Part shown: positions 1-64,000 of the stretch, piece after piece | How the letters are laid out: each line of letters starts with the position of its first letter | Position numbering within the stretch: the first letter of the stretch is position 1 | From: Mesorhizobium sp. 113-3-3 | GTDB lineage: Bacteria > Pseudomonadota > Alphaproteobacteria > Rhizobiales > Rhizobiaceae | Reading direction: 5' to 3' | DNA: 64,000 nt | NCBI RefSeq assembly: GCF_016756495.1 | Contig: NZ_AP023243.1 | Span: forward strand, 372,001 to 436,000 | Notes under the pieces: model-generated | Seen by the model: only the letters and a program-made list of their open reading frames with translations | The model's database searches: none | Told to the model about the DNA's origin: nothing | Program-made: the position numbers and the translations under genes

Positions 1-373
1 CGAACGGCCTTCCCGGCACGCCGACCTCGGTCCGGCTGCCGGCCAGGCCCTCGGCGCAGGCGCGCAGGAAATCGGGCAGGTCGGCCGTGGCGACCGCGCC
101 CTTCGAAACCGCGCCGCGAAACAGCCGGTCGGTCGTCTCGCGGATCGACAGCACGACGGGCGCGATTGCCGTCGGCGAAGACACCGTCAGCCGCCTGTCG
201 CCGAGTTCGGCGGCGCGAAAGCTGCTAGCCGCGTCGGCGAAGCGGGCGATTTCGACCGGATCGGCGAAACGGTCGAACGTGCGCTCCGGATCGCCGCGCA
301 GCACGACGGTGTTCGCCGTATCGAGCGCAAGCAGGCCGCCGGTGAAACGATGCGGGGTCCAGGCAACTGTCAT
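1..373 (-). CDS. CGNR/ABATE-type transcription regulator, C-terminus cut by window edge
   Basis: Reading leftward from ATG at 373, the protein begins MTVAWTPHRFTGGLLALDTA and continues with an NTV motif. This resembles the N-terminal ABATE domain (F-x-GG-x-LALD-x-x-NT) of proteins that normally end in a CGNR zinc-finger DNA-binding domain. Only the first 124 codons are inside the window, so the zinc finger cannot be checked. The gene is divergent from the LivH-like permease, with fewer than 150 bases between starts. Proteins of this family are annotated as putative stress-induced regulators; the target is unknown. Confidence 0.7.
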   Translation of the reverse strand, partial: MTVAWTPHRFTGGLLALDTANTVVLRGDPERTFDRFADPVEIARFADAASSFRAAELGDRRLTVSSPTAIAPVVLSIRETTDRLFRGAVSKGAVATADLPDFLRACAEGLAGSRTEVGVPGRPF

Positions 374-380
374 GCTGCAA

Positions 381-408
381 AATCTAACCGATAAATCGCA
401 TTTGACAA
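381..408 (-). promoter_or_regulatory. Possible sigma70-type promoter of the CGNR gene
   Basis: On the minus strand TTGTCA (403-408) and TAGATT (381-386) are separated by 16 bases. The -10 box ends only 7 bases before the ATG at 373, so a transcript from it would have almost no leader. This rests on motif match only. Confidence 0.3.
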
Positions 409-517
409 GTTATATTCGGCAATGCAAACCTCCGCCGCACACGGTATCGTTGCCTTTGTCTCGAGCATTCCGTCGTTCCAAACCGCTGTCGGCGAGATGC
501 TTCTGGTGTTGTTAAGC

Positions 518-1423
518 ATGCTCTATTTCTTCCAGCAGGTGCTGAACGGGCTGCATTCCGGCGCGCTCTACGCGCTGCTCGCCTTCGGTTACGTGCTGAT
601 CAACGGCATCCTGCACCGGACCAACCTCGCCTATGGGGCGCTGTTCGCCTTTAGCGGCCAAGCCATGATCCTGAGCGTCGCCTTCGCCTACCAAATGCTG
701 TGGCTGACGCTGCTGGCGTCGGTGCTGTTCGGCGTGGTCGCGGCATTCCTGTATGCCGCGCTGATCAGCCACGTCCTGTCGCGCAGCGTCTTCGAGCCGT
801 TGGCCGACCGCTCGCCCAACGCCATCGTGGTGACGACGCTCGGCATCCTGATCGTGCTGTCGGAGGGAAGCCGCATCGCGGCCGACACGCATGATCTGTG
901 GCTGCCGCCGATGCTGGCGCAGCCCATCGTTTTCGCCGAAGGCGCCGGCTTCAAGGCGACGCTGACGCTGATCCAGGTGCTCGACTGCGCGGTGGTGCTG
1001 GCCGCGGTCATACTCGCCACCTCAGCGTTTGCCCGCTCCAGCTTCGGCCGACGCTGGCGCGCCGTCTCCGACGACCCGCGCGCCGCTGCCTTGTGCGGCG
1101 TCGATGTGCGCGGCGTGTTCCGCCATGTCGTGCTGCTCGGTGGCTTCTGCGCCGCGCTGGCCGGCGTCATGGCCAGCCTCTACTACGGTAATGTCAGCTT
1201 CGGGTCCGGCCTCGTCTATGGCCTGAAGATCCTGTTCGTGACGGCGGTCGGCGGCTATCTCTCGCCATCGCGGGCAGCGCTTGGCGCGGCCGCCTTCGGC
1301 ATGGCCGAATCACTATGGGCCGGCTATTTCCCGATCGAATGGCGCGATGCGTGGATGTATCTGTTCCTGGTGGCCATGCTGATCCTGATCGGCGCCGGCC
1401 GCGACACCAGCAAAATCGTCTGA
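518..1423 (+). CDS. Branched-chain amino acid-type ABC transporter permease (LivH family)
   Basis: An integral inner-membrane permease of about 301 residues with the LivH-type opening (MLYFFQQVLNGLHSGALYA) and many hydrophobic segments. It ends with a conserved late helix around WMYLFLVAMLILIGAG. The frame is open back to an ATG at 422 and has another at 497. I chose 518 because LivH proteins begin at this motif, but no start has a good ribosome site. LivM, LivG, LivF and a binding protein are not adjacent, so this looks like an orphan permease or one that works with components elsewhere. The substrate cannot be told from sequence. Confidence 0.75.
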   Translation: MLYFFQQVLNGLHSGALYALLAFGYVLINGILHRTNLAYGALFAFSGQAMILSVAFAYQMLWLTLLASVLFGVVAAFLYAALISHVLSRSVFEPLADRSPNAIVVTTLGILIVLSEGSRIAADTHDLWLPPMLAQPIVFAEGAGFKATLTLIQVLDCAVVLAAVILATSAFARSSFGRRWRAVSDDPRAAALCGVDVRGVFRHVVLLGGFCAALAGVMASLYYGNVSFGSGLVYGLKILFVTAVGGYLSPSRAALGAAAFGMAESLWAGYFPIEWRDAWMYLFLVAMLILIGAGRDTSKIV

Positions 1424-1607
1424 ACCATCAGACTTTGGTTGCATGACGCCGGGGCACACCGCCGGTCTCCGCCCCTCGCTTTCATTTGATGCTGTTTTGT
1501 TGCTCCCATCCTTGTTGACCCGTCAGTCCACGCGCGGCATACCGTTGGACCAAGCGGCGTGACGGAAGAAGGGGAGCCGACACGCCTCCGACAAAAGGGA
1601 GGAATGC

Positions 1608-2192
1608 ATGGCAGGGCTTCTCGCTCTATCCAGGGCGATTGATCGCGCCAACGAATTCATCGGCAAATCGGTATCCTGGCTGATCCTGCTGGCGATCCTG
1701 GTGAGCGCGGCCAACGCCGTCATCCGCAAGGTCTTCGACACTTCGTCGAATGCGTGGCTCGAGCTGCAATGGTACCTGTTCGGCGCCGCCTTCATGCTGG
1801 CCGCCGCCTATACGCTGAAGCAGAACGAGCATATCCGCATCGACATCGTCTACGGCCTGTTTTCACGCCGCGTGCAGCACTGGATCGACCTCCTCGGCCA
1901 TATCCTGTTCCTGATGCCGTTCGTGACGCTGATGGTCATCTATTTCGTTCCCTATGTGTCGCTGTCGATCCGCAGCGGCGAGATGTCCAACAATTCCGGC
2001 GGGCTGATCGTCTGGCCGGCCAAGGCCATCCTGCTGGTCGGCTTTTTCCTTCTGGCGCTGCAAGGCATCTCCGAAATCATGAAGAAGATCGCCATCATGC
2101 GCGGCGTCCTGGATGATCCCAACCCCTTCATTTCCGCGCACGAACAGGCTGAGCTCGAAGCCAAGGCGCTCGCCGACGAGGTGCGCTCGTGA
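1608..2192 (+). CDS. TRAP transporter small permease (DctQ-type)
   Basis: A 194-residue protein with four hydrophobic segments (about residues 20-40, 55-75, 90-115 and 135-155), the size and layout of TRAP small permeases. A strong ribosome site (AGGGAGGA) sits 5 bases before the ATG. Its stop overlaps the start of the large permease by 4 bases, so the two are translationally coupled. With DctM and a periplasmic binding protein it would drive sodium-coupled uptake, often of an organic acid. The matching binding protein is probably the leftward gene at 5722-6831. Confidence 0.85.
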   Translation: MAGLLALSRAIDRANEFIGKSVSWLILLAILVSAANAVIRKVFDTSSNAWLELQWYLFGAAFMLAAAYTLKQNEHIRIDIVYGLFSRRVQHWIDLLGHILFLMPFVTLMVIYFVPYVSLSIRSGEMSNNSGGLIVWPAKAILLVGFFLLALQGISEIMKKIAIMRGVLDDPNPFISAHEQAELEAKALADEVRS

Positions 2193-3982
2193 TGGAATTC
2201 ATCGCCCAGAACATGGCGCCGATCATGTTCGCCTCGCTGATCCTGTTCATGCTGATCGGCTATCCCGTCGCCTTTTCGCTGGCTGCGAATGGCTTGATGT
2301 TCTTCTTCATAGGCGTGCTTTTGACGCCCTATTCGGGCGGCGCGATCAACCTCGCCTGGCCGCTGCTCTATGCGCTGCCGGACAATTTCTACGGCAGCCG
2401 GGTGATGTCGAACGACACGCTGCTGGCCATTCCGTTCTTCACCTTCATGGGTATCGTGCTCGAACGATCTGGGATGGCCGAGGACCTGCTCGACACGATC
2501 GGCCAGCTGTTCGGGCCGATCCGCGGCGGTCTCGCCTATGCGGTGATCTTCGTCGGCGCGTTGCTGGCGGCGACCACCGGCGTGGTGGCGGCATCCGTCA
2601 TCGCCATGGGGCTGATCTCACTGCCGATCATGCTGCGCTATGGCTATGACCGCCGGCTGGCGTCCGGCGTCATCGCCGCCTCCGGAACGCTCGCCCAGAT
2701 CATCCCGCCCTCGCTGGTGCTGATCGTGCTGGCCGACCAGCTCGGCCGCTCGGTCGGCGACATGTATGCCGGCGCGCTGATCCCGGGCCTGGTGCTCACC
2801 GGCCTCTATGCGCTTTACATCCTCATCGTGTCGATCTTCCGGCCGAAAATGGTGCCGGCGCTGCCGCTCGAAGCACGCACGCTTGGCCATGGCGTGATGT
2901 CGTTGCTGGTGGCGCTGGCGGTAGCGGTGGCCGTTTCCTATGCGGCGTACAGCTATCTGGCGCCGGCCCATGGCGACAATGCCGATATTCTTGGCGCCTG
3001 CGTCGGTGTGATCCTGATCTATGTCGTGGCGATCGCCGACAGGAGGCTGAACATCAACATGATGTCGCGGCTGGCGCAGCAGGTCGTCATCGTGCTGATC
3101 CCGCCGCTGGCGCTGATCTTCCTGGTGCTGGGCACCATCTTCCTCGGCATTGCCACGCCGACAGAAGGCGGTGCCATGGGCGCGGTCGGCGCACTGGCCA
3201 TGGCGGCGGCAAAGGGCCGGCTGTCGCTTGACGTGATCAAGCAGGCGCTGGCCTCGACGACGCGGCTGTCGTCCTTCGTGCTGTTCATCCTGATCGGCGC
3301 GCGGGTGTTCTCGCTGACCTTCTACGGCGTCAACGGCCAGATCTGGGTCGAGCACCTTTTGACCTCGCTGCCGGGCGGCGAAGTCGGCTTCCTGATCGGC
3401 GTCAACATCCTTGTCTTCTTCCTGGCCTTCTTCCTCGACTTCTTCGAACTGGCCTTCATCATCGTGCCGTTGCTGGCGCCGGCGGCTGACAAGCTCGGCA
3501 TCGACCTGATCTGGTTCGGCGTGCTGCTCGGCGTCAACATGCAAACCAGCTTCATGCATCCGCCCTTCGGCTTCGCACTGTTCTACCTGCGCTCGGTCGC
3601 GGCGCGTGTGCCCTATCTCGACCGCATCACCGGCAAGCAGATCGCGCCGGTGACGACAGGCCAGATCTATTGGGGCGCGGTGCCCTTCGTGCTGATCCAG
3701 GTGGTGATGATCGGGCTGACCATCGCCTTCCCGCAAATGGTGATGCGCTACAAGGGCACGGTGATCGATCCGGGCACGATCGACTACAAGGTGCCGGAAG
3801 TGCCCGGCCTGTCGCCGCTCGGTACACCGCCGGCTGGTGGCACGGCCCCAGCCAATGGCGGCAGCGCACCGGCCGCGCCCGGCACGCCGGACCTGTCGCA
3901 ACCGCCGAGTTTCGGCGATGCGCCGCCGGCGAAGCCGGCAACGCCGGCGCCGGACCTTTCGCAGCCGCCGAGCTTCAACTGA
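2189..3982 (+). CDS. TRAP transporter large permease (DctM-type) with proline-rich C-terminal tail
   Basis: A 597-residue polytopic membrane protein of the DctM family. Typical features are the helix with IPPSLVLIVLADQLG and the later LGIATPTEGGAMGAVGALAM region. It is longer than the usual ~430 residues because of an enlarged central loop and a soluble tail. The last ~60 residues are Pro/Ala/Gly-rich and contain DLSQPPSF twice (about residues 567 and 589). The long form resembles TRAP permeases annotated as mannitol/chloroaromatic-compound type, so I do not assign a substrate. The gene is coupled to the small permease and followed after 13 bases by a dehydrogenase. Confidence 0.85.
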   Translation: MMEFIAQNMAPIMFASLILFMLIGYPVAFSLAANGLMFFFIGVLLTPYSGGAINLAWPLLYALPDNFYGSRVMSNDTLLAIPFFTFMGIVLERSGMAEDLLDTIGQLFGPIRGGLAYAVIFVGALLAATTGVVAASVIAMGLISLPIMLRYGYDRRLASGVIAASGTLAQIIPPSLVLIVLADQLGRSVGDMYAGALIPGLVLTGLYALYILIVSIFRPKMVPALPLEARTLGHGVMSLLVALAVAVAVSYAAYSYLAPAHGDNADILGACVGVILIYVVAIADRRLNINMMSRLAQQVVIVLIPPLALIFLVLGTIFLGIATPTEGGAMGAVGALAMAAAKGRLSLDVIKQALASTTRLSSFVLFILIGARVFSLTFYGVNGQIWVEHLLTSLPGGEVGFLIGVNILVFFLAFFLDFFELAFIIVPLLAPAADKLGIDLIWFGVLLGVNMQTSFMHPPFGFALFYLRSVAARVPYLDRITGKQIAPVTTGQIYWGAVPFVLIQVVMIGLTIAFPQMVMRYKGTVIDPGTIDYKVPEVPGLSPLGTPPAGGTAPANGGSAPAAPGTPDLSQPPSFGDAPPAKPATPAPDLSQPPSFN

Positions 3983-3995
3983 TGGAGACGAGGCC

Positions 3996-5024
3996 ATGAA
4001 AGCGGTGCGGCTGGAGGCGGTTGGCAGCATCGCATTGCGCGAGGTCGCCAAGCCCGCGCCCGGCCCGGACGAGCTTCTGGTGCGGATCGAGGCCTGCGGT
4101 GTCTGCGGCACCGACCGGCATCTTTTCCATGGCGAGTTTCCCTGCCGGCCGCCGGTGACGCCGGGACATGAATTCTCCGGCATCATCGAGGCGACCGGCA
4201 GCGCCGTATCCGGCTTTGCCGTCGGCGACCGTGTCACCGGCGATCCCAACATCGCCTGCGGGCGATGCCTGCATTGCCATGCCGGCCGGGTCAATCTCTG
4301 CCGCAATCTCAACGCCATCGGGATCCACCGCGACGGCGGCTTTGCCGAGTATGTGGTGCTGCCTCAGAAACAGGCTTTCATCCTGCCCGCCGAATTGGCG
4401 CCGACGCATGGCGCCTTCTGCGAACCGCTCGGCTGCTGCCTGCATGGCGTGGATCTGGCCGAGATCAAGCCGGGCAGTTCGGTGGTCGTGCTGGGCGGCG
4501 GCGTGATCGGCCTGCTTACGGTGCAATTGGCAAAACTGGCCGGCGCCACGACCATCATCCTGTCGACCAGGCAGGCTTCGCGGCGGGCGCTTGCCGAGGA
4601 ACTCGGTGCGACGGCGACAGTCGATCCCTCAGCCGACGATGTCATCGACGCCATTGCCGGGCCAGCGGGGCTGATGCCCGGTGGCGCCGACGTGGTGTTC
4701 GAATGCGCTGGCGTGCGCGACACCGTCGAGCAGTCGATGCGGCTGGCAAGAGCCGGCGGCACGGTCGTCATCGTCGGCGTGACACCGCAAGGCATGAAGG
4801 CGGAATTCGAGCCCTTCGACCTGCTGTTTCGCGAATTGAAGGTGGTCGGCTCGTTCCTCAATCCCTACACACACCGCCGCGCCGCCGAGCTCATCGCCTC
4901 GGGTGCGATCGAGATCGACCGGCTGATCTCGAGGCAAGTGCCGCTCGAAGAGGCGGCCGACGTGATCGCCAATCCGCCGGCGCCGGGCGAGGTCAAGGTG
5001 CTGGTGGTGCCAGGCCGCCGCTGA
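3996..5024 (+). CDS. Zinc-dependent medium-chain alcohol/polyol dehydrogenase
   Basis: A 342-residue MDR-family dehydrogenase. Visible features are the catalytic-zinc region (ACGVCGTDRHLFHGEF, then TPGHEFSGII) and a structural-zinc cysteine cluster (IACGRCLHCHAGRVNLC). The Rossmann fold starts at VVVLGGGVIGLLTVQLAK (about residues 165-185). The ATG at 3996 is preceded by GGAGACGAGG. The architecture fits sorbitol, threonine or L-iditol-type dehydrogenases using NAD(P). Being 13 bases downstream of the TRAP permease, it probably oxidises the imported substrate or a derivative. The exact substrate is unknown. Confidence 0.85.
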   Translation: MKAVRLEAVGSIALREVAKPAPGPDELLVRIEACGVCGTDRHLFHGEFPCRPPVTPGHEFSGIIEATGSAVSGFAVGDRVTGDPNIACGRCLHCHAGRVNLCRNLNAIGIHRDGGFAEYVVLPQKQAFILPAELAPTHGAFCEPLGCCLHGVDLAEIKPGSSVVVLGGGVIGLLTVQLAKLAGATTIILSTRQASRRALAEELGATATVDPSADDVIDAIAGPAGLMPGGADVVFECAGVRDTVEQSMRLARAGGTVVIVGVTPQGMKAEFEPFDLLFRELKVVGSFLNPYTHRRAAELIASGAIEIDRLISRQVPLEEAADVIANPPAPGEVKVLVVPGRR

Positions 5025-5083
5025 ATGTGGCAGTTGCACTTGCCGAGGGCAGGCCCGTACGCTATTCAGCGCGTGCCGAAAAA

Positions 5084-5209
5084 GACATGACCGGTTCGGT
5101 AGTCCGGTCTCTTCCGTTTTTGAACGGAGGCCTGTTCCGCGCATGAATATGCGGGGGAACCCGCGGCCGGCAAGCGAGGCGAAAGCCCGTGGGCCGGTTG
5201 GGTCATGTC
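5084..5209 (+). ncRNA. Candidate structured leader RNA upstream of the VOC gene
   Basis: Between the dehydrogenase and VOC genes lies a 126-base segment closed by a perfect 9-bp helix (GACATGACC at 5084-5092 with GGTCATGTC at 5201-5209). Inside are three local hairpins: CTTCCGTT/AACGGAGG with a TTTG loop, GTTCC..CGCAT/ATGCG..GGAAC with a GAAT loop, and a CCGGC..GGCCGG stem topped by GGC-GAAA-GCC. This multi-branched layout resembles a riboswitch or sRNA. I cannot match it to a named family, and high GC makes chance stems easier. Confidence 0.35.
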
Positions 5210-5293
5210 CGGATTTCCTGATGCCACGGTCCCGCCGGTTCTCGGTCTGCAGCCAAGCCTGTCCGCGTTTCAAACCGTGACAGGACAAAGACC

Positions 5294-5668
5294 ATGAAAC
5301 TGAACCACCTCAACCTCATCACATCGGAAGTCGCGGCTCTCGCCGGCTTCTTCACCAGCCATTTCGGCTTCGAACTCGTCGCCATGCGCGGCAAGGATGC
5401 CTTCGCCATCCTGCGCGGAGCCGATGGCTTTGCTCTCAACCTGATGACGCCGGGCAAGGGAGGGCCTGCTACCTATCCCGACAATTTTCATGTCGGCTTT
5501 TTCGTCGCCAGCCCGGACCTTGTACACGCCAAGCAGGCCGAATTGACCGAAGCAGGCTTCGCGCCGGGCGAGGTCGAGGACCTGACGCGCGGCGGCTTCA
5601 ACTCGACGACCTTCTACTGCATGGCGCCGGGCGGAATACTGGTCGAGGTCGGTTCCTCGCGCACCTGA
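5294..5668 (+). CDS. VOC-superfamily (glyoxalase/bleomycin-resistance-like) protein
   Basis: A 124-residue single-unit VOC protein beginning MKLNHLNLITSEVAALAGFF, with the typical HVGFFVASPDLV strand and the closing ILVEVGSS strand. VOC proteins bind a divalent metal and act as lyases, isomerases, dioxygenases or drug-binding proteins, so the function cannot be fixed. It follows the dehydrogenase after 269 bases that hold a possible structured RNA, and it ends at a strong terminator shared with the convergent TRAP binding-protein gene. Confidence 0.8.
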   Translation: MKLNHLNLITSEVAALAGFFTSHFGFELVAMRGKDAFAILRGADGFALNLMTPGKGGPATYPDNFHVGFFVASPDLVHAKQAELTEAGFAPGEVEDLTRGGFNSTTFYCMAPGGILVEVGSSRT

Positions 5669-5672
5669 AAAG

Positions 5673-5703
5673 AGAGACCCCGGGCGTTTCGCCCGGGGTC
5701 TCT
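5673..5703. terminator. Strong bidirectional intrinsic terminator
   Basis: A perfect 14-bp stem (AGAGACCCCGGGCG with its complement) closes a TTT loop. It is flanked by A-rich bases on the left and TT on the right, and it sits between the convergent VOC and TRAP binding-protein genes. Confidence 0.9.
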
Positions 5704-5721
5704 TGATGCGATGGGACTGTT

Positions 5722-7047
<1,326 letters not shown>

Positions 7048-7077
7048 CTATTTTGGAGGCAGAACATCCCCTGCCAG

Positions 7078-7869
7078 ATGGAAAACAGACCCAAAATGCA
7101 CCAGCCGCTCGTCGCCATATCGACCGACGTCCGTCAGTTCGACAACTACACCTGGCATGCCGCCCCGCAGCAATATCTGGAAGCGGCGGTTGCCGGAGCC
7201 GGCGTGTTCCCGCTGCTGGTGCCGTCCTTCGGCGACAGGCTCGACTTCGACGAACTCTTGTCCTCGGTCGACGGCGTCATGGTCACCGGCTCGAAATCCA
7301 ACGTGCACCCCTCGCTCTACGGCGGCGATGCAAGCGAAGCCAACGGTCCCTATGATCCGGCGCGTGACGCCACCACGCTGCCGCTGATCCGCAGGGCGAT
7401 CGAGCGCGGTGTGCCGCTGCTTGCCATTTGCCGCGGCATCCAGGAACTCAATGTCGCGCTCGGCGGCACGCTGGGCACCGAGATCCAGGAACGCGAGGGT
7501 TCGCTCGACCACCGCGCGCCGGTGAGCGACAAGCAGGATGAGCGCTTCGCCATCCACCAGACCATTTCGATCAAGCCGGGCAGCTGCCTGGCCGGCGTGT
7601 TCGGCGCCGGTGAGATCAAGGTCAATTCCTTGCACCGCCAGGCGATCGACCGGCTCGGGTCGAAGCTCGAGATCGAGGCTGTCGCCACCGACGGCACGGT
7701 CGAAGCGGTTTCGGTCAAGGGCGCCCGCGCCTTCGCCGTCGGTGTCCAGTGGCATCCGGAGTACTGGGTCAACTCGGACAGCAACTCGGCCAAGATCTTC
7801 CGCGCCTTCGGCGACGCGGTGCGTTTGCACGCCGCCGCCAAGGCTGGCTCGCGGGCAGCGGCGGAGTAA
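7078..7869 (+). CDS. Class I glutamine amidotransferase-like hydrolase (gamma-glutamyl-GABA hydrolase, PuuD/peptidase C26 family)
   Basis: A 263-residue single-domain class I amidotransferase. The nucleophile lies in LLAICRGIQELNVALGG (Cys118 from this start) and the His-Glu pair in VQWHPEYW. This family cleaves gamma-glutamyl bonds, as in gamma-glutamyl-GABA from putrescine. ATGs exist at 7003, 7078 and 7096. 7078 or 7096 fits the family best because the homologous part starts at LVAISTD, and the nearest GGAGG (7055) is rather far away. Its stop touches the stop of the convergent next gene with no gap. A possible partner is the ligase at 18977. Confidence 0.8.
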   Translation: MENRPKMHQPLVAISTDVRQFDNYTWHAAPQQYLEAAVAGAGVFPLLVPSFGDRLDFDELLSSVDGVMVTGSKSNVHPSLYGGDASEANGPYDPARDATTLPLIRRAIERGVPLLAICRGIQELNVALGGTLGTEIQEREGSLDHRAPVSDKQDERFAIHQTISIKPGSCLAGVFGAGEIKVNSLHRQAIDRLGSKLEIEAVATDGTVEAVSVKGARAFAVGVQWHPEYWVNSDSNSAKIFRAFGDAVRLHAAAKAGSRAAAE

Positions 7870-8271
7870 TCAGTCTCCGGTCCTGCGCTCGCCCGCCAGC
7901 GACAGCAAGGGCGCGGCCGGGGCATAGGATTCGTAACCGTCGCCATCGGCCACGGCGAAGGTGACGATCGGATCGATGCCGTTGGCGCTGAAGGCGACCG
8001 TGCCGTCATTCTGTTCGCGCCAGAACTTTGCCCGTTCTATGCCAGGCATCAGACGACGGCATGTCGGAGCAACAGTGAGCAGGGACAGGCGATCCGAAAT
8101 TTCGGCCCCGCGGCTCACCGCGCAGGTCCCCTCATTGCCATTGGCGACCAGCCTGTAGGTGTTGGACGGCGTGACCTCTTTGGCGACGCTCTGCCCATTG
8201 CCGTCATGAAACAGTTGAACGCCGCCAAACAAGGCGACGGCGGCAATCAATGCGGAAAGCGTTTTCATCAT
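7870..8271 (-). CDS. Small secreted protein, probable AprI/Inh-type metalloprotease inhibitor
   Basis: A 133-residue protein with an N-terminal signal (MMKTLSALIAAVALFGGVQLF). The mature part is compact, with two cysteines about 21 residues apart (GTCAVSR and APTCRRL) and an FWREQNDGTVAFSANG strand. This pattern resembles the AprI/Inh/Omp19 inhibitor fold, but similarity is weak by eye. The ATGATG start and its ribosome site lie inside a perfect inverted repeat (8267-8307). Downstream of the 2-hydroxyacid dehydrogenase, same strand, 80 bases away. Confidence 0.5.
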   Translation of the reverse strand: MMKTLSALIAAVALFGGVQLFHDGNGQSVAKEVTPSNTYRLVANGNEGTCAVSRGAEISDRLSLLTVAPTCRRLMPGIERAKFWREQNDGTVAFSANGIDPIVTFAVADGDGYESYAPAAPLLSLAGERRTGD

Positions 8272-8307
8272 TCTTCATCCACGCGAACGGGCAGGATGAA
8301 GAATGAT
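8267..8307 (-). promoter_or_regulatory. Perfect inverted repeat covering ribosome site and start codon
   Basis: Arms of 14 bp (8267-8280 and 8294-8307) around a 13-base spacer. In the leftward transcript the second arm contains GGATGAAGA and the first ATG of the 7870-8271 gene, so a hairpin would bury the translation start. No T-run follows, so it is not a standard terminator; a protein operator is also possible. Confidence 0.5.
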
Positions 8308-8351
8308 TTCAAAGGGTTAAGCCGGCGTTAATAAATGTGGCAAATCGCCGG

Positions 8352-9335
8352 TCAGCCACGTGCCTTCACATGCGCCGTCTCGGGCACCGGCGTCTGCGGC
8401 CGGCGCTCGGTGAACCAGGATACCAGATTGTCGACGCACAGATCGGCCATGGCGCGGCGCGTGTGCTCCGAGGCCGAGCCGACATGCGGCAACAGGGAGG
8501 CGTTGGGGGCGTCGAGCAAGGCCTTGGGCACGTTGGGTTCGTCGGCGAAGACATCGAGCCCGGCGGCGGCGATGGTGCCGTCGGCAAGGGCTGCCGCGAG
8601 TGCTGCCTCGTCGACCGTGCTGCCGCGGCCGATATTGACGAAGACGCCGTTGGCGCCAAGCGCCGACAGGATCTCGGCATTGACCGCCTTCTGCGTCGAA
8701 GCCCCGCCAGGCGCCACCGAAATCAGCGTATCGACCGCTTCCGCCAGACCCTTCAGCGTCGGATGATACTCGTAGGCAAGACCCTCGACCCGACGCCGGT
8801 TGTGATAGGCGACGGGCAGGCCGAACGCTTCAAGTCGCCGGGCAATGGCCTGTCCGATGCGGCCCATGCCGAAAATCCCGACGCGACGCGCGCGCAAGGT
8901 CAGCCGGCTCAGCGGATAGTTGCCCTTGCGAACCCAGCTGCCGTCACGCAGCCAGTTTTCCGCGCGTGGCAGGTCCCGGATCGTGTTGATCAACAGGCCG
9001 ATCGCGGTGTCGGCGACCTCCTCGGTCAGCACGTCGGGCGTGTTGGTGACCATGATGTTCTTCGCCGCGGCATGGCCGACATCGACCGAATCATAGCCGA
9101 CGCCGAAGGAGGCGATGAGTTCGAGATGGGGCAGCGCATCCATCATTGCCGCGCTGATGCCGGCAAAGGAGGCAATGCCGCGCACCGTGCGGCGCATCTC
9201 GTCGGTTACCAGCGCCGGATCGGCGCGCTCGATCCTGACCTGTTTGAAGGTACGGTCGATGCGCCGGACGGCATGGTCGCTGAAGTCCGCCGGCACCAGA
9301 ATGGCGACGGCTTGCAGTTCTTCGGCCTTGGTCAT
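8352..9335 (-). CDS. NAD(P)-dependent D-2-hydroxyacid dehydrogenase
   Basis: A 327-residue D-isomer 2-hydroxyacid dehydrogenase. The dinucleotide motif is VGIFGMGRIGQAIARR (about residues 150-165). The catalytic Arg, Glu and His fall in INIGRGS, ADEPN and LLPHVGSAS-type blocks. It reduces 2-oxoacids such as glyoxylate, hydroxypyruvate or 2-ketogluconate; I cannot choose among these. The start at 9335 overlaps the stop of the upstream LacI-type regulator (ATGA), so the pair is translationally coupled. Confidence 0.85.
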   Translation of the reverse strand: MTKAEELQAVAILVPADFSDHAVRRIDRTFKQVRIERADPALVTDEMRRTVRGIASFAGISAAMMDALPHLELIASFGVGYDSVDVGHAAAKNIMVTNTPDVLTEEVADTAIGLLINTIRDLPRAENWLRDGSWVRKGNYPLSRLTLRARRVGIFGMGRIGQAIARRLEAFGLPVAYHNRRRVEGLAYEYHPTLKGLAEAVDTLISVAPGGASTQKAVNAEILSALGANGVFVNIGRGSTVDEAALAAALADGTIAAAGLDVFADEPNVPKALLDAPNASLLPHVGSASEHTRRAMADLCVDNLVSWFTERRPQTPVPETAHVKARG

Positions 9336-10354
9336 GCCCGCTCCACCGGCTTGCCGGTCGACTGGCGCACATGCAGTTCCGGCTTGATCAATTCCTGCGA
9401 GGGCCGCACCGTCTGCCCGTTGAGCTTGTCGAGCAGCGCGCTGGCGGCGCGGCGGCCGACCTCGCGCTGGCCGTTCCAAACGGTGGTCAGCGCCGGCGTG
9501 GCGATCGCCGCCTCCTCGAGATCGTCATAGCCGGTGACGGAAATGTCGACGCCCGGCACCAGGCCAGCGCGCGCAATGCCGTTCATCAGGCCAATGGCGA
9601 CAAGGTCGTTCCAGCAGCATGCGGCGGTCGGCCTGTCCTTCAGCGCCAAGAACTGCCCGGCGGCCTCGAAGCCGGCCTGTTTGGTGCGCGGGCCGGCGAT
9701 GCGCCAGGACGGCCTGACTTCAAGCCCGGCAGCCTCCATGGCGTTGACATAGCCCTGGTAGCGGTCGCGGCCGGTGGAAGTCTGGTCGGTGCCGCCGATC
9801 ATGGCGATGCGCTTGTGGCCGAGCGAGATCAGATGGTTGGTGGCAAGCCCGGTGCCGTAGGAATCGTCGCCGCGAAACACCGGCACGTCGGCACCCTCGA
9901 CGGTGCGCGCGATCAGCACCGCCGGCAGGCCGTTCTCCTCGGCCATCAGGATGTCCGCGGCCGGGGTGCCGATGGCCGGCGACATGATGACGCCGTCGGC
10001 GCCGAGCTGCAGCAGCGTGTCGATGAAGGTGCGCTGCTTTTCGAGCTGGTCGTAGTGATTAGACAGGATGAAAGTCTGCCGGCTGCGGTCGAGTTCGCTT
10101 TCGATCGAGCGCAGGATTTCGGCGAAGAACGGGTTCATGATGTCGTGCACGACGACGCCGACAATGCCCGAGCGCGAGGTGCGCAGGCTGGCGGCGCGGC
10201 GATTGTAGATATAGCCGATGGCGCGCGCATGTTCCTTGATGCGGTCGCGCGTCGAGCCGGCAACCAGCGGACTGTCGCGCAGCGCCAGCGACACGGTGGC
10301 CGTGGACACGCCGAGTGCATCGGCGATCGTCGAAAGCTTGATTTTTTGTGCCAG
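9332..10354 (-). CDS. LacI-family transcription regulator, probable CTG start
   Basis: Helix-turn-helix (KLSTIADALGVSTATVSLAL) followed by a periplasmic-binding-protein-like sugar domain. The usual starts in this frame leave only GTG at 10309, which would remove the first HTH helix. The frame is open upstream, and CTG at 10354 gives LAQKIKLSTIADALGV, the normal LacI N-terminus, with G-rich bases before it. From there the protein is 340 residues, the family norm. It probably regulates itself, the coupled 2-hydroxyacid dehydrogenase and perhaps other genes, responding to a sugar or sugar acid. I am sure of the family and moderately sure of the start. Confidence 0.8.
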   Translation of the reverse strand: MAQKIKLSTIADALGVSTATVSLALRDSPLVAGSTRDRIKEHARAIGYIYNRRAASLRTSRSGIVGVVVHDIMNPFFAEILRSIESELDRSRQTFILSNHYDQLEKQRTFIDTLLQLGADGVIMSPAIGTPAADILMAEENGLPAVLIARTVEGADVPVFRGDDSYGTGLATNHLISLGHKRIAMIGGTDQTSTGRDRYQGYVNAMEAAGLEVRPSWRIAGPRTKQAGFEAAGQFLALKDRPTAACCWNDLVAIGLMNGIARAGLVPGVDISVTGYDDLEEAAIATPALTTVWNGQREVGRRAASALLDKLNGQTVRPSQELIKPELHVRQSTGKPVERA

Positions 10355-10389
10355 CGCCTTGCGCCCCCCGAACGAACTGTATTGGGACC

Positions 10390-10400
10390 TAAACAGTTTA
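10390..10400. promoter_or_regulatory. Short palindrome upstream of the LacI gene
   Basis: TAAACAGTTTA has 5-bp arms around one base and lies 36 bases before the proposed start of the LacI-type gene. It may be an autoregulatory operator, although LacI operators usually have a central CG. Confidence 0.25.
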
Positions 10401-10432
10401 AAGGCGGCGTTATGCCACCGATCGGAGGCAAA

Positions 10433-11374
10433 TCAAAGTTTTTTTGCCAGCGCCTCGGCCTCGACATCGGAGGCCGCACGGCTCCGCAGCCGCAGCCGGT
10501 GCTCGCGGTGGACGATGTAGAGGCCGCTGGCGACGATGATCGCGGCGCCGACCAGCGTCCAGCGGTCCGGGAACTGCTTGAAGACGATCCAGCCGGAAAT
10601 GATCATCCACACCATCTGCGAATAGGGATAGGGGGCGAGCGCCGTGGTGGTTGCCAGCCGGTAGGCCTGCACCAGCAGCCAGTGCCCGACACCGCCGAAC
10701 ACGCCAAGCATGAGCAGGACGAACCAGTGCCAGCCATCATGCGGCAGGGAGAAGGAAAACGGCAGCATGGGCAGAAGCAGCACCGTCGGCGCCAGTGCGG
10801 AAAACAGGATCAAGCTTTCCGACGTCTCGGTCGACGACATGCGCCGCGTCATGATCACGTAGAAGCAGTTCGACAGCATCGAGCCGAGTGCGAAGAGATG
10901 CCCGATGCCGAAGACGCCGACACCTGGCCTTGTGATGATCAGGACCCCGGCGAAGGCGGCCAGGATGGCCAGCCAGCGCCGCCAGCCGGCCCATTCGCCG
11001 AGCAGCGGGCCGGCAAGCGCGGTGATCACCATCGGCCCGAAGAAATAGATCGACGTCGTCTCGGCCAGCTGCAGGGAGCGCAGGGCCAGGATGTTGCACA
11101 TGGTCGAGCCGAACAGGAACACGCCGCGCAGCACATGCGCCGGCAGGTTGACCGGGCGAAACCGCATCGGATCGCGCCAGCCGCGCAGGAGGGTGCCGAC
11201 CAGAACGACATGCACGGCAAAGCGCACCCAGGCGACGATCAGCGCGGAGACGCCGGCCAGGACGAGATATTTGCTCGAGGTGTCGAGGAAGGTGAAGAAG
11301 ATATAGGTGGTGAGCATGCACAGGATCGCCACCGGCGGCGTCGCGCTCTCGACATATCTTTGGGAAGCATTCAC
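10433..11374 (-). CDS. EamA-family (drug/metabolite transporter superfamily) permease
   Basis: A 313-residue inner-membrane protein with ten predicted hydrophobic segments in two EamA repeats. Typical blocks are YIFFTFLDTSSKYLVLAG, SLQLAETTSIYFFGP in the first half and LATTTALAPYPYSQMVW in the second. These proteins export or import small metabolites; the substrate is unknown. It reads in the same direction as, and 78 bases upstream of, the LacI-type gene. Confidence 0.85.
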   Translation of the reverse strand: MNASQRYVESATPPVAILCMLTTYIFFTFLDTSSKYLVLAGVSALIVAWVRFAVHVVLVGTLLRGWRDPMRFRPVNLPAHVLRGVFLFGSTMCNILALRSLQLAETTSIYFFGPMVITALAGPLLGEWAGWRRWLAILAAFAGVLIITRPGVGVFGIGHLFALGSMLSNCFYVIMTRRMSSTETSESLILFSALAPTVLLLPMLPFSFSLPHDGWHWFVLLMLGVFGGVGHWLLVQAYRLATTTALAPYPYSQMVWMIISGWIVFKQFPDRWTLVGAAIIVASGLYIVHREHRLRLRSRAASDVEAEALAKKL

Positions 11375-11517
11375 GTGCAGGCCGGGGAAAAGCGGGGCTG
11401 GAGCCCACCTTTGCGGGAATTGTAGCGTGCCGGCAAGCCAATTGTCGGCCGCGGCCGCGCGCCTGAGCTCGCTGGCACAACAATAGAAGCCGCCAGGCTT
11501 AGTCCAGGCTTCCCACG

Positions 11518-11925
11518 CTATGCCTGCATGCGGGCGCCCTTGGTGATCTTGTCGACCACCTTCTTCTCGGCGCGCAGCGCGATGCCGACCACCTTGGCAT
11601 CTTCAGGCGCGAACTCCGCAAAGACGGCGCGGTTGGCGGCATCGAAGCCGGTGGAAAACATCTCCTCGACATAGAGCGACGTCGTCACGCCGCGCTCCAG
11701 CGCGCGCCGATGGATCGTTGCGAGCGTCGTCTGGTCGGCCGACAGCACGATGACCGGCTGGATCGACAGGGGATTGTAGAGATTGCCTGAGCGGTCGCGA
11801 TAGGGCTCCCCGATGATGTCGGGAAACTGCGCGACGACGCCGCTGGTCAAAAAGGCGGTGACATTGAGTTTCTGCCAGACGGGCAAGTCTTCCCGCAGCA
11901 CGATTGCAAATTTCGTATCGAACAT
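11518..11925 (-). CDS. DUF2000 family protein
   Basis: A 135-residue soluble protein starting MFDTKFAIVLREDLPVWQKL, with the DUF2000 signatures NVTAFLTSG and YRDRSGNLYNP. An in-frame ATG at 11940 would add five residues (MVHFL). The family has no settled function and is structurally related to peptidyl-tRNA hydrolase-like folds. It is divergent from an AraC-type regulator with about 50 bases between starts, a common pairing that suggests control by that regulator. Confidence 0.75.
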   Translation of the reverse strand: MFDTKFAIVLREDLPVWQKLNVTAFLTSGVVAQFPDIIGEPYRDRSGNLYNPLSIQPVIVLSADQTTLATIHRRALERGVTTSLYVEEMFSTGFDAANRAVFAEFAPEDAKVVGIALRAEKKVVDKITKGARMQA

Positions 11926-11977
11926 GAGAAAATGGACCATTCGAGGTTGTGCCCCGATTGCGGGGCTGAAAGAGACG

Positions 11978-12850
11978 ATGTCGTTCGAACTAGACCGGCA
12001 GGCCTTCGAGGGTCTTGGACGTTTGTGCGCCGAGGCGGCGGAGAACTGCATCATCTCCGCACCCGACCCCGCCGGCATGGAGCGGATCGAGGCGCGCTTT
12101 CACGGCAGCGCCTTCGACCTGCATCGTCATGACACTTACGCGATCGGGGTGACGCTGCAGGGCGTGCAGACCTTTCGCTATCGCGGCGCGACGCGGTCAA
12201 GCCTGCCTGGGCAGATCATCGTGCTGCATCCCGACGAACTGCATGATGGCGGCGCCGGCACCGAGGACGGATTGCGCTACAGGATGCTCTATCTCGAACC
12301 GTCGCTGATGCTTGACTGCCTTGGCGGCGCATCCCTGCCCTTTGTCAGGGATGCGGTGGTGAGGGACGACGCCTTCTGCACGACGCTGCTTTCAGCGCTG
12401 GGGCCGCTGCAGCAGGAACTCGACGAGCTGTTCGTCGACGATTTCCTCACGCAACTGATGCACGGCCTGGCACGCCATGCCGGCCAGCCGGCAAAGCCGA
12501 TGGCGAGGACGGCGTGGCGGGCGGCGGCGCTGGCGCGGGACTATCTGACGGAGAACGCAACGCGGGCCGTGCGCTCCGGCGAACTGGAGGCCGTCACCGG
12601 GCTCGACCGCTATGCCTTGTCGAGGCATTTCCGCGCCGCCTTCTCGACCAGCCCGCATCGTTTCCTGGTGATGCGCCGGCTTCAGCGCGCGCGGCGGATG
12701 ATGGCCGCCGGCGAGCCCCTGGCGCAGATCGCGGTGGAGGCCGGCTTCACCGACCAGAGCCACTTCAACAGGCATTTCAAGAAAGCGTTCGGCATGACGC
12801 CGGGACGCTGGTCCTCACTGATCCGGGACTCGGCCCCGGCGGCGGCCTGA
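11978..12850 (+). CDS. AraC-family transcription regulator
   Basis: A 290-residue protein with an N-terminal cupin-type AraC-binding domain (FDLHRHDTYAIGVTLQGVQTF) and a C-terminal double HTH. Visible HTH parts are GLDRYALSRHFRAAFSTSPH and IAVEAGFTDQSHFNRHFKKA, followed by FGMTPGRW. The ATG at 11978 follows AAAGAGACG; the longer open frame upstream overlaps the divergent DUF2000 gene and is not needed. It probably controls the DUF2000 gene. Its stop abuts the stop of the convergent MarR gene. Confidence 0.88.
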   Translation: MSFELDRQAFEGLGRLCAEAAENCIISAPDPAGMERIEARFHGSAFDLHRHDTYAIGVTLQGVQTFRYRGATRSSLPGQIIVLHPDELHDGGAGTEDGLRYRMLYLEPSLMLDCLGGASLPFVRDAVVRDDAFCTTLLSALGPLQQELDELFVDDFLTQLMHGLARHAGQPAKPMARTAWRAAALARDYLTENATRAVRSGELEAVTGLDRYALSRHFRAAFSTSPHRFLVMRRLQRARRMMAAGEPLAQIAVEAGFTDQSHFNRHFKKAFGMTPGRWSSLIRDSAPAAA

Positions 12851-13321
12851 TCAGTCGTCCGACTCGGCGTCGTCGTCGATCAGCTCCAGCTCCTCGTTGG
12901 AGAGGTTGGCCTCGATGCGGGCGAGCAGCTTGAACAGCGCCTTCTGGTCCTTCTTGTCGAGGCCCTTCAGCGCCTGCTTTTCGGTCTTCTTGACCGACTT
13001 CTCGATGGCGCGGATGGTTTCGCGGCCGCTGTCGGTGAGGAAGATATGGGCCTGGCGGGCATCGGCCTCGGAGGCGCGCTTTTCCAGAAAGCCCTGCGCC
13101 TGCAGCCGGTTGATGGTCTTGGTGATGGTGGGCGGGCGAACGCCCAGGCGACCAGCCAGATTGCCGGGCGTCTGGCCGTCCTCGCGGTCGAGCGCCAGCA
13201 TGATCTGATCCTGGCCGGCATAGAAGCCGTGCGCCAGGAGCCGGGCCGCCAGCGCGGTTCTTGCCAGCCTGGCCGCAGAATGCAGCCGGCTCATTGTTGC
13301 AGTCTTGTCCGCCTTGGCCAT
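12851..13321 (-). CDS. MarR-family transcription regulator
   Basis: A 156-residue winged-helix protein: TPGNLAGRLGVRPPTITKTI (recognition region), then the wing with RASEADARQAHIFLTDSGR. The C-terminus is lysine-rich and then strongly acidic (EELELIDDDAESDD). The ATG at 13321 has GAGGG six bases upstream; ATG at 13327 would add two residues but lies directly on the ribosome site. The gene is convergent with the AraC gene with no gap. The ligand and targets are unknown. Confidence 0.82.
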   Translation of the reverse strand: MAKADKTATMSRLHSAARLARTALAARLLAHGFYAGQDQIMLALDREDGQTPGNLAGRLGVRPPTITKTINRLQAQGFLEKRASEADARQAHIFLTDSGRETIRAIEKSVKKTEKQALKGLDKKDQKALFKLLARIEANLSNEELELIDDDAESDD

Positions 13322-13721
13322 GGTCATCCCTCTTCGGCCATACCGGTGGCGACAGCATAGACGCAGCCGGCCGGTTGGCAATCGACGATAAAAAGAATCC
13401 GGCGCATGAAACAGCTTTGCCGGCAAGCATTGCGGTGCCCGCCGTGGCTAATGCCAGATGTTTATTTCAGTTAGATGACAAACGACTTTTCGCCGCACAG
13501 GAATCGCCGCAAGGGCGGGGCGCGCGGGGCATGAGACGCGTTTTGCTCACCAGCAAGGCGCGCTCCCATGGCCGTCCGGCATGCCAATATCCCAGTGGCC
13601 GGCCCGACAGCTTTGGCCCATCGGTTTGCCCCGTGCAAAAGCCCCGCACACATCCTATATGGAACCGACAACCCCTTTTTCGTGGCCTGGATTTCAAGGC
13701 CCAGTCATCTCGAGGCAAGCC
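13322..13721. other. Intergenic stretch before the CobW-type gene
   Basis: About 400 bases with no gene I can support. Open frames here on both strands are continuations of the flanking genes with no ribosome site. I looked for a Zur-type AT-rich palindrome ahead of the metallochaperone gene and saw none that was convincing. Confidence 0.5.
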
Positions 13722-14789
13722 ATGAGCGACGCACAGACGCAGATTCCCGTAACCGTTCTCACCGGCTATCTCGGCGCCGGCAAGACGACGCTGCTCAACC
13801 GCATCCTGTCGGAGAACCATGGCAAGCGTTACGCGGTCATCGTCAACGAATTCGGCGAAATCGGCATCGACAACGACCTGATCGTGGAATCCGACGAGGA
13901 AATCTACGAGATGAACAATGGCTGCGTCTGCTGCACGGTGCGCGGCGACCTGATCCGCGTCGTCGAGGGCCTGATGCGCAGGCCCGGCCGCTTCGACGCC
14001 ATCGTCGTCGAGACCACCGGTCTCGCCGATCCGGTGCCGGTGGCGCAGACCTTCTTCATGGACGACGATGTGCGCTCCAAGACCAAGCTCGATGCGGTGG
14101 TGGCGCTGGTCGACGCCAAGCATCTGCCGCTCAGGCTCAAGGATTCCAAGGAAGCCGAGGACCAGATCGCCTTCGCCGATGTCGTCGTGCTCAACAAGAC
14201 CGACCTCGTCACCCCCGAAGAGCTCGCCAAGGTGGAGGCGACCATCCGCGCCATCAATCCGGCGGCCAGGATCCATCGCACGACGCGCGCCGGCGTCGCC
14301 CTGTCGGAAGTGCTCGACCGCGGCGCCTTCGATCTTGCCCGCGCACTGGAAAACGACCCGCATTTCCTCGAGGCGCATGATGACCACCATCATCATGACC
14401 ACGACCACGATCATCACGACCATGACCATCATGATCATGACGGGCATGACCATCATCACCACGACCACGCGCATCCGTCCGACATCCACGACGTGACGGT
14501 GCAGTCGGTGTCGCTGCGCGGTGGCGAGATGGACCCGAAGAAGTTCTTCCCATGGATCGAGAAGATCACCCAGATGGAAGGCCCCAACATCCTGCGGCTG
14601 AAGGGCATCATTGCCTTGAAGGGCGATGACGAGCGCTACGTCATCCAAGGCGTGCACATGATCATCGAGGGCGACCACCAGCGCGCCTGGAAGGACGGCG
14701 AGAAGCATGAGAGCCGGCTGGTGTTCATCGGCCGCGAACTCGACGCCGAGCGGCTGAAGAAGAGTTTTGACGCCTGCCAGGCGGCTTGA
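13722..14789 (+). CDS. CobW/COG0523-family GTPase, probable zinc metallochaperone
   Basis: A 355-residue G3E GTPase. P-loop GYLGAGKTTLLNR, the family metal site NNGCVCCTVRGDL (CxCC), and NKTD guanine-specificity motif are all present. A histidine/aspartate-rich stretch lies at about residues 220-253, well suited to binding zinc. A CobW C-terminal domain follows. The start at 13722 gives MSDAQTQIPVTVLTGYLGAG; the frame is open upstream without a ribosome site. Downstream lies a WD40 protein. Relatives deliver metal ions to client proteins; the client here is not evident. Confidence 0.87.
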   Translation: MSDAQTQIPVTVLTGYLGAGKTTLLNRILSENHGKRYAVIVNEFGEIGIDNDLIVESDEEIYEMNNGCVCCTVRGDLIRVVEGLMRRPGRFDAIVVETTGLADPVPVAQTFFMDDDVRSKTKLDAVVALVDAKHLPLRLKDSKEAEDQIAFADVVVLNKTDLVTPEELAKVEATIRAINPAARIHRTTRAGVALSEVLDRGAFDLARALENDPHFLEAHDDHHHHDHDHDHHDHDHHDHDGHDHHHHDHAHPSDIHDVTVQSVSLRGGEMDPKKFFPWIEKITQMEGPNILRLKGIIALKGDDERYVIQGVHMIIEGDHQRAWKDGEKHESRLVFIGRELDAERLKKSFDACQAA

Positions 14790-14825
14790 TTTCCTGACTT
14801 TATGGCGCTAGCGCTGCCCTTTCTT

Positions 14826-14971
14826 CCTTCTCCCCTTGTGGGAGAAGGTGGCCTCGCGAAGCGAGGTCGGATGAGGGGTGTTCCAGCTTGGCACTGACGG
14901 CGTTCCGTCACCCACCCCTCATCCGGCTCGGCGCTACGCGCCGATCCACCTTCTCCCACAAGGGGAGAAGG
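14826..14971. repeat. Rhizobial palindromic mosaic repeat, inverted arms
   Basis: A large imperfect inverted repeat. Each end has a hairpin of CCTTCTCCCC/GGGGAGAAGG type around TTGTGGGAGA, with CGGATGAGGGG inside the arms. Related copies lie at 23228-23370, 32850-32987 and 51160-51266. It resembles the RIME/Bru-RS type of repeat known in Rhizobiales. It lies between the CobW-type and WD40 genes. Confidence 0.8.
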
Positions 14972-15039
14972 TTGGCGCCACACCTGGCCGCGCTGGCGCC
15001 TTCTTGGGGTTGGCGACAAATTTCATTGGAATGGTTCTG

Positions 15040-16014
15040 ATGCCCACAGTTGCCCCTCTCGACCTCGATGGCCATTGCGTTGCCGCTGTCTTCCTTGGCG
15101 AGGTGCCGCATTTTGCGCTGGCCGATGGCGCCATCCATCGGCTCGACAATGGTCACAAGACCACCCAGGCCAATGACGGGCTGCTGGCGGCTTTCCATGA
15201 TGCGGCCAACGACCGGCTGATTACCGGCGGCGAGGATGGCAAGGTGTTTGCCATCAAGGCAGGCGGCGAAGCCCAGGACGTGGCGAGCGCCGGCAAGAAA
15301 TGGATCACCAGCGTTGCCGCCGGGCCGCAGGGCGCCATCGCCTATGCCACGGGCAAGACCGCTTTCGTGCGTTTCGCCGATGGCAAGACCAGGGAATTTG
15401 CCCATCCGCGCTCGGTCGAGGGGCTGGCGTTTTCGCCCAAGGGCATGCGCTTCGGTGTCGCCCGCTATAATGGCGCGACGCTGCACTTCCCGGCCGCCGA
15501 GGGCAAGCCGGTGGAGCTCGAATGGGCCGGCGCCCATACCGGCATTACCTTCTCGCCGGACGGCGCCTTCCTCGTCACCACCATGCAGGAAAATGCCCTG
15601 CATGGCTGGAAGCTCGCCGACGGCAAGCACATGCGCATGTCCGGCTATCCCGGCAAGGTCAAAAGCCTGTCATGGAGCGTCAAAGGCAAATGGCTGGCGA
15701 GCTCCGGGGCACCGGCGGCGATCGTCTGGCCGTTTTCGGGCAAGGACGGGCCGATGGGCAAGGCGCCGCTGGAACTCGGCACGCGCGGCAACACGATGGT
15801 GACCTCGGTTGCCTGCCATCCAAGCCAGGATGTCGTCGCCATCGGCTACGAGGACGGCATGGTGATCGCCGCACGCTTCGCCGACTCCAAGGAAGTGCTG
15901 TTGCGCCGGCAAGGCAAGGGCGCCATCACCTCGATGATGTGGGACAAGGAAGAACGTCGCATCGCCTTCGGCAGTGCGGCCGGTGATTGCGGCGTCATCG
16001 ACATCACGGCCTGA
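15040..16014 (+). CDS. WD40-repeat beta-propeller protein
   Basis: A 324-residue protein of repeated ~40-residue blades, e.g. GLLAAFHDAANDRLITGGED, VEGLAFSPKGMRFGVARYNG, TGITFSPDGAFLVTTMQENA and VTSVACHPSQDVVAIGYEDG. There is no signal peptide, so it is probably cytoplasmic and acts as a protein-interaction scaffold. ATG at 15031 and 15040 are both possible; upstream codons fall in the repeat. The neighbouring CobW-type metallochaperone suggests a link to metal handling, but the two are separated by a palindromic repeat, so co-transcription is uncertain. Confidence 0.78.
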   Translation: MPTVAPLDLDGHCVAAVFLGEVPHFALADGAIHRLDNGHKTTQANDGLLAAFHDAANDRLITGGEDGKVFAIKAGGEAQDVASAGKKWITSVAAGPQGAIAYATGKTAFVRFADGKTREFAHPRSVEGLAFSPKGMRFGVARYNGATLHFPAAEGKPVELEWAGAHTGITFSPDGAFLVTTMQENALHGWKLADGKHMRMSGYPGKVKSLSWSVKGKWLASSGAPAAIVWPFSGKDGPMGKAPLELGTRGNTMVTSVACHPSQDVVAIGYEDGMVIAARFADSKEVLLRRQGKGAITSMMWDKEERRIAFGSAAGDCGVIDITA

Positions 16015-16016
16015 TC

Positions 16017-16472
16017 TCACCGCGCCTGCGCGGCCAGCCGAACAGGTTTCCGCCGCAGCGACAGCCCATCGCGCATGTTGAGCGACAGCAGTGCGATATT
16101 CGTGGCGCCGGCTAGCAGTTCGATCGCCTGGACGATCGTGAAAAGATTGTCGAAGCGGCCGGCCGTGGCAAAGCTGCTGAGCAGGTAGGCCGAGGGCACG
16201 AGCACCAGCAATCCATTGGCGGCGATGATGCGCATGCGCCACTTCTTGCGTGCCACGGCCGGGCTCTTCCAGCCCTTGCCGAGCGAGAAGCCCGACGCGC
16301 CGGCGATGATCATCGCCGGGATGAGCACCGCCATGCCGGCCAGCACAGAGTTTTTGACCGTTGCGATCGCGGCCGTGTCGCCGAGCAGTTCAACCGTTGC
16401 CGTCGACAGCCAGAAAGCAGACACCGTGATGAGCGCGACTGCGCCCGCCGCCGCATGAATTCTGGTTTTCAT
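16017..16472 (-). CDS. Small four-helix membrane protein of unknown function
   Basis: A 151-residue protein with about four hydrophobic segments (residues 5-25, 38-60, 80-103 and 112-130) and a basic C-terminus (LRRKPVRLAAQAR). I do not recognise the family. Of three in-frame ATGs (16484, 16478, 16472), the last has GGAG six bases upstream and is chosen; the first lies inside an operator. It is divergent from a MarR gene and shares its control region, so it is the most likely regulatory target, perhaps in drug or stress response. Confidence 0.65.
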   Translation of the reverse strand: MKTRIHAAAGAVALITVSAFWLSTATVELLGDTAAIATVKNSVLAGMAVLIPAMIIAGASGFSLGKGWKSPAVARKKWRMRIIAANGLLVLVPSAYLLSSFATAGRFDNLFTIVQAIELLAGATNIALLSLNMRDGLSLRRKPVRLAAQAR

Positions 16473-16482
16473 TTTCATCTCC

Positions 16483-16516
16483 ATAGCAAGCTATATCTCA
16501 TTGCATAGCATGCTAT
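16483..16516. promoter_or_regulatory. Paired MarR operator candidates
   Basis: ATAGCAAGCTAT (16483-16494, one mismatch from a perfect palindrome) and ATAGCATGCTAT (16505-16516, perfect) share the same half-sites. Their centres are 22 bp apart, about two helical turns. They lie in the divergent region between the membrane protein and the MarR gene. Confidence 0.7.
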
Positions 16517-16536
16517 TCAACTATTATCTGGCGGGC

Positions 16537-16968
16537 ATGACATTTCAGAAGGAACGATCCGCCGGATTCCTGGCCAACCACATGGCGCGGTTGTTTGCCA
16601 ACGGGCTGCAGCAGCGCATCCGGCCGCTCGGCCTGGCGCCCGCCCAGTTCATGACGCTGCTGGCGCTGTGGGATGAAGATGGCCTGACGCAACGCGAACT
16701 CGTGCAGCGCCTCAACGTGGAACAGGCGACGATGGCCAACACGCTGATCCGCATGGAACGTGACGGGTTGATCGAACGACGCCTGCACCCCGAAGACGGC
16801 CGCTCGCAGTCGATCCACCTCACCGCGAAAGCCGTGGGCCTGCGCGAACCGGCGACGCAGGCCGCGCGCTCACAGAACGAGCTGGCACTGACCGGCTTCA
16901 GCGAGGAGGAGCGGCTGGTGTTTCTCGACCTGATGCGACGCGCCATCGCCTCGATGCAGGCAGGCTGA
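16537..16968 (+). CDS. MarR-family transcription regulator
   Basis: A 143-residue winged-helix regulator starting MTFQKERSAGFLANHMARLF. The DNA-binding segment is LTQRELVQRLNVEQATMANT, and the wing contains RLHPEDGRSQSIHLT. The open frame to 16501 has no ATG and would cross the operator. It probably represses itself and the divergent membrane protein through the two matching palindromes at 16483-16516. The inducer is unknown. Confidence 0.85.
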   Translation: MTFQKERSAGFLANHMARLFANGLQQRIRPLGLAPAQFMTLLALWDEDGLTQRELVQRLNVEQATMANTLIRMERDGLIERRLHPEDGRSQSIHLTAKAVGLREPATQAARSQNELALTGFSEEERLVFLDLMRRAIASMQAG

Positions 16969-16986
16969 CACGATCGACCGGCGAGC

Positions 16987-17439
16987 CTACTCGGCCCCGC
17001 ACGATACCTTGCCTGTTAACTCCACCGGCTTGCCCTCCTTCTCCGTGTCGGCGGCATTGTCGTAGACGGCAAGCGTGTACTGGCCGTCATAGACGCCTTC
17101 GTCGCTGGCCTTGGTCAGGATCGTCAGTTCGACCGAATTGAAGGCGTTTGCCACCTCGTGCTCGTGGTAGATGTTCAGCCGCAGTTCCTTGTCGTCGAGC
17201 CAGTACTGAGTCAGGTTGGAATCCTCGAACACCGTCTTGCGCAATCCATCGCCAGCCGGTCTCGCCTTGATTTCGAGATCGCCGCGGAAGTTGAAGGTCG
17301 GGCCGCCCATGCCCCTGGTGACGCCGGCGCCGACGTCGAATGTCACCGCCGTATCGTCGACGTTGCACCAGATGCCGCCCGAGGCGAAGGCCGCGCCGGT
17401 CGAGACCAGAAGCATTGCCGCGCAGATGATCGTGCGCAT
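16987..17439 (-). CDS. Exported small protein of unknown function
   Basis: A 150-residue protein with a clear Sec signal (MRTIICAAMLLVSTGAAFA). The mature region is mostly beta-strand-like, with one cysteine near each end (GGIWCNVDD and GKVSCGAE), probably a disulfide in the periplasm. Start 17439 is preceded by GGGGGAACACAAAA. I do not recognise the family. It is monocistronic and convergent with the MarR gene. Confidence 0.65.
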   Translation of the reverse strand: MRTIICAAMLLVSTGAAFASGGIWCNVDDTAVTFDVGAGVTRGMGGPTFNFRGDLEIKARPAGDGLRKTVFEDSNLTQYWLDDKELRLNIYHEHEVANAFNSVELTILTKASDEGVYDGQYTLAVYDNAADTEKEGKPVELTGKVSCGAE

Positions 17440-17597
17440 TTTTGTGTTCCCCCACACCAATTCCCACTCACATTGGCGCTGACTTCGGCAGCACGGTCAA
17501 GCGCCATAGGAAAGGCTGAGCCAATGCAGGGCAAGCGCGCGGCCAATTGCGGTTGCGGACATGGATTGGCTAAGAGGGACGGACGAGAGGGGTTTTC

Positions 17598-18980
17598 ATG
17601 CACAGCAGCGACAGTTCAAAGACGTCCATCGGTGGCATCAGCCGCGAGCGCATCGCGCACTTGCGCGAGACCGAAGGCGCAGCCTTCCGCAAGGCGCGGC
17701 CGAAATCGCAAGCCAAGGTCGGCAACGGCCTGCCGGGCTTCTTCGGCGGCGTGCCGATGCACTGGATGAACGACTGGCCGACGCCATTTCCGATCCTGGT
17801 CGACAGCGCCAAAGGCGCTGCGATCACCGACATAGACGGCAACAGGCTCGACGATTTCTGCCTTGGCGACACCGGCTCGATGTTCGGCCATTCGCCGCCG
17901 CCGGTGGCGCGCGCGATCCGTCGCCAGGCCGGACGCGGCCTGACCTATATGCTGCCTTCGGAAGACGCGCTTGCCATCGGGCCTTTGCTGCAGCAGCGTT
18001 TCGGCCTGCCGTTCTGGCAGATCGCGACGACGGCGACCGACGCCAACCGCTTCGCGCTGCGCGTTGCCCGTGCCGTCACGGGGCGCGAAAAGATCCTGGT
18101 CTTCAACGGCTGCTATCACGGCTCGGTCGACGAGACGATGGTGCGGCTGATCGACGGCAAGCCGGTCAACCGGCCAGGTCTGGCGGGCGAGTTCCGCGAC
18201 CTGACCCGCACGGCCAAGGTCATCGAGTTCAACGACATTGCGGCGCTTGAAGCAGCGCTCAAGGACAGGGATGTCGCCTGCGTCATCGCCGAGCCGGTGC
18301 TGACCAATTCGTGCATGGTGCTGGCCGATCCCGGCTTCCATGACGCGCTGCGCAGGCTGACGCGCGCGACCGGTACGCTGCTCCTGATCGACGAGACACA
18401 CACGATCTCGACCGGCCCAGGCGGCTACACCAGAAAATACGGTCTGGACCCGGACTTCTTCGTGCTGGGCAAGCCGATCGCCGGCGGTGTGCCGGCAAGT
18501 GTGTGGGGCATGAGCGACGAGGTCGCCTCGCGCTACGTCGACTACAACAGGACCAAGGAGCCCGGCTATTCCGGCATGGGCACGACACTGTCGGCCAACC
18601 CGCTGCAGTTCGCGGCGATGCGCGCCACGCTGGAAGAGGTGATGACGGCGGAGAATTATGACCGCATGGATCATCTGGCGCGGCGTCTGGATGCCGGGCT
18701 GACCGGGGTGATCGACCGTTACAATCTGCCCTGGCATGTGGCCCGCGTCGGTGCGCGCGTCGAGTTCATCTGCGCACCCGGCCCGTTGCGCAATGGCGCG
18801 CAAGCCGAGACCGCGCATGCGCCGGAACTGGAGGCCGCCATCCATGTCGCGCTGGTCAATCGCGGCGTGCTGATCGCGCCCTTCCACAACATGATGCTGA
18901 TCTCGCCGGCGACCAAAGGCGCCCAGGTCAACCGGCTGATCGCCGCCTTCGGCGCGGTTGCGGCGAAGCTTGCGGCATGA
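17598..18980 (+). CDS. Class III PLP-dependent aminotransferase (glutamate-1-semialdehyde aminomutase-like)
   Basis: A 460-residue fold-type I enzyme. The Schiff-base lysine is Lys292 in FFVLGKPIAGG, and the PLP-binding block LLIDETHTI precedes it. The N-terminal part has IDGNRLDDFCLGDTGSMFGH. It transfers amino groups between an omega-amine or beta-amino compound and an oxo acid, or acts as an aminomutase; the substrate is unknown. The stop overlaps the start of the glutamine-synthetase-like gene by 4 bases. That coupling suggests joint work on an amine that is gamma-glutamylated and transaminated. Confidence 0.85.
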   Translation: MHSSDSSKTSIGGISRERIAHLRETEGAAFRKARPKSQAKVGNGLPGFFGGVPMHWMNDWPTPFPILVDSAKGAAITDIDGNRLDDFCLGDTGSMFGHSPPPVARAIRRQAGRGLTYMLPSEDALAIGPLLQQRFGLPFWQIATTATDANRFALRVARAVTGREKILVFNGCYHGSVDETMVRLIDGKPVNRPGLAGEFRDLTRTAKVIEFNDIAALEAALKDRDVACVIAEPVLTNSCMVLADPGFHDALRRLTRATGTLLLIDETHTISTGPGGYTRKYGLDPDFFVLGKPIAGGVPASVWGMSDEVASRYVDYNRTKEPGYSGMGTTLSANPLQFAAMRATLEEVMTAENYDRMDHLARRLDAGLTGVIDRYNLPWHVARVGARVEFICAPGPLRNGAQAETAHAPELEAAIHVALVNRGVLIAPFHNMMLISPATKGAQVNRLIAAFGAVAAKLAA

Positions 18981-20392
18981 GACAAGCGGCCATGGACAAT
19001 GCCATCGTGACCTCACCGTCGGGGTCTTCGCCCACCGAGGCGCAAGCTTTTCTCGACGCCCATCCCGAGATCGAAGCCTTCGATATCGTGCTGACCGACG
19101 CCAATGGTGTCGGCCGCGGCAAGATCGTGCGCCGGCATGAGCTGAAAAGCATTTTCGAGGGCGGCCGGCATATGCCGATCTCCATTCTCGGCCTCGACAT
19201 CACCGGCGAGGACGTGCACGAGACCGGGCTGATCTGGACCACCGGCGACGGCGACCTCAGGGCATGGCCGATCCCCGGCACGTTGGTGCCGCTCTACGGC
19301 ACCAACCCGCCGCGCGGCCAGGTGCTGATGGCGATGTACCATCTCGATGGCCAGCCCATGTCGTCGGACCCACGCTTGGCTCTGGCCCGGCAGGTCGACA
19401 TATTGGCGGCCAAGGGGCTTTACCCGGCCGGCGCCTTCGAACTGGAATTCTTCCTGCTGGCCAACGAGCGCGATGCCGAGGGCAAGGTGCAGCCGGCGCG
19501 CGCCGTGCTCGATGGCCGTGTCTCGGGCAAGACGGAAGTCTATTCGGTCGACCATCTGCATGGCATGGAGCCGCTGTTCTCCGACATCTATGCCGCCGCC
19601 AAGGCGCAAGGCATTCCGGCCGAGACGGTGATATCGGAATATGCGCCGGGCCAGTACGAGCTGACGCTGAACTACCGCAAGGATGTGATGCGGGCGGCCG
19701 ACGACCTTGTCATGCTGAAGCGTCTGGTGCGGGCGCAGGCGCGCCGCCATGGCGTGACCGCATGTTTCATGGCCAAGCCGATCGAGAAATATGCCGGTTC
19801 GGGCATGCACTTCCATGTTTCGCTGCAGGACAAGGCCGGCCGCAACGTCTTTGCCGAAGCCGGCGGCGAGAGCTGGTCGCTGCCCCTGTTGCAAGGGCTT
19901 GGCGGCCTGATCCAGACGATGGCGGAATCGATGCTGGTGTTTGCGCCGCACGCCAATTCCTGGCGGCGTTTCGTTTCGCAATCCTATGCGCCGGTGGCGC
20001 CGACCTGGGGCGTCAACAACCGTTCGGTGGCGCTGCGCGTGCCGGCGGGCGACGCCAGGAACCGGCGCATTGAGCACCGGCCGTCCGGCGTCGACGCCAA
20101 TCCCTATCTGATCGCCGCAACGGTGCTCGCCGGCATCATCAAAGGCCTCGACGAAGGGCTCGATCCCGGTCCTGAGACGACCGGCAATGGTTATGAAGCG
20201 GCCGTCACGCGCACGACGATGCCCGCCGATTGGCGCGCAGCAATCGAAGCGGCCAAGGCCTCCAGCTTCCTGAAAGGCGCGCTCGGCGAGGATCTACACC
20301 GCACTTTCGTGGCGATCAAACAATCCGAATATCTGCGCGTGGCGCGCACCGTCAGCGAACTGGATTATCATCTCTACCTGCACGAGGTGTGA
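18977..20392 (+). CDS. Glutamine-synthetase-family ligase (possible gamma-glutamyl-polyamine/amine synthetase)
   Basis: A 471-residue protein of the GS fold. Seen are the beta-grasp region (FDIVLTDANGVGRGKIVRR), the catalytic start AFELEFFLLANERD, the ATP/metal block GSGMHFHVSLQDKAG, and NRSVALRVPAGD..RRIEHRPSG. It lacks the Tyr-adenylylation tail of housekeeping GlnA. With a coupled class III aminotransferase this fits PuuA-like gamma-glutamyl-amine ligases rather than ammonia assimilation. ATG at 18992 (MDNAIV) is an alternative start. The amidotransferase at 7078 could remove the glutamyl group, but it is 11 kb away. Confidence 0.85.
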   Translation: MRQAAMDNAIVTSPSGSSPTEAQAFLDAHPEIEAFDIVLTDANGVGRGKIVRRHELKSIFEGGRHMPISILGLDITGEDVHETGLIWTTGDGDLRAWPIPGTLVPLYGTNPPRGQVLMAMYHLDGQPMSSDPRLALARQVDILAAKGLYPAGAFELEFFLLANERDAEGKVQPARAVLDGRVSGKTEVYSVDHLHGMEPLFSDIYAAAKAQGIPAETVISEYAPGQYELTLNYRKDVMRAADDLVMLKRLVRAQARRHGVTACFMAKPIEKYAGSGMHFHVSLQDKAGRNVFAEAGGESWSLPLLQGLGGLIQTMAESMLVFAPHANSWRRFVSQSYAPVAPTWGVNNRSVALRVPAGDARNRRIEHRPSGVDANPYLIAATVLAGIIKGLDEGLDPGPETTGNGYEAAVTRTTMPADWRAAIEAAKASSFLKGALGEDLHRTFVAIKQSEYLRVARTVSELDYHLYLHEV

Positions 20393-20459
20393 CGACAGGA
20401 TGGGCGGCGATCACTTTTTTCGCCGCCTATGTCAAATGAGGTAGCGCGGCAGGGTTTCA

Positions 20460-20474
20460 GAACATATCATGAAC
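20460..20474 (+). promoter_or_regulatory. Alphaproteobacterial SOS (LexA) box
   Basis: GAACATATCATGAAC is an exact GAAC-N7-GAAC direct repeat, the LexA site of alphaproteobacteria (GTTC-N7-GTTC on the other strand). It ends 2 bases before the ATG of the radical SAM gene. Confidence 0.8.
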
Positions 20475-20476
20475 GA

Positions 20477-21712
20477 ATGAGCGCTCTCATCGTCCGTGAA
20501 AAGTTGGCAATCCTGTCCGATGCCGCCAAATATGATGCTTCCTGCGCCTCATCCGGCTCGGCGAAGAAGGATTCACTTAAATCCGGCGGCATCGGTTCCA
20601 CCGAAGGCATGGGCATCTGCCATTCCTACGCACCGGACGGCCGCTGCATTTCGCTGCTGAAAATCCTGCTCACCAATTTCTGCATCTATGATTGCAGTTA
20701 TTGCATCAACCGCTCGTCCTCGAATGTGAAGCGCGCCCGCTTCAGCATCGATGAGGTGGTGAAGCTGACCATGGATTTCTACCGGCGCAACTATATCGAG
20801 GGACTGTTCCTGTCCTCGGGCGTCATCCGCTCGCCGGATGAAACCATGGGCGAGATGGTCGAGGTGGCGCGGCGGCTGCGGCTGGAGGAAAAGTTCTCCG
20901 GCTATATCCATCTGAAGACCATTCCGGAAAGCTCTGCCGAACTGGTCGAGAAAGCCGGCCTTTATGCCGACAGGCTGTCGATCAATGTCGAACTGCCGAC
21001 CGATGAAGGCGTCAAGAAACTGGCACCGGAAAAGAAGCCCGAAACCATCCGCCTTTCGATGGCCAGGCTGCGCCAGAAGATGGAGGAAAAGGCCGAGCCG
21101 ACGCTGAGGACCAAGAAGCGCGAGCGCTTCGCGCCCGGCGGCCAGTCGACGCAGATGATCGTCGGCGCCGACAAGACATCCGATGACGGCATATTGCACA
21201 CCAGCGCGCGGCTCTATGGCAGCTATCATCTGCGCCGCGTTTACTACTCGGCCTTCAGTCCGATACCGGACTCCTCGTCGTCCCTGCCGCTGCAGAAACC
21301 GCCGCTGATGCGCGAACACCGGCTTTATCAGGCCGACTGGCTGATGCGGTTCTATGGGTTCTCGCAGCCGGAAATCCTGGCCGGGAGCAGCGACGGCATG
21401 CTCGACCTTGCCATCGACCCCAAACTCGCCTGGGCGCTACGCAATCGCGGGCAGTTCCCGGTCGACGTGAACCGGGCAGACCGCGAGGCCCTGCTGCGCG
21501 TGCCCGGCCTCGGCACCAAGGTGGTGGCGAAAATCCTGGAGACCCGCCGGCACCGAAGGCTGCGGCTTGAAGATGTCGGGCGGATTTGCCAGTCGATCGC
21601 CAAGCTCAGGCCGTTCATCATCGCCGAAGGCTGGTCGCCGGGAACGCTCACCGACAAGCCGGGCTTGCGCGACAAGATCGTGCGCTCCTGCGAACAACTT
21701 TCGCTGTTTTGA
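20477..21712 (+). CDS. Putative DNA modification/repair radical SAM protein (TIGR03916 type) with C-terminal HhH
   Basis: A 411-residue radical SAM enzyme. The cluster motif is CIYDCSYC (CX3CX2C, about residues 76-83). The C-terminus carries a helix-hairpin-helix (DVNRADREALLRVPGLGTKV), a DNA-binding motif. Start 20477 gives MSALIVREKLAILSDAAKY. The frame upstream is open to 20429 but would cross the SOS box. The next gene starts 2 bases after the stop. This pair recurs in aerobic bacteria; the chemical reaction on DNA is not established. The LexA box predicts induction by DNA damage. Confidence 0.85.
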   Translation: MSALIVREKLAILSDAAKYDASCASSGSAKKDSLKSGGIGSTEGMGICHSYAPDGRCISLLKILLTNFCIYDCSYCINRSSSNVKRARFSIDEVVKLTMDFYRRNYIEGLFLSSGVIRSPDETMGEMVEVARRLRLEEKFSGYIHLKTIPESSAELVEKAGLYADRLSINVELPTDEGVKKLAPEKKPETIRLSMARLRQKMEEKAEPTLRTKKRERFAPGGQSTQMIVGADKTSDDGILHTSARLYGSYHLRRVYYSAFSPIPDSSSSLPLQKPPLMREHRLYQADWLMRFYGFSQPEILAGSSDGMLDLAIDPKLAWALRNRGQFPVDVNRADREALLRVPGLGTKVVAKILETRRHRRLRLEDVGRICQSIAKLRPFIIAEGWSPGTLTDKPGLRDKIVRSCEQLSLF

Positions 21713-21714
21713 CC

Positions 21715-23184
21715 ATGCGGCCGGCCGAGCTCAATCTTGTCCGATACAGTGTCAGGCTTGAAAGCGAAACCGACTTTTCGGGCTGGCGCGACGCGGCACG
21801 GCGGCTGGCGTTGAACGAGATCAAGCCCGAAGACATCAGCTGGCATGTCGCGGCCGATTCAGACCGGCGTCCGAGTGATTTGCCGACTGTGCCTGCCGGC
21901 GCACAACTGGCGGTACCGCGCGATTTCATCGCGCGTGCCGAGACCGCCTTCTGCCATTCTGACCCCTCCCGGTTCGCCTTTCTCTACCGGCTGCTGTGGC
22001 GGCTGCGTAGTGAGCCCAAGCTGCTGGCGATCGCATCCGATCCCGACACCAGGCGGCTCGAGGCGATGGAAAAGGCGGTGCGGCGCGACAGCCACAAGAT
22101 GCACGCCTTCGTCCGCTTCCGGAAGATCGGCGAAGGTAACGACGAGCGTTATGTTGCCTGGTTCGAGCCCGATCATTTCATCGTCGAGCGCAATGCGGAT
22201 TTCTTCGTCAGGCGCTTCACCGGCATGCGCTGGACGATCCTGACGCCTTACGCTTCCGCCGACTGGGACGGCGAAAGGCTGGCGATCGGGCCGGGCGCGG
22301 CCAAGGGCGATGCGCCTGATCAGGACGATACCGAGGCGCTGTGGCGCACCTATTTCGAGAACATCTTCAATCCGGCGCGGCTGAAGGTGAAGGCCATGCA
22401 GAAGGAGATGCCGAAGAAATATTGGCGGAACCTTCCCGAGGCCTCGCTCATTCCAGATCTGATCGCAGGAGCGGACAAGGCCGCCAAGGAAATGATCGCC
22501 AGAATGCCGACAACGCCCGCACCGCATCACGCCAAGGTGCAGGCAAAGCATTGGCCCAGGCGTGAACCGACACAATCGCCGAATGATGACGACGCCGGCA
22601 GCATTTCAGAGTTGCGCGAGGCCGCGAAAGGCTGCCGCCGCTGTCCGCTTTGGCGCGATGCGACGCAGACCGTGTTCGGCGAAGGGCCTGACAATGCGAA
22701 GGTCATCTTCGTCGGCGAACAGCCCGGCGACCAGGAGGATCTCGCCGGCAAACCTTTCGTCGGCCCCGCCGGCAAGGTGTTCGACGCCATCCTCGATGAC
22801 GCTGGCGTGGACCGGCAAAAGGTCTACGTCACCAACGCGGTCAAGCACTTCAAATTCGAGCCGCGCGGCAAGCGCCGCATCCATTCCAAACCGAATGCCG
22901 GCGAAGTACAGGCCTGTCGCTGGTGGATCGACCGGGAATTCGCGCTGATCAAGCCGGAGCTAGCCGTGGCGCTCGGCGCAACGGCTGCCTTGTCATTGCT
23001 GGGTAAAGCTATTCCGGTGACGAAAATGCGCGGCCAGGTGATCGAGCGCGAGGATGGGCTGAGGGTTTTCATCACCATCCACCCGTCATTTATCCTGCGC
23101 ATTCAGGAGCCGGCGGAGAAGGAAGCCGAGCGAGAGCGGTTTTTGCAGGATATGAGAGAGGTGAAGCGGCTGATGGCCGCGTGA
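21715..23184 (+). CDS. DUF4130 (TIGR03915) - UdgX fusion, uracil-DNA cross-linking glycosylase
   Basis: A 489-residue two-part protein. Residues 1-260 match DUF4130 (RDSHKMHAFVRFRKIGEG, then VAWFEPDHFIVERNADFF and MRWTILTPYASADWDG). After a linker of about 30 residues, 295-489 is a family-4-like uracil-DNA glycosylase with GEQPGDQEDLAGKPFVGPAG, the UdgX-specific KRRIH loop (His390) and IHPSFILR. In M. smegmatis UdgX the loop histidine bonds covalently to the abasic sugar. The ATG at 21715 lies 2 bases after the radical SAM stop. It should act on uracil in DNA, under SOS control. Confidence 0.88.
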   Translation: MRPAELNLVRYSVRLESETDFSGWRDAARRLALNEIKPEDISWHVAADSDRRPSDLPTVPAGAQLAVPRDFIARAETAFCHSDPSRFAFLYRLLWRLRSEPKLLAIASDPDTRRLEAMEKAVRRDSHKMHAFVRFRKIGEGNDERYVAWFEPDHFIVERNADFFVRRFTGMRWTILTPYASADWDGERLAIGPGAAKGDAPDQDDTEALWRTYFENIFNPARLKVKAMQKEMPKKYWRNLPEASLIPDLIAGADKAAKEMIARMPTTPAPHHAKVQAKHWPRREPTQSPNDDDAGSISELREAAKGCRRCPLWRDATQTVFGEGPDNAKVIFVGEQPGDQEDLAGKPFVGPAGKVFDAILDDAGVDRQKVYVTNAVKHFKFEPRGKRRIHSKPNAGEVQACRWWIDREFALIKPELAVALGATAALSLLGKAIPVTKMRGQVIEREDGLRVFITIHPSFILRIQEPAEKEAERERFLQDMREVKRLMAA

Positions 23185-23227
23185 TCTGGTTGTCGGTCGG
23201 CGCCGGCCTCATTGCCCTGCCGGGCAT

Positions 23228-23370
23228 TTCTCCCCGTATAGTGACGGGGAGAAAGACGCTGTCTTCGCGCTTTCGCCAATCGTCGGCGTCTCAAGAAGGT
23301 TGCAAAGGCGCACCTAGCTCCCTTCTCCCCGTCACTATACGGGGAGAAGGTGCCGGCAGGCGGATGAGGG
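23228..23370. repeat. Rhizobial palindromic mosaic repeat
   Basis: Two copies of a self-complementary 26-base hairpin (TTCTCCCCGT and its complement around a TATAGTG-type loop) lie inverted at 23228-23253 and 23323-23348. GGCAGGCGGATGAGGGGC follows. It fills the gap between the convergent udgX-fusion and glycerate kinase genes. The same hairpin and tail occur at 51160-51266. Confidence 0.8.
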
Positions 23371-23407
23371 GCAGCGCCAACGTTTGTGTTAAGAGCAGGC
23401 ACGCGCT

Positions 23408-24673
23408 CTACCGAATGAGGATCGCCCTCAAATCATTGACATTCGTGCCGGTCGGCCCCGGCACGAAGAGATCGCCGACCGCGTTGAACGCCGTCCAGGC
23501 ATTGTTGCCGGCCAGCATCGCCTTGGCATCAACACCGGCCGCGCGCATGCGCGACACGGTCGAGCCGTCGGCGAAAGCCCCGGCATTGTCTTCCGAGCCG
23601 TCGATGCCGTCGGTATCGGCGGCCATCGCGTGAATGCCTTGCACGCCGTTGATGCCGACGGCGAAGGCGAGCAGGAATTCCGAATTGCGGCCGCCCTTGC
23701 CTTTTGCGCGCAAGGTCACTGTCGTTTCGCCGCCCGAGAGAATGAGCACCGGCTTCGCAAAAGGCCGGTTGCGCGTCGCGACTTCGCGCGCGATGGCCGC
23801 GTGGACGCCGCCGACCTCACGCGCTTCGCCCTCGATGGCATCGGAGAGGATGACGGCTTCTATGCCTTGCCGTTTGGCTTCGGCAGCCGCTGCTTCCAGC
23901 GACACGCCGGCCGAGGCGATCAGATGCACCTCGTTGCTCGAAAAGCGCCGATCGCCGGGATCCGGCGCATCGGCCGCCGGCGAACTGATATGCGCCATCA
24001 CCGAGGCGGGCAGCTTCATGCCATAGGCCGCTATCGAGGCCAGCGCGTCTTCCCGGCTGCCGGTGTCAGGGACCGTCGGCCCAGAGGCGACGAGGGCCGG
24101 GTTGTCGCCGGGAATGTCGGAGACCACCAGCGACACCACCCTGGCCGGCCAGGCGGCGCCGGCCAGGCGGCCGCCTTTGATGGTGGAGACATGCTTGCGG
24201 ATGGTGTTCATCGCCGCGATCGGCGCGCCGGAGGCAAGCAGCGCCTCGTTGACGGCGATCTCGTCGGCCAGGGTCAGCCCGGCGGCAGGCGACGGCAACA
24301 GCGCCGAACCGCCACCGGAAATCAGCGCCACGACCAGATCGTCCTCAGTGAGACCCTGGACCTTGGCGAGCAGACGGCGCGAGGCCTCAAGGCCGGCGGC
24401 GTCCGGCACCGGATGCGCCGCTTCGATGATCTCGATGCGCTCGCATTTGGCGCCATAGCCGTAGCGGGTGACGACCAGCCCTTCGATCGGCCCGTCCCAG
24501 ACCTTCTCGAAGGCAGCCGCCATCTGCGCCGAGCCTTTGCCGGCACCGATGACGATGGTGCGGCCCTTTGGCCTGGCCGGCAGATGATCCCTGATCGTCC
24601 GTTCCGGATCGGCTGCGGCAACGGCGGCGTTGAAGATCGAGGTGAGGAAAGCCTTGGGGTCGAGCACGGTCAT
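23408..24673 (-). CDS. gckA: Glycerate 2-kinase (MOFRL/GckA family)
   Basis: A 421-residue kinase with the N-terminal GCKA domain (RTIVIGAGKGSAQMA, then DLVVALISGGGSALLPSPA) and the C-terminal MOFRL domain (VLILSGGETTVTLRAKGKGG, MAADTDGIDGSEDNAGAF). It makes 2-phosphoglycerate from D-glycerate, joining glyoxylate-derived carbon to glycolysis. The open frame extends to 25021, but the ATG at 24673 fits the family and overlaps the stop of the upstream gene (ATGA). It lies in one leftward run with puuD and guaD, so it may dispose of glyoxylate from purine breakdown via glycerate. Confidence 0.87.
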   Translation of the reverse strand: MTVLDPKAFLTSIFNAAVAAADPERTIRDHLPARPKGRTIVIGAGKGSAQMAAAFEKVWDGPIEGLVVTRYGYGAKCERIEIIEAAHPVPDAAGLEASRRLLAKVQGLTEDDLVVALISGGGSALLPSPAAGLTLADEIAVNEALLASGAPIAAMNTIRKHVSTIKGGRLAGAAWPARVVSLVVSDIPGDNPALVASGPTVPDTGSREDALASIAAYGMKLPASVMAHISSPAADAPDPGDRRFSSNEVHLIASAGVSLEAAAAEAKRQGIEAVILSDAIEGEAREVGGVHAAIAREVATRNRPFAKPVLILSGGETTVTLRAKGKGGRNSEFLLAFAVGINGVQGIHAMAADTDGIDGSEDNAGAFADGSTVSRMRAAGVDAKAMLAGNNAWTAFNAVGDLFVPGPTGTNVNDLRAILIR

Positions 24674-25173
24674 TCGGGTTCCGCAGCCAGCGCCAGTCCA
24701 CGCTTGTCGACCCCCAGGTGATCGCACAGCGCATCGACGACAACACCATGATCCTCGCGCTCCGGCAGCCCGGAAACCGCTATCACGCCGATGACGCCGG
24801 CGCCCTTGACCGTCACCGGAAAACCGCCGCCGGCGAGCACATAGTCCGAGATGTCGAGGCCCTCGCCGATCTTGAAGGCGCGGTCGGGGCGCTGCTGCTC
24901 CAGCACCATGCGATAAGTGCTTCTGAGAAATCGCCTGACGACATTGATCTTGCGGCGCGCCCAGTCGGGATTCGAAGCATTCGACCCCGGCATGGCGGCA
25001 TAGAACAGCGGCCGGTCCCACAGCCTGATGTCGACGATGATGGGCAGGTTTTCGGCGAGCGCGCGCTCGCGAATGGCGGAGCCGATCTTGAAAGCGACGG
25101 CCTCATCGAAGGCGGGAAAGACCAGCGTCTCTTCCTGTTTCCGGATCAGAGCGATGTCGTCCGCAGCGGCCAT
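24670..25173 (-). CDS. Heme-degrading-domain / UPF0303 family protein (HbpS-GlcG-like)
   Basis: A 167-residue single-domain protein with the family blocks DEAVAFKIGSAIRERALAE, RLWDRPLFYAAMPGS and VLAGGGFPVTVKGAGVIGVI. Family members have been linked to heme binding/degradation or small cofactor-binding roles; the role here is unknown. It is coupled to glycerate kinase by a 4-base overlap and follows guaD by 52 bases on the same strand. Confidence 0.75.
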   Translation of the reverse strand: MAAADDIALIRKQEETLVFPAFDEAVAFKIGSAIRERALAENLPIIVDIRLWDRPLFYAAMPGSNASNPDWARRKINVVRRFLRSTYRMVLEQQRPDRAFKIGEGLDISDYVLAGGGFPVTVKGAGVIGVIAVSGLPEREDHGVVVDALCDHLGVDKRGLALAAEPE

Positions 25174-25225
25174 GTCGTTCCCCTGTCAACTTCGCCGCAC
25201 GCTTTGACCGATGGCTGCCGCCGGG

Positions 25226-26563
25226 TCAAGCAATGAACGCATCTGGCGCTCGATTCGCCATGTCGCTCTTGGCCGCCCGCCCCGCGACATAGACCTCGCG
25301 CACCGCGCGATCGTCGCCCAGCGTCTGCAGCAGGAACAATTCCTGCGCCAGCGTCTGCGCCGTTTCCATCCTGAGCCGCATCGCCGGCGTCGCCCTGGCA
25401 TCGAGCACGACGATGTCGGCGTCGGTGCCTTCATCCAGCGTACCGATCTTCTGCACCACCGACAGCGCCTCGGCATTTCCGCGCGTGATCTGCCAGAAGG
25501 ACTGGAAGGGATTGAGCTTCTCGCCGTTCAGCGCGATCACCTTGTAGCCCTCGTCCATGGTGCGCAGCATGGAGTAATTGGTGCCACCGCCGACATCGGT
25601 GGCGGAGGCTATGCGCAGCGGCTTTTCCCGGCGGCGAAAGCGCTGGTAGTCGAACAGGCCGGAGCCGAGGAAAAGATTCGAGGTCGGGCAGAACACCGCC
25701 ACAGAACCGCTCTGCGAAAGCGCGTCGGCCTCACGCTCCGACAGGTGGATGCAGTGGCCGAACAGGCTGTTTTTGCCCAGCAACCCGTAATGTTCGTAGA
25801 CGTCGGTGTAGTCGCGCGACCAGGGATAAAGCTGTTGCGTGAAGGCGATCTCGGCGTGGTTTTCCGACAGATGCGTCTGCATATGCAGGTCGGGGTGCTC
25901 GCGGCAGAGCGCGCCGGCCATCTCCATCTGCTCCGGCGAGGAGGTTATGGCGAAGCGCGGCGTGATGGCGTAGTGCTGGCGCCCCTTGCCATGCCACTCC
26001 TTGATCAGCGCCTTGGTGTCGTCGTAGCCGGATTGCGGCGTGTCGAGCACACCTTCGGGGGCATTGCGGTCCATCATCACCTTGCCGGCGATGTTGAGCA
26101 TGTTGCGGTCATGCGATTCGGCGAAAAAGGCTTCGGCGGAAGCCTTGTGCACCGAGCAGTAGGCGGTGACCGTCGTGGTTCCGTGCCGCACCATCTCGTC
26201 AAGAAATAGCCGCGCGATGCGGCGGCCATGCTGCGCGTTGGCGAACTTCGTCTCTTCCGGGAAAGTATAGGTGTTCAGCCAGTCGAGCAGTTCGGCGCCA
26301 TAGGAGGCGATGACCTGCATCTGCGGGAAATGCACATGGGTATCGATGAAGCCGGGCAGCAAAAGATGCGGCCGGTGATCGATCTTTTTTACCCCCTCGC
26401 CGGCCTGTTTCTCGACATCCGCATAGGCGCCTGATGCAACGATCCTGCCGTCGCCGATCAGCAGGCCGCCATCTTCCTCGTAGCGCCAGGCCGAATGGTC
26501 GTCGATGGTTTCGGGCCAGCGCACGAAGGACAGCGTGCGGCCGCGCAGAAGTGTCGAACTCAT
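25226..26563 (-). CDS. guaD: Guanine deaminase
   Basis: A 445-residue amidohydrolase converting guanine to xanthine plus ammonia. The metal and family motifs are PGFIDTHVHFPQMQVIASYG, the HLSENHAEI histidine, GHCIHLSE and the late metal aspartate in IASATDVGGGTNYSML, all characteristic of GuaD. The start is 2 bases after the puuD stop, so the two are certainly one operon. Product xanthine is the substrate of the xdhAB enzyme encoded 7 kb away. Confidence 0.93.
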   Translation of the reverse strand: MSSTLLRGRTLSFVRWPETIDDHSAWRYEEDGGLLIGDGRIVASGAYADVEKQAGEGVKKIDHRPHLLLPGFIDTHVHFPQMQVIASYGAELLDWLNTYTFPEETKFANAQHGRRIARLFLDEMVRHGTTTVTAYCSVHKASAEAFFAESHDRNMLNIAGKVMMDRNAPEGVLDTPQSGYDDTKALIKEWHGKGRQHYAITPRFAITSSPEQMEMAGALCREHPDLHMQTHLSENHAEIAFTQQLYPWSRDYTDVYEHYGLLGKNSLFGHCIHLSEREADALSQSGSVAVFCPTSNLFLGSGLFDYQRFRRREKPLRIASATDVGGGTNYSMLRTMDEGYKVIALNGEKLNPFQSFWQITRGNAEALSVVQKIGTLDEGTDADIVVLDARATPAMRLRMETAQTLAQELFLLQTLGDDRAVREVYVAGRAAKSDMANRAPDAFIA

Positions 26564-26565
26564 GC

Positions 26566-27783
26566 TTATTTCCCCGCACCTTCGAACCAGGCCACCAGCA
26601 GCGCCCGTTCCTTGTCGGTGATCTGGCTGACATTGGCGGGCGGCATGGCGTGGCTGCGGCCGGCCTGCAGATAGATCTCGCGGGCATGGTTGGCGATATC
26701 AGCGTCGGTGTCGAGCACCACGCCCTTCGGCGCGTGATAGATGCCTTCATAGACCGGTTCCTGCGCATGGCACATCGAGCAGCGGCCAAGCACGGTGTCG
26801 CGCACCGCCGGGAAATGCGCCGACGCAATATAAATGTCCGCCGAGGCGGATGCCTTGGGCTCGCCGGTCAGCACCTTCGGCACGGTCGACAGCCAGATGA
26901 TGATGATGAACAGGACGAGGGCGCCGAGCCAGGTCCAGTGCGGGTTGCCGGCACGCTTGTGCACGGTGTTGAAATAATGCCGGATCAAGACGCCGATGAT
27001 GAACACCAGCGAGGCGATGACCCAGTTGAACTGCGTGCCGAACGCCAGCGGATAGTGGTTCGACAGCATCAGGAACAGAACGGGCAGCGTCAGATAGTTG
27101 TTGTGAAGCGAGCGCTGCTTGGCGATCTTGCCGTATTTCGGGTCGGGCTTGCGGCCGGCGATGAGGTCGGCGACGACGATCTTCTGGTTGGGGATGATGA
27201 CCATGAAGACGTTGGCCGACATGATCGTGGCGGTGATGGCGCCCAGATGCAGGAAAGCGGCGCGGCCGGTGAACAGGTGCGTCAGCCCCCAGGCGATGAA
27301 CACCAGCACGCCGTAGAGCACCAGCATCAGGCCGGTGTCGCTTTTGCCGAGCGGCGAGCGGCAGAGCAGATCATAGACCACCCAGCCGACGCCGATCGTG
27401 GCCATGGACAAAAGGATGCCGACCGGCACCGACATTGGCAGCACATTCGGATCGATCAGGAACAGGTCGGCGCCGGCATAGTAGACCACGCACAGCATGG
27501 CGAAGCCGGACAGCCAGGTGGCGTAGGATTCCCATTTGAACCAGGTCAGATGCTCCGGCATCTCGGCCGGCGCCACCAGATATTTCTGGATGTGGTAGAA
27601 GCCGCCGCCATGCACCTGCCATTCCTCGCCGAAGGCGCCGACGGGCATGCCCGGACGCTGGCGCAGGCCGAGATCGAGCGCGACGAAATAGAAGGACGAG
27701 CCGATCCAGGCGATGCCGGTGATGACATGCAGCCACCGAACGGCAAAGCTCACCCAGTCCCAGAAAATCGCGAAATCCATCAT
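26566..27783 (-). CDS. puuD: Membrane urate hydroxylase with cytochrome c domain (PuuD)
   Basis: A 405-residue protein: an N-terminal DUF989 membrane domain with about eight helices (opening DWVSFAVRWLHVITGIAWIG) and a C-terminal class I cytochrome c domain with heme site CSMCH (residues 335-339). It oxidises urate to 5-hydroxyisourate with electrons passing to the respiratory chain instead of making peroxide. This replaces a soluble uricase, and I see none in the window. First gene of the leftward puuD-guaD-hbpS-like-gckA run; divergent from a LysR gene. Confidence 0.93.
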   Translation of the reverse strand: MMDFAIFWDWVSFAVRWLHVITGIAWIGSSFYFVALDLGLRQRPGMPVGAFGEEWQVHGGGFYHIQKYLVAPAEMPEHLTWFKWESYATWLSGFAMLCVVYYAGADLFLIDPNVLPMSVPVGILLSMATIGVGWVVYDLLCRSPLGKSDTGLMLVLYGVLVFIAWGLTHLFTGRAAFLHLGAITATIMSANVFMVIIPNQKIVVADLIAGRKPDPKYGKIAKQRSLHNNYLTLPVLFLMLSNHYPLAFGTQFNWVIASLVFIIGVLIRHYFNTVHKRAGNPHWTWLGALVLFIIIIWLSTVPKVLTGEPKASASADIYIASAHFPAVRDTVLGRCSMCHAQEPVYEGIYHAPKGVVLDTDADIANHAREIYLQAGRSHAMPPANVSQITDKERALLVAWFEGAGK

Positions 27784-27878
27784 TGAAGTCGTCCCTGCCG
27801 ATTGGCTGACTTTACGGTGTGGCGCGCAAACGGAAAGAGGCGAGGTGTACGATGACTTTCAAAAAAAAATGGAAAATA

Positions 27879-27922
27879 CTACAGCGCCGCGCGTCCTCAT
27901 GGACGCGCAAAGGACGCTGTAG
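27879..27922. repeat. Palindromic intergenic repeat (CTACAGCG type)
   Basis: Outer arms CTACAGCG/CGCTGTAG enclose an inner perfect stem GCGCGTCC/GGACGCGC with a TCAT loop. It lies between divergent puuD and lysR. Confidence 0.75.
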
Positions 27923-27934
27923 CTCTTTGATCTG

Positions 27935-27983
27935 GCGCATGATCCTTTCCGAAAATCGATTCCTGATTTTCGGGGTCATGCGC
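27935..27983. repeat. Palindromic intergenic repeat (GCGCATGATCC type)
   Basis: Arms GCGCATGA/TCATGCGC enclose CCGAAAATC/GATTTTCGG. This sequence type is familiar as a dispersed intergenic repeat in rhizobial genomes. It ends 36 bases before the lysR start, in its leader. Confidence 0.75.
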
Positions 27984-28019
27984 TAGGTTGATCGCTGCAA
28001 ACCGGCGAAGGTGCTCCGC

Positions 28020-28940
28020 ATGGCCTATCTCGACAACATCGCCGTCTTCGTCCGCGTCGTCGAACTCGGCAATCTGTCGGCGGCGGGCCGCGACATGCGC
28101 ATTTCGCCGGCCGTCGCCTCCAACCGCATCAAGGAACTGGAGAAGCATCTGGGCGTGCGGCTGTTCAACCGCACGACGCGGCAATTGATGCCGACCGAGC
28201 ATGGCACGGTGTTTTACGCAGGCGCCAAGCAGGTGCTGGAGGCCATCACCGAAGCGGAAGCCGCCGTCTCGGCGCTGTCCGGCCAGCCGCGCGGCACCAT
28301 TCGCGTGACCGCACCGCTGGGCCTTGGCCGGCGGCTGGTGGCCTCGGGCATTCCCGACTTCCACGACAAATATCCTGACATCGAGGTGCGGCTCAGGCTC
28401 TCGGACCACAATGTCGACATCATGAAGGAAGGCATCGACGTCGCCTTCCGGCTCGGCATCATCGAGGATTCCAGCCTCAGGATGCGCGGCATCATGGAAT
28501 GCGAGCGTGTGCTGGTGGCGGCGCCGAAATATCTGGAAGCGCGTGGTGAGCCCGCCGAGCCGCAGGAACTGATCGGCAAGAAACACGACTGCCTGATGCT
28601 GCGCTATTCCGGCGCGCGCGAATATGTCTGGACGCTGCAAACGCCGACCGGGCCGCAGAAATTCGAAGTGCACGGACCCTACGACACCGACGATGGCGAC
28701 GTGCTGACCGGCTGGGCGCTGTCTGGGCGCGGCATCATCAACAAGCCGCGCTTCGAGGTCGAACCGTTCATCCGCGACCGGCGGCTGCAGGTGATCCTGG
28801 CCAACACGCCGCCGACGCCGGTGCAGTTCGCCGCCGTCTATCCGCACAAGAAGCTGCAGGACCCCAAGGTTCGGCTTTTGCTCGACTTCATGGCCGAGCG
28901 CTGCCAACGGCTGATCAAGGATATTCTGGCGGGTAAGTGA
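28020..28940 (+). CDS. LysR-family transcription regulator
   Basis: A 306-residue protein. N-terminal winged HTH (LGNLSAAGRDMRISPAVASN, then RIKELEKHLGVRLFNRTTRQ) and a C-terminal substrate-binding domain of the CrgA-like subgroup. The ATG at 28020 has GAAGG eight bases upstream. It is divergent from puuD-guaD, which makes those genes its likely targets by the usual LysR arrangement, possibly with a purine intermediate as inducer. The gap holds two palindromic repeats. Confidence 0.88.
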   Translation: MAYLDNIAVFVRVVELGNLSAAGRDMRISPAVASNRIKELEKHLGVRLFNRTTRQLMPTEHGTVFYAGAKQVLEAITEAEAAVSALSGQPRGTIRVTAPLGLGRRLVASGIPDFHDKYPDIEVRLRLSDHNVDIMKEGIDVAFRLGIIEDSSLRMRGIMECERVLVAAPKYLEARGEPAEPQELIGKKHDCLMLRYSGAREYVWTLQTPTGPQKFEVHGPYDTDDGDVLTGWALSGRGIINKPRFEVEPFIRDRRLQVILANTPPTPVQFAAVYPHKKLQDPKVRLLLDFMAERCQRLIKDILAGK

Positions 28941-28963
28941 GGGCCGAGCGGCAACCGGGGGCT

Positions 28964-28981
28964 GGCCGGCAAGTGCCGGCC
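28964..28981 (+). terminator. Possible terminator hairpin after lysR
   Basis: GGCCGGCA and TGCCGGCC form an 8-bp stem around AG, followed by only TTCT, 23 bases after the lysR stop. It is weak because a proper T-run is missing. Confidence 0.35.
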
Positions 28982-29035
28982 TTCTGGTCCATTCGCCGGG
29001 CTTGCCTTGCGCAGCGGCGAACTTAGGTTGGTGCG

Positions 29036-30001
29036 ATGCATCTCGCCATTTCGCTCAACATCGCTGCCGGCAAAGGACACGCCGTCCTGGACTTCGGTCA
29101 GGTCAGCAGCTTCGTTCGCGGCGCGGAAGCGGCGGGCGTGGACATGGTCATCATTTCCGACTCCGCCGACAAACCATCGAGCAGCCCGTTTGAAGCTACG
29201 ACGCTGCTGGCCGCTCTGGCGACGGTGACCGACAGGATCGGTCTCGTTGCCAGCGCCTCCACGCTCGCGCATCAGCCCTACAACCTGGCGCGCCGGTTTG
29301 CTTCGCTTGATATCATCAGCCATGGCCGCATCGGCTGGAACGCGACGCTGCGGCAGAACCCGCGCGAAGCCGGAAACTTCAGCCGGCCCGAGGGTTTTTG
29401 CGACGATGATTTCCGCCGCCGCGCCAAGGAGTTCATCAACATCGTACGGGCGTTGTGGATTGGCTGGGGGCGCGATGCGCTGCTGTTCGACAAGGCAGGG
29501 GGCCGCTTCCACGATCCGGACAAGATGCAGCCGCTGAACCACATCGGCGAATTCTTCTCGGTACGCGGGCCGCTCAACGTCGCACGGTCGCCGCAGGACA
29601 GGCCGGTGCTAATCATGTCCGACCCGGCCGAGGCTGATATTGATCTCGCAAGCGGCGGCGCCGACGTCGTCCTCATCGAAGGACAGCCGTCTGAGGCCTT
29701 GAAAGTTGCCGTTGGCGACCTGAAGCGCCGAGCCGCCGCTATCGGCCGCCAACCGGAGACCGTGAAGGTACTGGCAACGATGGCCCTGTCATCCGAACCG
29801 GACGTCGGCAGCCTCCAAGCCTTGCTGGAATCGAGCGGCTGTGACGGCTTCAATTTTGTTTTGCCAGCCGATATTCCAGGACTTCAGAGTTTTGCCGACC
29901 GCGTTTTGCCAGAGCTCCGGCGCCATGGCATCGCCGGCCAGGGTCAACAAGGCGCAACGCTGCGCGCACATCTTGGGCTTGGCACGGGAGGCGCAAAATG
30001 A
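29036..30001 (+). CDS. Short LLM-class (luciferase-like) flavin-dependent oxidoreductase
   Basis: A 321-residue protein of the bacterial luciferase-like monooxygenase fold, NtaA/SnaA subgroup (GLVASASTLAHQPYNLARRF, DIISHGRIGWN). It is about 100 residues shorter than its neighbour. The C-terminal part lacks the helical section between the central barrel and SGCDGFNFVLP, yet the reading frame is clean. It overlaps the next gene by 4 bases. It might be a subunit or a reduced enzyme using FMNH2 and oxygen. Substrate unknown. Confidence 0.78.
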   Translation: MHLAISLNIAAGKGHAVLDFGQVSSFVRGAEAAGVDMVIISDSADKPSSSPFEATTLLAALATVTDRIGLVASASTLAHQPYNLARRFASLDIISHGRIGWNATLRQNPREAGNFSRPEGFCDDDFRRRAKEFINIVRALWIGWGRDALLFDKAGGRFHDPDKMQPLNHIGEFFSVRGPLNVARSPQDRPVLIMSDPAEADIDLASGGADVVLIEGQPSEALKVAVGDLKRRAAAIGRQPETVKVLATMALSSEPDVGSLQALLESSGCDGFNFVLPADIPGLQSFADRVLPELRRHGIAGQGQQGATLRAHLGLGTGGAK

Positions 30002-31248
30002 GCGCGCGCCAGATGAAGCTCGGCCTGTTTCTATGGGCGGCCGGTCATCACATCGCCGCCTGGCGCCACCCCAAGGCGCATGTGACGGCCGGTATCGACA
30101 TCGACCACTACATCCAGCTGGCGCGTACGGCGGAAGCGGCCAGGTTCGACATGATTTTCTGCGAGGACGCCGCGGGCCTGCGCGAAGCCAATGTCGGCAT
30201 CGCCAGCCAGACGTCGCGCTCGATCGGCTTTGAGCCGATCAGCCTGCTTTCTGCCCTCGCCGTGCAGACCAGCCGCATCGGCCTCGTTTCCACCGCATCG
30301 ACGAGCTACAACGAGCCCTATGGGCTGGCGCGGACTTTCCTGTCGCTCGACCATTTGAGCGGCGGCCGGGCCGGCTGGAACCTGGTGACCTCGGCCAGCC
30401 CGATCGAAGCCGCCAATTTCGGCTCTACCGGCCTCAAGCCGCATGCCGACCGCTATGAGCGGGCGCGCGAATTCGCCGAAGTGGTCACCGGCCTTTGGCT
30501 CGGCAAGGCTTCCGGCCATGACGGCCAGAGCTTTTCGGTGCGCGACCCGCTCGATGTGCCGCGTTCGCCGCAGGGCGCGCCGGTCATGGTCCAGGCGGGC
30601 GCCTCGGATGTCGGCCGTGACCTCGCCGCCCGCACCGCCGACGTGGTGTTCACGGCGGCGCAGACCTTTGAAGAGGCCAAGGCCTTCTACGACGACCTCA
30701 AGGGGCGCATGGCGGCCTATGGACGGGAGCCTGACGACATCAAGATCATGCCCGGCGTCTCGCCCGTGGTGGCGGAAACCGAGGCTGAAGCCCGCGAGAA
30801 GCATGAGGAATTGCAGGCGCTGATCCCCGACGACGTCGGCGTGGCGCTGCTCTCCAGCTATCTCAGCATCTCCGATCTCGGACGCTACCCGATCGACGGG
30901 CCACTGCCCGAACTGCCGGAGAGCGAGGGCATGAAAAGCCGGCAGGCGCTGGTCATCGAGCAATCGCGCCGCGACGGCCTTTCCATCCGCCAGCTTGCCC
31001 GCCATTTCGCCGGCGCGCGCGGCCATTGGCGCATTGTCGGCACGGCGGCTCAGGTGGCCGACGAATTGCAGGCACGGTTCGAAGGCGGGGCAGCCGACGG
31101 CTTCAACGTCATGCCGTCCTATTTCCCGGGCGAACTCGATGCCTTTGCCACGCTGGTGGTGCCGGAACTGCAGCGGCGCGGCCTGTTTCGCCGGGAATAC
31201 GAGGGCCGCACGCTGCGCGATCATCTGGGCCTGAAGCGGCCGGCTTGA
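29998..31248 (+). CDS. LLM-class FMN-dependent monooxygenase (NtaA/DmoA/SnaA type)
   Basis: A 416-residue flavin monooxygenase with the full-length NtaA-type layout: start MKLGLFLWAAGHHIAAWRHP, then SLDHLSGGRAGWNLVTS, PVMVQAGASDVGRDLAA and the C-terminal GAADGFNVMPSYFPGEL. Such enzymes use reduced FMN to oxidise thioethers, sulfonates, nitrilotriacetate-like or N-heterocyclic compounds. No flavin reductase is encoded beside it. The start is coupled (ATGA) to the short LLM gene, so the two probably act together. Confidence 0.85.
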   Translation: MSARQMKLGLFLWAAGHHIAAWRHPKAHVTAGIDIDHYIQLARTAEAARFDMIFCEDAAGLREANVGIASQTSRSIGFEPISLLSALAVQTSRIGLVSTASTSYNEPYGLARTFLSLDHLSGGRAGWNLVTSASPIEAANFGSTGLKPHADRYERAREFAEVVTGLWLGKASGHDGQSFSVRDPLDVPRSPQGAPVMVQAGASDVGRDLAARTADVVFTAAQTFEEAKAFYDDLKGRMAAYGREPDDIKIMPGVSPVVAETEAEAREKHEELQALIPDDVGVALLSSYLSISDLGRYPIDGPLPELPESEGMKSRQALVIEQSRRDGLSIRQLARHFAGARGHWRIVGTAAQVADELQARFEGGAADGFNVMPSYFPGELDAFATLVVPELQRRGLFRREYEGRTLRDHLGLKRPA

Positions 31249-31259
31249 GCCGGCGGTTC

Positions 31260-32096
31260 CTATGCTTCGTCCATCATCCGGGCCGTGCCCGAAACCCTGA
31301 TCGAGCTGCCCATCTCGGGCGCAATATCGGCGCGCAGGCGCGAGCGCATGCCCATGTCCTCGCCCTGCACGACATTGATCGCGCCGCCATGCGGCCATCC
31401 GATGTCTCTGAGATAGCCGCCAAAGGCGGCCGTCGAGGCGCCCGTCGCCGGATCCTCATAGACACCGCCCGAGGCAAAGGGGTTGCGTGTGTGGAACAGC
31501 CGTGGCGTTTCGGCATAAGCGAGCAGGATCGTCACCAGCCCTTCGCGCCGCATCAGGGCCTGCCCGGCTTTCAGATCGTAACGCATGGCCGCCAGGGCTT
31601 CGCGCGACTTCAGGGCCAAGACCAGATGGTCCGCGCCACCGTGGATCAGCGCCGGCGGAATGGCAGGATCGAGATCGGCCGCGGCATAGCCGAACAGCGC
31701 CAGCGCCTCGGAAATCAGCGCCGGCGGCGCCGGCTTGCTGCGTGTCGGCGGCGACTGCAACGCGGCGGCAACGTTGGCTCCATCACGGAACCCTTCGACG
31801 GTGATGCTCGCCTGGTTGAGTTTCAGCGGAAAAATCCCATCGCCGAACTGTCGGACCAAGGCCGCTCCCAAGGCGATGGTGGCGTGACCGCAGAAGGGAA
31901 CCTCGGTTTCCGGCGAGAAATAGCGGACCCGCCAGCTCTCTCCATCCGGCGCGGCAAAGGCCGTCTCCGAGAACCCCACCTCCGCCGCCAGACGCTGCAT
32001 CTCGGCCGCGTCGGGCAAGACATCGCTGATCAGAACGCCAGCGGGATTGCCACCGGTGTTGCCGTCCGAGAAAGCCGCGATTTTCAGAACGTCCAT
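31260..32096 (-). CDS. PhzF-family isomerase/epimerase-like protein
   Basis: A 278-residue protein of the diaminopimelate-epimerase-like PhzF fold: KIAAFSDGNTGGNPAGVLI at the N-terminus, VPFCGHATIALGAAL, and FASGGVYEDPATGASTAAFG with the D-PATG signature. The ribosome site GAGGTGAGG precedes the start. The reaction is unknown; most relatives outside phenazine clusters are uncharacterised. It follows xdhC by 84 bases on the same strand and may be the last gene of the uraH-xdhABC run. Confidence 0.85.
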   Translation of the reverse strand: MDVLKIAAFSDGNTGGNPAGVLISDVLPDAAEMQRLAAEVGFSETAFAAPDGESWRVRYFSPETEVPFCGHATIALGAALVRQFGDGIFPLKLNQASITVEGFRDGANVAAALQSPPTRSKPAPPALISEALALFGYAAADLDPAIPPALIHGGADHLVLALKSREALAAMRYDLKAGQALMRREGLVTILLAYAETPRLFHTRNPFASGGVYEDPATGASTAAFGGYLRDIGWPHGGAINVVQGEDMGMRSRLRADIAPEMGSSIRVSGTARMMDEA

Positions 32097-32180
32097 GTAG
32101 CCTCACCTCATGCCGCTAGGCCGGGTGGATATCGCAAATGCATCTTTCCTGCGATCAAAAAACAGACCGGCCGACGGTGG

Positions 32181-33188
32181 CTAACCGACCATGACCTTGC
32201 CCTGCTGGACCTGATGGTCGGACGCCGCGTTGCGAACCACCAGCGCCGTCATGATCTCGGCGGCGGCAAGGGCTGCGATGACAGGCGGGCGCTTGTCCTT
32301 GACGGCATCGCCGCCGATCGGCGAGACGAGGCGGGCAAATTCCGCGTCCATGCCTTCGGCCGATTTCAGGAACCAGTTCCTGAACGTCGCTTTCTTGGTC
32401 TTCGAGCCGATCATGCCGACATAGGCCGCGTCGTCGCGTTTCAGAGCCTCGGCGACGATCAGGAAATCCAGCGCGTGGTCGTGGGTGAGGATGGCGAAGG
32501 CGGTGCCGGGCGGAGCGGTGCGCACTTCGGCCTCGGGCATCGGCGTCAGCCACGTCTCGACACTTTCCGGCATGCCTTCCAGCGCCTCGGCCCGCGTCTC
32601 GATGACGACGCCGTGCACCGGCAGAAGCGCGATCGCCGACGCTAGCGCCTGGCCGACATGGCCGCCGCCGAAGATATAGACGTGCGGCAGCTGGGCTTCT
32701 TCGGCTTCGGCGGCCGAAACCAGCTCAGCAGCGAGCGCGCCGTCGACAAGCCGGATCAGGACCTCGACGCGCCCGCCGCAGCATTGGCCGATCTCCGGCC
32801 CGAGCGGCACGTCAAGCGTGGCACAGACTTCATCGACCTCGATGCGGGTTCCCCTCCCCCTTGAGGGGAGGGTGGCGGCGAAGCCGTCGGGTGGGGTCGT
32901 CGACGGAGTGCTTGACGCCACTGCGGTGCCTTCTGAGAGGACCCCCTCTGACCGCTTCGCGGCCATCTCCCCCTCAAGGGGGGAGAAAAGCATCTGCCGC
33001 GCCTTGTCGATCGCCATATATTCGAGCTGGCCGCCGCCGATCGTGCCAACAATCGCCTCCCGCGAGACCAGCATGAAGGCGCCCTTCTCGCGCGGGGTCG
33101 AACCCTTGGTGCCGGCCACTTCGACCAAAGCGAGGCGACCCGGGCCAGCCAGGAAGTCTTTCAGGCTTTGCACTTTCGAAGTCATCAT
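32181..33188 (-). CDS. xdhC: Xanthine dehydrogenase accessory protein XdhC with in-frame repeat insertion
   Basis: A 335-residue protein. XdhC brings sulfurated molybdenum cofactor to xanthine dehydrogenase. Typical parts are VEVAGTKGSTPREKGAFML, IGGGQLEYMAID, LGPEIGQCCGGRVEVLI and the Rossmann-type VYIFGGGHVGQALASAI. Residues 68-113 (starting FSPLEGEMAAKRSEG) are the translation of a palindromic repeat inserted in frame; without them the protein would be 289 residues, close to the family norm. Starts at 33194, 33188 and 33185 are all possible; 33188 is best spaced from GGGA. Confidence 0.87.
   Translation of the reverse strand: MMTSKVQSLKDFLAGPGRLALVEVAGTKGSTPREKGAFMLVSREAIVGTIGGGQLEYMAIDKARQMLFSPLEGEMAAKRSEGVLSEGTAVASSTPSTTPPDGFAATLPSRGRGTRIEVDEVCATLDVPLGPEIGQCCGGRVEVLIRLVDGALAAELVSAAEAEEAQLPHVYIFGGGHVGQALASAIALLPVHGVVIETRAEALEGMPESVETWLTPMPEAEVRTAPPGTAFAILTHDHALDFLIVAEALKRDDAAYVGMIGSKTKKATFRNWFLKSAEGMDAEFARLVSPIGGDAVKDKRPPVIAALAAAEIMTALVVRNAASDHQVQQGKVMVG
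32850..32987. repeat. Palindromic mosaic repeat inside xdhC
   Basis: 138 bp, exactly 46 codons. The ends are inverted CTCCCCCTTGAGGGG-type hairpins and the inner arms carry GACCCC and its complement. It resembles the intergenic palindromic elements elsewhere in the window but stays open in the xdhC frame. Confidence 0.85.
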
Positions 33189-33247
33189 TCGCATTCCCGT
33201 GCGGGAAACATAGGGTTTTTCGGCCTAAATTGCACGTTTTGCCGGAT

Positions 33248-35596
33248 TCAGGCCTTCGCCTCGCCTTTCAGCCGCTCGATCGTCATCAGCACACGCTCCG
33301 GCGTCGCCGGCGCGTCAAGGCGGGGACAAATCCTGTGATCGGCGACGCTGGCCACCGCATCCGACAGCGCATGCAGCACGGACATGCCGAGCGGGAAAGG
33401 CGGCTCGCCGACTGCCTTGGAGCGGTGGATCGTCGGCTCGCCGGCTTCCGGCCAGTCGGCCAAAGTGACGTTGAAGATCTTCGGCCGGTCGGAGGCGAGC
33501 GGGATCTTGTAGGTCGACGGCGCGTGGGTGCGCAGCCGGCCCTTGTCGTCCCACCACAATTCCTCGGTCGTCAGCCAGCCCATGCCCTGGATGAAGCCGC
33601 CCTCAATCTGGCCGAGGTCGATGGCGCGGTTCAGCGAACGGCCGGTCTCGTGCAGGATATCGGTGCGCTCGACCACATATTCGCCGGTCAGCGTGTCGAC
33701 AGAGACTTCCGAGCAGGAGGCGCCGTAGGCGAAATAGTAGAAGGGGCGGCCCTGTCCCTTGTCGCGGTTCCAGTGGATTTTCGGCGTCTTGTAGAAGCCC
33801 GCGGCCGAGAGCTGGATGCGCGCCATATAGGCCTGCTTGACGAGATCGGCGAAGGCGATCTCCTGGTTGCCGATGCGCACCCGGTTGGGCAGGAACAGCA
33901 CCTGATCGCGCGGCACCTGGTATTTTTCGGCGGCGAAATCGGTCAGCCGGTCCTTGATCTGGCGAGCGCCATTCTGTGCCGCCATGCCATTGAGGTCGGA
34001 ACCGGACGACGCCGCGGTGGCCGAGGTGTTGGGCACCTTGCCGGTGGTGGTCGCGGTGATCTTCACCTGGTCGAGGTCGATCTGGAATTCTTCCGCCACC
34101 ACCTGCGCGACCTTGAGGTAGAGCCCCTGCCCCATCTCGGTGCCGCCATGGTTCAGATGCACCGAACCATCGGTGTAGACATGCACCAGCGCGCCGGCCT
34201 GGTTGTAGTGCGTGGCGGTGAAGGAAATGCCGAACTTGACCGGCGTCAGCGCCAGGCCGCGCTTGATGAAACGGCTGTTGGCGTTGAAGGCCGATATTTC
34301 ACGCCGCCGCCGCGCATAGCCGGCGCTCTCCTCGAGCTCGGCGACGATGCGCTGGATGATGTTGTCCTCGACCGTCTGATGGTAGGGCGTGATGTTGCGG
34401 TCGCTGGTGCCGTAGAAATTCTTCTTGCGGATCTCGAGCGGATCCCTGCCGAGCGCGAACGCAACCTCGTCGATGACCCGTTCGGCGCCGACCATGCCTT
34501 GCGGGCCGCCGAAGCCCCGGAAAGCGGTGTTCGACACGGTGTTGGTGTAGAGCGGCGCCGACTGCGCGTGCACCGCCGGCCAGAAATAGGTGTTGTCGCA
34601 ATGAAACAGCGCTCGATCGGTGACCGGGCCTGACAGGTCCGACGAAAAGCCGCAACGCGCGGCGAACATGAAATCGACACCGAGAATATTGCCTTCCTCG
34701 TCAAAGCCGACTTCGTAGTCGACGAGGAAATCGTGACGCTTGCCGGTGGCGATCATGTCGTCATCGCGGTCGGGCCGGATCTTGACGGCGCGATGATGCT
34801 TCTTCGCAGCGATGGCCGCGAGCGCGGCAAACTGGTTGCCTTGCGTTTCCTTGCCGCCGAAACCACCGCCCATGCGGCGGATCTCAACCGTGATGGCATT
34901 GCTGGGTACGCCGAGCGCATGGCTCACCATGTGCTGGACTTCGCTCGGATGCTGGGTCGAGGAGTATATGGTGACGTCCTCGTCCTCGCCGGGAACGGCC
35001 ATGGCGATATGGCCTTCAAGATAGAAATGCTCCTGGCCGCCGACGCGCATCTTGCCCTTCAGCCGGCGCGGCGCCGCCTTGATCGCAGCGGCGGCATCGC
35101 CGCGCTTCAAGGTAAGCGGCGGCGTAACGAGCTTATCCTTCCTCGGATCGAGTTCGCCAATGTCGGTGACGAAAGGCAATTGCTTGTACTCGACCTTGGC
35201 CAGCCTGGTGGCGCGGCGAGCCTGCTCACGGGTTTCGGCGATAACGCAGAAGATCGGCTGACCGAAGAACTCGACCTTGCCGTCGGCGAGCACCGGCTCA
35301 TCGTGCCGACCGGTCGGCGAAATGTCATTCTCGCCCGGCACATCCTTTGCCGTGAGCACATCGACGACTCCAGGGGCACCGCGCACCGCCGAAAGGTCCA
35401 TGCGGGTGATGGTGGCATGCGCGGCGGCCGAGAGCCCGAGGCAGCCATGCAGCGTGCCTGCCGGTTCCGGCATGTCGTCGATGTAGACGGCGGTGCCGCT
35501 GACATGCTTGTGGGCGGAATCATGCCGCTGGTCGGTGGCGACGCCGCCGACGATCTTCTCGGCCTTGAGATTTGATGTGGCGTGCTTGTTCATCAT
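33248..35596 (-). CDS. xdhB: Xanthine dehydrogenase molybdopterin-binding subunit
   Basis: A 782-residue catalytic subunit binding molybdenum cofactor. Seen are the aldehyde oxidase/xanthine dehydrogenase hammerhead region (TAVYIDDMPEPAGTLHGCLG), RRMGGGFGGKETQGNQFAAL, AFRGFGGPQGMVGAERVIDE and the C-terminal KAVGEPPFPLGMSVLHA with the catalytic-glutamate region. The frame is open far into xdhA; the real start is the ATG at 35596, which overlaps the xdhA stop. With XdhA it oxidises hypoxanthine and xanthine to urate. Confidence 0.94.
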   Translation of the reverse strand: MMNKHATSNLKAEKIVGGVATDQRHDSAHKHVSGTAVYIDDMPEPAGTLHGCLGLSAAAHATITRMDLSAVRGAPGVVDVLTAKDVPGENDISPTGRHDEPVLADGKVEFFGQPIFCVIAETREQARRATRLAKVEYKQLPFVTDIGELDPRKDKLVTPPLTLKRGDAAAAIKAAPRRLKGKMRVGGQEHFYLEGHIAMAVPGEDEDVTIYSSTQHPSEVQHMVSHALGVPSNAITVEIRRMGGGFGGKETQGNQFAALAAIAAKKHHRAVKIRPDRDDDMIATGKRHDFLVDYEVGFDEEGNILGVDFMFAARCGFSSDLSGPVTDRALFHCDNTYFWPAVHAQSAPLYTNTVSNTAFRGFGGPQGMVGAERVIDEVAFALGRDPLEIRKKNFYGTSDRNITPYHQTVEDNIIQRIVAELEESAGYARRRREISAFNANSRFIKRGLALTPVKFGISFTATHYNQAGALVHVYTDGSVHLNHGGTEMGQGLYLKVAQVVAEEFQIDLDQVKITATTTGKVPNTSATAASSGSDLNGMAAQNGARQIKDRLTDFAAEKYQVPRDQVLFLPNRVRIGNQEIAFADLVKQAYMARIQLSAAGFYKTPKIHWNRDKGQGRPFYYFAYGASCSEVSVDTLTGEYVVERTDILHETGRSLNRAIDLGQIEGGFIQGMGWLTTEELWWDDKGRLRTHAPSTYKIPLASDRPKIFNVTLADWPEAGEPTIHRSKAVGEPPFPLGMSVLHALSDAVASVADHRICPRLDAPATPERVLMTIERLKGEAKA

Positions 35597-37074
35597 GCCG
35601 CCTCGTTGCGGGACACCTGGAAGGGCGCCCTGGTGCCGGTGGTTTCGACAAAGAAGCGCAGCAACAGGTTCCTGGCCGCCAACGCCCGATATTCGGCCGA
35701 CGCCCGCATGTCCGTGAGCGGGGTGAAATCCCGAGTGTATTCCACCATCGCCGTCTCGACCGTCTCTTCGGTCCAGGGCCTGCCGAGCAATGCCTGTTCG
35801 ACAAAAGAGGCTCGCTTTGGCGTCGCCGCCATGCCGCCATAAGCGATACGGACATCGGCGACCGTGCCGTCCCTGGCCAGCGTCAGGAAGAAGGCGCCGA
35901 GGGCCGCCGTGATGTCCTCGTCGCGGCGTTTTGTGATTTTGTAGACGGCAAATTTTTCTCCCTTCGCCGGGACGGGCACGTGCACGGCCTCGACGAATTC
36001 GCCCGGCTGCCGGTCCTGCTTGCCATAGGCGATGAAAAAGGTCTCCAGAGGGATCGTGCGCCGCTTCTTGCCCTTGCGCAGGGTCAGGCGCGCGCCGAGC
36101 GCGATCAGGGGCGGCGGTGTGTCGCCGATCGGCGAACCGTTGGCGATGTTGCCGCCGATCGTGCCCATGTTGCGCACCTGTTCGCCGCCGATGCGGTCGA
36201 ACAGCGGCCCGAGCGCCGGGATGCGTTTCGACAGCGTCGAAAAGGCTTCGGTGTAGGTGACGCCGGCGCCGATCGAAATGACGCCCTTGTCTTCGACGAT
36301 GGTGCACAGCCCCTCGAGATTGCCGATGAAGACCACCGGCGAGATGTCGCGCATATGCTTGGTCACCCACAGGCCGACATCGGTCGAGCCGGCGACGATC
36401 GTGGCGCCGGGTTCCTTGTCGAGCACGGCGGCGAAATCATCGACATTGGCCGGCACGATGAGCCGCGCCTTGCCCGAACCGATCTCGACCCGCGCGCCAT
36501 CATGCAATGCTTCGAGCCTCGCGGTGATCGCCTTGCGCTCCACCGCCAGCGGATCCTTTGCCGCCTTGCCGTAGCTGGAGATGGCGTGCGCCGCGCGCAT
36601 GATCGCTTCGTAGCCGGTGCAGCGGCAGAGATTGCCTTGCAAGGCCTTTTCGATGGCCGCGTTCGATGGGTCGGGCGACTTCATCCACAAGCCATAGAGC
36701 GACATGACGAAGCCCGGCGTGCAGAAGCCGCATTGCGAGCCGTGGAAATCGACCATCGCCTGCTGCACCGGATGCAATTGGCCGGGCGCACCGCGCAGAT
36801 GCTCCACCGTCACAACATGGGTGCCGTCGAGCGAGCCGAGAAAACGGATGCAGGCATTGACGCTTTCATAGACAAGGCCGCCGGCAGACAGTCTGCCGAC
36901 CAGCACGGTGCAGGCGCCGCAATCGCCCTCGGCGCAGCCTTCCTTGGTGCCGCGCAACGAACGGTCGAGCCGCAGCCAGTCGAGCAGGGTCGCGTCGGGC
37001 GCCACGGAGGAGAGCACGACATCCCTGCCATTGAGGATGAAGCGGATTTCGTTGCGGATAGTGACCTTGGCCAT
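35593..37074 (-). CDS. xdhA: Xanthine dehydrogenase small subunit (2Fe-2S and FAD domains)
   Basis: A 493-residue protein. Residues 1-165 hold two [2Fe-2S] clusters: KEGCAEGDCGACTVLVG (plant-type) and SQCGFCTPGF with NLCRCTGYEAI. From about 190 onward is the FAD-binding domain (ATIVAGSTDVGLWVTK, then GGNIANGSPIGDTPP). It passes electrons from the molybdenum site of XdhB to NAD+. The start at 37074 follows uraH by 3 bases; the end overlaps xdhB (ATGA). Confidence 0.94.
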   Translation of the reverse strand: MAKVTIRNEIRFILNGRDVVLSSVAPDATLLDWLRLDRSLRGTKEGCAEGDCGACTVLVGRLSAGGLVYESVNACIRFLGSLDGTHVVTVEHLRGAPGQLHPVQQAMVDFHGSQCGFCTPGFVMSLYGLWMKSPDPSNAAIEKALQGNLCRCTGYEAIMRAAHAISSYGKAAKDPLAVERKAITARLEALHDGARVEIGSGKARLIVPANVDDFAAVLDKEPGATIVAGSTDVGLWVTKHMRDISPVVFIGNLEGLCTIVEDKGVISIGAGVTYTEAFSTLSKRIPALGPLFDRIGGEQVRNMGTIGGNIANGSPIGDTPPPLIALGARLTLRKGKKRRTIPLETFFIAYGKQDRQPGEFVEAVHVPVPAKGEKFAVYKITKRRDEDITAALGAFFLTLARDGTVADVRIAYGGMAATPKRASFVEQALLGRPWTEETVETAMVEYTRDFTPLTDMRASAEYRALAARNLLLRFFVETTGTRAPFQVSRNEAA

Positions 37075-37077
37075 GCC

Positions 37078-37452
37078 TCAGCTCCCCCTGTAGGTCGAAT
37101 AGCCATATGGCGAGATCAGCAATGGCACATGATAGTGCACCGCTTCCGCCATGCCGAAGCGGATCGGCACGCTGTCAAGGAACGCCGGCTCGGGCAGTCT
37201 TGTGCCCCGGCCACGCAGATAGTCGCCGGCCGCGAACACCAATTCGTATTCGCCGGCGCGAAATTCCCCGCCGGCCAGCAACGGCGCGTCGCAGCGGCCA
37301 TCGGCATTGGTTGCAACCGTCTTCAGAAGCGTCCTGGCCGAACCGTCGAGACGGTAGAGCGCGATCGACAGCCCAGCCGCCGGCTTGCCGGTCGCTGTGT
37401 CGAGGACATGCGTCGTCAGACGTCCGCCATCGGCTTTCGACGTTTCTGCCAC
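37078..37452 (-). CDS. uraH: 5-hydroxyisourate hydrolase
   Basis: A 124-residue transthyretin-related protein with the family N-terminal [19 protein letters not shown] and the diagnostic C-terminus [11 protein letters not shown]. It hydrolyses 5-hydroxyisourate, the product of PuuD, to OHCU, which the UraD half of the fusion at 37655 decarboxylates. First gene of the leftward uraH-xdhA-xdhB-xdhC operon and divergent from the allantoin genes. Confidence 0.93.
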
Positions 37453-37654
37453 TGGCGCCTCCCATTTCCAATATGAACGAACTGGCCCGATACATCAGAA
37501 CAAAGCAATGAATTGTGCGCCAATTAAAGGCGATGCATAAGTCCCGGTCGAGCGGAGCGGCACAAAAACACTTTCAAAAATTTCAAGGGAATGCGGCGGC
37601 AACCCTTTCGACTATCCTGATCACAACTTCCGGCAGCGTCCGGCAGGAGGGGCA

Positions 37655-39073
37655 ATGCGTTACATCAGAGACATGCGCGGCTACGGAGCCAATCCACCGG
37701 ATCCGAAATGGCCCGGCGGGGCGCATGTCGCCGTGCAGTTCGTCGTCAATTACGAAGAGGGCGGCGAGAATTGCGTGCTGCATGGCGACAAGGCGTCGGA
37801 AGCCTTCCTGTCGGAAATCGTCGGCGCCGCACCGTGGGTGGGACAGCGCCATTGGAACATGGAATCGATCTACGAATATGGCGCGCGGGCCGGCTTCTGG
37901 CGGCTGCTGCGCCTGTTCAGCGAATCGCAGGTCCCGGTGACCTGTTACGGCGTCGCCACGGCACTCGCCCGCTCGCCCGACCAGGTCACGGCCATGCAGG
38001 ACGCCGGCTGGGAGATCGCCTCGCACGGGCTGCGGTGGATCGATTACCGCGACCATAGCGCCGAGGATGAGCGCCGCGACCTCGAAGCCGCGATCAAGCT
38101 GCACTACGAGGTGACCGGCCAGCGCCCGACAGGCTGGTATACGGGCCGCACATCGGTCAATACGGTGCGGCTGGTGGCCGAAGAGGGCGGCTTCGACTAC
38201 GTCTCCGACACCTATGACGATGAACTGCCCTACTGGTACGAGCATGCCGGCGGCACGCAGCTCATCATCCCCTATACGCTCGACGCCAACGACATGCGCT
38301 TCGCCACGCCGCAGGGCTTCAACTCGGGCGACCAGTTCTTTTCCTATCTCAAGGACAGTTTCGACACGCTCTACGCCGAGGGCCAGGCCGGGCGGCCGCG
38401 CATGATGAATATCGGCCTGCATTGCCGCCTCGTCGGCCGGCCGGGCCGGGTGGCGGCGCTGAAGCGCTTCGTCGACTATGTCAGATCGCACGACAAGGTC
38501 TGGCTGGCGCGGCGCATCGACATCGCGAGGCACTGGCAGGAGAACCATCCCTACAAGCCGGCGGCGCTGCGCCCCTCGAAGATGGAATTCGAAACCTTCG
38601 TTCACACATTCGGCGGCGTGTTCGAGCATTCGCCCTGGATCGCCGAGCGTGCCTACGAGCTGGAGCTCGGCCCGGCTCACGATACGGCTGGCGGCCTGCA
38701 CAATGCGCTCTGCCGCATCTTCCGTTCCGCCAGCGAAACCGAGCGGCTGGGCGTGCTCAACGCCCATCCCGATCTTGCCGGGAAGCTGGCCAAGGCCAGG
38801 CGGCTGACGGCGGAATCGACCCGGGAACAGGCCTCCGCCGGCCTCGACGCGCTGACCGACAAGGAGCGCGAGCTGTTCTCCAAGCTCAATGCCGCCTACG
38901 TCACCACCTTCGGCTTCCCCTTCATCATCGCTGTGAAGGGCAAGACCAAGGAGCAAATCCTGGCGGAATTCGAGGCGCGCATCGGCAACAGCCGCGGCGT
39001 CGAATTCGAGACCGCCTGCAAACAGGTCGAGCGTATCGCGCTGCTCCGCCTCAGAGACATGCTACCGCAATAG
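37655..39073 (+). CDS. puuE: Bifunctional allantoinase (PuuE) / OHCU decarboxylase (UraD)
   Basis: A 472-residue fusion. Residues 1-305 are a cofactor-poor PuuE allantoinase of the polysaccharide deacetylase superfamily (VAVQFVVNYEEGGENCVLHG, WEIASHGLRWIDYR, MMNIGLHCRLVGRPGRV). Residues 310-472 are OHCU decarboxylase with NAHPDLAGKLA and FGFPFIIAVKGK. It thus carries OHCU to (S)-allantoin and then to allantoate in one protein. The fusion is known in alphaproteobacteria. Divergent from uraH, about 200 bases apart. Confidence 0.93.
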   Translation: MRYIRDMRGYGANPPDPKWPGGAHVAVQFVVNYEEGGENCVLHGDKASEAFLSEIVGAAPWVGQRHWNMESIYEYGARAGFWRLLRLFSESQVPVTCYGVATALARSPDQVTAMQDAGWEIASHGLRWIDYRDHSAEDERRDLEAAIKLHYEVTGQRPTGWYTGRTSVNTVRLVAEEGGFDYVSDTYDDELPYWYEHAGGTQLIIPYTLDANDMRFATPQGFNSGDQFFSYLKDSFDTLYAEGQAGRPRMMNIGLHCRLVGRPGRVAALKRFVDYVRSHDKVWLARRIDIARHWQENHPYKPAALRPSKMEFETFVHTFGGVFEHSPWIAERAYELELGPAHDTAGGLHNALCRIFRSASETERLGVLNAHPDLAGKLAKARRLTAESTREQASAGLDALTDKERELFSKLNAAYVTTFGFPFIIAVKGKTKEQILAEFEARIGNSRGVEFETACKQVERIALLRLRDMLPQ

Positions 39074-39083
39074 GTTTGAACCC

Positions 39084-39947
39084 ATGGATACGATCAGGAT
39101 GCCAGAGCGCACCTACTACGCACCGCATGGCGGCCATCCCGGCCAGAGCGAGCTTCTGACCGGCCGCGCCGTCTTTACCGAGGCCTACGCCGTCATCCCC
39201 AAAGGCGTGATGCGCGACATCGTCACCAGCGCCTTGCCGTTCTGGGACAAGACCCGCGTCTGGATCCTGTCGCGGCCGCTGTCCGGTTTTGCCGAGACGT
39301 TTTCGCAATACATTGTCGAGGTCGAGCCCGGCGGCGGCAGCGACCGCCCGGAACCCGATGCCGGCGCCGAAGGCGCCCTGTTCGTGGTCGAGGGCGAACT
39401 GACCGTTCTGCTCGGCGGCAAGAAGCATAGCTTAAGGCCCGGCGGCTTTGCCTTCCTGCCGCCGGCGAGCGGCTGGACCGTTCGCAACGAGGCCAAGGCT
39501 GCTGTTCGTTTCCACTGGATTCGCAAGGCTTACGAAGTGGTCGACGGTCTCGACGTGCCGGAAGCCTTCTTCACCAACGAGCAGGATATCGCGCCGACGC
39601 CGATGCCGGGCACCGAGGGCCGCTGGGCGACGACACGCTTTGTCGACCCGGCCGATCTGCGCCACGACATGCACATGACCATCGTCACGCTCGAGCCGGG
39701 CGCCGTCATTCCGTTCGCCGAGACGCATGTCATGGAGCACGGGCTCTATGTGCTGGAAGGCAAGGCGGTCTATCGCCTGAACCAGGACTGGGTCGAGGTC
39801 GAGGCCGGCGACTATATGTGGCTGCGCGCCTTCTGCCCGCAGGCCTGCTATGCCGGCGGCCCGGGCAAATTCCGCTATCTGCTCTACAAGGACGTCAACC
39901 GGCACGCCAAGCTCGGCGGGGCGGGCATTGGCGGTCGCGCGCGGTGA
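39084..39947 (+). CDS. (S)-ureidoglycine aminohydrolase (bicupin, UGHY)
   Basis: A 287-residue bicupin. The N-terminal cupin has IVEVEPGGGSDRPEPDAGAE, the C-terminal one has the metal ligands in VTLEPGAVIPFAETHVMEHG and LYVLEGKAVYRLNQDWVEVE. It releases ammonia from ureidoglycine to give ureidoglycolate, in a manganese-dependent reaction. It starts 10 bases after puuE and overlaps the next gene by 4 bases (GTGA). Confidence 0.9.
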   Translation: MDTIRMPERTYYAPHGGHPGQSELLTGRAVFTEAYAVIPKGVMRDIVTSALPFWDKTRVWILSRPLSGFAETFSQYIVEVEPGGGSDRPEPDAGAEGALFVVEGELTVLLGGKKHSLRPGGFAFLPPASGWTVRNEAKAAVRFHWIRKAYEVVDGLDVPEAFFTNEQDIAPTPMPGTEGRWATTRFVDPADLRHDMHMTIVTLEPGAVIPFAETHVMEHGLYVLEGKAVYRLNQDWVEVEAGDYMWLRAFCPQACYAGGPGKFRYLLYKDVNRHAKLGGAGIGGRAR

Positions 39948-40435
39948 CCCGGATCACAGCACAGCCGCTGACCCGCGAGGCTTTCGCCCCCTTCGGCGAT
40001 GTCATCGACATGGGGGGCGACAACCACTACCCGATCAATGGCGGCAAGGCCGAGCGTTACCATGATCTGGCGACCGCCGAGGCGACGGGACCGAACGCGC
40101 GCGTGCTGATCTCGATGGTGAGCGGCACGCCTTACGAACTGCCGCTGAAACTGACCATGGTCGAGCGGCATCCGTTCGGCAGCCAGGCCTTCATCCCGCT
40201 GTCGCCGCGTCCGTTCCTGGTCGTCGTCTGCCATGACGGTAAGGAGGGGCCGGGCGAGCCGCACGCCTTCATCACCGCGCCCGGACAAGGCATCAATTAT
40301 TCGCGCAATCTCTGGCATGGCGTGCTGACGCCGCTTGGCGAGCCCCAGGACTTCCTGATCGTCGACCGTGGCGGCGACGGCTCCAACCTCGAAGAGTTCC
40401 ATTTCTCGCACGCCTACGAGATCCATCTCCCCTGA
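39944..40435 (+). CDS. allA: Ureidoglycolate lyase, GTG start
   Basis: A 163-residue AllA protein (ITAQPLTREAFAPFGDVIDM, MVERHPFGSQAFIPL, INYSRNLWHGVLTPL). It splits ureidoglycolate into glyoxylate and urea. The frame is open to 39818, but GTG at 39944 gives the family N-terminus and overlaps the UGHY stop. This ends the allantoin branch; glyoxylate can then go to glycerate and the kinase at 23408. Confidence 0.92.
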   Translation: MTRITAQPLTREAFAPFGDVIDMGGDNHYPINGGKAERYHDLATAEATGPNARVLISMVSGTPYELPLKLTMVERHPFGSQAFIPLSPRPFLVVVCHDGKEGPGEPHAFITAPGQGINYSRNLWHGVLTPLGEPQDFLIVDRGGDGSNLEEFHFSHAYEIHLP

Positions 40436-40449
40436 AAGCTTTGATTCTC

Positions 40450-41043
40450 ATGACCGACGTTTCCCTGATCGACCGCCTGCTCGACGTCATCGAGCACGAC
40501 ATCGTGCCGAAGACGGCCGAGGGCGTTACCCATGGCAACAAGCTGTTCGGCGCCGCGATCCTGCGCAAGGACGACCGCTCACTGGTGCTGGCCGAGACCA
40601 ACAACGAGATCGAAAACCCGCTCTGGCATGGCGAGGTGCATTGCCTGAAGCGGTTCTACGAGATGCCGAAAGCCGAGCGCGTCGACACCAAGGATGCCCT
40701 GTTCGTCGCCACGCATGAGCCCTGCTCGCTCTGCCTGTCGGCGATCACCTGGACCGGCTTCGACAATTTCTACTACCTCTTCAGCCACGAGGATTCGCGC
40801 GACAGTTTTGCCATCCCGCACGACCTGAAGATCCTGAAAGAGGTCTTCACCCTCGACCCCGGCGGCTACAATGCCGAGAACGCCTATTGGAAGAGTTTTT
40901 CCATCCGCAGGCTGGTGCGGACACTGCCCGAGGCGGAGCGCCAGCGGCTTGAGGCGCGCATCGGCAAGATCTCGGCGTGTTACGACGAGCTATCCAGCAC
41001 CTATCAGGCGAGCAAGAGCGAAAACGACATTCCGCTGAATTGA
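40450..41043 (+). CDS. Nucleoside/cytidine-deaminase-fold zinc deaminase
   Basis: A 197-residue protein with the deaminase zinc site: WHGEVHCLKRFYEM (His and catalytic Glu) and THEPCSLCLSAITWTG (PCxxC). This is the CDA/tRNA-adenosine-deaminase fold, which also includes guanine deaminases. Its place 14 bases after allA suggests deamination of a purine-derived base or intermediate. A TTG at 40441 is a less likely start than ATG 40450. Confidence 0.8.
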   Translation: MTDVSLIDRLLDVIEHDIVPKTAEGVTHGNKLFGAAILRKDDRSLVLAETNNEIENPLWHGEVHCLKRFYEMPKAERVDTKDALFVATHEPCSLCLSAITWTGFDNFYYLFSHEDSRDSFAIPHDLKILKEVFTLDPGGYNAENAYWKSFSIRRLVRTLPEAERQRLEARIGKISACYDELSSTYQASKSENDIPLN

Positions 41044-41139
41044 GCGTGTGAACAGGTAGCGGCACAGGTCGCATAATTCGCTGCTCCAGTCGCGAATGGC
41101 GGTTGAAAGTTGGCTCGCCGCGGGGCGTTATGCGCACCC

Positions 41140-43125
41140 ATGAAAACCATCACCGAATTTCCCCGCAAGGTCGTCGAATTCCCCGATATGGGCATCGTCA
41201 TGCCGGATGGCTGCCGGCTGTCGGCGCGGGTGTGGATGCCGGCGGATGCCGGCGATGATCCGGTGCCAGTCATCCTCGAGCACCTGCCCTACCGCAAGCG
41301 CGACGGCACCATTTTTCGCGACCAGCTGACGCATCCCTATTTCGCCGGCCACGGCTACGCATCGATCCGCGTCGACATGCGCGGCAATGGCGATTCCGAA
41401 GGGCTGATGGACGACGAATATTCCGAGCAGGAATTGCAGGATGCCTGCGACGTCATTGCCTGGGCGGCGGCTCAGCCCTGGTGCAACGGCAATGTCGGCA
41501 TGATGGGCATTTCCTGGGGCGGCTTCAACTGTCTGCAGGTGGCGGCCAAGCAGCCGCCGGCGCTGAAGGCAGTGATCAGCCTGTGTTCGACCGTCGACCG
41601 CTATGCCGACGACATCCACTACAAGGGCGGCTGCCTGCTGATCGAGAATTTCGGCTGGGCGTCGACGATGCTCTCCTATTCGTCGCGGCCGCCGGACCCG
41701 CTGATCGCCGGCGACAACAGATGGCGCGATCTGTGGCTGACGCGGCTGGAGAACCAGCCTTTCCTTTTGCCGCTGTGGCTCAGCCACCAGCACCGCGACG
41801 CCTATTGGAAGCGCGGTTCGATCTGCGAGGATTTTTCGGCCGTCAAGGCGGCTGTTCTGTCGATCGGCGGCTGGCATGACGGGTACCGCAACACGATCTC
41901 CAACCTCGTCAGCAACATCGAGGCGCCGGTCAAAGGCATTGTCGGGCCCTGGATCCACAAATACCCGCATTATGCCGGGCCTCAGCCGGCCATCGGCTTC
42001 CTGCAGGAGGCGCTGCGCTGGTGGGACCGCTGGCTGAAGGACGCCGAGACCGGCGTCGAGGACGATCCCGCCTACCGCGCCTATGTGATGGACAGCGTGC
42101 GCCCGGCGCGTTGGCATCCAGAGCGGCCCGGCCGCTGGGTGGCGGAGAAAGAATGGCCGTCGCCCGCGATCAAGGCCCAGACGATCGAACTGCTGGCCAA
42201 GGGGAGCAAGCCGGCCATCGTCGCCTCGCCACAGACCTGCGGCCTCGCCGGCGGCGAGTATTTTCCGTTCACCTTCGGCCCGGAATTGCCTGGTGATCAG
42301 CGCCCCGACGATGCGCTGTCGGTGTGTTTCGACCAGCCGGAACTGACCGAGGCCATCGACATTGTCGGCGCGCCGGAAGTCGAGGTCACGCTCGCCTCCG
42401 ACCGCCCGCAGGCCAACATCGCGGTCAGGCTCTGCGACGTGCATCCCGACGGCGCCTCGGAGCTGATCTCCTATGGCGTGCTCAATTTGACGCACCGCGA
42501 TTCGCATGAATTCCCTCAGGCCCTGGTGCCGGGCGAGACGGTCTCGGCGCGCGTCGTGCTCGATCAATGCGCCTATCGCGTGCCGGCCGGCCACCGCCTA
42601 CGCATTGCCGTGTCGAACGCCTACTGGCCTGCCATCTGGCCCTCGCCGGAGCCGGTGCAGCTGACCTTGTCGGCGGCGAGACTGGCTCTGCCGTTGCGGC
42701 CGCTTGCGACAGGCAACGAAGCGACGTTCGCCGAGCCGGAAGGCGCTGCGCCCTGGGCGACCGAAACGATCCGTGCCGCCAATTCCGAGCGCCATGTCGA
42801 TCGCGACGAAAAGACCGGAATCGTCACGCTTTCCATAGCGGACGATTTCGGCGCGGTGCGCGATCTCGACCATGGCCTCGTCAATGGCAGCATCGCCCGC
42901 GAGACCTGGACGATCCATCCTGACAATCCATCGTCAGCCTCGGGGAAAACGCACTGGACGCAGACACTGTCGCGAAATGGATGGTCTGTGCGAACCGAGA
43001 CATGGGCCGAGATGCGGTCGGACGCACAAAACTTCATCGTCAGCGCCAGAATCGAGGCCTATGAGGGTGAGAAAATCGTCTTCGAGCGCGATTTCGAGGA
43101 GAAAATTCCACGCGCGCTTGTTTGA
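41140..43125 (+). CDS. CocE/NonD family serine hydrolase (X-Pro dipeptidyl-peptidase-like)
   Basis: A 661-residue protein: an S15-type alpha/beta hydrolase domain with nucleophile elbow GMMGISWGGFNCLQVAAKQP, followed by a C-terminal jelly-roll (X-Pro peptidase C-terminal-like) from about residue 330. No signal peptide is visible, so it is probably cytoplasmic. Family members cleave esters or peptides. It lies directly upstream of a dipeptide-type ABC importer and may process imported compounds. Start 41140 gives MKTITEFPRKVVEFPDMGIV. Confidence 0.85.
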   Translation: MKTITEFPRKVVEFPDMGIVMPDGCRLSARVWMPADAGDDPVPVILEHLPYRKRDGTIFRDQLTHPYFAGHGYASIRVDMRGNGDSEGLMDDEYSEQELQDACDVIAWAAAQPWCNGNVGMMGISWGGFNCLQVAAKQPPALKAVISLCSTVDRYADDIHYKGGCLLIENFGWASTMLSYSSRPPDPLIAGDNRWRDLWLTRLENQPFLLPLWLSHQHRDAYWKRGSICEDFSAVKAAVLSIGGWHDGYRNTISNLVSNIEAPVKGIVGPWIHKYPHYAGPQPAIGFLQEALRWWDRWLKDAETGVEDDPAYRAYVMDSVRPARWHPERPGRWVAEKEWPSPAIKAQTIELLAKGSKPAIVASPQTCGLAGGEYFPFTFGPELPGDQRPDDALSVCFDQPELTEAIDIVGAPEVEVTLASDRPQANIAVRLCDVHPDGASELISYGVLNLTHRDSHEFPQALVPGETVSARVVLDQCAYRVPAGHRLRIAVSNAYWPAIWPSPEPVQLTLSAARLALPLRPLATGNEATFAEPEGAAPWATETIRAANSERHVDRDEKTGIVTLSIADDFGAVRDLDHGLVNGSIARETWTIHPDNPSSASGKTHWTQTLSRNGWSVRTETWAEMRSDAQNFIVSARIEAYEGEKIVFERDFEEKIPRALV

Positions 43126-43279
43126 GCGCCGACCCCTTTGGTCCAAATGCGACGTACGATTTACGCCACGGCATGTCGCATTCGGTCTTGCTTACGGCAT
43201 TGGCTTACCCTCATTATTCAGGGAGAATTAACAAAGAAAATCGACCGCAGAGTCGAACCACCAGAGTGAGGAACTGAAA

Positions 43280-44866
43280 ATGTCGAATGAACTCGAATTC
43301 CTTAGCCGGCATGTTGCAGCGGGCAAGCTGAGCCGTCGCGATTTTCTCGGCCGGGCGGCAGCGCTCGGCATCGCGGCACCCTTCGCCAACTCCCTGCTTT
43401 CAAGCGCAGCGCGTGCGGCAGGCCCGGTCAAGGGTGGCACGCTGAAAGCCGGCCTGGTCGGCGGCGAATCCACCAACAGTCTCGATCCCGCCCTGTTCAT
43501 GACGCAGGTGCCGTTCGCCTTCGGCAAGTGCTGGGGTGAAATGATCGTCGAGCTTTCGCCCGAGGGCAAGCTCGAGAACCGCATCGCCGAAGACATCGGC
43601 TCATCCAAGGACGCCAAGGTCTGGACGCTGAAGATCCGCGACGGCGTCGAGTTCCACAACGGCAAGACCGTGACCGCCGAGGACGTTGCCGCCACGCTCG
43701 AACGCCATTCCGACGAGAAGTCGAAATCAGGCGCTCTCGGCTACATGAAGGGCATCGAGACCATCAAGGCCAGCGGTAAGGAAGTGGTGCTGACGCTGAA
43801 GGAGGCCAATGCCGACCTTCCCTATTTGCTCAGCGACTATCACCTGATCGTTCAGCCCAATGGCGGCAAGGACAAGGCCGATGCCGGCATTTCGGCCGGC
43901 CCTTATGTGGTCAAGACCAACGAGCCCGGCGTGCGTCATGGCGGCGAGCGCTTCGCCAACTACTGGCAAGGCGACAAGATGGGCCATGCCGACCAGATCG
44001 AGATCGTCGTCATCAACGATGCGACGGCACGCACCGCCGCCCTGCAGGGCGGCCAGGTCAACATGATCAACCGCGTCGAGCCGAAGATCGTCGACCTGAT
44101 CAAGCGCGTGCCGGGTGTGACCATCCGCAACCATGCGGGACCGGGCCACTATGTTTTCATCATGCATTGCAATACGGCGCCGTTCGACAACAACGACCTG
44201 CGCATGGCGCTGAAGCTCGCGATCGACCGCGAGGAGATGCTGACCAAGGTGCTGCGCGGCTACGGCTCGCTCGGCAACGACTTCCCGATCAACGCGTCCT
44301 ATCCGCTGTTCACCGAGATCGAGCAGCGCAAGTACGATCCCGACAAGGCCAAGTTCCACTACAAGAAGTCAGGCCATGACGGCACCGTGCTGCTGCGGAC
44401 CTCGGACGTCGCCTTCCCGGGCGCAGTCGATGCCTCGCAGCTCTTCCAGCAGAGCGCCGCCAAGGCCGGCATCAAGATCGAGCTCAAGCGCGAGCCCGGC
44501 GACGGTTACTGGAACGAGGTCTGGAACAAGCAGCCCTTCTGCGCTTCCTACTGGGGCGGACGCTCGACGCAGGACCAGATGTACTCGACGGCCTATCTGT
44601 CGACCGCGGACTGGAACGACACGCGCTTCAAGCGCCCGGACTTCGACAAGATGGTGCTGGCGGCGCGCGCCGAGCTCGACGATGCCAAGCGCAAGCAGAT
44701 GTACCACGACATGGCGGTGCTGGTGCGCGACGAAGGCGGCCTGATCCTGCCGATGTTCAACCAGTTCATCGACGCCACCGGCGCCAAGGTCGATGGCTGG
44801 GTGGACGATCCGCACCAGGAACTGATGAACGGTTACGCCCTGGCGAAGTGCTGGCTGCAGGCCTGA
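43280..44866 (+). CDS. Peptide-type ABC transporter substrate-binding protein 1, Tat-exported
   Basis: A 528-residue SBP_bac_5 family protein with a twin-arginine signal (LSRRDFLGRAAALG, cleaved after the Ala-rich stretch). Family blocks include FHNGKTVTAEDVAATLERH and YWQGDKMGHADQIEIVVIND. It should capture a peptide or other oligomeric solute for the permeases that follow 16 bases later. It closely matches the second binding protein at 48438 (most residues align), indicating tandem duplication. Confidence 0.9.
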   Translation: MSNELEFLSRHVAAGKLSRRDFLGRAAALGIAAPFANSLLSSAARAAGPVKGGTLKAGLVGGESTNSLDPALFMTQVPFAFGKCWGEMIVELSPEGKLENRIAEDIGSSKDAKVWTLKIRDGVEFHNGKTVTAEDVAATLERHSDEKSKSGALGYMKGIETIKASGKEVVLTLKEANADLPYLLSDYHLIVQPNGGKDKADAGISAGPYVVKTNEPGVRHGGERFANYWQGDKMGHADQIEIVVINDATARTAALQGGQVNMINRVEPKIVDLIKRVPGVTIRNHAGPGHYVFIMHCNTAPFDNNDLRMALKLAIDREEMLTKVLRGYGSLGNDFPINASYPLFTEIEQRKYDPDKAKFHYKKSGHDGTVLLRTSDVAFPGAVDASQLFQQSAAKAGIKIELKREPGDGYWNEVWNKQPFCASYWGGRSTQDQMYSTAYLSTADWNDTRFKRPDFDKMVLAARAELDDAKRKQMYHDMAVLVRDEGGLILPMFNQFIDATGAKVDGWVDDPHQELMNGYALAKCWLQA

Positions 44867-44882
44867 GTCCGGCTTTGCGGAG

Positions 44883-45842
44883 ATGTCCTCACCCATCCTG
44901 AAGCTAATTGCCCAGCGCATCGCGCTGGGCATCCTCCTTTTGCTGGCCATTTCGGTCCTGATCTTCGCCGGCACGCAAATCCTGCCCGGCGACGTCGCGC
45001 AAGCCATTCTGGGACAATCGGCGACGCCGGAGTCGCTCGCCAATCTGCGCGAGCAACTCGGGCTGAACGACCCGGCTTATGTCAGATATTTCCACTGGCT
45101 GGGCGGCGTGCTGACCGGCGACCTCGGCACGGCCATGTCGAGCGGCCAGGACATCGCCACCTCGATCAAGGGCCGGCTGTGGAACACGCTGTTCCTCGCC
45201 TTCTGGGCGGCGGTCGTGGCCGTGCCGCTGGCGATCATCCTCGGCCTGATTGCGGTGCGCTATCGCAACGGCTGGGTCGACAAGCTGATCTCCGGGCTGG
45301 CGCTTGCCTCGACCTCCTTTCCGGAATTCTTCATCGGCTACCTCCTGGTCTATTTCTTCGCGGTGAAATGGCAGATATTCCCCGCCATCTCGACCGTCTA
45401 TGATGGCATGCCTTTGGGCGAGCGGATGCAGGCCATCGCGCTGCCGGCAACGGCGCTGACGCTGGTGGTGCTCGCCCACATGATGCGCATGACCCGCGCG
45501 GCAATCCTCAACGTCATGCAGTCGGCCTATGTCGAGACGGCGGAGCTCAAAGGGCTTTCGGCCTTCGCGGTCATCCGCAAGCACGCCTTCCCGAACGCCA
45601 TCGCGCCGATCATCAACGTCGTCATGCTCAACCTCGCCTATCTCATCGTCGGCGTCGTCGTGGTCGAGGTGATCTTCGTCTATCCCGGCATGGGACAGTA
45701 TCTGGTCGATCACGTCACCAAGCGCGACGTGCCGGTGGTGCAGGCGGTCGGCCTGATCTTCGCCGCCGTCTACATCAGCCTGAACATCATCGCGGACATT
45801 GCGGCGATCGTCGCCAATCCGCGTCTCAGACATCCAAAGTGA
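44883..45842 (+). CDS. Peptide-type ABC transporter permease (DppB-like)
   Basis: A 319-residue permease of the binding-protein-dependent transport family with about six helices. The EAA-type cytoplasmic loop is ETAELKGLSAFAVIRKHAFP and the N-terminus has FAGTQILPGDVAQAILGQSA, typical of DppB. It follows the first binding protein closely and precedes its partner permease by 10 bases. Confidence 0.9.
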   Translation: MSSPILKLIAQRIALGILLLLAISVLIFAGTQILPGDVAQAILGQSATPESLANLREQLGLNDPAYVRYFHWLGGVLTGDLGTAMSSGQDIATSIKGRLWNTLFLAFWAAVVAVPLAIILGLIAVRYRNGWVDKLISGLALASTSFPEFFIGYLLVYFFAVKWQIFPAISTVYDGMPLGERMQAIALPATALTLVVLAHMMRMTRAAILNVMQSAYVETAELKGLSAFAVIRKHAFPNAIAPIINVVMLNLAYLIVGVVVVEVIFVYPGMGQYLVDHVTKRDVPVVQAVGLIFAAVYISLNIIADIAAIVANPRLRHPK

Positions 45843-45852
45843 GGGGGCGGGC

Positions 45853-46677
45853 ATGCTCGATATAAAACGCATCCCCATCCCCGCGCTGATCGGACTGGTG
45901 CTGACGGCGCTGTTCGTGCTGGCGGCGATCTTGGCACCGTGGATCTCGCCGCACGACAATGCCGAGATCGTCGGCGACGTCTGGGAACCGATGTCGGCGG
46001 CGCATTGGCTGGGCACCGACAATCTCGGCCGCGATCTCTTGTCTCGCATGATCTACGGCGCGCGCATTACCTTGTTCATCGCCGTGCTGGCCACGGCGCT
46101 GTCCTTCTCGCTCGGCGCCATACTTGGTTTCTCGGCGGCGGTGTTCGGCGGCTGGTTCGACACCATCCTGTCGCGCCTTGTCGATCTCCTGATGTCGATC
46201 CCGACACTGATCATGGGCCTGGTCGTGCTTTCCGTGCTGCCGACAAACCTGGTGACGCTGATCCTGGTCATGGGCATTCTCGACTCGACCCGTGTCTATC
46301 GCCTGTCACGTGCGGTCGCCGTCGACATCAACGTCATGGATTACGTCGAGGCCGCCAAGCTGCGCGGCGAAGGCAGCGCCTGGATCATCTTCCGCGAGAT
46401 CCTGCCCAATGCGCTGTCGCCGCTGGTTTCGGAACTCGGCCTGCGCTTCATCTATGCGGTGCTGTTCCTGTCGACGCTGTCCTTCCTCGGCCTTGGCGTG
46501 CAGCCACCGGACGCCGACTGGGGCGGCATGGTCAAGGAGAACAAGGACGGCATCGTCTTCGGCATCGCCGCGGCACTCATTCCTGCGGCAGCGATCGCGG
46601 CGCTCGCCATCTCGGTCAACCTTGTCGCCGACTGGATCCTCAACCGCACGACAAGCCTGAAGGGAGGACGCGGGTGA
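45853..46677 (+). CDS. Peptide-type ABC transporter permease (DppC-like)
   Basis: A 274-residue DppC-type permease (WLGTDNLGRDLLSRMIYGAR, EAAKLRGEGSAWIIFREILP, FLGLGVQPPDADWGGM). The frame is open to 45799 inside the previous gene; ATG 45853 with GAGGGGG upstream is the likely start. The stop overlaps the ATPase start by one base. Confidence 0.9.
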   Translation: MLDIKRIPIPALIGLVLTALFVLAAILAPWISPHDNAEIVGDVWEPMSAAHWLGTDNLGRDLLSRMIYGARITLFIAVLATALSFSLGAILGFSAAVFGGWFDTILSRLVDLLMSIPTLIMGLVVLSVLPTNLVTLILVMGILDSTRVYRLSRAVAVDINVMDYVEAAKLRGEGSAWIIFREILPNALSPLVSELGLRFIYAVLFLSTLSFLGLGVQPPDADWGGMVKENKDGIVFGIAAALIPAAAIAALAISVNLVADWILNRTTSLKGGRG

Positions 46678-48332
46678 TGGCCGACAGCAAAGCGAAGCCC
46701 GGCGTGCTGCTCGATATCCGAAATCTGCGCATCGAGGCCACGGTCTACCCGCCCGGCGAGGCGCCGAAGAACATCGTGTTGGTGCACGATGTCTCGCTGA
46801 CGCTGGAAAAAGGCAAGGTGCTTGGGCTGATCGGCGAATCCGGTGCCGGCAAGTCGACCATCGGCCTGTCCTCGATGGGCTATGGCCGCGGCGGCGTGCG
46901 CATCACCGGCGGTGAGGTGATCCTCAACGGCCGCGACATCCTGAAGGGCGGCAAGGAAGGTTTCCGCAAGCTGCGCGGCCGCGAGGTCTGCTACGTCGCG
47001 CAATCGGCGGCGGCTGCCTTCAACCCGGCGCACCGGCTGATGGACCAGGTGGTGGAAGCCACGCTGCTGCATGGCACAGCGACACGCGCCGAAGCCGAAA
47101 AGCGCGCCGTCGCGCTGTTCAAGAAACTCAGCCTGCCGAACCCGGAAACCATCGGCGAACGCTTTCCGCACCAGGTTTCTGGCGGCCAGTTGCAGCGCGT
47201 GATGACGGCGATGGCGCTGTGCTCGGAGCCGGACCTGATCGTCTTCGACGAGCCGACGACGGCGCTCGACGTGACGACGCAGATCGACGTTCTGGCGGCG
47301 ATCAAGGACGCCATCCGAGACACCCATGTAGCGGCGCTCTACATCACCCACGACCTTGCCGTCGTCGCCCAGGTCTCGGACGAGATCATGGTGCTCCGCC
47401 ACGGCCGTCTGGTCGAATGGGGCGGCACGAGGCAGATCATCAAGGAGCCGCGCCAGGAATACACCAACGCGCTGGTATCGGTGCATGAGATCGAGCACTC
47501 CGAGCAGAAGCCCGGCGTCACGCCGTTCCTGTCGGTGAAGAATGTCACCGCCGCCTATGGCGGCGGCCAGGTCAAGGTGCTGAAGAACGTCTCGGTCGAC
47601 ATCTACCCCGGCCAGACGCTGGCCGTGGTGGGCGAATCCGGCTCCGGCAAGTCGACGCTGGCGCGCGCCATCACCGGCCTTTTGCCGCCCGAGCAAGGCA
47701 CCGTCACCTTCGATGGGCGCCCGCTTGCCAACCGGCTTGCCGACCGGCCAAAGGAGGATCTGCGCCAGTTGCAGATGATCTACCAGATGGCCGACGTGGC
47801 GATGAACCCGCGCCAGACCGTCGGCACCATCATCGGCCGGCCGCTGGAATTCTATTTCGGCATGCGCGGCAGGGAGCGTGACAAGCGCGTCGCCGAACTG
47901 CTCGACGAGATCGAAATGGGCAAAGGCTTTGTCGACCGCTATCCGGCCGAGCTTTCAGGCGGCCAGAAGCAGCGCGTCTGCATTGCCCGCTCGCTCGCCG
48001 CCAAGCCGAAGCTGATCATCTGCGATGAGGTGACCTCGGCGCTCGACCCGCTGGTGGCCAACGGCATCCTCAAGCTGCTGCTGCATCTGCAGGAGCATGA
48101 AAAGGTCGCCTATCTCTTCATCACCCACGACCTGGCGACGGTGAAGTCGATCGCCGATTCGATCGCGGTGATGTATCGCGGCGAAGTGGTCCGCTACGGC
48201 TCGAAGAGCAAGGTTCTGACACCGCCCTTCGACGCCTATACCGACCTTCTCCTGTCGTCGGTTCCGGAGATGGAAATCGGCTGGCTGGAAAAGGCGATCA
48301 AGGGGCGGCGCATGGCCAGCGCGGGGAACTAG
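46677..48332 (+). CDS. Fused double ATPase of the peptide-type ABC importer (DppD-DppF-like)
   Basis: A 551-residue protein with two complete nucleotide-binding domains. Walker A motifs are GESGAGKS (53-60) and GESGSGKS (319-326). The signature regions are VSGGQLQRV and LSGGQKQRV; Walker B regions are LIVFDEPTTALD and LIICDEVTSALD. The unfused norm is two proteins of ~330 residues. GTG at 46674 is an alternative start. It energises transport for both binding proteins. Confidence 0.92.
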   Translation: MADSKAKPGVLLDIRNLRIEATVYPPGEAPKNIVLVHDVSLTLEKGKVLGLIGESGAGKSTIGLSSMGYGRGGVRITGGEVILNGRDILKGGKEGFRKLRGREVCYVAQSAAAAFNPAHRLMDQVVEATLLHGTATRAEAEKRAVALFKKLSLPNPETIGERFPHQVSGGQLQRVMTAMALCSEPDLIVFDEPTTALDVTTQIDVLAAIKDAIRDTHVAALYITHDLAVVAQVSDEIMVLRHGRLVEWGGTRQIIKEPRQEYTNALVSVHEIEHSEQKPGVTPFLSVKNVTAAYGGGQVKVLKNVSVDIYPGQTLAVVGESGSGKSTLARAITGLLPPEQGTVTFDGRPLANRLADRPKEDLRQLQMIYQMADVAMNPRQTVGTIIGRPLEFYFGMRGRERDKRVAELLDEIEMGKGFVDRYPAELSGGQKQRVCIARSLAAKPKLIICDEVTSALDPLVANGILKLLLHLQEHEKVAYLFITHDLATVKSIADSIAVMYRGEVVRYGSKSKVLTPPFDAYTDLLLSSVPEMEIGWLEKAIKGRRMASAGN

Positions 48333-48384
48333 CGATCCGCTGGTCGGGGCTGTCGTCATCCAGATGCAACACGAAAGCGCCACA

Positions 48385-48410
48385 CGTCCTTGCGGACGGG
48401 CGCTGCCCGT
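48385..48410 (+). promoter_or_regulatory. Overlapping hairpins between ATPase and second binding-protein gene
   Basis: CGTCC-TTGC-GGACG and ACGGGC-GCT-GCCCGT overlap and are therefore mutually exclusive. They lie in the 105-base gap, before TTGTTTTC. They may be an attenuator or processing site setting the level of the second binding protein. Confidence 0.4.
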
Positions 48411-48437
48411 GACGTTGTTTTCAACAAGGGGTAGGAC

Positions 48438-50027
48438 ATGAAGACGGAACTCGACCATCTCGCTGAGCTCGCCGGCCAAGGCCGGATATCGCGCCGCGAC
48501 TTCCTTGGCCGCACGGCGGCGCTGGGTGTGTCGGCAGCGCTGGCAACGACGCTGGCCGGGAAAGCCTTCGCACAGACGCCGGTCAAGGGCGGCATCCTCA
48601 AGGCCGGCCTGCAGGGCGGCGAGTCGACCAACAGCCTCGACCCCGCGCTGAACCTCAGCCAGGTCACCTTCAGCTTCGGCAAGCAGTGGGGCGAATATCT
48701 CGTTCGGCTGATGCCCGACAACAGCCTGACCAATATGATCGCGCAGGAGATCGGCGCCTCCAAGGATGCCAAGACCTGGACGATCAAGGTGCGCGACGGG
48801 ATCGAATTCCACAATGGCAAGACCGTTGCCGCCGAAGACATCGCCGCCACCATCGAGCGCCATGCCGACGAAAAGTCCAAATCCGGCGCGCTCGGCATCC
48901 TCAAGAACATCAAGGGCGTCAAGGCAAGCGGCAAGGAAGTCATCGTCACGCTCGGCGATGCCGACGCCGACTTCCCCTATCTGATGGCCGACTATCACCT
49001 CGTCATCCAGCCCAATGGCGGCAAGGACAACCCCAATGCCGGCATCAGCGCCGGTCCCTACAAGGTCACCGTCAACCAGCCGGGCGTGCGCCATGGCGGC
49101 GAGCGCTTCGCCAATTACTGGCAGGGCGACAAAATGGGCCATGCCGACCAGATCGAGATCGTCGTCATCAATGACGCCACCGCGCGGCTGGCCGCGCTGC
49201 AGGGCGGCCAGGTGCACATGATCAACCGCGTCGAGCCCAAGGTCGTCGACCTGGTCAAGCGCATCCCGGGCGTCAGCATCGAGAACGTGTCGGGCAAGGG
49301 CTATTACCCGTTCAACATGTTCTGCGACACCGCGCCCTTCGACAACAACGACCTGCGCATGGCGCTGAAACTCGCCATGGACCGCGAGGAGATGCTGACG
49401 AAGATCCTGCGCGGCTATGGCTCGGTCGGCAACGACTTCCCTATCAACGAAGCCTACCCGCTGTTTTCGGCCGACATCGAACAGCGCAAGTTCGACCCGG
49501 AGAAGGCGGCCGCTCTCTACAAGAAGTCGGGCCACAGCGGCCCGATCCTGCTGCGCACTTCCGACGTCGCCTTCCCCGGCGCCGTCGACGCCGCCCAGCT
49601 CTATCAGCAGTCCTGCGCCAAGGCCGGCATCAAGATCGAGATCAAGCGCGAGCCCGGCGACGGCTACTGGTCGGAAGTCTGGAACAAGCAGCCCTTCTCG
49701 CTCTCCTACTGGGGCGGTCGCGCGACGCAGGACCAGATGTATTCCACCGGCTACGTCTCGACCGCCGACTGGAACGACACGCGCTTCAAGCGGCCGGAGT
49801 TCGACAAGATGCTGCTTGCTGCGCGCGGCGAGCTCGACCAGGCCAAGCGCAAGGCGATCTACCACGACATGGCGGTGCTGATGCGCGACGAAGGCGGCCT
49901 GATCGTGCCGTTCTTCAACCAGTTCATCGATGCCGCCGCCACCAACAAGATCAGCGGCTTTGCCAAGAGCCCTATCGGCGAGATGATGGATGGCTACGCG
50001 CTGGCCGAGTGCTGGCTCAACGCTTAG
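48438..50027 (+). CDS. Peptide-type ABC transporter substrate-binding protein 2, Tat-exported
   Basis: A 529-residue paralogue of the protein at 43280, again with a twin-arginine signal (ISRRDFLGRTAALGVSAALA). The two share long identical blocks such as QIEIVVINDATAR and KREPGDGYW, but differ around residues 100-110 and at the C-terminus. Two receptors for one permease/ATPase set would widen the substrate range. It has its own ribosome site (GGGGTAGGAC). Confidence 0.9.
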   Translation: MKTELDHLAELAGQGRISRRDFLGRTAALGVSAALATTLAGKAFAQTPVKGGILKAGLQGGESTNSLDPALNLSQVTFSFGKQWGEYLVRLMPDNSLTNMIAQEIGASKDAKTWTIKVRDGIEFHNGKTVAAEDIAATIERHADEKSKSGALGILKNIKGVKASGKEVIVTLGDADADFPYLMADYHLVIQPNGGKDNPNAGISAGPYKVTVNQPGVRHGGERFANYWQGDKMGHADQIEIVVINDATARLAALQGGQVHMINRVEPKVVDLVKRIPGVSIENVSGKGYYPFNMFCDTAPFDNNDLRMALKLAMDREEMLTKILRGYGSVGNDFPINEAYPLFSADIEQRKFDPEKAAALYKKSGHSGPILLRTSDVAFPGAVDAAQLYQQSCAKAGIKIEIKREPGDGYWSEVWNKQPFSLSYWGGRATQDQMYSTGYVSTADWNDTRFKRPEFDKMLLAARGELDQAKRKAIYHDMAVLMRDEGGLIVPFFNQFIDAAATNKISGFAKSPIGEMMDGYALAECWLNA

Positions 50028-50076
50028 CCGGATCCTGCCTGCCTGATACGCGTGCCCCGTCTGATTTACATGTAAG

Positions 50077-50108
50077 AACGCCGTGTGCCCGAAACGGCAC
50101 CCGGCGTT
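50077..50108 (+). terminator. Stable hairpin before the phosphodiesterase gene
   Basis: AACGCCG/CGGCGTT and GTGCC/GGCAC form a 12-bp stem with one internal mismatch and a CGAAAC loop, followed by CCCGTTT. It is a possible terminator or attenuator between the binding-protein and phosphodiesterase genes. Confidence 0.45.
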
Positions 50109-50142
50109 CCCGTTTCAACTGCCAGACCTTATGGAGCAGCCC

Positions 50143-50982
50143 ATGGCGCTCAAATCCAAGCTTCTGCTGATCATCCTCGACGGCGTTCCCTATCGCAACT
50201 GGCGCCGGCTGATGGGCAATCTCGAAGGCTGGGTGCAGTCGGGGGAGGCGCGGGTCTGGAAAATGCGCTCGGTGCTGCCGTCGACCTCGGCCTGCTGCTA
50301 TGCCTCGATCCACACCGGCGTGTCACCGCAGGTGCATGGCATCCTTTCCAACGAGAATCGGTTCCGCGTCACGCAGCCCGACATCTTCTCCGAAGTCAGC
50401 AAGGCCGGCGGCAAGACCGGCGCCGTGACCCACTCCTACTGGTCGGAATTCTTCCGCTCTTACCCGTTCGATCTGGTCGAGGACATGGAGTATGACGAGC
50501 CCGGCGGGCCGATCACGCATGGCCGCTTCCACACCATGACGGGCTACAACGCGCGCAACCAGATGACGCCGAGCGACGTCGACCTGTTCGCGACGCTGAC
50601 CATGCTGACGAAGCGCCACCGCATCGACTACGGCATTCTGCACACCTGCACGCTGGATTCGATGGGCCACCGCTTCGGCCACGACTGCCACGAGATGGAC
50701 CATGCCGTCTACGCGATGGACGGCATGCTGGCAGCCTTCCTGCCGGGCTGGATCGAAGCCGGCTACGAGGTCATGGTCACCGCCGACCACGGCCAGACCG
50801 ATCGCGGCCACCATGGCGGCCACGACGACGAGATGCAGGATTTCGCGCTGTATTATTTCGGCCCCGCGAAAGGGCCCGAAGCCGACACGCTGCTCGACCA
50901 ACTGCAGCTGGCGCCGACGGTGCTGAGCCGGCTCGGCGTGCCGGTGCCGGCGACGATGAAGGCGAAGTCTTTCTTGGGGTGA
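50143..50982 (+). CDS. Alkaline phosphatase-superfamily phosphodiesterase/nucleotide pyrophosphatase-like
   Basis: A 279-residue protein. The metal site is visible: LLIILDGVPYRNW (Asp), the threonine/serine nucleophile region SVLPSTSACCYASIHTGVSP, then DSMGHRFGHDCHEMDH and VTADHGQTDRGHHGGHDDEM. It lacks a signal peptide. It should hydrolyse a phosphate mono- or diester with two metal ions. ATG 50143 has GGAG seven bases upstream. It is the last gene of the ABC importer region and may act on its cargo. Confidence 0.82.
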   Translation: MALKSKLLLIILDGVPYRNWRRLMGNLEGWVQSGEARVWKMRSVLPSTSACCYASIHTGVSPQVHGILSNENRFRVTQPDIFSEVSKAGGKTGAVTHSYWSEFFRSYPFDLVEDMEYDEPGGPITHGRFHTMTGYNARNQMTPSDVDLFATLTMLTKRHRIDYGILHTCTLDSMGHRFGHDCHEMDHAVYAMDGMLAAFLPGWIEAGYEVMVTADHGQTDRGHHGGHDDEMQDFALYYFGPAKGPEADTLLDQLQLAPTVLSRLGVPVPATMKAKSFLG

Positions 50983-51069
50983 GATGCGGTTCGCGCAGCG
51001 AACGAAAAGCCAATTGCTTGGCTTTTTGAGCTTCGAACGGTGAAGACCCGGTCCGCCTTCGGGCGGATC

Positions 51070-51091
51070 AAAAGGTCCAGTGGACCTTTTT
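51070..51091 (+). terminator. Terminator-like hairpin after the phosphodiesterase gene
   Basis: AAAAGGTCCA and TGGACCTTTT form a perfect stem around a single G (in practice a 3-base loop AGT), followed by T. It lies about 90 bases after the stop. Confidence 0.6.
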
Positions 51092-51159
51092 AAGGGGCTG
51101 AACGCCCGAAGGGCTGGGAGCCTGCGAAGGGCCGGGTGAACGCGACGCCGGCGCCGCCC

Positions 51160-51266
51160 CTCATCCGCCTGCCGGCGTTCGTCGGACGAAAAGCCAAGCA
51201 GTTGGCTTTTCGTCCGCCGCGCGGACCACTCCTCAACTCCCCGTATAGTGACGGGGAGAAGGGAGA
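51160..51266. repeat. Palindromic mosaic repeat before the ECF sigma gene
   Basis: The stretch starts with CCCCTCATCCGCCTGCCGGC, an inverted copy of the tail of the 23228 element. It then has a perfect 14-bp hairpin GGACGAAAAGCCAA/TTGGCTTTTCGTCC and ends with the CTCCCCGTATAGTGACGGGG hairpin. The rest of the 50983-51321 gap holds a second AAAAGCCAA/TTGGCTTTT hairpin at 51004-51025 and no gene. Confidence 0.8.
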
Positions 51267-51321
51267 TACTCTGGCAACGCTTCCTTTCTTCGGTTAGCCT
51301 CCGCAAATTCCTTGGCGGAGG

Positions 51322-51948
51322 ATGAACCTTTTTGGACCGATCAGCGACAGAACGGACAGGAGCCAGGCGGCTCGACCGGCCATGACGGCAGCGACGGAGA
51401 CCGATCGCGCGCTTGTCGACCGGGTCGCGAAGGGCGACCGTGCCGCCGTGCGGCTCCTGTTCATGCGTCACCACGCGCGGGTCTACCGCTTCGTGGCGCG
51501 CCAGACGGGATCGGAAATGATGGCTGACGATATCGCGAACGAGGTGTTCCTCGAACTGTGGCGCCAGGCGCCGGGCTTCGAGGGGCGCTCCGAAGTCTCG
51601 ACATGGCTGCTCGGCATCGCCCGGTTCAAGGCACTGTCGCTGCTGCGCAAGAAGAAGGAAGACTGGATCGACGACGAGGCGGCGGCCGCGGTACCCGATG
51701 GCGCCGACACGCCAGAGGTCGTCACCATGAAAGAGGACAAGGCCGCCGCCTTGCGCCGCTTCATCGACGCCTTGCCGGAAGAACACCGCACGGTGATCGA
51801 CCTTGCCTATTATCACGGACAGTCTGTGACAGAGATCGGCGAGGTGCTTGGCATTCCGGTCGCGACCGTCAAGACCCGGATGTTCTACGCCCGCAAGAAA
51901 CTCGGCGAGGCCCTCAAGGCCGCCGGTTACGACAGGGGGTGGCCATGA
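51322..51948 (+). CDS. ECF-type RNA polymerase sigma factor
   Basis: A 208-residue sigma factor. Region 2 is GDRAAVRLLFMRHHARVYRF through DDIANEVFLELWRQAPGFEG and STWLLGIARFKALSLLRKKK. Region 4 is LPEEHRTVIDLAYYHGQSVT with EIGEVLGIPVATVKTRMFYA. GGAGG lies directly before the ATG at 51322, and ATG 51382 is an alternative start. The stop overlaps the anti-sigma start (ATGA), the usual coupling. I could not find a matching promoter motif upstream with confidence. Confidence 0.9.
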   Translation: MNLFGPISDRTDRSQAARPAMTAATETDRALVDRVAKGDRAAVRLLFMRHHARVYRFVARQTGSEMMADDIANEVFLELWRQAPGFEGRSEVSTWLLGIARFKALSLLRKKKEDWIDDEAAAAVPDGADTPEVVTMKEDKAAALRRFIDALPEEHRTVIDLAYYHGQSVTEIGEVLGIPVATVKTRMFYARKKLGEALKAAGYDRGWP

Positions 51949-52613
51949 GCGCCGCTGAAAAGATGTCGCGCCGCGACGAAATGGAAACGCTGCTGCCGTT
52001 CTACCTGAACGGCTCGCTGGAAGGCTCCGACCTCGAAGCGGTCGAGGAATGGCTGGCGACAGATCCGGCGGCGCTCGCCGCCCTTGGCGAGGCCGAGGCC
52101 GAATTCTCCGGCACATCGGCCGCCAATGAAGCCATCCGCCCGCCCGCCGATGCGCTCAGCCGCTTCGCCAGGGCGCTCGATGCCGAGGCCGGCCCCGCAC
52201 GCAAGCCTGCCGGCTCGTCCTGGCTGGCGCAGGCCTGGGGCCGCTTCATGGCGGTGCCGGTCGGCGTCGCCTGGGCGGCGGCCGCTGTCCTGCTGGCGCT
52301 GATTGCGGTGCAGTCGCTGGTGCAGCCTGGCGGCAAGGGCAAGGATTTCGAAATTGCCGGCGCTGAAGACGATCTGGCGAAAATGCCGTTCGCCCTGGTC
52401 AAGTTCAAGCCGGATGCGAAGATGTCGGACATTTCGGCATTCCTCGGCAACAACGGGATGAAGGTCATTGGCGGACCGACGGCCGACGGCGTGTTCCGGC
52501 TCGGCATTCCCGCCGCCAATACCGCCGACTACGCCAAGCAGCTCAGCCTTATTGCCGCCCAGCCGTTCGCCGACACTGTGATCGAGGGAAGGAAACCGGT
52601 TGATGGCGGCTGA
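51945..52613 (+). CDS. Transmembrane anti-sigma factor with protease-prodomain-like C-terminus
   Basis: A 222-residue protein: a cytoplasmic helical part (MSRRDEMETLLPFYLNGSLE, then a conserved EEWLATDP), one membrane segment at about 103-125 (VPVGVAWAAAAVLLALIAVQ), and a periplasmic tail of about 95 residues. There is no HxxxCxxC zinc motif. The tail (ALVKFKPDAKMSDISAFLGN, ending in FRLGIP) resembles by eye the prodomain of the subtilase encoded next. The start overlaps the sigma gene and the end overlaps the protease gene by 11 bases. Confidence 0.8.
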   Translation: MSAAEKMSRRDEMETLLPFYLNGSLEGSDLEAVEEWLATDPAALAALGEAEAEFSGTSAANEAIRPPADALSRFARALDAEAGPARKPAGSSWLAQAWGRFMAVPVGVAWAAAAVLLALIAVQSLVQPGGKGKDFEIAGAEDDLAKMPFALVKFKPDAKMSDISAFLGNNGMKVIGGPTADGVFRLGIPAANTADYAKQLSLIAAQPFADTVIEGRKPVDGG

Positions 52614-54045
52614 GGCGGCCCTTCGATTTGCGGCGCTCCTGGCGGCGGCGATGACAATCGCCGCCATGCCCGCGTCGGCACAGACCACCGCCGCCGACAG
52701 CGACCAGACGAAGATCGACTGCACCAACGGGGCCAATGCTACGGCAGCCGACTGCGCCAAGGACGGCAGCGGCGCCAACGCCGGCGGTGCGGGTCCTGCC
52801 CAGGCCGGCGCCGTCTTCCTCCCCGCCCTGATCGTCGACCTGTTTCCCAATCCGGCCGAGCCTCCGGCAGCGGTGCCCACGCCGCGACCAGAACCGGCGA
52901 CACCGCCCGCCAACAACCAGCCCGGCCCGCCGGCCAACGGGCCGATCGTCTCGCCGACCGATCTCATCGCCGTCCAACCGCCGCGCGCCGTGGCCGGCGA
53001 GTTCGTGCCCGACGAGGTGCTGGTGACGGTCGACGGCGATGCCGGTGCCGTTCAGCAGATCGCTGCTTCCTTCGGCCTCGAAGTGCGCTCGCAGCGCCAG
53101 TCGCGCCTGCTTGGCACGACTTTGGTGCGCTTCGGCATTCCCGACGGCCGCCCGGTCGGCGTCGTGCTGGCGCAGCTCGCCGCCGACGGCCGCACGCAGC
53201 GGCGCGAGCCCAACCACATCTATTCGCTGCAGCAGGCCGCCGGCATCGTCAACTACGCCTTCGACCGCATCGCGCTCGATGCCAAGCAGGCCAGCGGCGA
53301 GAATGTCAGGGTTGCGGTCATCGATACCGGCATAGACGACGCCAATCCGGCGCTGGCCGGCGTCATCGCCGCGCAGTTCGACGCCATGCCCGACGTGCCG
53401 GTCGAGAAGCGCGATCATGGCACGTCGATCGACGGGCTGATCGCCGGCGTCGGCGCGTTGGAAGGCATGGCGCCGGGCGCCAGGATCTATCACGCCCGCG
53501 CCTTCGAAGGCGGCAAGTCGACCATGGACGTCATCCTGTCGGCGCTCGACTGGGCGGCGGAACAGAATGTCAGCATCATCAATATGAGCTTCGTCGGGCC
53601 GAAGAACGACCTGCTCGGCGCCGCCTGCCGCAATGCCCGCGCGCTCGGCATGGTGCTGGTCGCCGCCGCCGGCAACAACGGGCCGAAGGCGCCCTATGGC
53701 TACCCGGCCGCCTTCGACGGCGTCATCGCGGTGACCGCGACCGACGCCAAGGACGCCCTGATGCCGCAAGCCAATCGCGGCGCCTATGTCTTCATTTCCG
53801 CGCCGGGGGTCGAGATGGTGGCGCCAAGCGGCGCCGGCTCCGATGTCGTCACCGGCACCTCGTTCGCCGCGGCGATCGTCAGCGGCGCCATCGCCAATCT
53901 CATCCATGCGTCGCCCGAGCGTACCGCCGACGACATCGAGAAAGCGCTGGCGGCCACGGCCAAGGATCTCGGCCCCAAGGGGCGGGACAACGACTTCGGC
54001 TACGGGCTGCTGGACATCAAGGCCGCCGAGGTGGCGAAGGAGTAG
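52603..54045 (+). CDS. S8 family serine peptidase (subtilase), exported
   Basis: A 480-residue subtilisin-like protease. N-terminal signal (ALLAAAMTIAAMPASA), a Pro/Ala-rich linker, a prodomain-like section at about 130-215, then the catalytic domain. Triad: Asp241 (VAVIDTGID), His272 (RDHGTSIDG), Ser420 (GTSFAAAIVSG), with oxyanion Asn358 (AAGNNGP). GGAAGG stands about 10 bases before the ATG. It overlaps the anti-sigma gene, so production is tied to the ECF switch. The target protein is unknown. Confidence 0.9.
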   Translation: MAAEAALRFAALLAAAMTIAAMPASAQTTAADSDQTKIDCTNGANATAADCAKDGSGANAGGAGPAQAGAVFLPALIVDLFPNPAEPPAAVPTPRPEPATPPANNQPGPPANGPIVSPTDLIAVQPPRAVAGEFVPDEVLVTVDGDAGAVQQIAASFGLEVRSQRQSRLLGTTLVRFGIPDGRPVGVVLAQLAADGRTQRREPNHIYSLQQAAGIVNYAFDRIALDAKQASGENVRVAVIDTGIDDANPALAGVIAAQFDAMPDVPVEKRDHGTSIDGLIAGVGALEGMAPGARIYHARAFEGGKSTMDVILSALDWAAEQNVSIINMSFVGPKNDLLGAACRNARALGMVLVAAAGNNGPKAPYGYPAAFDGVIAVTATDAKDALMPQANRGAYVFISAPGVEMVAPSGAGSDVVTGTSFAAAIVSGAIANLIHASPERTADDIEKALAATAKDLGPKGRDNDFGYGLLDIKAAEVAKE

Positions 54046-54067
54046 GTCCAAGGCCCTTTGCCGGATT

Positions 54068-54199
54068 TGACCGTGGCGTGAGCCGACGGAGATGTTATCT
54101 TCTCTCCTGCGGGAGGGGCCTATGCGGATGGCGTTGCTACGTTCAGGCGGCATTGACCGCTGTCTCTGTGGTGGGCCGCTCGCGAAGACGCCACGGTCA
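54068..54199. repeat. 12-bp inverted repeats enclosing a 108-base segment
   Basis: TGACCGTGGCGT (54068-54079) and ACGCCACGGTCA (54188-54199) are perfect inverted copies. Local hairpins such as CTCC-TGC-GGGAG lie inside. No target-site duplication is visible. It may be a miniature element remnant or a structured leader of the flavoprotein gene. Confidence 0.4.
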
Positions 54200-54258
54200 G
54201 CGCGCAAGGCGCCCGCCTCGAAACGCCACAATGACGCTGACGTCGAGGCCAGTGGCAA

Positions 54259-55503
54259 ATGACGAGCGGCGCCAATGTCCTTGATGCGGTGGTGGTGGGG
54301 GCCGGCTGGGCCGGTCTGGGCGTGAGCTATTCGTTGGCACGACGGGGCCTGCGCCATAGTGTGCTGGAACGGGGTCGCATCGGAGAGACCTGGCTCACAC
54401 AACGGTGGGATTCTTTCCGGATGAACACTCCGAACGTGCAGACCGTCATGCCGGGCGACCGTTATGAAGGTTCAGATCCATCCGGCGCCTTGACACGCAA
54501 CCAGTTCGTTGCCCTCCTTGAGGACTTCGCCAAGCGCAATGGGCTACCGGTCGAACCAGAGACGGTGGTGACCGAACTGGCCAGCGGGCACGAGAAGGGC
54601 GAATATCGGCTCACCACCTCGCGCGGCACATTTTTGGCACGGAACGTGGTGATCGCAAGCGGTCACTTGAATTGTCCGGTACGCCCGGTTTGGGCGGCTT
54701 CGTTGACGCCCCGCCTATGCCAGATCGACGCTTCTGATTACCGCAACGCCGCCGGTCTCGCCGATGGAGCGGTGCTGGTTGTCGGAAGCGGCCAGTCGGG
54801 TTGTCAGATCGCGGAGGACTTGGCAGAAGCAGGACGAACTGTCTTCCTTTCCACCGGCCGGGTCGGGCGGCTGGTACGACGCTATCGCGGTCGCGACATC
54901 ATGATCTGGCTCGTCGAAAGCGGGTTTCTCGATGTGCGTCGAGAGGAGATCATCCAACTTGCGAAACGCATTCCGCCTCGGGGTGTGCTCGGGGCACAAC
55001 AAACGATAAGCCTGCAAGCGCTCAGCGCCAAGGGTATTGTGCTACTGGGGCGCCTCACAGGTGTCGAAGATGGCGGTCGTCTCTCGTTCGCCGACGATCT
55101 CGAAGCACATGTTCGCTTTGCGGATGAAGCCTCCGCCAACGTCAAACGCCATATCGATGAGTATATCAGCCGTTCCGGAATCGATGCCCCTGCTGCGGAA
55201 CCCGATCCGGCCGAGACTGTCCAGGCTTCTCTGCCTGACCCAACCATCGGTTCACTCGACATTGCGGGGGCCGGCATCACGACCGTGGTGTGGTGTACCG
55301 GTTTTCGCGGCGACTTCAGTTGGATGCGTCTTCCCGGAGTGCTCGACCCGGCAGGACAGCCCCTCCACGAGGATGGCGTGGCGTCCCGGCCAGGCATCTA
55401 CTTCGCCGGGTTGGATTTCGCTTCCACACGCAAGTCAGGCACAATATTGGCGGTCGCCGAAGAGGCACATCGCCTTGTCGAGCATATGGTCGAGCGTTCG
55501 TGA
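54259..55503 (+). CDS. FAD/NAD(P)-dependent flavoprotein monooxygenase-like (CzcO family)
   Basis: A 414-residue protein with the FAD motif VVVGAGWAGLGVSYSLARRG at the N-terminus and an NAD(P) motif VLVVGSGQSGCQIAEDLAEA near residue 175. TRNQFVALLEDFAKRNGLPV and the closing GIYFAGLDFASTRKSG are typical of flavoproteins annotated as K+-transport-related or Baeyer-Villiger-like. The reaction is unknown. Codon use appears less GC-biased than the neighbours, and inverted repeats stand upstream, hinting at acquisition. Confidence 0.8.
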   Translation: MTSGANVLDAVVVGAGWAGLGVSYSLARRGLRHSVLERGRIGETWLTQRWDSFRMNTPNVQTVMPGDRYEGSDPSGALTRNQFVALLEDFAKRNGLPVEPETVVTELASGHEKGEYRLTTSRGTFLARNVVIASGHLNCPVRPVWAASLTPRLCQIDASDYRNAAGLADGAVLVVGSGQSGCQIAEDLAEAGRTVFLSTGRVGRLVRRYRGRDIMIWLVESGFLDVRREEIIQLAKRIPPRGVLGAQQTISLQALSAKGIVLLGRLTGVEDGGRLSFADDLEAHVRFADEASANVKRHIDEYISRSGIDAPAAEPDPAETVQASLPDPTIGSLDIAGAGITTVVWCTGFRGDFSWMRLPGVLDPAGQPLHEDGVASRPGIYFAGLDFASTRKSGTILAVAEEAHRLVEHMVERS

Positions 55504-55592
55504 CAATCTGGAAACAGCCGCACGGATTGGGTTTGTTACGGCTGTTGTCGAAAAGCCAGCGCGCCGCCCCCGATCTCGGCATGGTCGAGCGA

Positions 55593-56246
55593 TCAGCTCG
55601 CCGGCAGTTGCCGGGTTCGGCCGATTTGCAGAACCAACGCGGATGCAAGACAGAGCCCGACGACAGCCAGCCCGATCACAACAAGCCATCGCATCAACAC
55701 TGCCTGCTCATCATGGCCGATGACGCGGTAGAGACCATTGATCTCGACCATTTCCGCGTCGGACAGCCGCTTCTTGGGCAGTGTTCGGTCGGTGTAGAAA
55801 TATTTGGTCACCGCGTTGAATTCGAGTTCGCTTCCGTTGAACATCTCGGTGGGGTTCAGGTCTGATGTGACATGGCCCTCATAGGTCAGTTCCTGCGTGG
55901 TGCGAATGTCGACATTGTTGAAGTCAGGCTCTGTGGCGCCCGGATGAAACCAGCCTGGCGAAAACACCGTGAATGACCCGGAGCGGTGAAGATGGGTAAC
56001 CGGCTGGTTGACGATTTCGACCACTTTCTGTTCTGCCCGCGCGGCTTCCGCCTTTGCCATTCCTATCCCAGGCAGAGTCCAGAAGATTGCACCGGCACCC
56101 GTCAGCAAAAGGCCCGTCAGGCCGAGCAGCAACACGATATGGCCAACAGGGCGCGCCGGTTTCGCGGCATGGTGAACCGGCGTGGCCGGGGCGCGGCTCT
56201 CGCGCCCGCGCCGTCCGAAAACCGCGCTGGGCTGATCGATGTTCAT
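55593..56246 (-). CDS. Two-helix membrane protein of unknown function
   Basis: A 217-residue protein. A basic, disordered N-terminus (to ~30) is followed by a helix (HIVLLLGLTGLLLTGAGAIF), a periplasmic domain of about 125 residues and a second helix near the C-terminus (MRWLVVIGLAVVGLCLASAL). The external domain has VTHLHRSGSFTVFSPGWFHP. I do not recognise the family. It is convergent with the flavoprotein gene and independent of the agl locus. Confidence 0.6.
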   Translation of the reverse strand: MNIDQPSAVFGRRGRESRAPATPVHHAAKPARPVGHIVLLLGLTGLLLTGAGAIFWTLPGIGMAKAEAARAEQKVVEIVNQPVTHLHRSGSFTVFSPGWFHPGATEPDFNNVDIRTTQELTYEGHVTSDLNPTEMFNGSELEFNAVTKYFYTDRTLPKKRLSDAEMVEINGLYRVIGHDEQAVLMRWLVVIGLAVVGLCLASALVLQIGRTRQLPAS

Positions 56247-56386
56247 CGGCCCATGTTGGGGCGGGCGGGCTAAAGCGTCGTTAATAGGCCTTCTTCATCG
56301 CTTCAAAACCGAGGTCACTTTTAAGTGACATGCATTGGGAGTCCGCTTCGGGCGAACCCGGTCGTTCATCTTGATTGGACCATGGC

Positions 56387-57421
56387 CTACGCCGGCGCGC
56401 CGGCGACCGAGCCTCGCACCACCAGGTCGACCGGCCAAACCTCGCCTCGCGCCCCTTCTTCCAGTCCCGAAATCCGCGCCGCCAGCCGCTCGGCGACGCG
56501 GGCGCCGGCAAGGCGGATGGATGAGCGCGTCGTCGACAGCGGCACGGAAAAATTTTCCGGCTTCAGCCAGGGGAAGACGTCGTCATGGGCAATCAGCGAG
56601 ACATCGCTGGGAATGGTGAGGCCGAGGTCGCGCACCGCGCGCACGACGCCCAGCGCCATGATCAGGCTGGAGCAGGCGATCGCCGTCGGCGCGTCGCCCC
56701 CCTCGAGCAGACGCCTGGTGGCGCGGTAGCCGTTCTCTTCGGTCATGACCACGGAGCAGACATGGCGTTCGCCCAAGGTCAGCCCACTCGCCGCGAGCGC
56801 CCGGCGCACGCCACGCTCGCGATGGATGGCGAAGGTCTCGCGGTCATCGCCATTGATCAGCGCCAGCCGCCGGTGGCCGAGCTGGACCAGCAGCCGCGCC
56901 GCTTCGTGGAAGGCGCCCTCATTGTCGATGTCGAGATAGGGATAGTCGAAGTCGAAGCCTTCGCTGCGGCCATGGACGAGGAAGGGAATGCCGAGCGTGC
57001 TTACCAGCGCCACCCGGCTGTCCTGCGGCCGCGGCGAGGAGATATAGACGGCATCGACCTGCCGGTTGGCGACGATGCGCCGATAGGTCGTCTCCTGGTC
57101 GTCGGCATCGGCCGGCGACAGCACGAGATCAAGCTCGTGCGAGCGGGCATAGTCGCCCAGACCCGACAGGAACTCGACAAAATGCGGATCGATGTCGACG
57201 GCCGCGCCTGTCGGCAGGACATAGCCGATCATGCCGGACTTGCCGGTCGCCAGCCGCCGCGCGCTCGGATTGGGGCGATAGCCATGGCGCTTGGCGGCGT
57301 CCATGACTCGCCTGCGCGTCTCCTCGTTGACCTCCGGGTAGCCGTTCAATGCCCGGCTTACCGTGGTCTGCGAAAGCGCCAGCATATGCGCGAGCTGCTT
57401 GAGGTTCACAACGGTCTCCAT
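56387..57421 (-). CDS. aglR: LacI-family regulator of alpha-glucoside utilisation (AglR)
   Basis: A 344-residue repressor: HTH NLKQLAHMLALSQTTVSRAL with the hinge region YRPNPSARRLATGKSG, then the sugar-binding domain (SLIAHDDVFPWLKPENFSVP). It is divergent from aglE, the arrangement known for aglR in rhizobia, where it responds to alpha-glucosides such as sucrose, trehalose or maltose. An AAAGCGCTTT palindrome lies 7 bases before its start, suggesting autoregulation. Confidence 0.9.
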   Translation of the reverse strand: METVVNLKQLAHMLALSQTTVSRALNGYPEVNEETRRRVMDAAKRHGYRPNPSARRLATGKSGMIGYVLPTGAAVDIDPHFVEFLSGLGDYARSHELDLVLSPADADDQETTYRRIVANRQVDAVYISSPRPQDSRVALVSTLGIPFLVHGRSEGFDFDYPYLDIDNEGAFHEAARLLVQLGHRRLALINGDDRETFAIHRERGVRRALAASGLTLGERHVCSVVMTEENGYRATRRLLEGGDAPTAIACSSLIMALGVVRAVRDLGLTIPSDVSLIAHDDVFPWLKPENFSVPLSTTRSSIRLAGARVAERLAARISGLEEGARGEVWPVDLVVRGSVAGAPA

Positions 57422-57427
57422 TCCCTC

Positions 57428-57437
57428 AAAGCGCTTT
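57428..57437. promoter_or_regulatory. AglR operator candidate O1
   Basis: AAAGCGCTTT is a perfect 10-bp palindrome with a central CG, typical of LacI-family operators. It sits immediately upstream of aglR. Confidence 0.7.
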
Positions 57438-57610
57438 TAAATTGAATCGACCCAAGCGCCACAAGGGCACGACATCATCGCGATGACCATAGTCGGGGTT
57501 AATGCCGGTTTGAAACAAGAAATTGCTGTTGCGCTGCCAAAAAAGCATGCTGCGCTGCACTTTTCGGCGCCAAAATTCGCAAAATTAAATCGATTAGCTA
57601 CCGGACCCCC

Positions 57611-57639
57611 TTGACTTTCGGATGATTCAATGGCGTGAT
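57611..57639 (+). promoter_or_regulatory. Possible aglE promoter
   Basis: TTGACT (57611-57616) and CGTGAT (57634-57639) are spaced 17 bases apart. The -10 match is weak. Transcription would start about where operator O2 begins, which makes repression by AglR plausible. Confidence 0.4.
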
Positions 57640-57647
57640 CCGAAAAG

Positions 57648-57661
57648 CCAAAGCGCTTTGG
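57648..57661. promoter_or_regulatory. AglR operator candidate O2
   Basis: CCAAAGCGCTTTGG is a perfect 14-bp palindrome containing the same AAAGCGCTTT core as O1, 112 bases before the aglE start. Confidence 0.8.
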
Positions 57662-57772
57662 AAGACTCTTCGAAAGGTTGCGGTTCCCTTGCGACTGAGT
57701 CACAGTCCTGCGGCGTCGGCGGGCGGAATGGAGGTTCCGTCCGGTGTGTGTGACCCACTGGGAGGAATACCG

Positions 57773-59128
57773 ATGAAGAAAATGCTTATGCTGGGTGTTG
57801 CGTTTGGTGCGCTCGCCCTGAATACGCCCGCGCATGCCGAACTGAAGTTCAAGCCGGGTGAGGATTCGCGCTTTCACTGGGCGAATTTTGACGACCTCAA
57901 GAAAGTCGACCTCAAGGGCGAGACGCTGACCATCTTCGGGCCGTGGCGCGGCGAGGATGAGACGCTTGTCCGTTCGGTGCTCGACTATTTCTCCGAGGCG
58001 ACCGGGGCGGAGGTGAAATACTCCTCGTCCGAAAACTACGAGCAGCAGATCGTCATCGACACCCAGGCCGGCAGCCCGCCAAACATCGCCGTCCTGCCGC
58101 AGCCGGGCCTGATCCAGGACCTCGCTTCCAAAGGCGTGCTGACCCCGCTGGGCGACGACGTCGCCGCCTGGATCAAGGAGAACTACGCCGCCGGCGACTC
58201 CTGGGCCAAGCTCGGCACCTATACGGGCAAGGACGGCAAGTCGGCTTTCTATGCCTTTCCCTACAAGATCGACGTGAAGGGACTGGTCTGGTACTCGCCC
58301 GACAATTTCCAGGAAGCCGGCTACAAGGTGCCGAAGACCCAGGAAGAACTGGCCGAGCTCGAAAAGAAGATCATCGCCGATGGCGCCAAGCCCTGGTGCA
58401 TCGGGCTTGGTTCCGGCGGCGCGACCGGATGGCCGGCGACCGACTGGGTCGAGGACATCATGCTCCGGACGCAGCCGCCTGAAGTCTACGACAAGTGGGT
58501 CAAGAACGAGATCCCGTTCACCGATCCGGCAGTGGTCAACGCCATCGACATCTTCGGCAAGATCGCCACGGACGACAAGATGGTGGATGGCGGCGCCAAG
58601 GCAGTGGCGGCGACCGATTTCCGCGACAGCCCGAAAGGCCTCTTCACCGTGCCGCCGAAGTGCTACATGCACCATCAGGCATCGTTCATACCGTCGTTCT
58701 TCCCGGAGGGCGTAAAGCTCGGCCAGGACGCGGACTTCTTCCCCTACCCGCCCTACGCCTCCAAGCCGGAACTCGGCACGCCGCTGGAAGTCGCCGGAAC
58801 GCTGGTGATGATCACCAAGGATTCCAAGGCCTCGCGCGAGTTCATCAAGTTCCTCGAGATGCCGCTCGCGCATGAATTGTGGATGGCGCAGAAGAGCTTC
58901 GTCACCCCCTTCAAGGGCGCCAACAAGGATGCCTATGGCAGCGATGCGCTGAAGAAACAGGGCGAGATCCTGGTTGGAGCGACGACGGTGCGTTTCGACG
59001 GTTCCGACCTGATGCCCGGCAAGGTGGGCGCCGGCTCATTCTGGACCGGCATGATCGATCTGGTCGGCGGCAAGTCCGCCCAGGACGTGGCCGCCGACAT
59101 CCAGAAGAGCTGGGACGCCATCAAGTAG
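57773..59128 (+). CDS. aglE: Alpha-glucoside ABC transporter substrate-binding protein
   Basis: A 451-residue family-1 extracellular sugar-binding protein with a Sec signal (MKKMLMLGVAFGALALNTPA, cleavage near AHA). SSSENYEQQIVIDTQAGSPP and the central GAKPWCIGLGSGGATGWPAT are characteristic of AglE-like receptors. It has the ribosome site GGAGGAATACCG; the open frame upstream would cross operator O2. It delivers alpha-glucosides to AglF/AglG. Confidence 0.92.
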   Translation: MKKMLMLGVAFGALALNTPAHAELKFKPGEDSRFHWANFDDLKKVDLKGETLTIFGPWRGEDETLVRSVLDYFSEATGAEVKYSSSENYEQQIVIDTQAGSPPNIAVLPQPGLIQDLASKGVLTPLGDDVAAWIKENYAAGDSWAKLGTYTGKDGKSAFYAFPYKIDVKGLVWYSPDNFQEAGYKVPKTQEELAELEKKIIADGAKPWCIGLGSGGATGWPATDWVEDIMLRTQPPEVYDKWVKNEIPFTDPAVVNAIDIFGKIATDDKMVDGGAKAVAATDFRDSPKGLFTVPPKCYMHHQASFIPSFFPEGVKLGQDADFFPYPPYASKPELGTPLEVAGTLVMITKDSKASREFIKFLEMPLAHELWMAQKSFVTPFKGANKDAYGSDALKKQGEILVGATTVRFDGSDLMPGKVGAGSFWTGMIDLVGGKSAQDVAADIQKSWDAIK

Positions 59129-59307
59129 GTCGCAACGGACAAGCTAGAACCTTACTGATCCTCCTGCAGGATCCGGGCTACGGCCCGGGTCCGACCGGCG
59201 GCATACGCCGCAAGCCTTCGCGTTTCGATTGTTCCGAATGACTCACAAAGTCGGTGCATCCGACCACCGGCATTTGCCCGGCTGGTCATGCGCAGGGAGA
59301 GGGACCC

Positions 59308-60321
59308 ATGGCGGCTCAGATTTTCTCGGCCATTTTCGTCATCATCATCGGCGTCGGCGGCTGTGTCGCCTACTTCTGGGGCGCCAACAAACTGTTGGAC
59401 CTGACCTTCCCTTCGCGCGGGGTCACCGGCACGGCTGCAGTCAACAATCTGCGCCGGCAGGGCCTGGTGCGGCCATGGCTGTTCGTCGGCCCGGCGATGA
59501 TCATTCTCACCATCTACCTGATCTACCCGGTGGTCGCGACCCTGTGGCTCTCCTTCCTCGACCGCGGCGGCACCAGTTTCGTCGGGCTCGCCAATTACGA
59601 GTGGGCCTTGCGCGACCCGGATCTCCGACGCTCGATCCTGAACAATCTGCTGTGGCTGGCGGTGGTGCCGGCGGCCTGCACGTTCCTCGGCCTGATCATC
59701 GCCGTGCTCACCGACAAGATCTGGTGGGGCACTATCGCCAAGAGCCTGATCTTCCTGCCGCTGGCCATCTCCTTTGTCGGCGCCAGCGTGATCTGGAAGT
59801 TCATTTATGAGTATCGCGGCGAGGGCCAGGTGCAGATCGGCCTGCTCAACGCCATCATCCAGCATTTCGGCGGCCAGCCGCAGGTGTGGATCTCGCTGCC
59901 GTTCTGGAACAATTTCTTCCTGATGATCATCCTGATCTGGATCCAGACCGGCTTTGCCATGGTCATCCTGTCTTCCGCGCTGCGCGGCATTCCGGAAGAA
60001 ACGCTGGAAGCCGCCGTCATCGACGGCGCCAACCCGTTCCAGATCTTCTGGAAGATCATGGTGCCGCAGATCTGGGGCACCATCGCCGTCGTCTGGACCA
60101 CGATCACCATCCTGGTGCTCAAGGTGTTCGATATCGTGCTGACCATGACCAACGGCCAGTGGAACAGCCAGGTTCTGGCCAATCTGATGTTCGACTGGAT
60201 GTTCCGCGGTGGCGGCGATTTCGGCCGTGGCGCGACGATCGCCATCATCATCATGATCGCGGTCATCCCGATCATGGTCTGGAACATCCGCCAGGCGAAC
60301 AAAGAGACGGGAGGACACTGA
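59308..60321 (+). CDS. aglF: Alpha-glucoside ABC transporter permease
   Basis: A 337-residue MalF-like permease with an N-terminal helix (SAIFVIIIGVGGCVAYFWGA) and six further helices. The ATPase-contact loop is EETLEAAVIDGANPFQIFWK. ATG 59308 follows AGGGAGAGGGA; ATG 59254 would add 18 residues without a ribosome site. It is 179 bases from aglE and 1 base from aglG. Confidence 0.92.
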   Translation: MAAQIFSAIFVIIIGVGGCVAYFWGANKLLDLTFPSRGVTGTAAVNNLRRQGLVRPWLFVGPAMIILTIYLIYPVVATLWLSFLDRGGTSFVGLANYEWALRDPDLRRSILNNLLWLAVVPAACTFLGLIIAVLTDKIWWGTIAKSLIFLPLAISFVGASVIWKFIYEYRGEGQVQIGLLNAIIQHFGGQPQVWISLPFWNNFFLMIILIWIQTGFAMVILSSALRGIPEETLEAAVIDGANPFQIFWKIMVPQIWGTIAVVWTTITILVLKVFDIVLTMTNGQWNSQVLANLMFDWMFRGGGDFGRGATIAIIIMIAVIPIMVWNIRQANKETGGH

Positions 60322-60322
60322 G

Positions 60323-61477
60323 ATGGCCGTCGCGACCGGAAAATCCTTCGTCAGCCGTTTCGGCGTCCACATAGCGGTGCTGGTCTTTGTTGCCATCTGG
60401 ACCATTCCGACACTCGGCATCCTGGTCTCGTCGCTGCGCGACAAGGACCAGATCGTCGCCTCGGGCTGGTGGAATTCGTTCGCCAGCTCCAGCCAGACCG
60501 AGGCCGGGCGGCTGCCGCCCGCCACGGCGCAGACCCAGAAGGACGGCAAGTACGTCCTCGAGGGCAATATTTTCGGCGACGGTGCCCACCGCAACATCAG
60601 CGCCTTCGGCGTCAAGGCGGCGGCACCGACGCAATATCCCGCCGGCACATCGGCCGACCTCGGTGACGGCGTCACCCTGCAGGTCAATGCCGACGGCAGC
60701 TTCGTCATGACCTCGCCCAAGGCGTTCGAGGGCGACCGCGGGCAGCGCCTCTACTATGCCTCGTCGGCGCCACCGAAATTCACCACCGACAACTACCAGA
60801 CCGTGCTGTTCTCGGAAGGCATCGGCCGCTCGTTCATGAATTCGCTGACCGTCACCATCCCGGCGACCGTCATCCCGATCCTGATCGCCGCCTTTGCCGC
60901 CTATGCGCTGGCCTGGATGCGGTTTCCCGGCCGGGCGCTGCTGATCGCGGTCATCATCGGCCTGCTGGTGGTGCCGCTGCAGATGTCGCTGATCCCGCTT
61001 TTGAAACTCTACAATGGCGTCGGCACTTTCTTCGGCGTGCCGTCGAAGACCTATCTCGGCATCTGGCTGGCGCATACCGGCTTCGGCCTGCCTTTCGCCA
61101 TCTATCTGCTGAGGAGCTACATCGCCGGCCTGCCGCGCGAGATCATGGAATCGGCACGCATCGACGGCGCCAGCGACTTCGAGATCTTCGTCAAGATCGT
61201 GCTGCCGCTGTCCTTCCCGGTGCTGGCCTCCTTCGCCATCTTCCAATTCCTGTGGGTATGGAACGATCTGTTGGTGGCGATGGTTTTCCTTGGTACGGCG
61301 CCCGACCAGATCGTGTTGACGGCCAAGCTCAACGCGCTGCTCGGCTCTCGCGGCGGCAACTGGGAGATCCTGACGACATCGGCCTTCATCACCATCATCG
61401 TGCCGCTGATCGTCTTCTTCTCGCTGCAGCGCTATTTCGTCCGCGGGCTGCTCGCCGGCTCGGTGAAAGGAGGCTGA
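60323..61477 (+). CDS. aglG: Alpha-glucoside ABC transporter permease
   Basis: A 384-residue MalG-like permease. It has an extra periplasmic domain of about 110 residues (roughly 45-155, containing LPPATAQTQKDGKYVLEGN) between helices 1 and 2, a feature of AglG. The EAA loop is PREIMESARIDGASDFEIFV. It pairs with AglF in the membrane. Confidence 0.92.
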   Translation: MAVATGKSFVSRFGVHIAVLVFVAIWTIPTLGILVSSLRDKDQIVASGWWNSFASSSQTEAGRLPPATAQTQKDGKYVLEGNIFGDGAHRNISAFGVKAAAPTQYPAGTSADLGDGVTLQVNADGSFVMTSPKAFEGDRGQRLYYASSAPPKFTTDNYQTVLFSEGIGRSFMNSLTVTIPATVIPILIAAFAAYALAWMRFPGRALLIAVIIGLLVVPLQMSLIPLLKLYNGVGTFFGVPSKTYLGIWLAHTGFGLPFAIYLLRSYIAGLPREIMESARIDGASDFEIFVKIVLPLSFPVLASFAIFQFLWVWNDLLVAMVFLGTAPDQIVLTAKLNALLGSRGGNWEILTTSAFITIIVPLIVFFSLQRYFVRGLLAGSVKGG

Positions 61478-61481
61478 GACC

Positions 61482-63146
61482 ATGCAATCCGCTTTGAAAG
61501 CCAGTTCGAACCCCGACCTCGCCATCGATCGCGACTGGTGGCGCGGTGCTGTGATCTATCAGATCTACCCGCGCAGCTATCAGGATTCGAACGGCGACGG
61601 CATCGGCGACCTCAAGGGCATCATCGGACGGCTGCCCTACATCGCCGCACTCGGCGCGGACGCCATCTGGATTTCGCCCTTCTTCAAGTCGCCGATGAAG
61701 GATTTCGGCTACGACGTCTCGGACTATTGCGACGTCGACCCGATGTTCGGCACGCTCGCCGATTTCGACGCGCTGACGGCGGAGGCGCACCGGCTGGGTC
61801 TCAAGGTGATGATCGACGAAGTGCTGTCGCACACGGCCGACATCCATCCCTGGTTCAAGGAAAGCCGGTCGAGCCGTAGCAATGCCAAGGCCGACTGGTA
61901 TGTCTGGGCGGACGCCAGGCCCGACGGCACGCCGCCCAACAACTGGCTGTCAATCTTCGGCGGATCGGCCTGGCAGTGGGACACCAGCCGCCAGCAATAT
62001 TACCTGCACAATTTCCTGGCCGAGCAGCCCGATCTCAACTTCCACAATCGCGAGGTGCAGGACGCGCTGCTCGACGTCACCCGCTTCTGGCTGGAACGCG
62101 GCGTCGACGGCTTCCGGCTCGACACGATCAATTTCTACTTCCACAGCCAGGGCCTGGAAAACAATCCGCCGCTGCCGCCGGAAGAGCGCAACGACCAGAC
62201 CGCGCCGGCGGTCAATCCATACAACTACCAGGATCATCTCTACGACAAGAGCCGCCCGGAAAACCTCGGCTTCCTGGAGCGCTTCCGCGCCCTGCTCGAC
62301 GAATATCCGGCGACCGCCGCTGTCGGCGAGGTCGGCGATTCGCAGCGCGGGCTGGAAGTCGTGGCCGCCTACACAGCCGGCGGCAAGCGCGTGCATATGT
62401 GCTATTCCTTCGACTTCCTGGCGCCGGAAAAGATCAGCGCCGCCAAGGTCCGCTCGGTGCTGGAAGCCTTTGGCAGGGTCGCCAGCGACGGCTGGTCGTG
62501 CTGGGCGTTCTCCAACCATGACGTGATGCGCCCGGCCTCGCGCTGGGCCGCCGGCGAAGCCGACCCTGTCGCCTATCTCAAGGTCATCTCGGCCTTGCTG
62601 ATGTCGCTGCGCGGCTCGGTCTGCATCTACCAGGGCGAAGAACTCGGGCTCGGCGAGGCCGAGTTGCGCTTCGAGGACCTGCAGGATCCCTATGGCATCC
62701 GCTTCTGGCCGGAGTTCAAGGGCCGCGACGGCTGCCGCACGCCCATGGTGTGGGACGGCGGCGCCAAGAATGGCGGCTTCTCACAGGCCAAGCCCTGGCT
62801 GCCGGTGCCGGCCAAGCATCTGGCGCAGGCGGTCAATGTCCAGCAGGGCGACCAGGGTTCGCTGCTCGAGCACTACCGGCGCTTCCTGACCTTCCGCCGC
62901 GCCCATCCGGCGCTGGCCAAGGGCGACATCACCTTCATCGAGAGCGAGGGCGACACCGTCGCTTTCACGCGCCGCGCCGGCAACGATGAGATCGTCTGCG
63001 TCTTCAACCTCGGCGCCGGGCCGGCCAAGGTTGACCTTGGCAGCCGATCCCTGCAACCTTTGCCGGGGCACGGTTTTTCCGGGCAGGCGAACCCCGGTTC
63101 GATCGAGCTTGGCGGCTACGGTGCCTGGTTCGGGCGCATAGACTGA
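61482..63146 (+). CDS. aglA: Alpha-glucosidase (GH13)
   Basis: A 554-residue glycoside hydrolase family 13 enzyme. Catalytic residues visible: nucleophile Asp214 ([10 protein letters not shown]), acid/base Glu283 (AVGEVGDS) and transition-state Asp347 (FSNHDVMRP). No signal peptide, so it cleaves imported sucrose, maltose or trehalulose-type sugars in the cytoplasm. It starts 4 bases after aglG. Confidence 0.93.
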
Positions 63147-63177
63147 AATCCTTGAGGAAATCACTGGGAGGAAACCA

Positions 63178-64000
63178 ATGGCCGATGTCAATCTGAGACA
63201 AGTGAAGAAGTCCTACGGCAATCTCAACATTCTCCACGGCATCGACCTTGATATCAAATCGGGCGAGTTCATCGTCTTCGTCGGTCCGTCCGGCTGCGGC
63301 AAGTCGACCTTGCTGCGCTCTATTGCCGGGCTCGAGGAAATCACGTCGGGCGAGCTCAAGATCGATGGCGACGTGGTCAACGACGTGCCGCCGTCCAAGC
63401 GCGGCATCGCCATGGTGTTCCAGTCCTACGCGCTTTATCCGCATATGACGGTCTACGACAACATGGCGTTCTCGATGAAGATCGGAAAGGAAAACAAGGC
63501 CGAGATCGACCGCCGCGTGCGCCAGGCCGCGGAAATCCTGCAGCTGACCAAATATCTCGACCGGCTGCCCAAGGCGATGTCGGGCGGCCAGCGCCAGCGT
63601 GTCGCCATCGGCCGCGCCATCGTGCGCAATCCGAAAGTGTTCCTGTTCGACGAGCCGCTCTCGAACCTCGACGCCGCGCTGCGCGTCGCGACGCGCATCG
63701 AGATCGCCAAGCTCAAGGAATCGATGCCCAACACGACGATGATCTATGTCACCCACGATCAGGTCGAGGCGATGACGCTGGCCGACCGCATCGTGGTGCT
63801 GAAGGACGGCCATGTCGAACAGGTCGGCACGCCGATGGACCTTTACAAGAAACCCGGCAATCTGTTCGTCGCCCAGTTCATCGGCTCGCCGGCCATGAAC
63901 ATCCTGCCGGCAACCATCGACAAGACCGGCAACCCGACAGTCGTCAGCCATGTCGGCGGTCGCAAGGCGACGGTGCCGATCACGACGCCCGCCTCGGCCA
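63178..64000 (+). CDS. aglK: Alpha-glucoside ABC transporter ATPase, C-terminus cut by window edge
   Basis: 274 codons are present. Walker [11 protein letters not shown]-loop [13 protein letters not shown], signature [15 protein letters not shown], Walker [14 protein letters not shown] and H-loop [14 protein letters not shown] are all present, as in MalK-type ATPases. The sequence continues into the C-terminal OB-fold regulatory region at the edge. GGGAGGAAACC precedes the ATG; it lies 31 bases after aglA. Confidence 0.93.

Follow-up and report, generated by a model that had tools for sequence, protein, structure and literature searches.

The window analyzed here (the whole 64,000-nucleotide stretch of DNA from Mesorhizobium sp. 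113-3-3) contains a predicted two-gene operon that encodes a radical SAM protein and a fusion of DUF4130 with a uracil-DNA glycosylase domain of the UdgX type, and is headed by a putative LexA box. The relevant features are:

20460..20474, plus strand: predicted LexA (SOS) box GAACATATCATGAAC, of the alphaproteobacterial GAAC-N7-GAAC type
20477..21712, plus strand: radical SAM protein (rSAM_link_UDG, TIGR03916) with a C-terminal HhH-like region, 411 aa
21715..23184, plus strand: DUF4130-UdgX fusion protein, 489 aa
21760..22443, plus strand: DUF4130 / TIGR03915 domain, fusion residues 16-243 (NCBIfam)
22447..23163, plus strand: UdgX domain (TIGR03914), fusion residues 245-483; best solved relative 6AJO, E 3.9e-52
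22870..22884, plus strand: codons of the KRRIH R-loop, with H390 as the expected nucleophile, equivalent to H109 of MsmUdgX

The radical SAM gene opens with the ATG at 20477, 2 bases after the end of the box, and its stop codon ends at 21712; the ATG of the fusion gene follows at 21715 after a 2-base gap, and the stop codon of this gene ends at 23184. These coordinates, together with the NCBIfam and Pfam matches given below, agree with the first-pass annotation, which had described an exact GAAC-N7-GAAC box 2 bases before the radical SAM start and, 2 bases behind that gene, a second reading frame in which DUF4130 is fused to UdgX. An alternative, longer in-frame start of the radical SAM gene at 20429, which would place the box within the gene, was rejected: an in-frame start further upstream is missing in many of the 41 order loci (all the genomes over the radical SAM cut-off among 199 searched), and the locus of Mesorhizobium erdmanii, the nearest named relative of the window locus among the matches listed, has no ATG at -48 (L218), so that the start after the box is favored. 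The genome itself contains 1 match to the radical SAM family and 4 to the UDG superfamily, the fusion included. Between the box and the upstream gene, which judged by eye looks like a glutamine synthetase gene, lies an inverted repeat (GGCGGCG...CGCCGCC, 20403-20427) that may separate the transcripts of this gene and the operon. Another inverted repeat follows the operon (23207-23369); its arms contain CTCCCCGTATAGTGACGGGGAG, a repeated palindromic element with a third copy at 51237-51258.

The product of the first gene matches TIGR03916 with 564.3 bits (NCBIfam cut-off 343.5) and also matches the Pfam Radical_SAM family; we take COG4277 to be this rSAM_link_UDG protein. All three cysteines of the CX3CX2C motif (CIYDCSYC; C69, C73 and C76) are present in 169 of 169 aligned rows, and three extra cysteines, C23, C48 and C57, are invariant in the same rows. 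The Pfam HHH_3 match is sub-threshold (23.9 against 27), and residues 23-45 are modeled with pLDDT <50. The folds closest to the radical SAM core, among the matches listed, are those of HydE and of biotin and lipoyl synthases, and no structure or sequence match points to a DNA substrate for this core. Neither protein of the operon matched a spore photoproduct lyase or SplB family in NCBIfam and Pfam at E up to 0.001; spore photoproduct lyase is likewise absent among the 50 fold matches listed for the radical SAM protein, an absence that excludes nothing.

The C-terminal domain of the fusion protein matches TIGR03914 with 332 bits (NCBIfam cut-off 189.95) and also the Pfam UDG family. Candidate ligands of an Fe-S cluster are C307, C310, H378 and C401, presumably in the same role as in family 4 UDGs. 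Residues 2-186 of the query piece align to UdgX of Mycobacterium smegmatis (6AJO, E 3.9e-52; PMC10359453), with which the domain shares the motifs GEQPG (334-338), KRRIH and HPS (456-458). In this alignment both motif A, GEQPG, and the R-loop equivalent to R107/H109 are present, the histidine being residue 390, which bears out the earlier proposal of an intact UdgX with its nucleophile. The window domain differs from the M. smegmatis protein in its place at the C-terminus of a fusion with DUF4130, encoded behind a predicted LexA box, and in its motif B, HPSFILR: compared with the published HPS(S/A)(L/V)(L/V)R, HPS and R are kept and the middle differs, as it does in many fusion relatives. The R-loop pattern is present in 104 of the 106 DUF4130-UdgX fusions that were read from 121 loci, namely the order set and a named set comprising the best 80 of 583 relatives; the other 15 loci, with no UdgX or with an unread frame, were excluded beforehand. 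In 18 of the 106 fusions (e.g., L041, L043 and L068), which keep the R-loop histidine, the CxxC pair is missing along with the third Fe-S cysteine; L255 lacks CxxC only, and L273, L277 and L289 are unclassed for the Fe-S cysteines. Loss of the cluster in the fusions, as read from these cysteines, is apparently all-or-none.

The N-terminal domain of the fusion matches TIGR03915 (214.1 bits, cut-off 112.25) and Pfam DUF4130 (137 against 27). Structure matches of its AlphaFold2 model (pLDDT 89) show resemblance to DHH/DHHA1 (RecJ/Cdc45) proteins, which is suggestive only of a divergent DHH/DHHA1-like fold. An assignment to DHH by sequence was rejected: hhalign against 9 RecJ sequences returned a probability of 0.1 with shallow profiles (Neff 3.7 and 3.0), and no other Pfam family matched more than 5 of the 63 DUF4130 members (best other E 0.013). 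No DHH metal-binding motif was found in the fusion protein and no such triad in the invariant columns of the 63 members. A second, divergent DUF4130-UDG fusion (L200, in G440), with 29% identity in DUF4130, has no radical SAM neighbor in the stretch examined.

An exact match to the LexA pattern by itself carries no meaning, because the 8-base GAAC-N7-GAAC pattern occurs at chance level both in the window (2 found against 1.48 expected) and genome-wide (189 matches against 206 for the reversed control). Accordingly, calling the box by pattern alone was abandoned as devoid of significance, and the second occurrence in the window, at 17173 on the minus strand, was set aside as a likely chance match. 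It is position and conservation that indicate that the box is real. The exact box is found near the radical SAM start (-120 to +15) in 39 of the 41 order loci and in 77 of the 80 loci of the named set (best 80 of 583 relatives, all alphaproteobacterial by record title), and the remaining 5 loci have it with one mismatch; in the same two sets, the in-gene control gave 0/41 and 0/80, and the reversed pattern 1/41 and 2/80. In a third set sampled across the phylum, with some genomes present twice, 40 of 63 loci carry the exact box; the other 23 are 22 non-alphaproteobacterial loci and L076, which is the same place as L163. The CTG-N10-CAG pattern, the gammaproteobacterial type of LexA box, lies at -60 to +15 of the radical SAM start in 19 of these 22 loci (several of which are close kin); as controls, 2 in 220 in-gene windows match, and none of the 22 loci has the reversed pattern. 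Since the switch between the GAAC and CTG types follows lineage, the radical SAM gene adjoins whichever LexA box type its lineage uses. Neither type was found at the remaining three of the 22 loci, L163, L192 and L193; the latter two (family f80) share the palindrome-like TCTCATCCAATGAGA just upstream of the start, which may be another LexA motif.

The consensus of the aligned boxes is GAACATA-N4-GAAC. In many Rhizobium and Agrobacterium rows, TTGAC starts about 16 bases 5' of the box, a spacing from which the box probably covers the -10 region and the transcript would be nearly leaderless. Within the Mesorhizobium genome, the refined pattern GAACRWANNNNGAAC has 18 matches against 5 for the reversed controls, and its neighbors include genes for two DNA polymerases IV, UvrA, ParE, a RecD2-like helicase, a PA0069 radical SAM protein and an SRAP peptidase; an ImuA-like protein beside another match scores 52.6 bits, below the cut-off of 150, and YifB has a looser GAAC-N7-GAAC box nearby. 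This survey covers 10 proteins picked by eye as likely SOS genes from 19 loci, of which one is the operon itself and 8 were unscanned, and it is an illustration rather than an enrichment test; one of the 10 (L310) matched no family. On the strength of the conserved boxes, the lineage switch and this regulon, LexA regulation of the operon is very likely, and the SOS control advanced in the first-pass annotation is supported. A chance origin of the box, with an operon outside damage control, might be suggested by the chance-level counts of the bare pattern and is scarcely credible: position and consensus are conserved, and so is the box type specific to each lineage.

Among 299 Pseudomonadota genomes, the radical SAM family is over the cut-off in 72, DUF4130 in 75 and UdgX in 70; Caulobacter vibrioides, included as a control genome, matches all three families. 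The radical SAM protein is accompanied by DUF4130 in 72 of 72 genomes, and UdgX is not found over the cut-off anywhere in 16 of these 72; conversely, 14 of the 299 genomes have UdgX without the radical SAM protein. The radical SAM protein and DUF4130 therefore form the core, and UdgX is an add-on. The pairing of the two core proteins is not strictly two-way, because three genomes (G155, G176 and G195) carry DUF4130 with the box and without the radical SAM gene. DUF4130 would be the standing partner of the radical SAM protein, most likely as a non-catalytic domain that holds DNA or presents the substrate. The operon is patchy even within its own genus, being over the cut-off in 3 of 9 genomes. 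Several loci are rearranged: L180 (G195), L181 (G176) and L182 (G155) are natural deletions of the radical SAM gene in which the box lies about 160-220 bases 5' of DUF4130 or DUF4130-UdgX, a deletion at L177 (G123) leaves the box 21 bases before UdgX with a DUF4130 remnant, and at L190 and L191 the radical SAM gene and the DUF4130-UdgX gene lie about 3 kb apart, with seemingly unrelated genes in between.

At none of the 11 standalone UdgX loci (L175, L176, L178, L179 and L183-L189) is there a GAAC-N7-GAAC box up to 800 bases from the ORF start, and CTG-N10-CAG occurs within 500 bases in one of the 11, inside the reading frame. Where the radical SAM-DUF4130 pair comes without UdgX, the exact GAAC box is present at 9 of 10 alphaproteobacterial loci, with the tenth one mismatch off, and the CTG box at 13 of 14 loci from other lineages. 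The lack of the GAAC box at standalone UdgX loci thus indicates that the SOS link belongs to the radical SAM-DUF4130 pair and not to UdgX by itself. A quick tree of the radical SAM protein, with 107 rows and with 36 open branches among its 104 inner ones, shows 10 changes of the UdgX state, of which at least 8 fall on starred branches; for the named rows, absence of UdgX means none within about 4 kb behind the radical SAM gene, and L288, where the contig ends behind the gene, was omitted in one count and scored as UdgX in the other, with 10 changes in both. Read from this tree, UdgX appears to be an accessory that was gained or lost about 8-10 times.

The radical SAM gene also occurs on plasmids, in 158 records out of 72,556, with Phaeobacter (58) and then Paracoccus (15) contributing most; names given under the match there are 'putative DNA modification/repair radical SAM protein' and 'UdgX family uracil-DNA binding protein'. 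Matches in viral sequences comprise 2 viral-contig loci and 10 phage records out of 50,697, several of which are short fragments. One contig listed as viral in IMG/VR (L295) encompasses a full radical SAM gene (63% identity) immediately preceded by an exact box; the 777 bases that follow the gene contain no match to DUF4130, and the contig may be cellular and wrongly filed. A phage or defense origin was considered and rejected: neither protein matched any family in PADLOC (E up to 0.01) or PHROGs (E up to 0.001), and the few matches among viral contigs and phage records do not make a phage system.

Operons of this kind and their SOS control are already known, as the NCBIfam names, PMC8565304 and PMC3765255 attest in the passages concerned, so that the pair and its regulation cannot be presented as new. 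The window is a regular member of the linked families TIGR03916, TIGR03915 and TIGR03914, over the cut-off in all three and with no difference from them. In Bacteroidetes, according to passages of PMC8565304, a COG1573-COG4277 operon is under SOS control; the same passages cite an earlier such system in Verrucomicrobia and Alphaproteobacteria, including a Caulobacter report. That operon resembles the present one in its two genes, its uracil-DNA glycosylase and its SOS control; it is named base excision repair there, whereas DUF4130, crosslinking by UdgX and dispensability of the glycosylase are not named in these passages. Likewise, PMC3765255 links DUF4130, SplB-like radical SAM proteins and uracil-DNA glycosylases; the passages in question give no DUF4130 fold or partner statistics, whereas the model of the DUF4130 domain in the window hints at a DHH/DHHA1-like fold, with no evident catalytic motif. 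UdgX itself is the subject of PMC10359453 and PMC10776899, and PMC7739468 counts a radical SAM protein, of a family unstated in the pertinent passages, among the SOS-regulon members of Gram-positive bacteria and of Balneolaeota. The literature searched includes no paper with both UdgX and a radical SAM protein, none joining Caulobacter SOS, UDG and HhH, and, as the first-pass annotation had supposed, no description of the chemistry of the radical SAM protein and DUF4130. As far as this literature shows, what is new here is the UdgX nature of the glycosylase, its dispensability, the lineage switch of the box with the attendant counts, and the hint of a DUF4130 fold.

The reading that we hold to be somewhat more probable than not is that of an SOS-induced two-gene DNA-damage operon in which the core of the radical SAM-HhH protein and DUF4130 acts on a damaged nucleotide by radical chemistry, with UdgX as an optional part. 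LexA would repress the operon by binding to the box directly ahead of the start codon, and RecA-driven cleavage of LexA after damage would release it. The HhH end of the radical SAM protein would hold DNA, and the [4Fe-4S]/SAM center would make a radical that reverses or alters the damaged nucleotide. UdgX, fused in this lineage as an optional third tool, would remove uracil and cap the site covalently via H390, and such a cap could protect abasic sites while error-prone SOS polymerases work. A more specific version of this scheme is doubtful, albeit not far-fetched: DUF4130 would be a reduced, catalytically silent DHH/DHHA1 domain (RecJ/Cdc45-like) by which single-stranded DNA is held for the radical SAM-HhH enzyme, itself equipped with a second, auxiliary Fe-S cluster. 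Under LexA control throughout Pseudomonadota, the pair would then reverse DNA lesions by radical chemistry, as a second kind of such system next to spore photoproduct lyase, and the self-sacrificing UdgX cap would have been recruited and lost time and again.

Three other readings share the operon and differ in its chemistry. The radical SAM protein might make a DNA modification, for instance by insertion of sulfur or carbon via an auxiliary cluster, rather than repair a lesion; we deem this fairly improbable, given that SOS control suits damage better than constitutive modification, and the cysteine geometry on which such a cluster would depend is not given by the model, in which residues 23-45 are of low confidence. 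Ordinary SOS base excision repair, with the glycosylase clearing uracil or misincorporated nucleotides that error-prone polymerases leave behind, accords with the presence of a UDG superfamily domain and with the name given in the relevant part of PMC8565304, a putative base excision system. Nevertheless, the glycosylase is of the UdgX type, with Q in GEQPG and both R and H in the R-loop, a type that crosslinks and does not turn over according to passages of PMC10359453, and it is missing from the 16 genomes noted above, which renders this account improbable.

A single sequential pathway, in which UdgX forms an adduct with DNA at uracil and the radical SAM protein and DUF4130 then process or release it, would account for the fusion of DUF4130 to UdgX, the common operon and the co-occurrence of the radical SAM protein with UdgX (Fisher p 1.2e-32, relatedness uncorrected). 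This corresponds to the DNA-damage pathway of the first-pass annotation, of which LexA/SOS control and the operon stand; the part that makes marking by UdgX and processing by the radical SAM protein and DUF4130 one pathway is weakened by the 16 of 72 genomes with the pair and without UdgX over the cut-off, the 14 with UdgX and no radical SAM protein, the switching of the UdgX state at least 8 times across the radical SAM tree and the standalone UdgX loci, 0 of 11 of which have the GAAC box. The single-pathway reading is therefore unlikely.

Roughly one in four Pseudomonadota genomes of the sample (72 of 299) carries the putatively damage-controlled pair of the radical SAM protein and DUF4130, and the reaction of this widespread pair is unstated in the papers found. 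The distribution itself offers a way to take the system apart: strains with the radical SAM protein and DUF4130 and without UdgX isolate the core reaction, and UdgX-only strains isolate the capture reaction. To our knowledge, very few radical SAM enzymes act on DNA, and if the radical SAM protein of this operon does so, it would join them.
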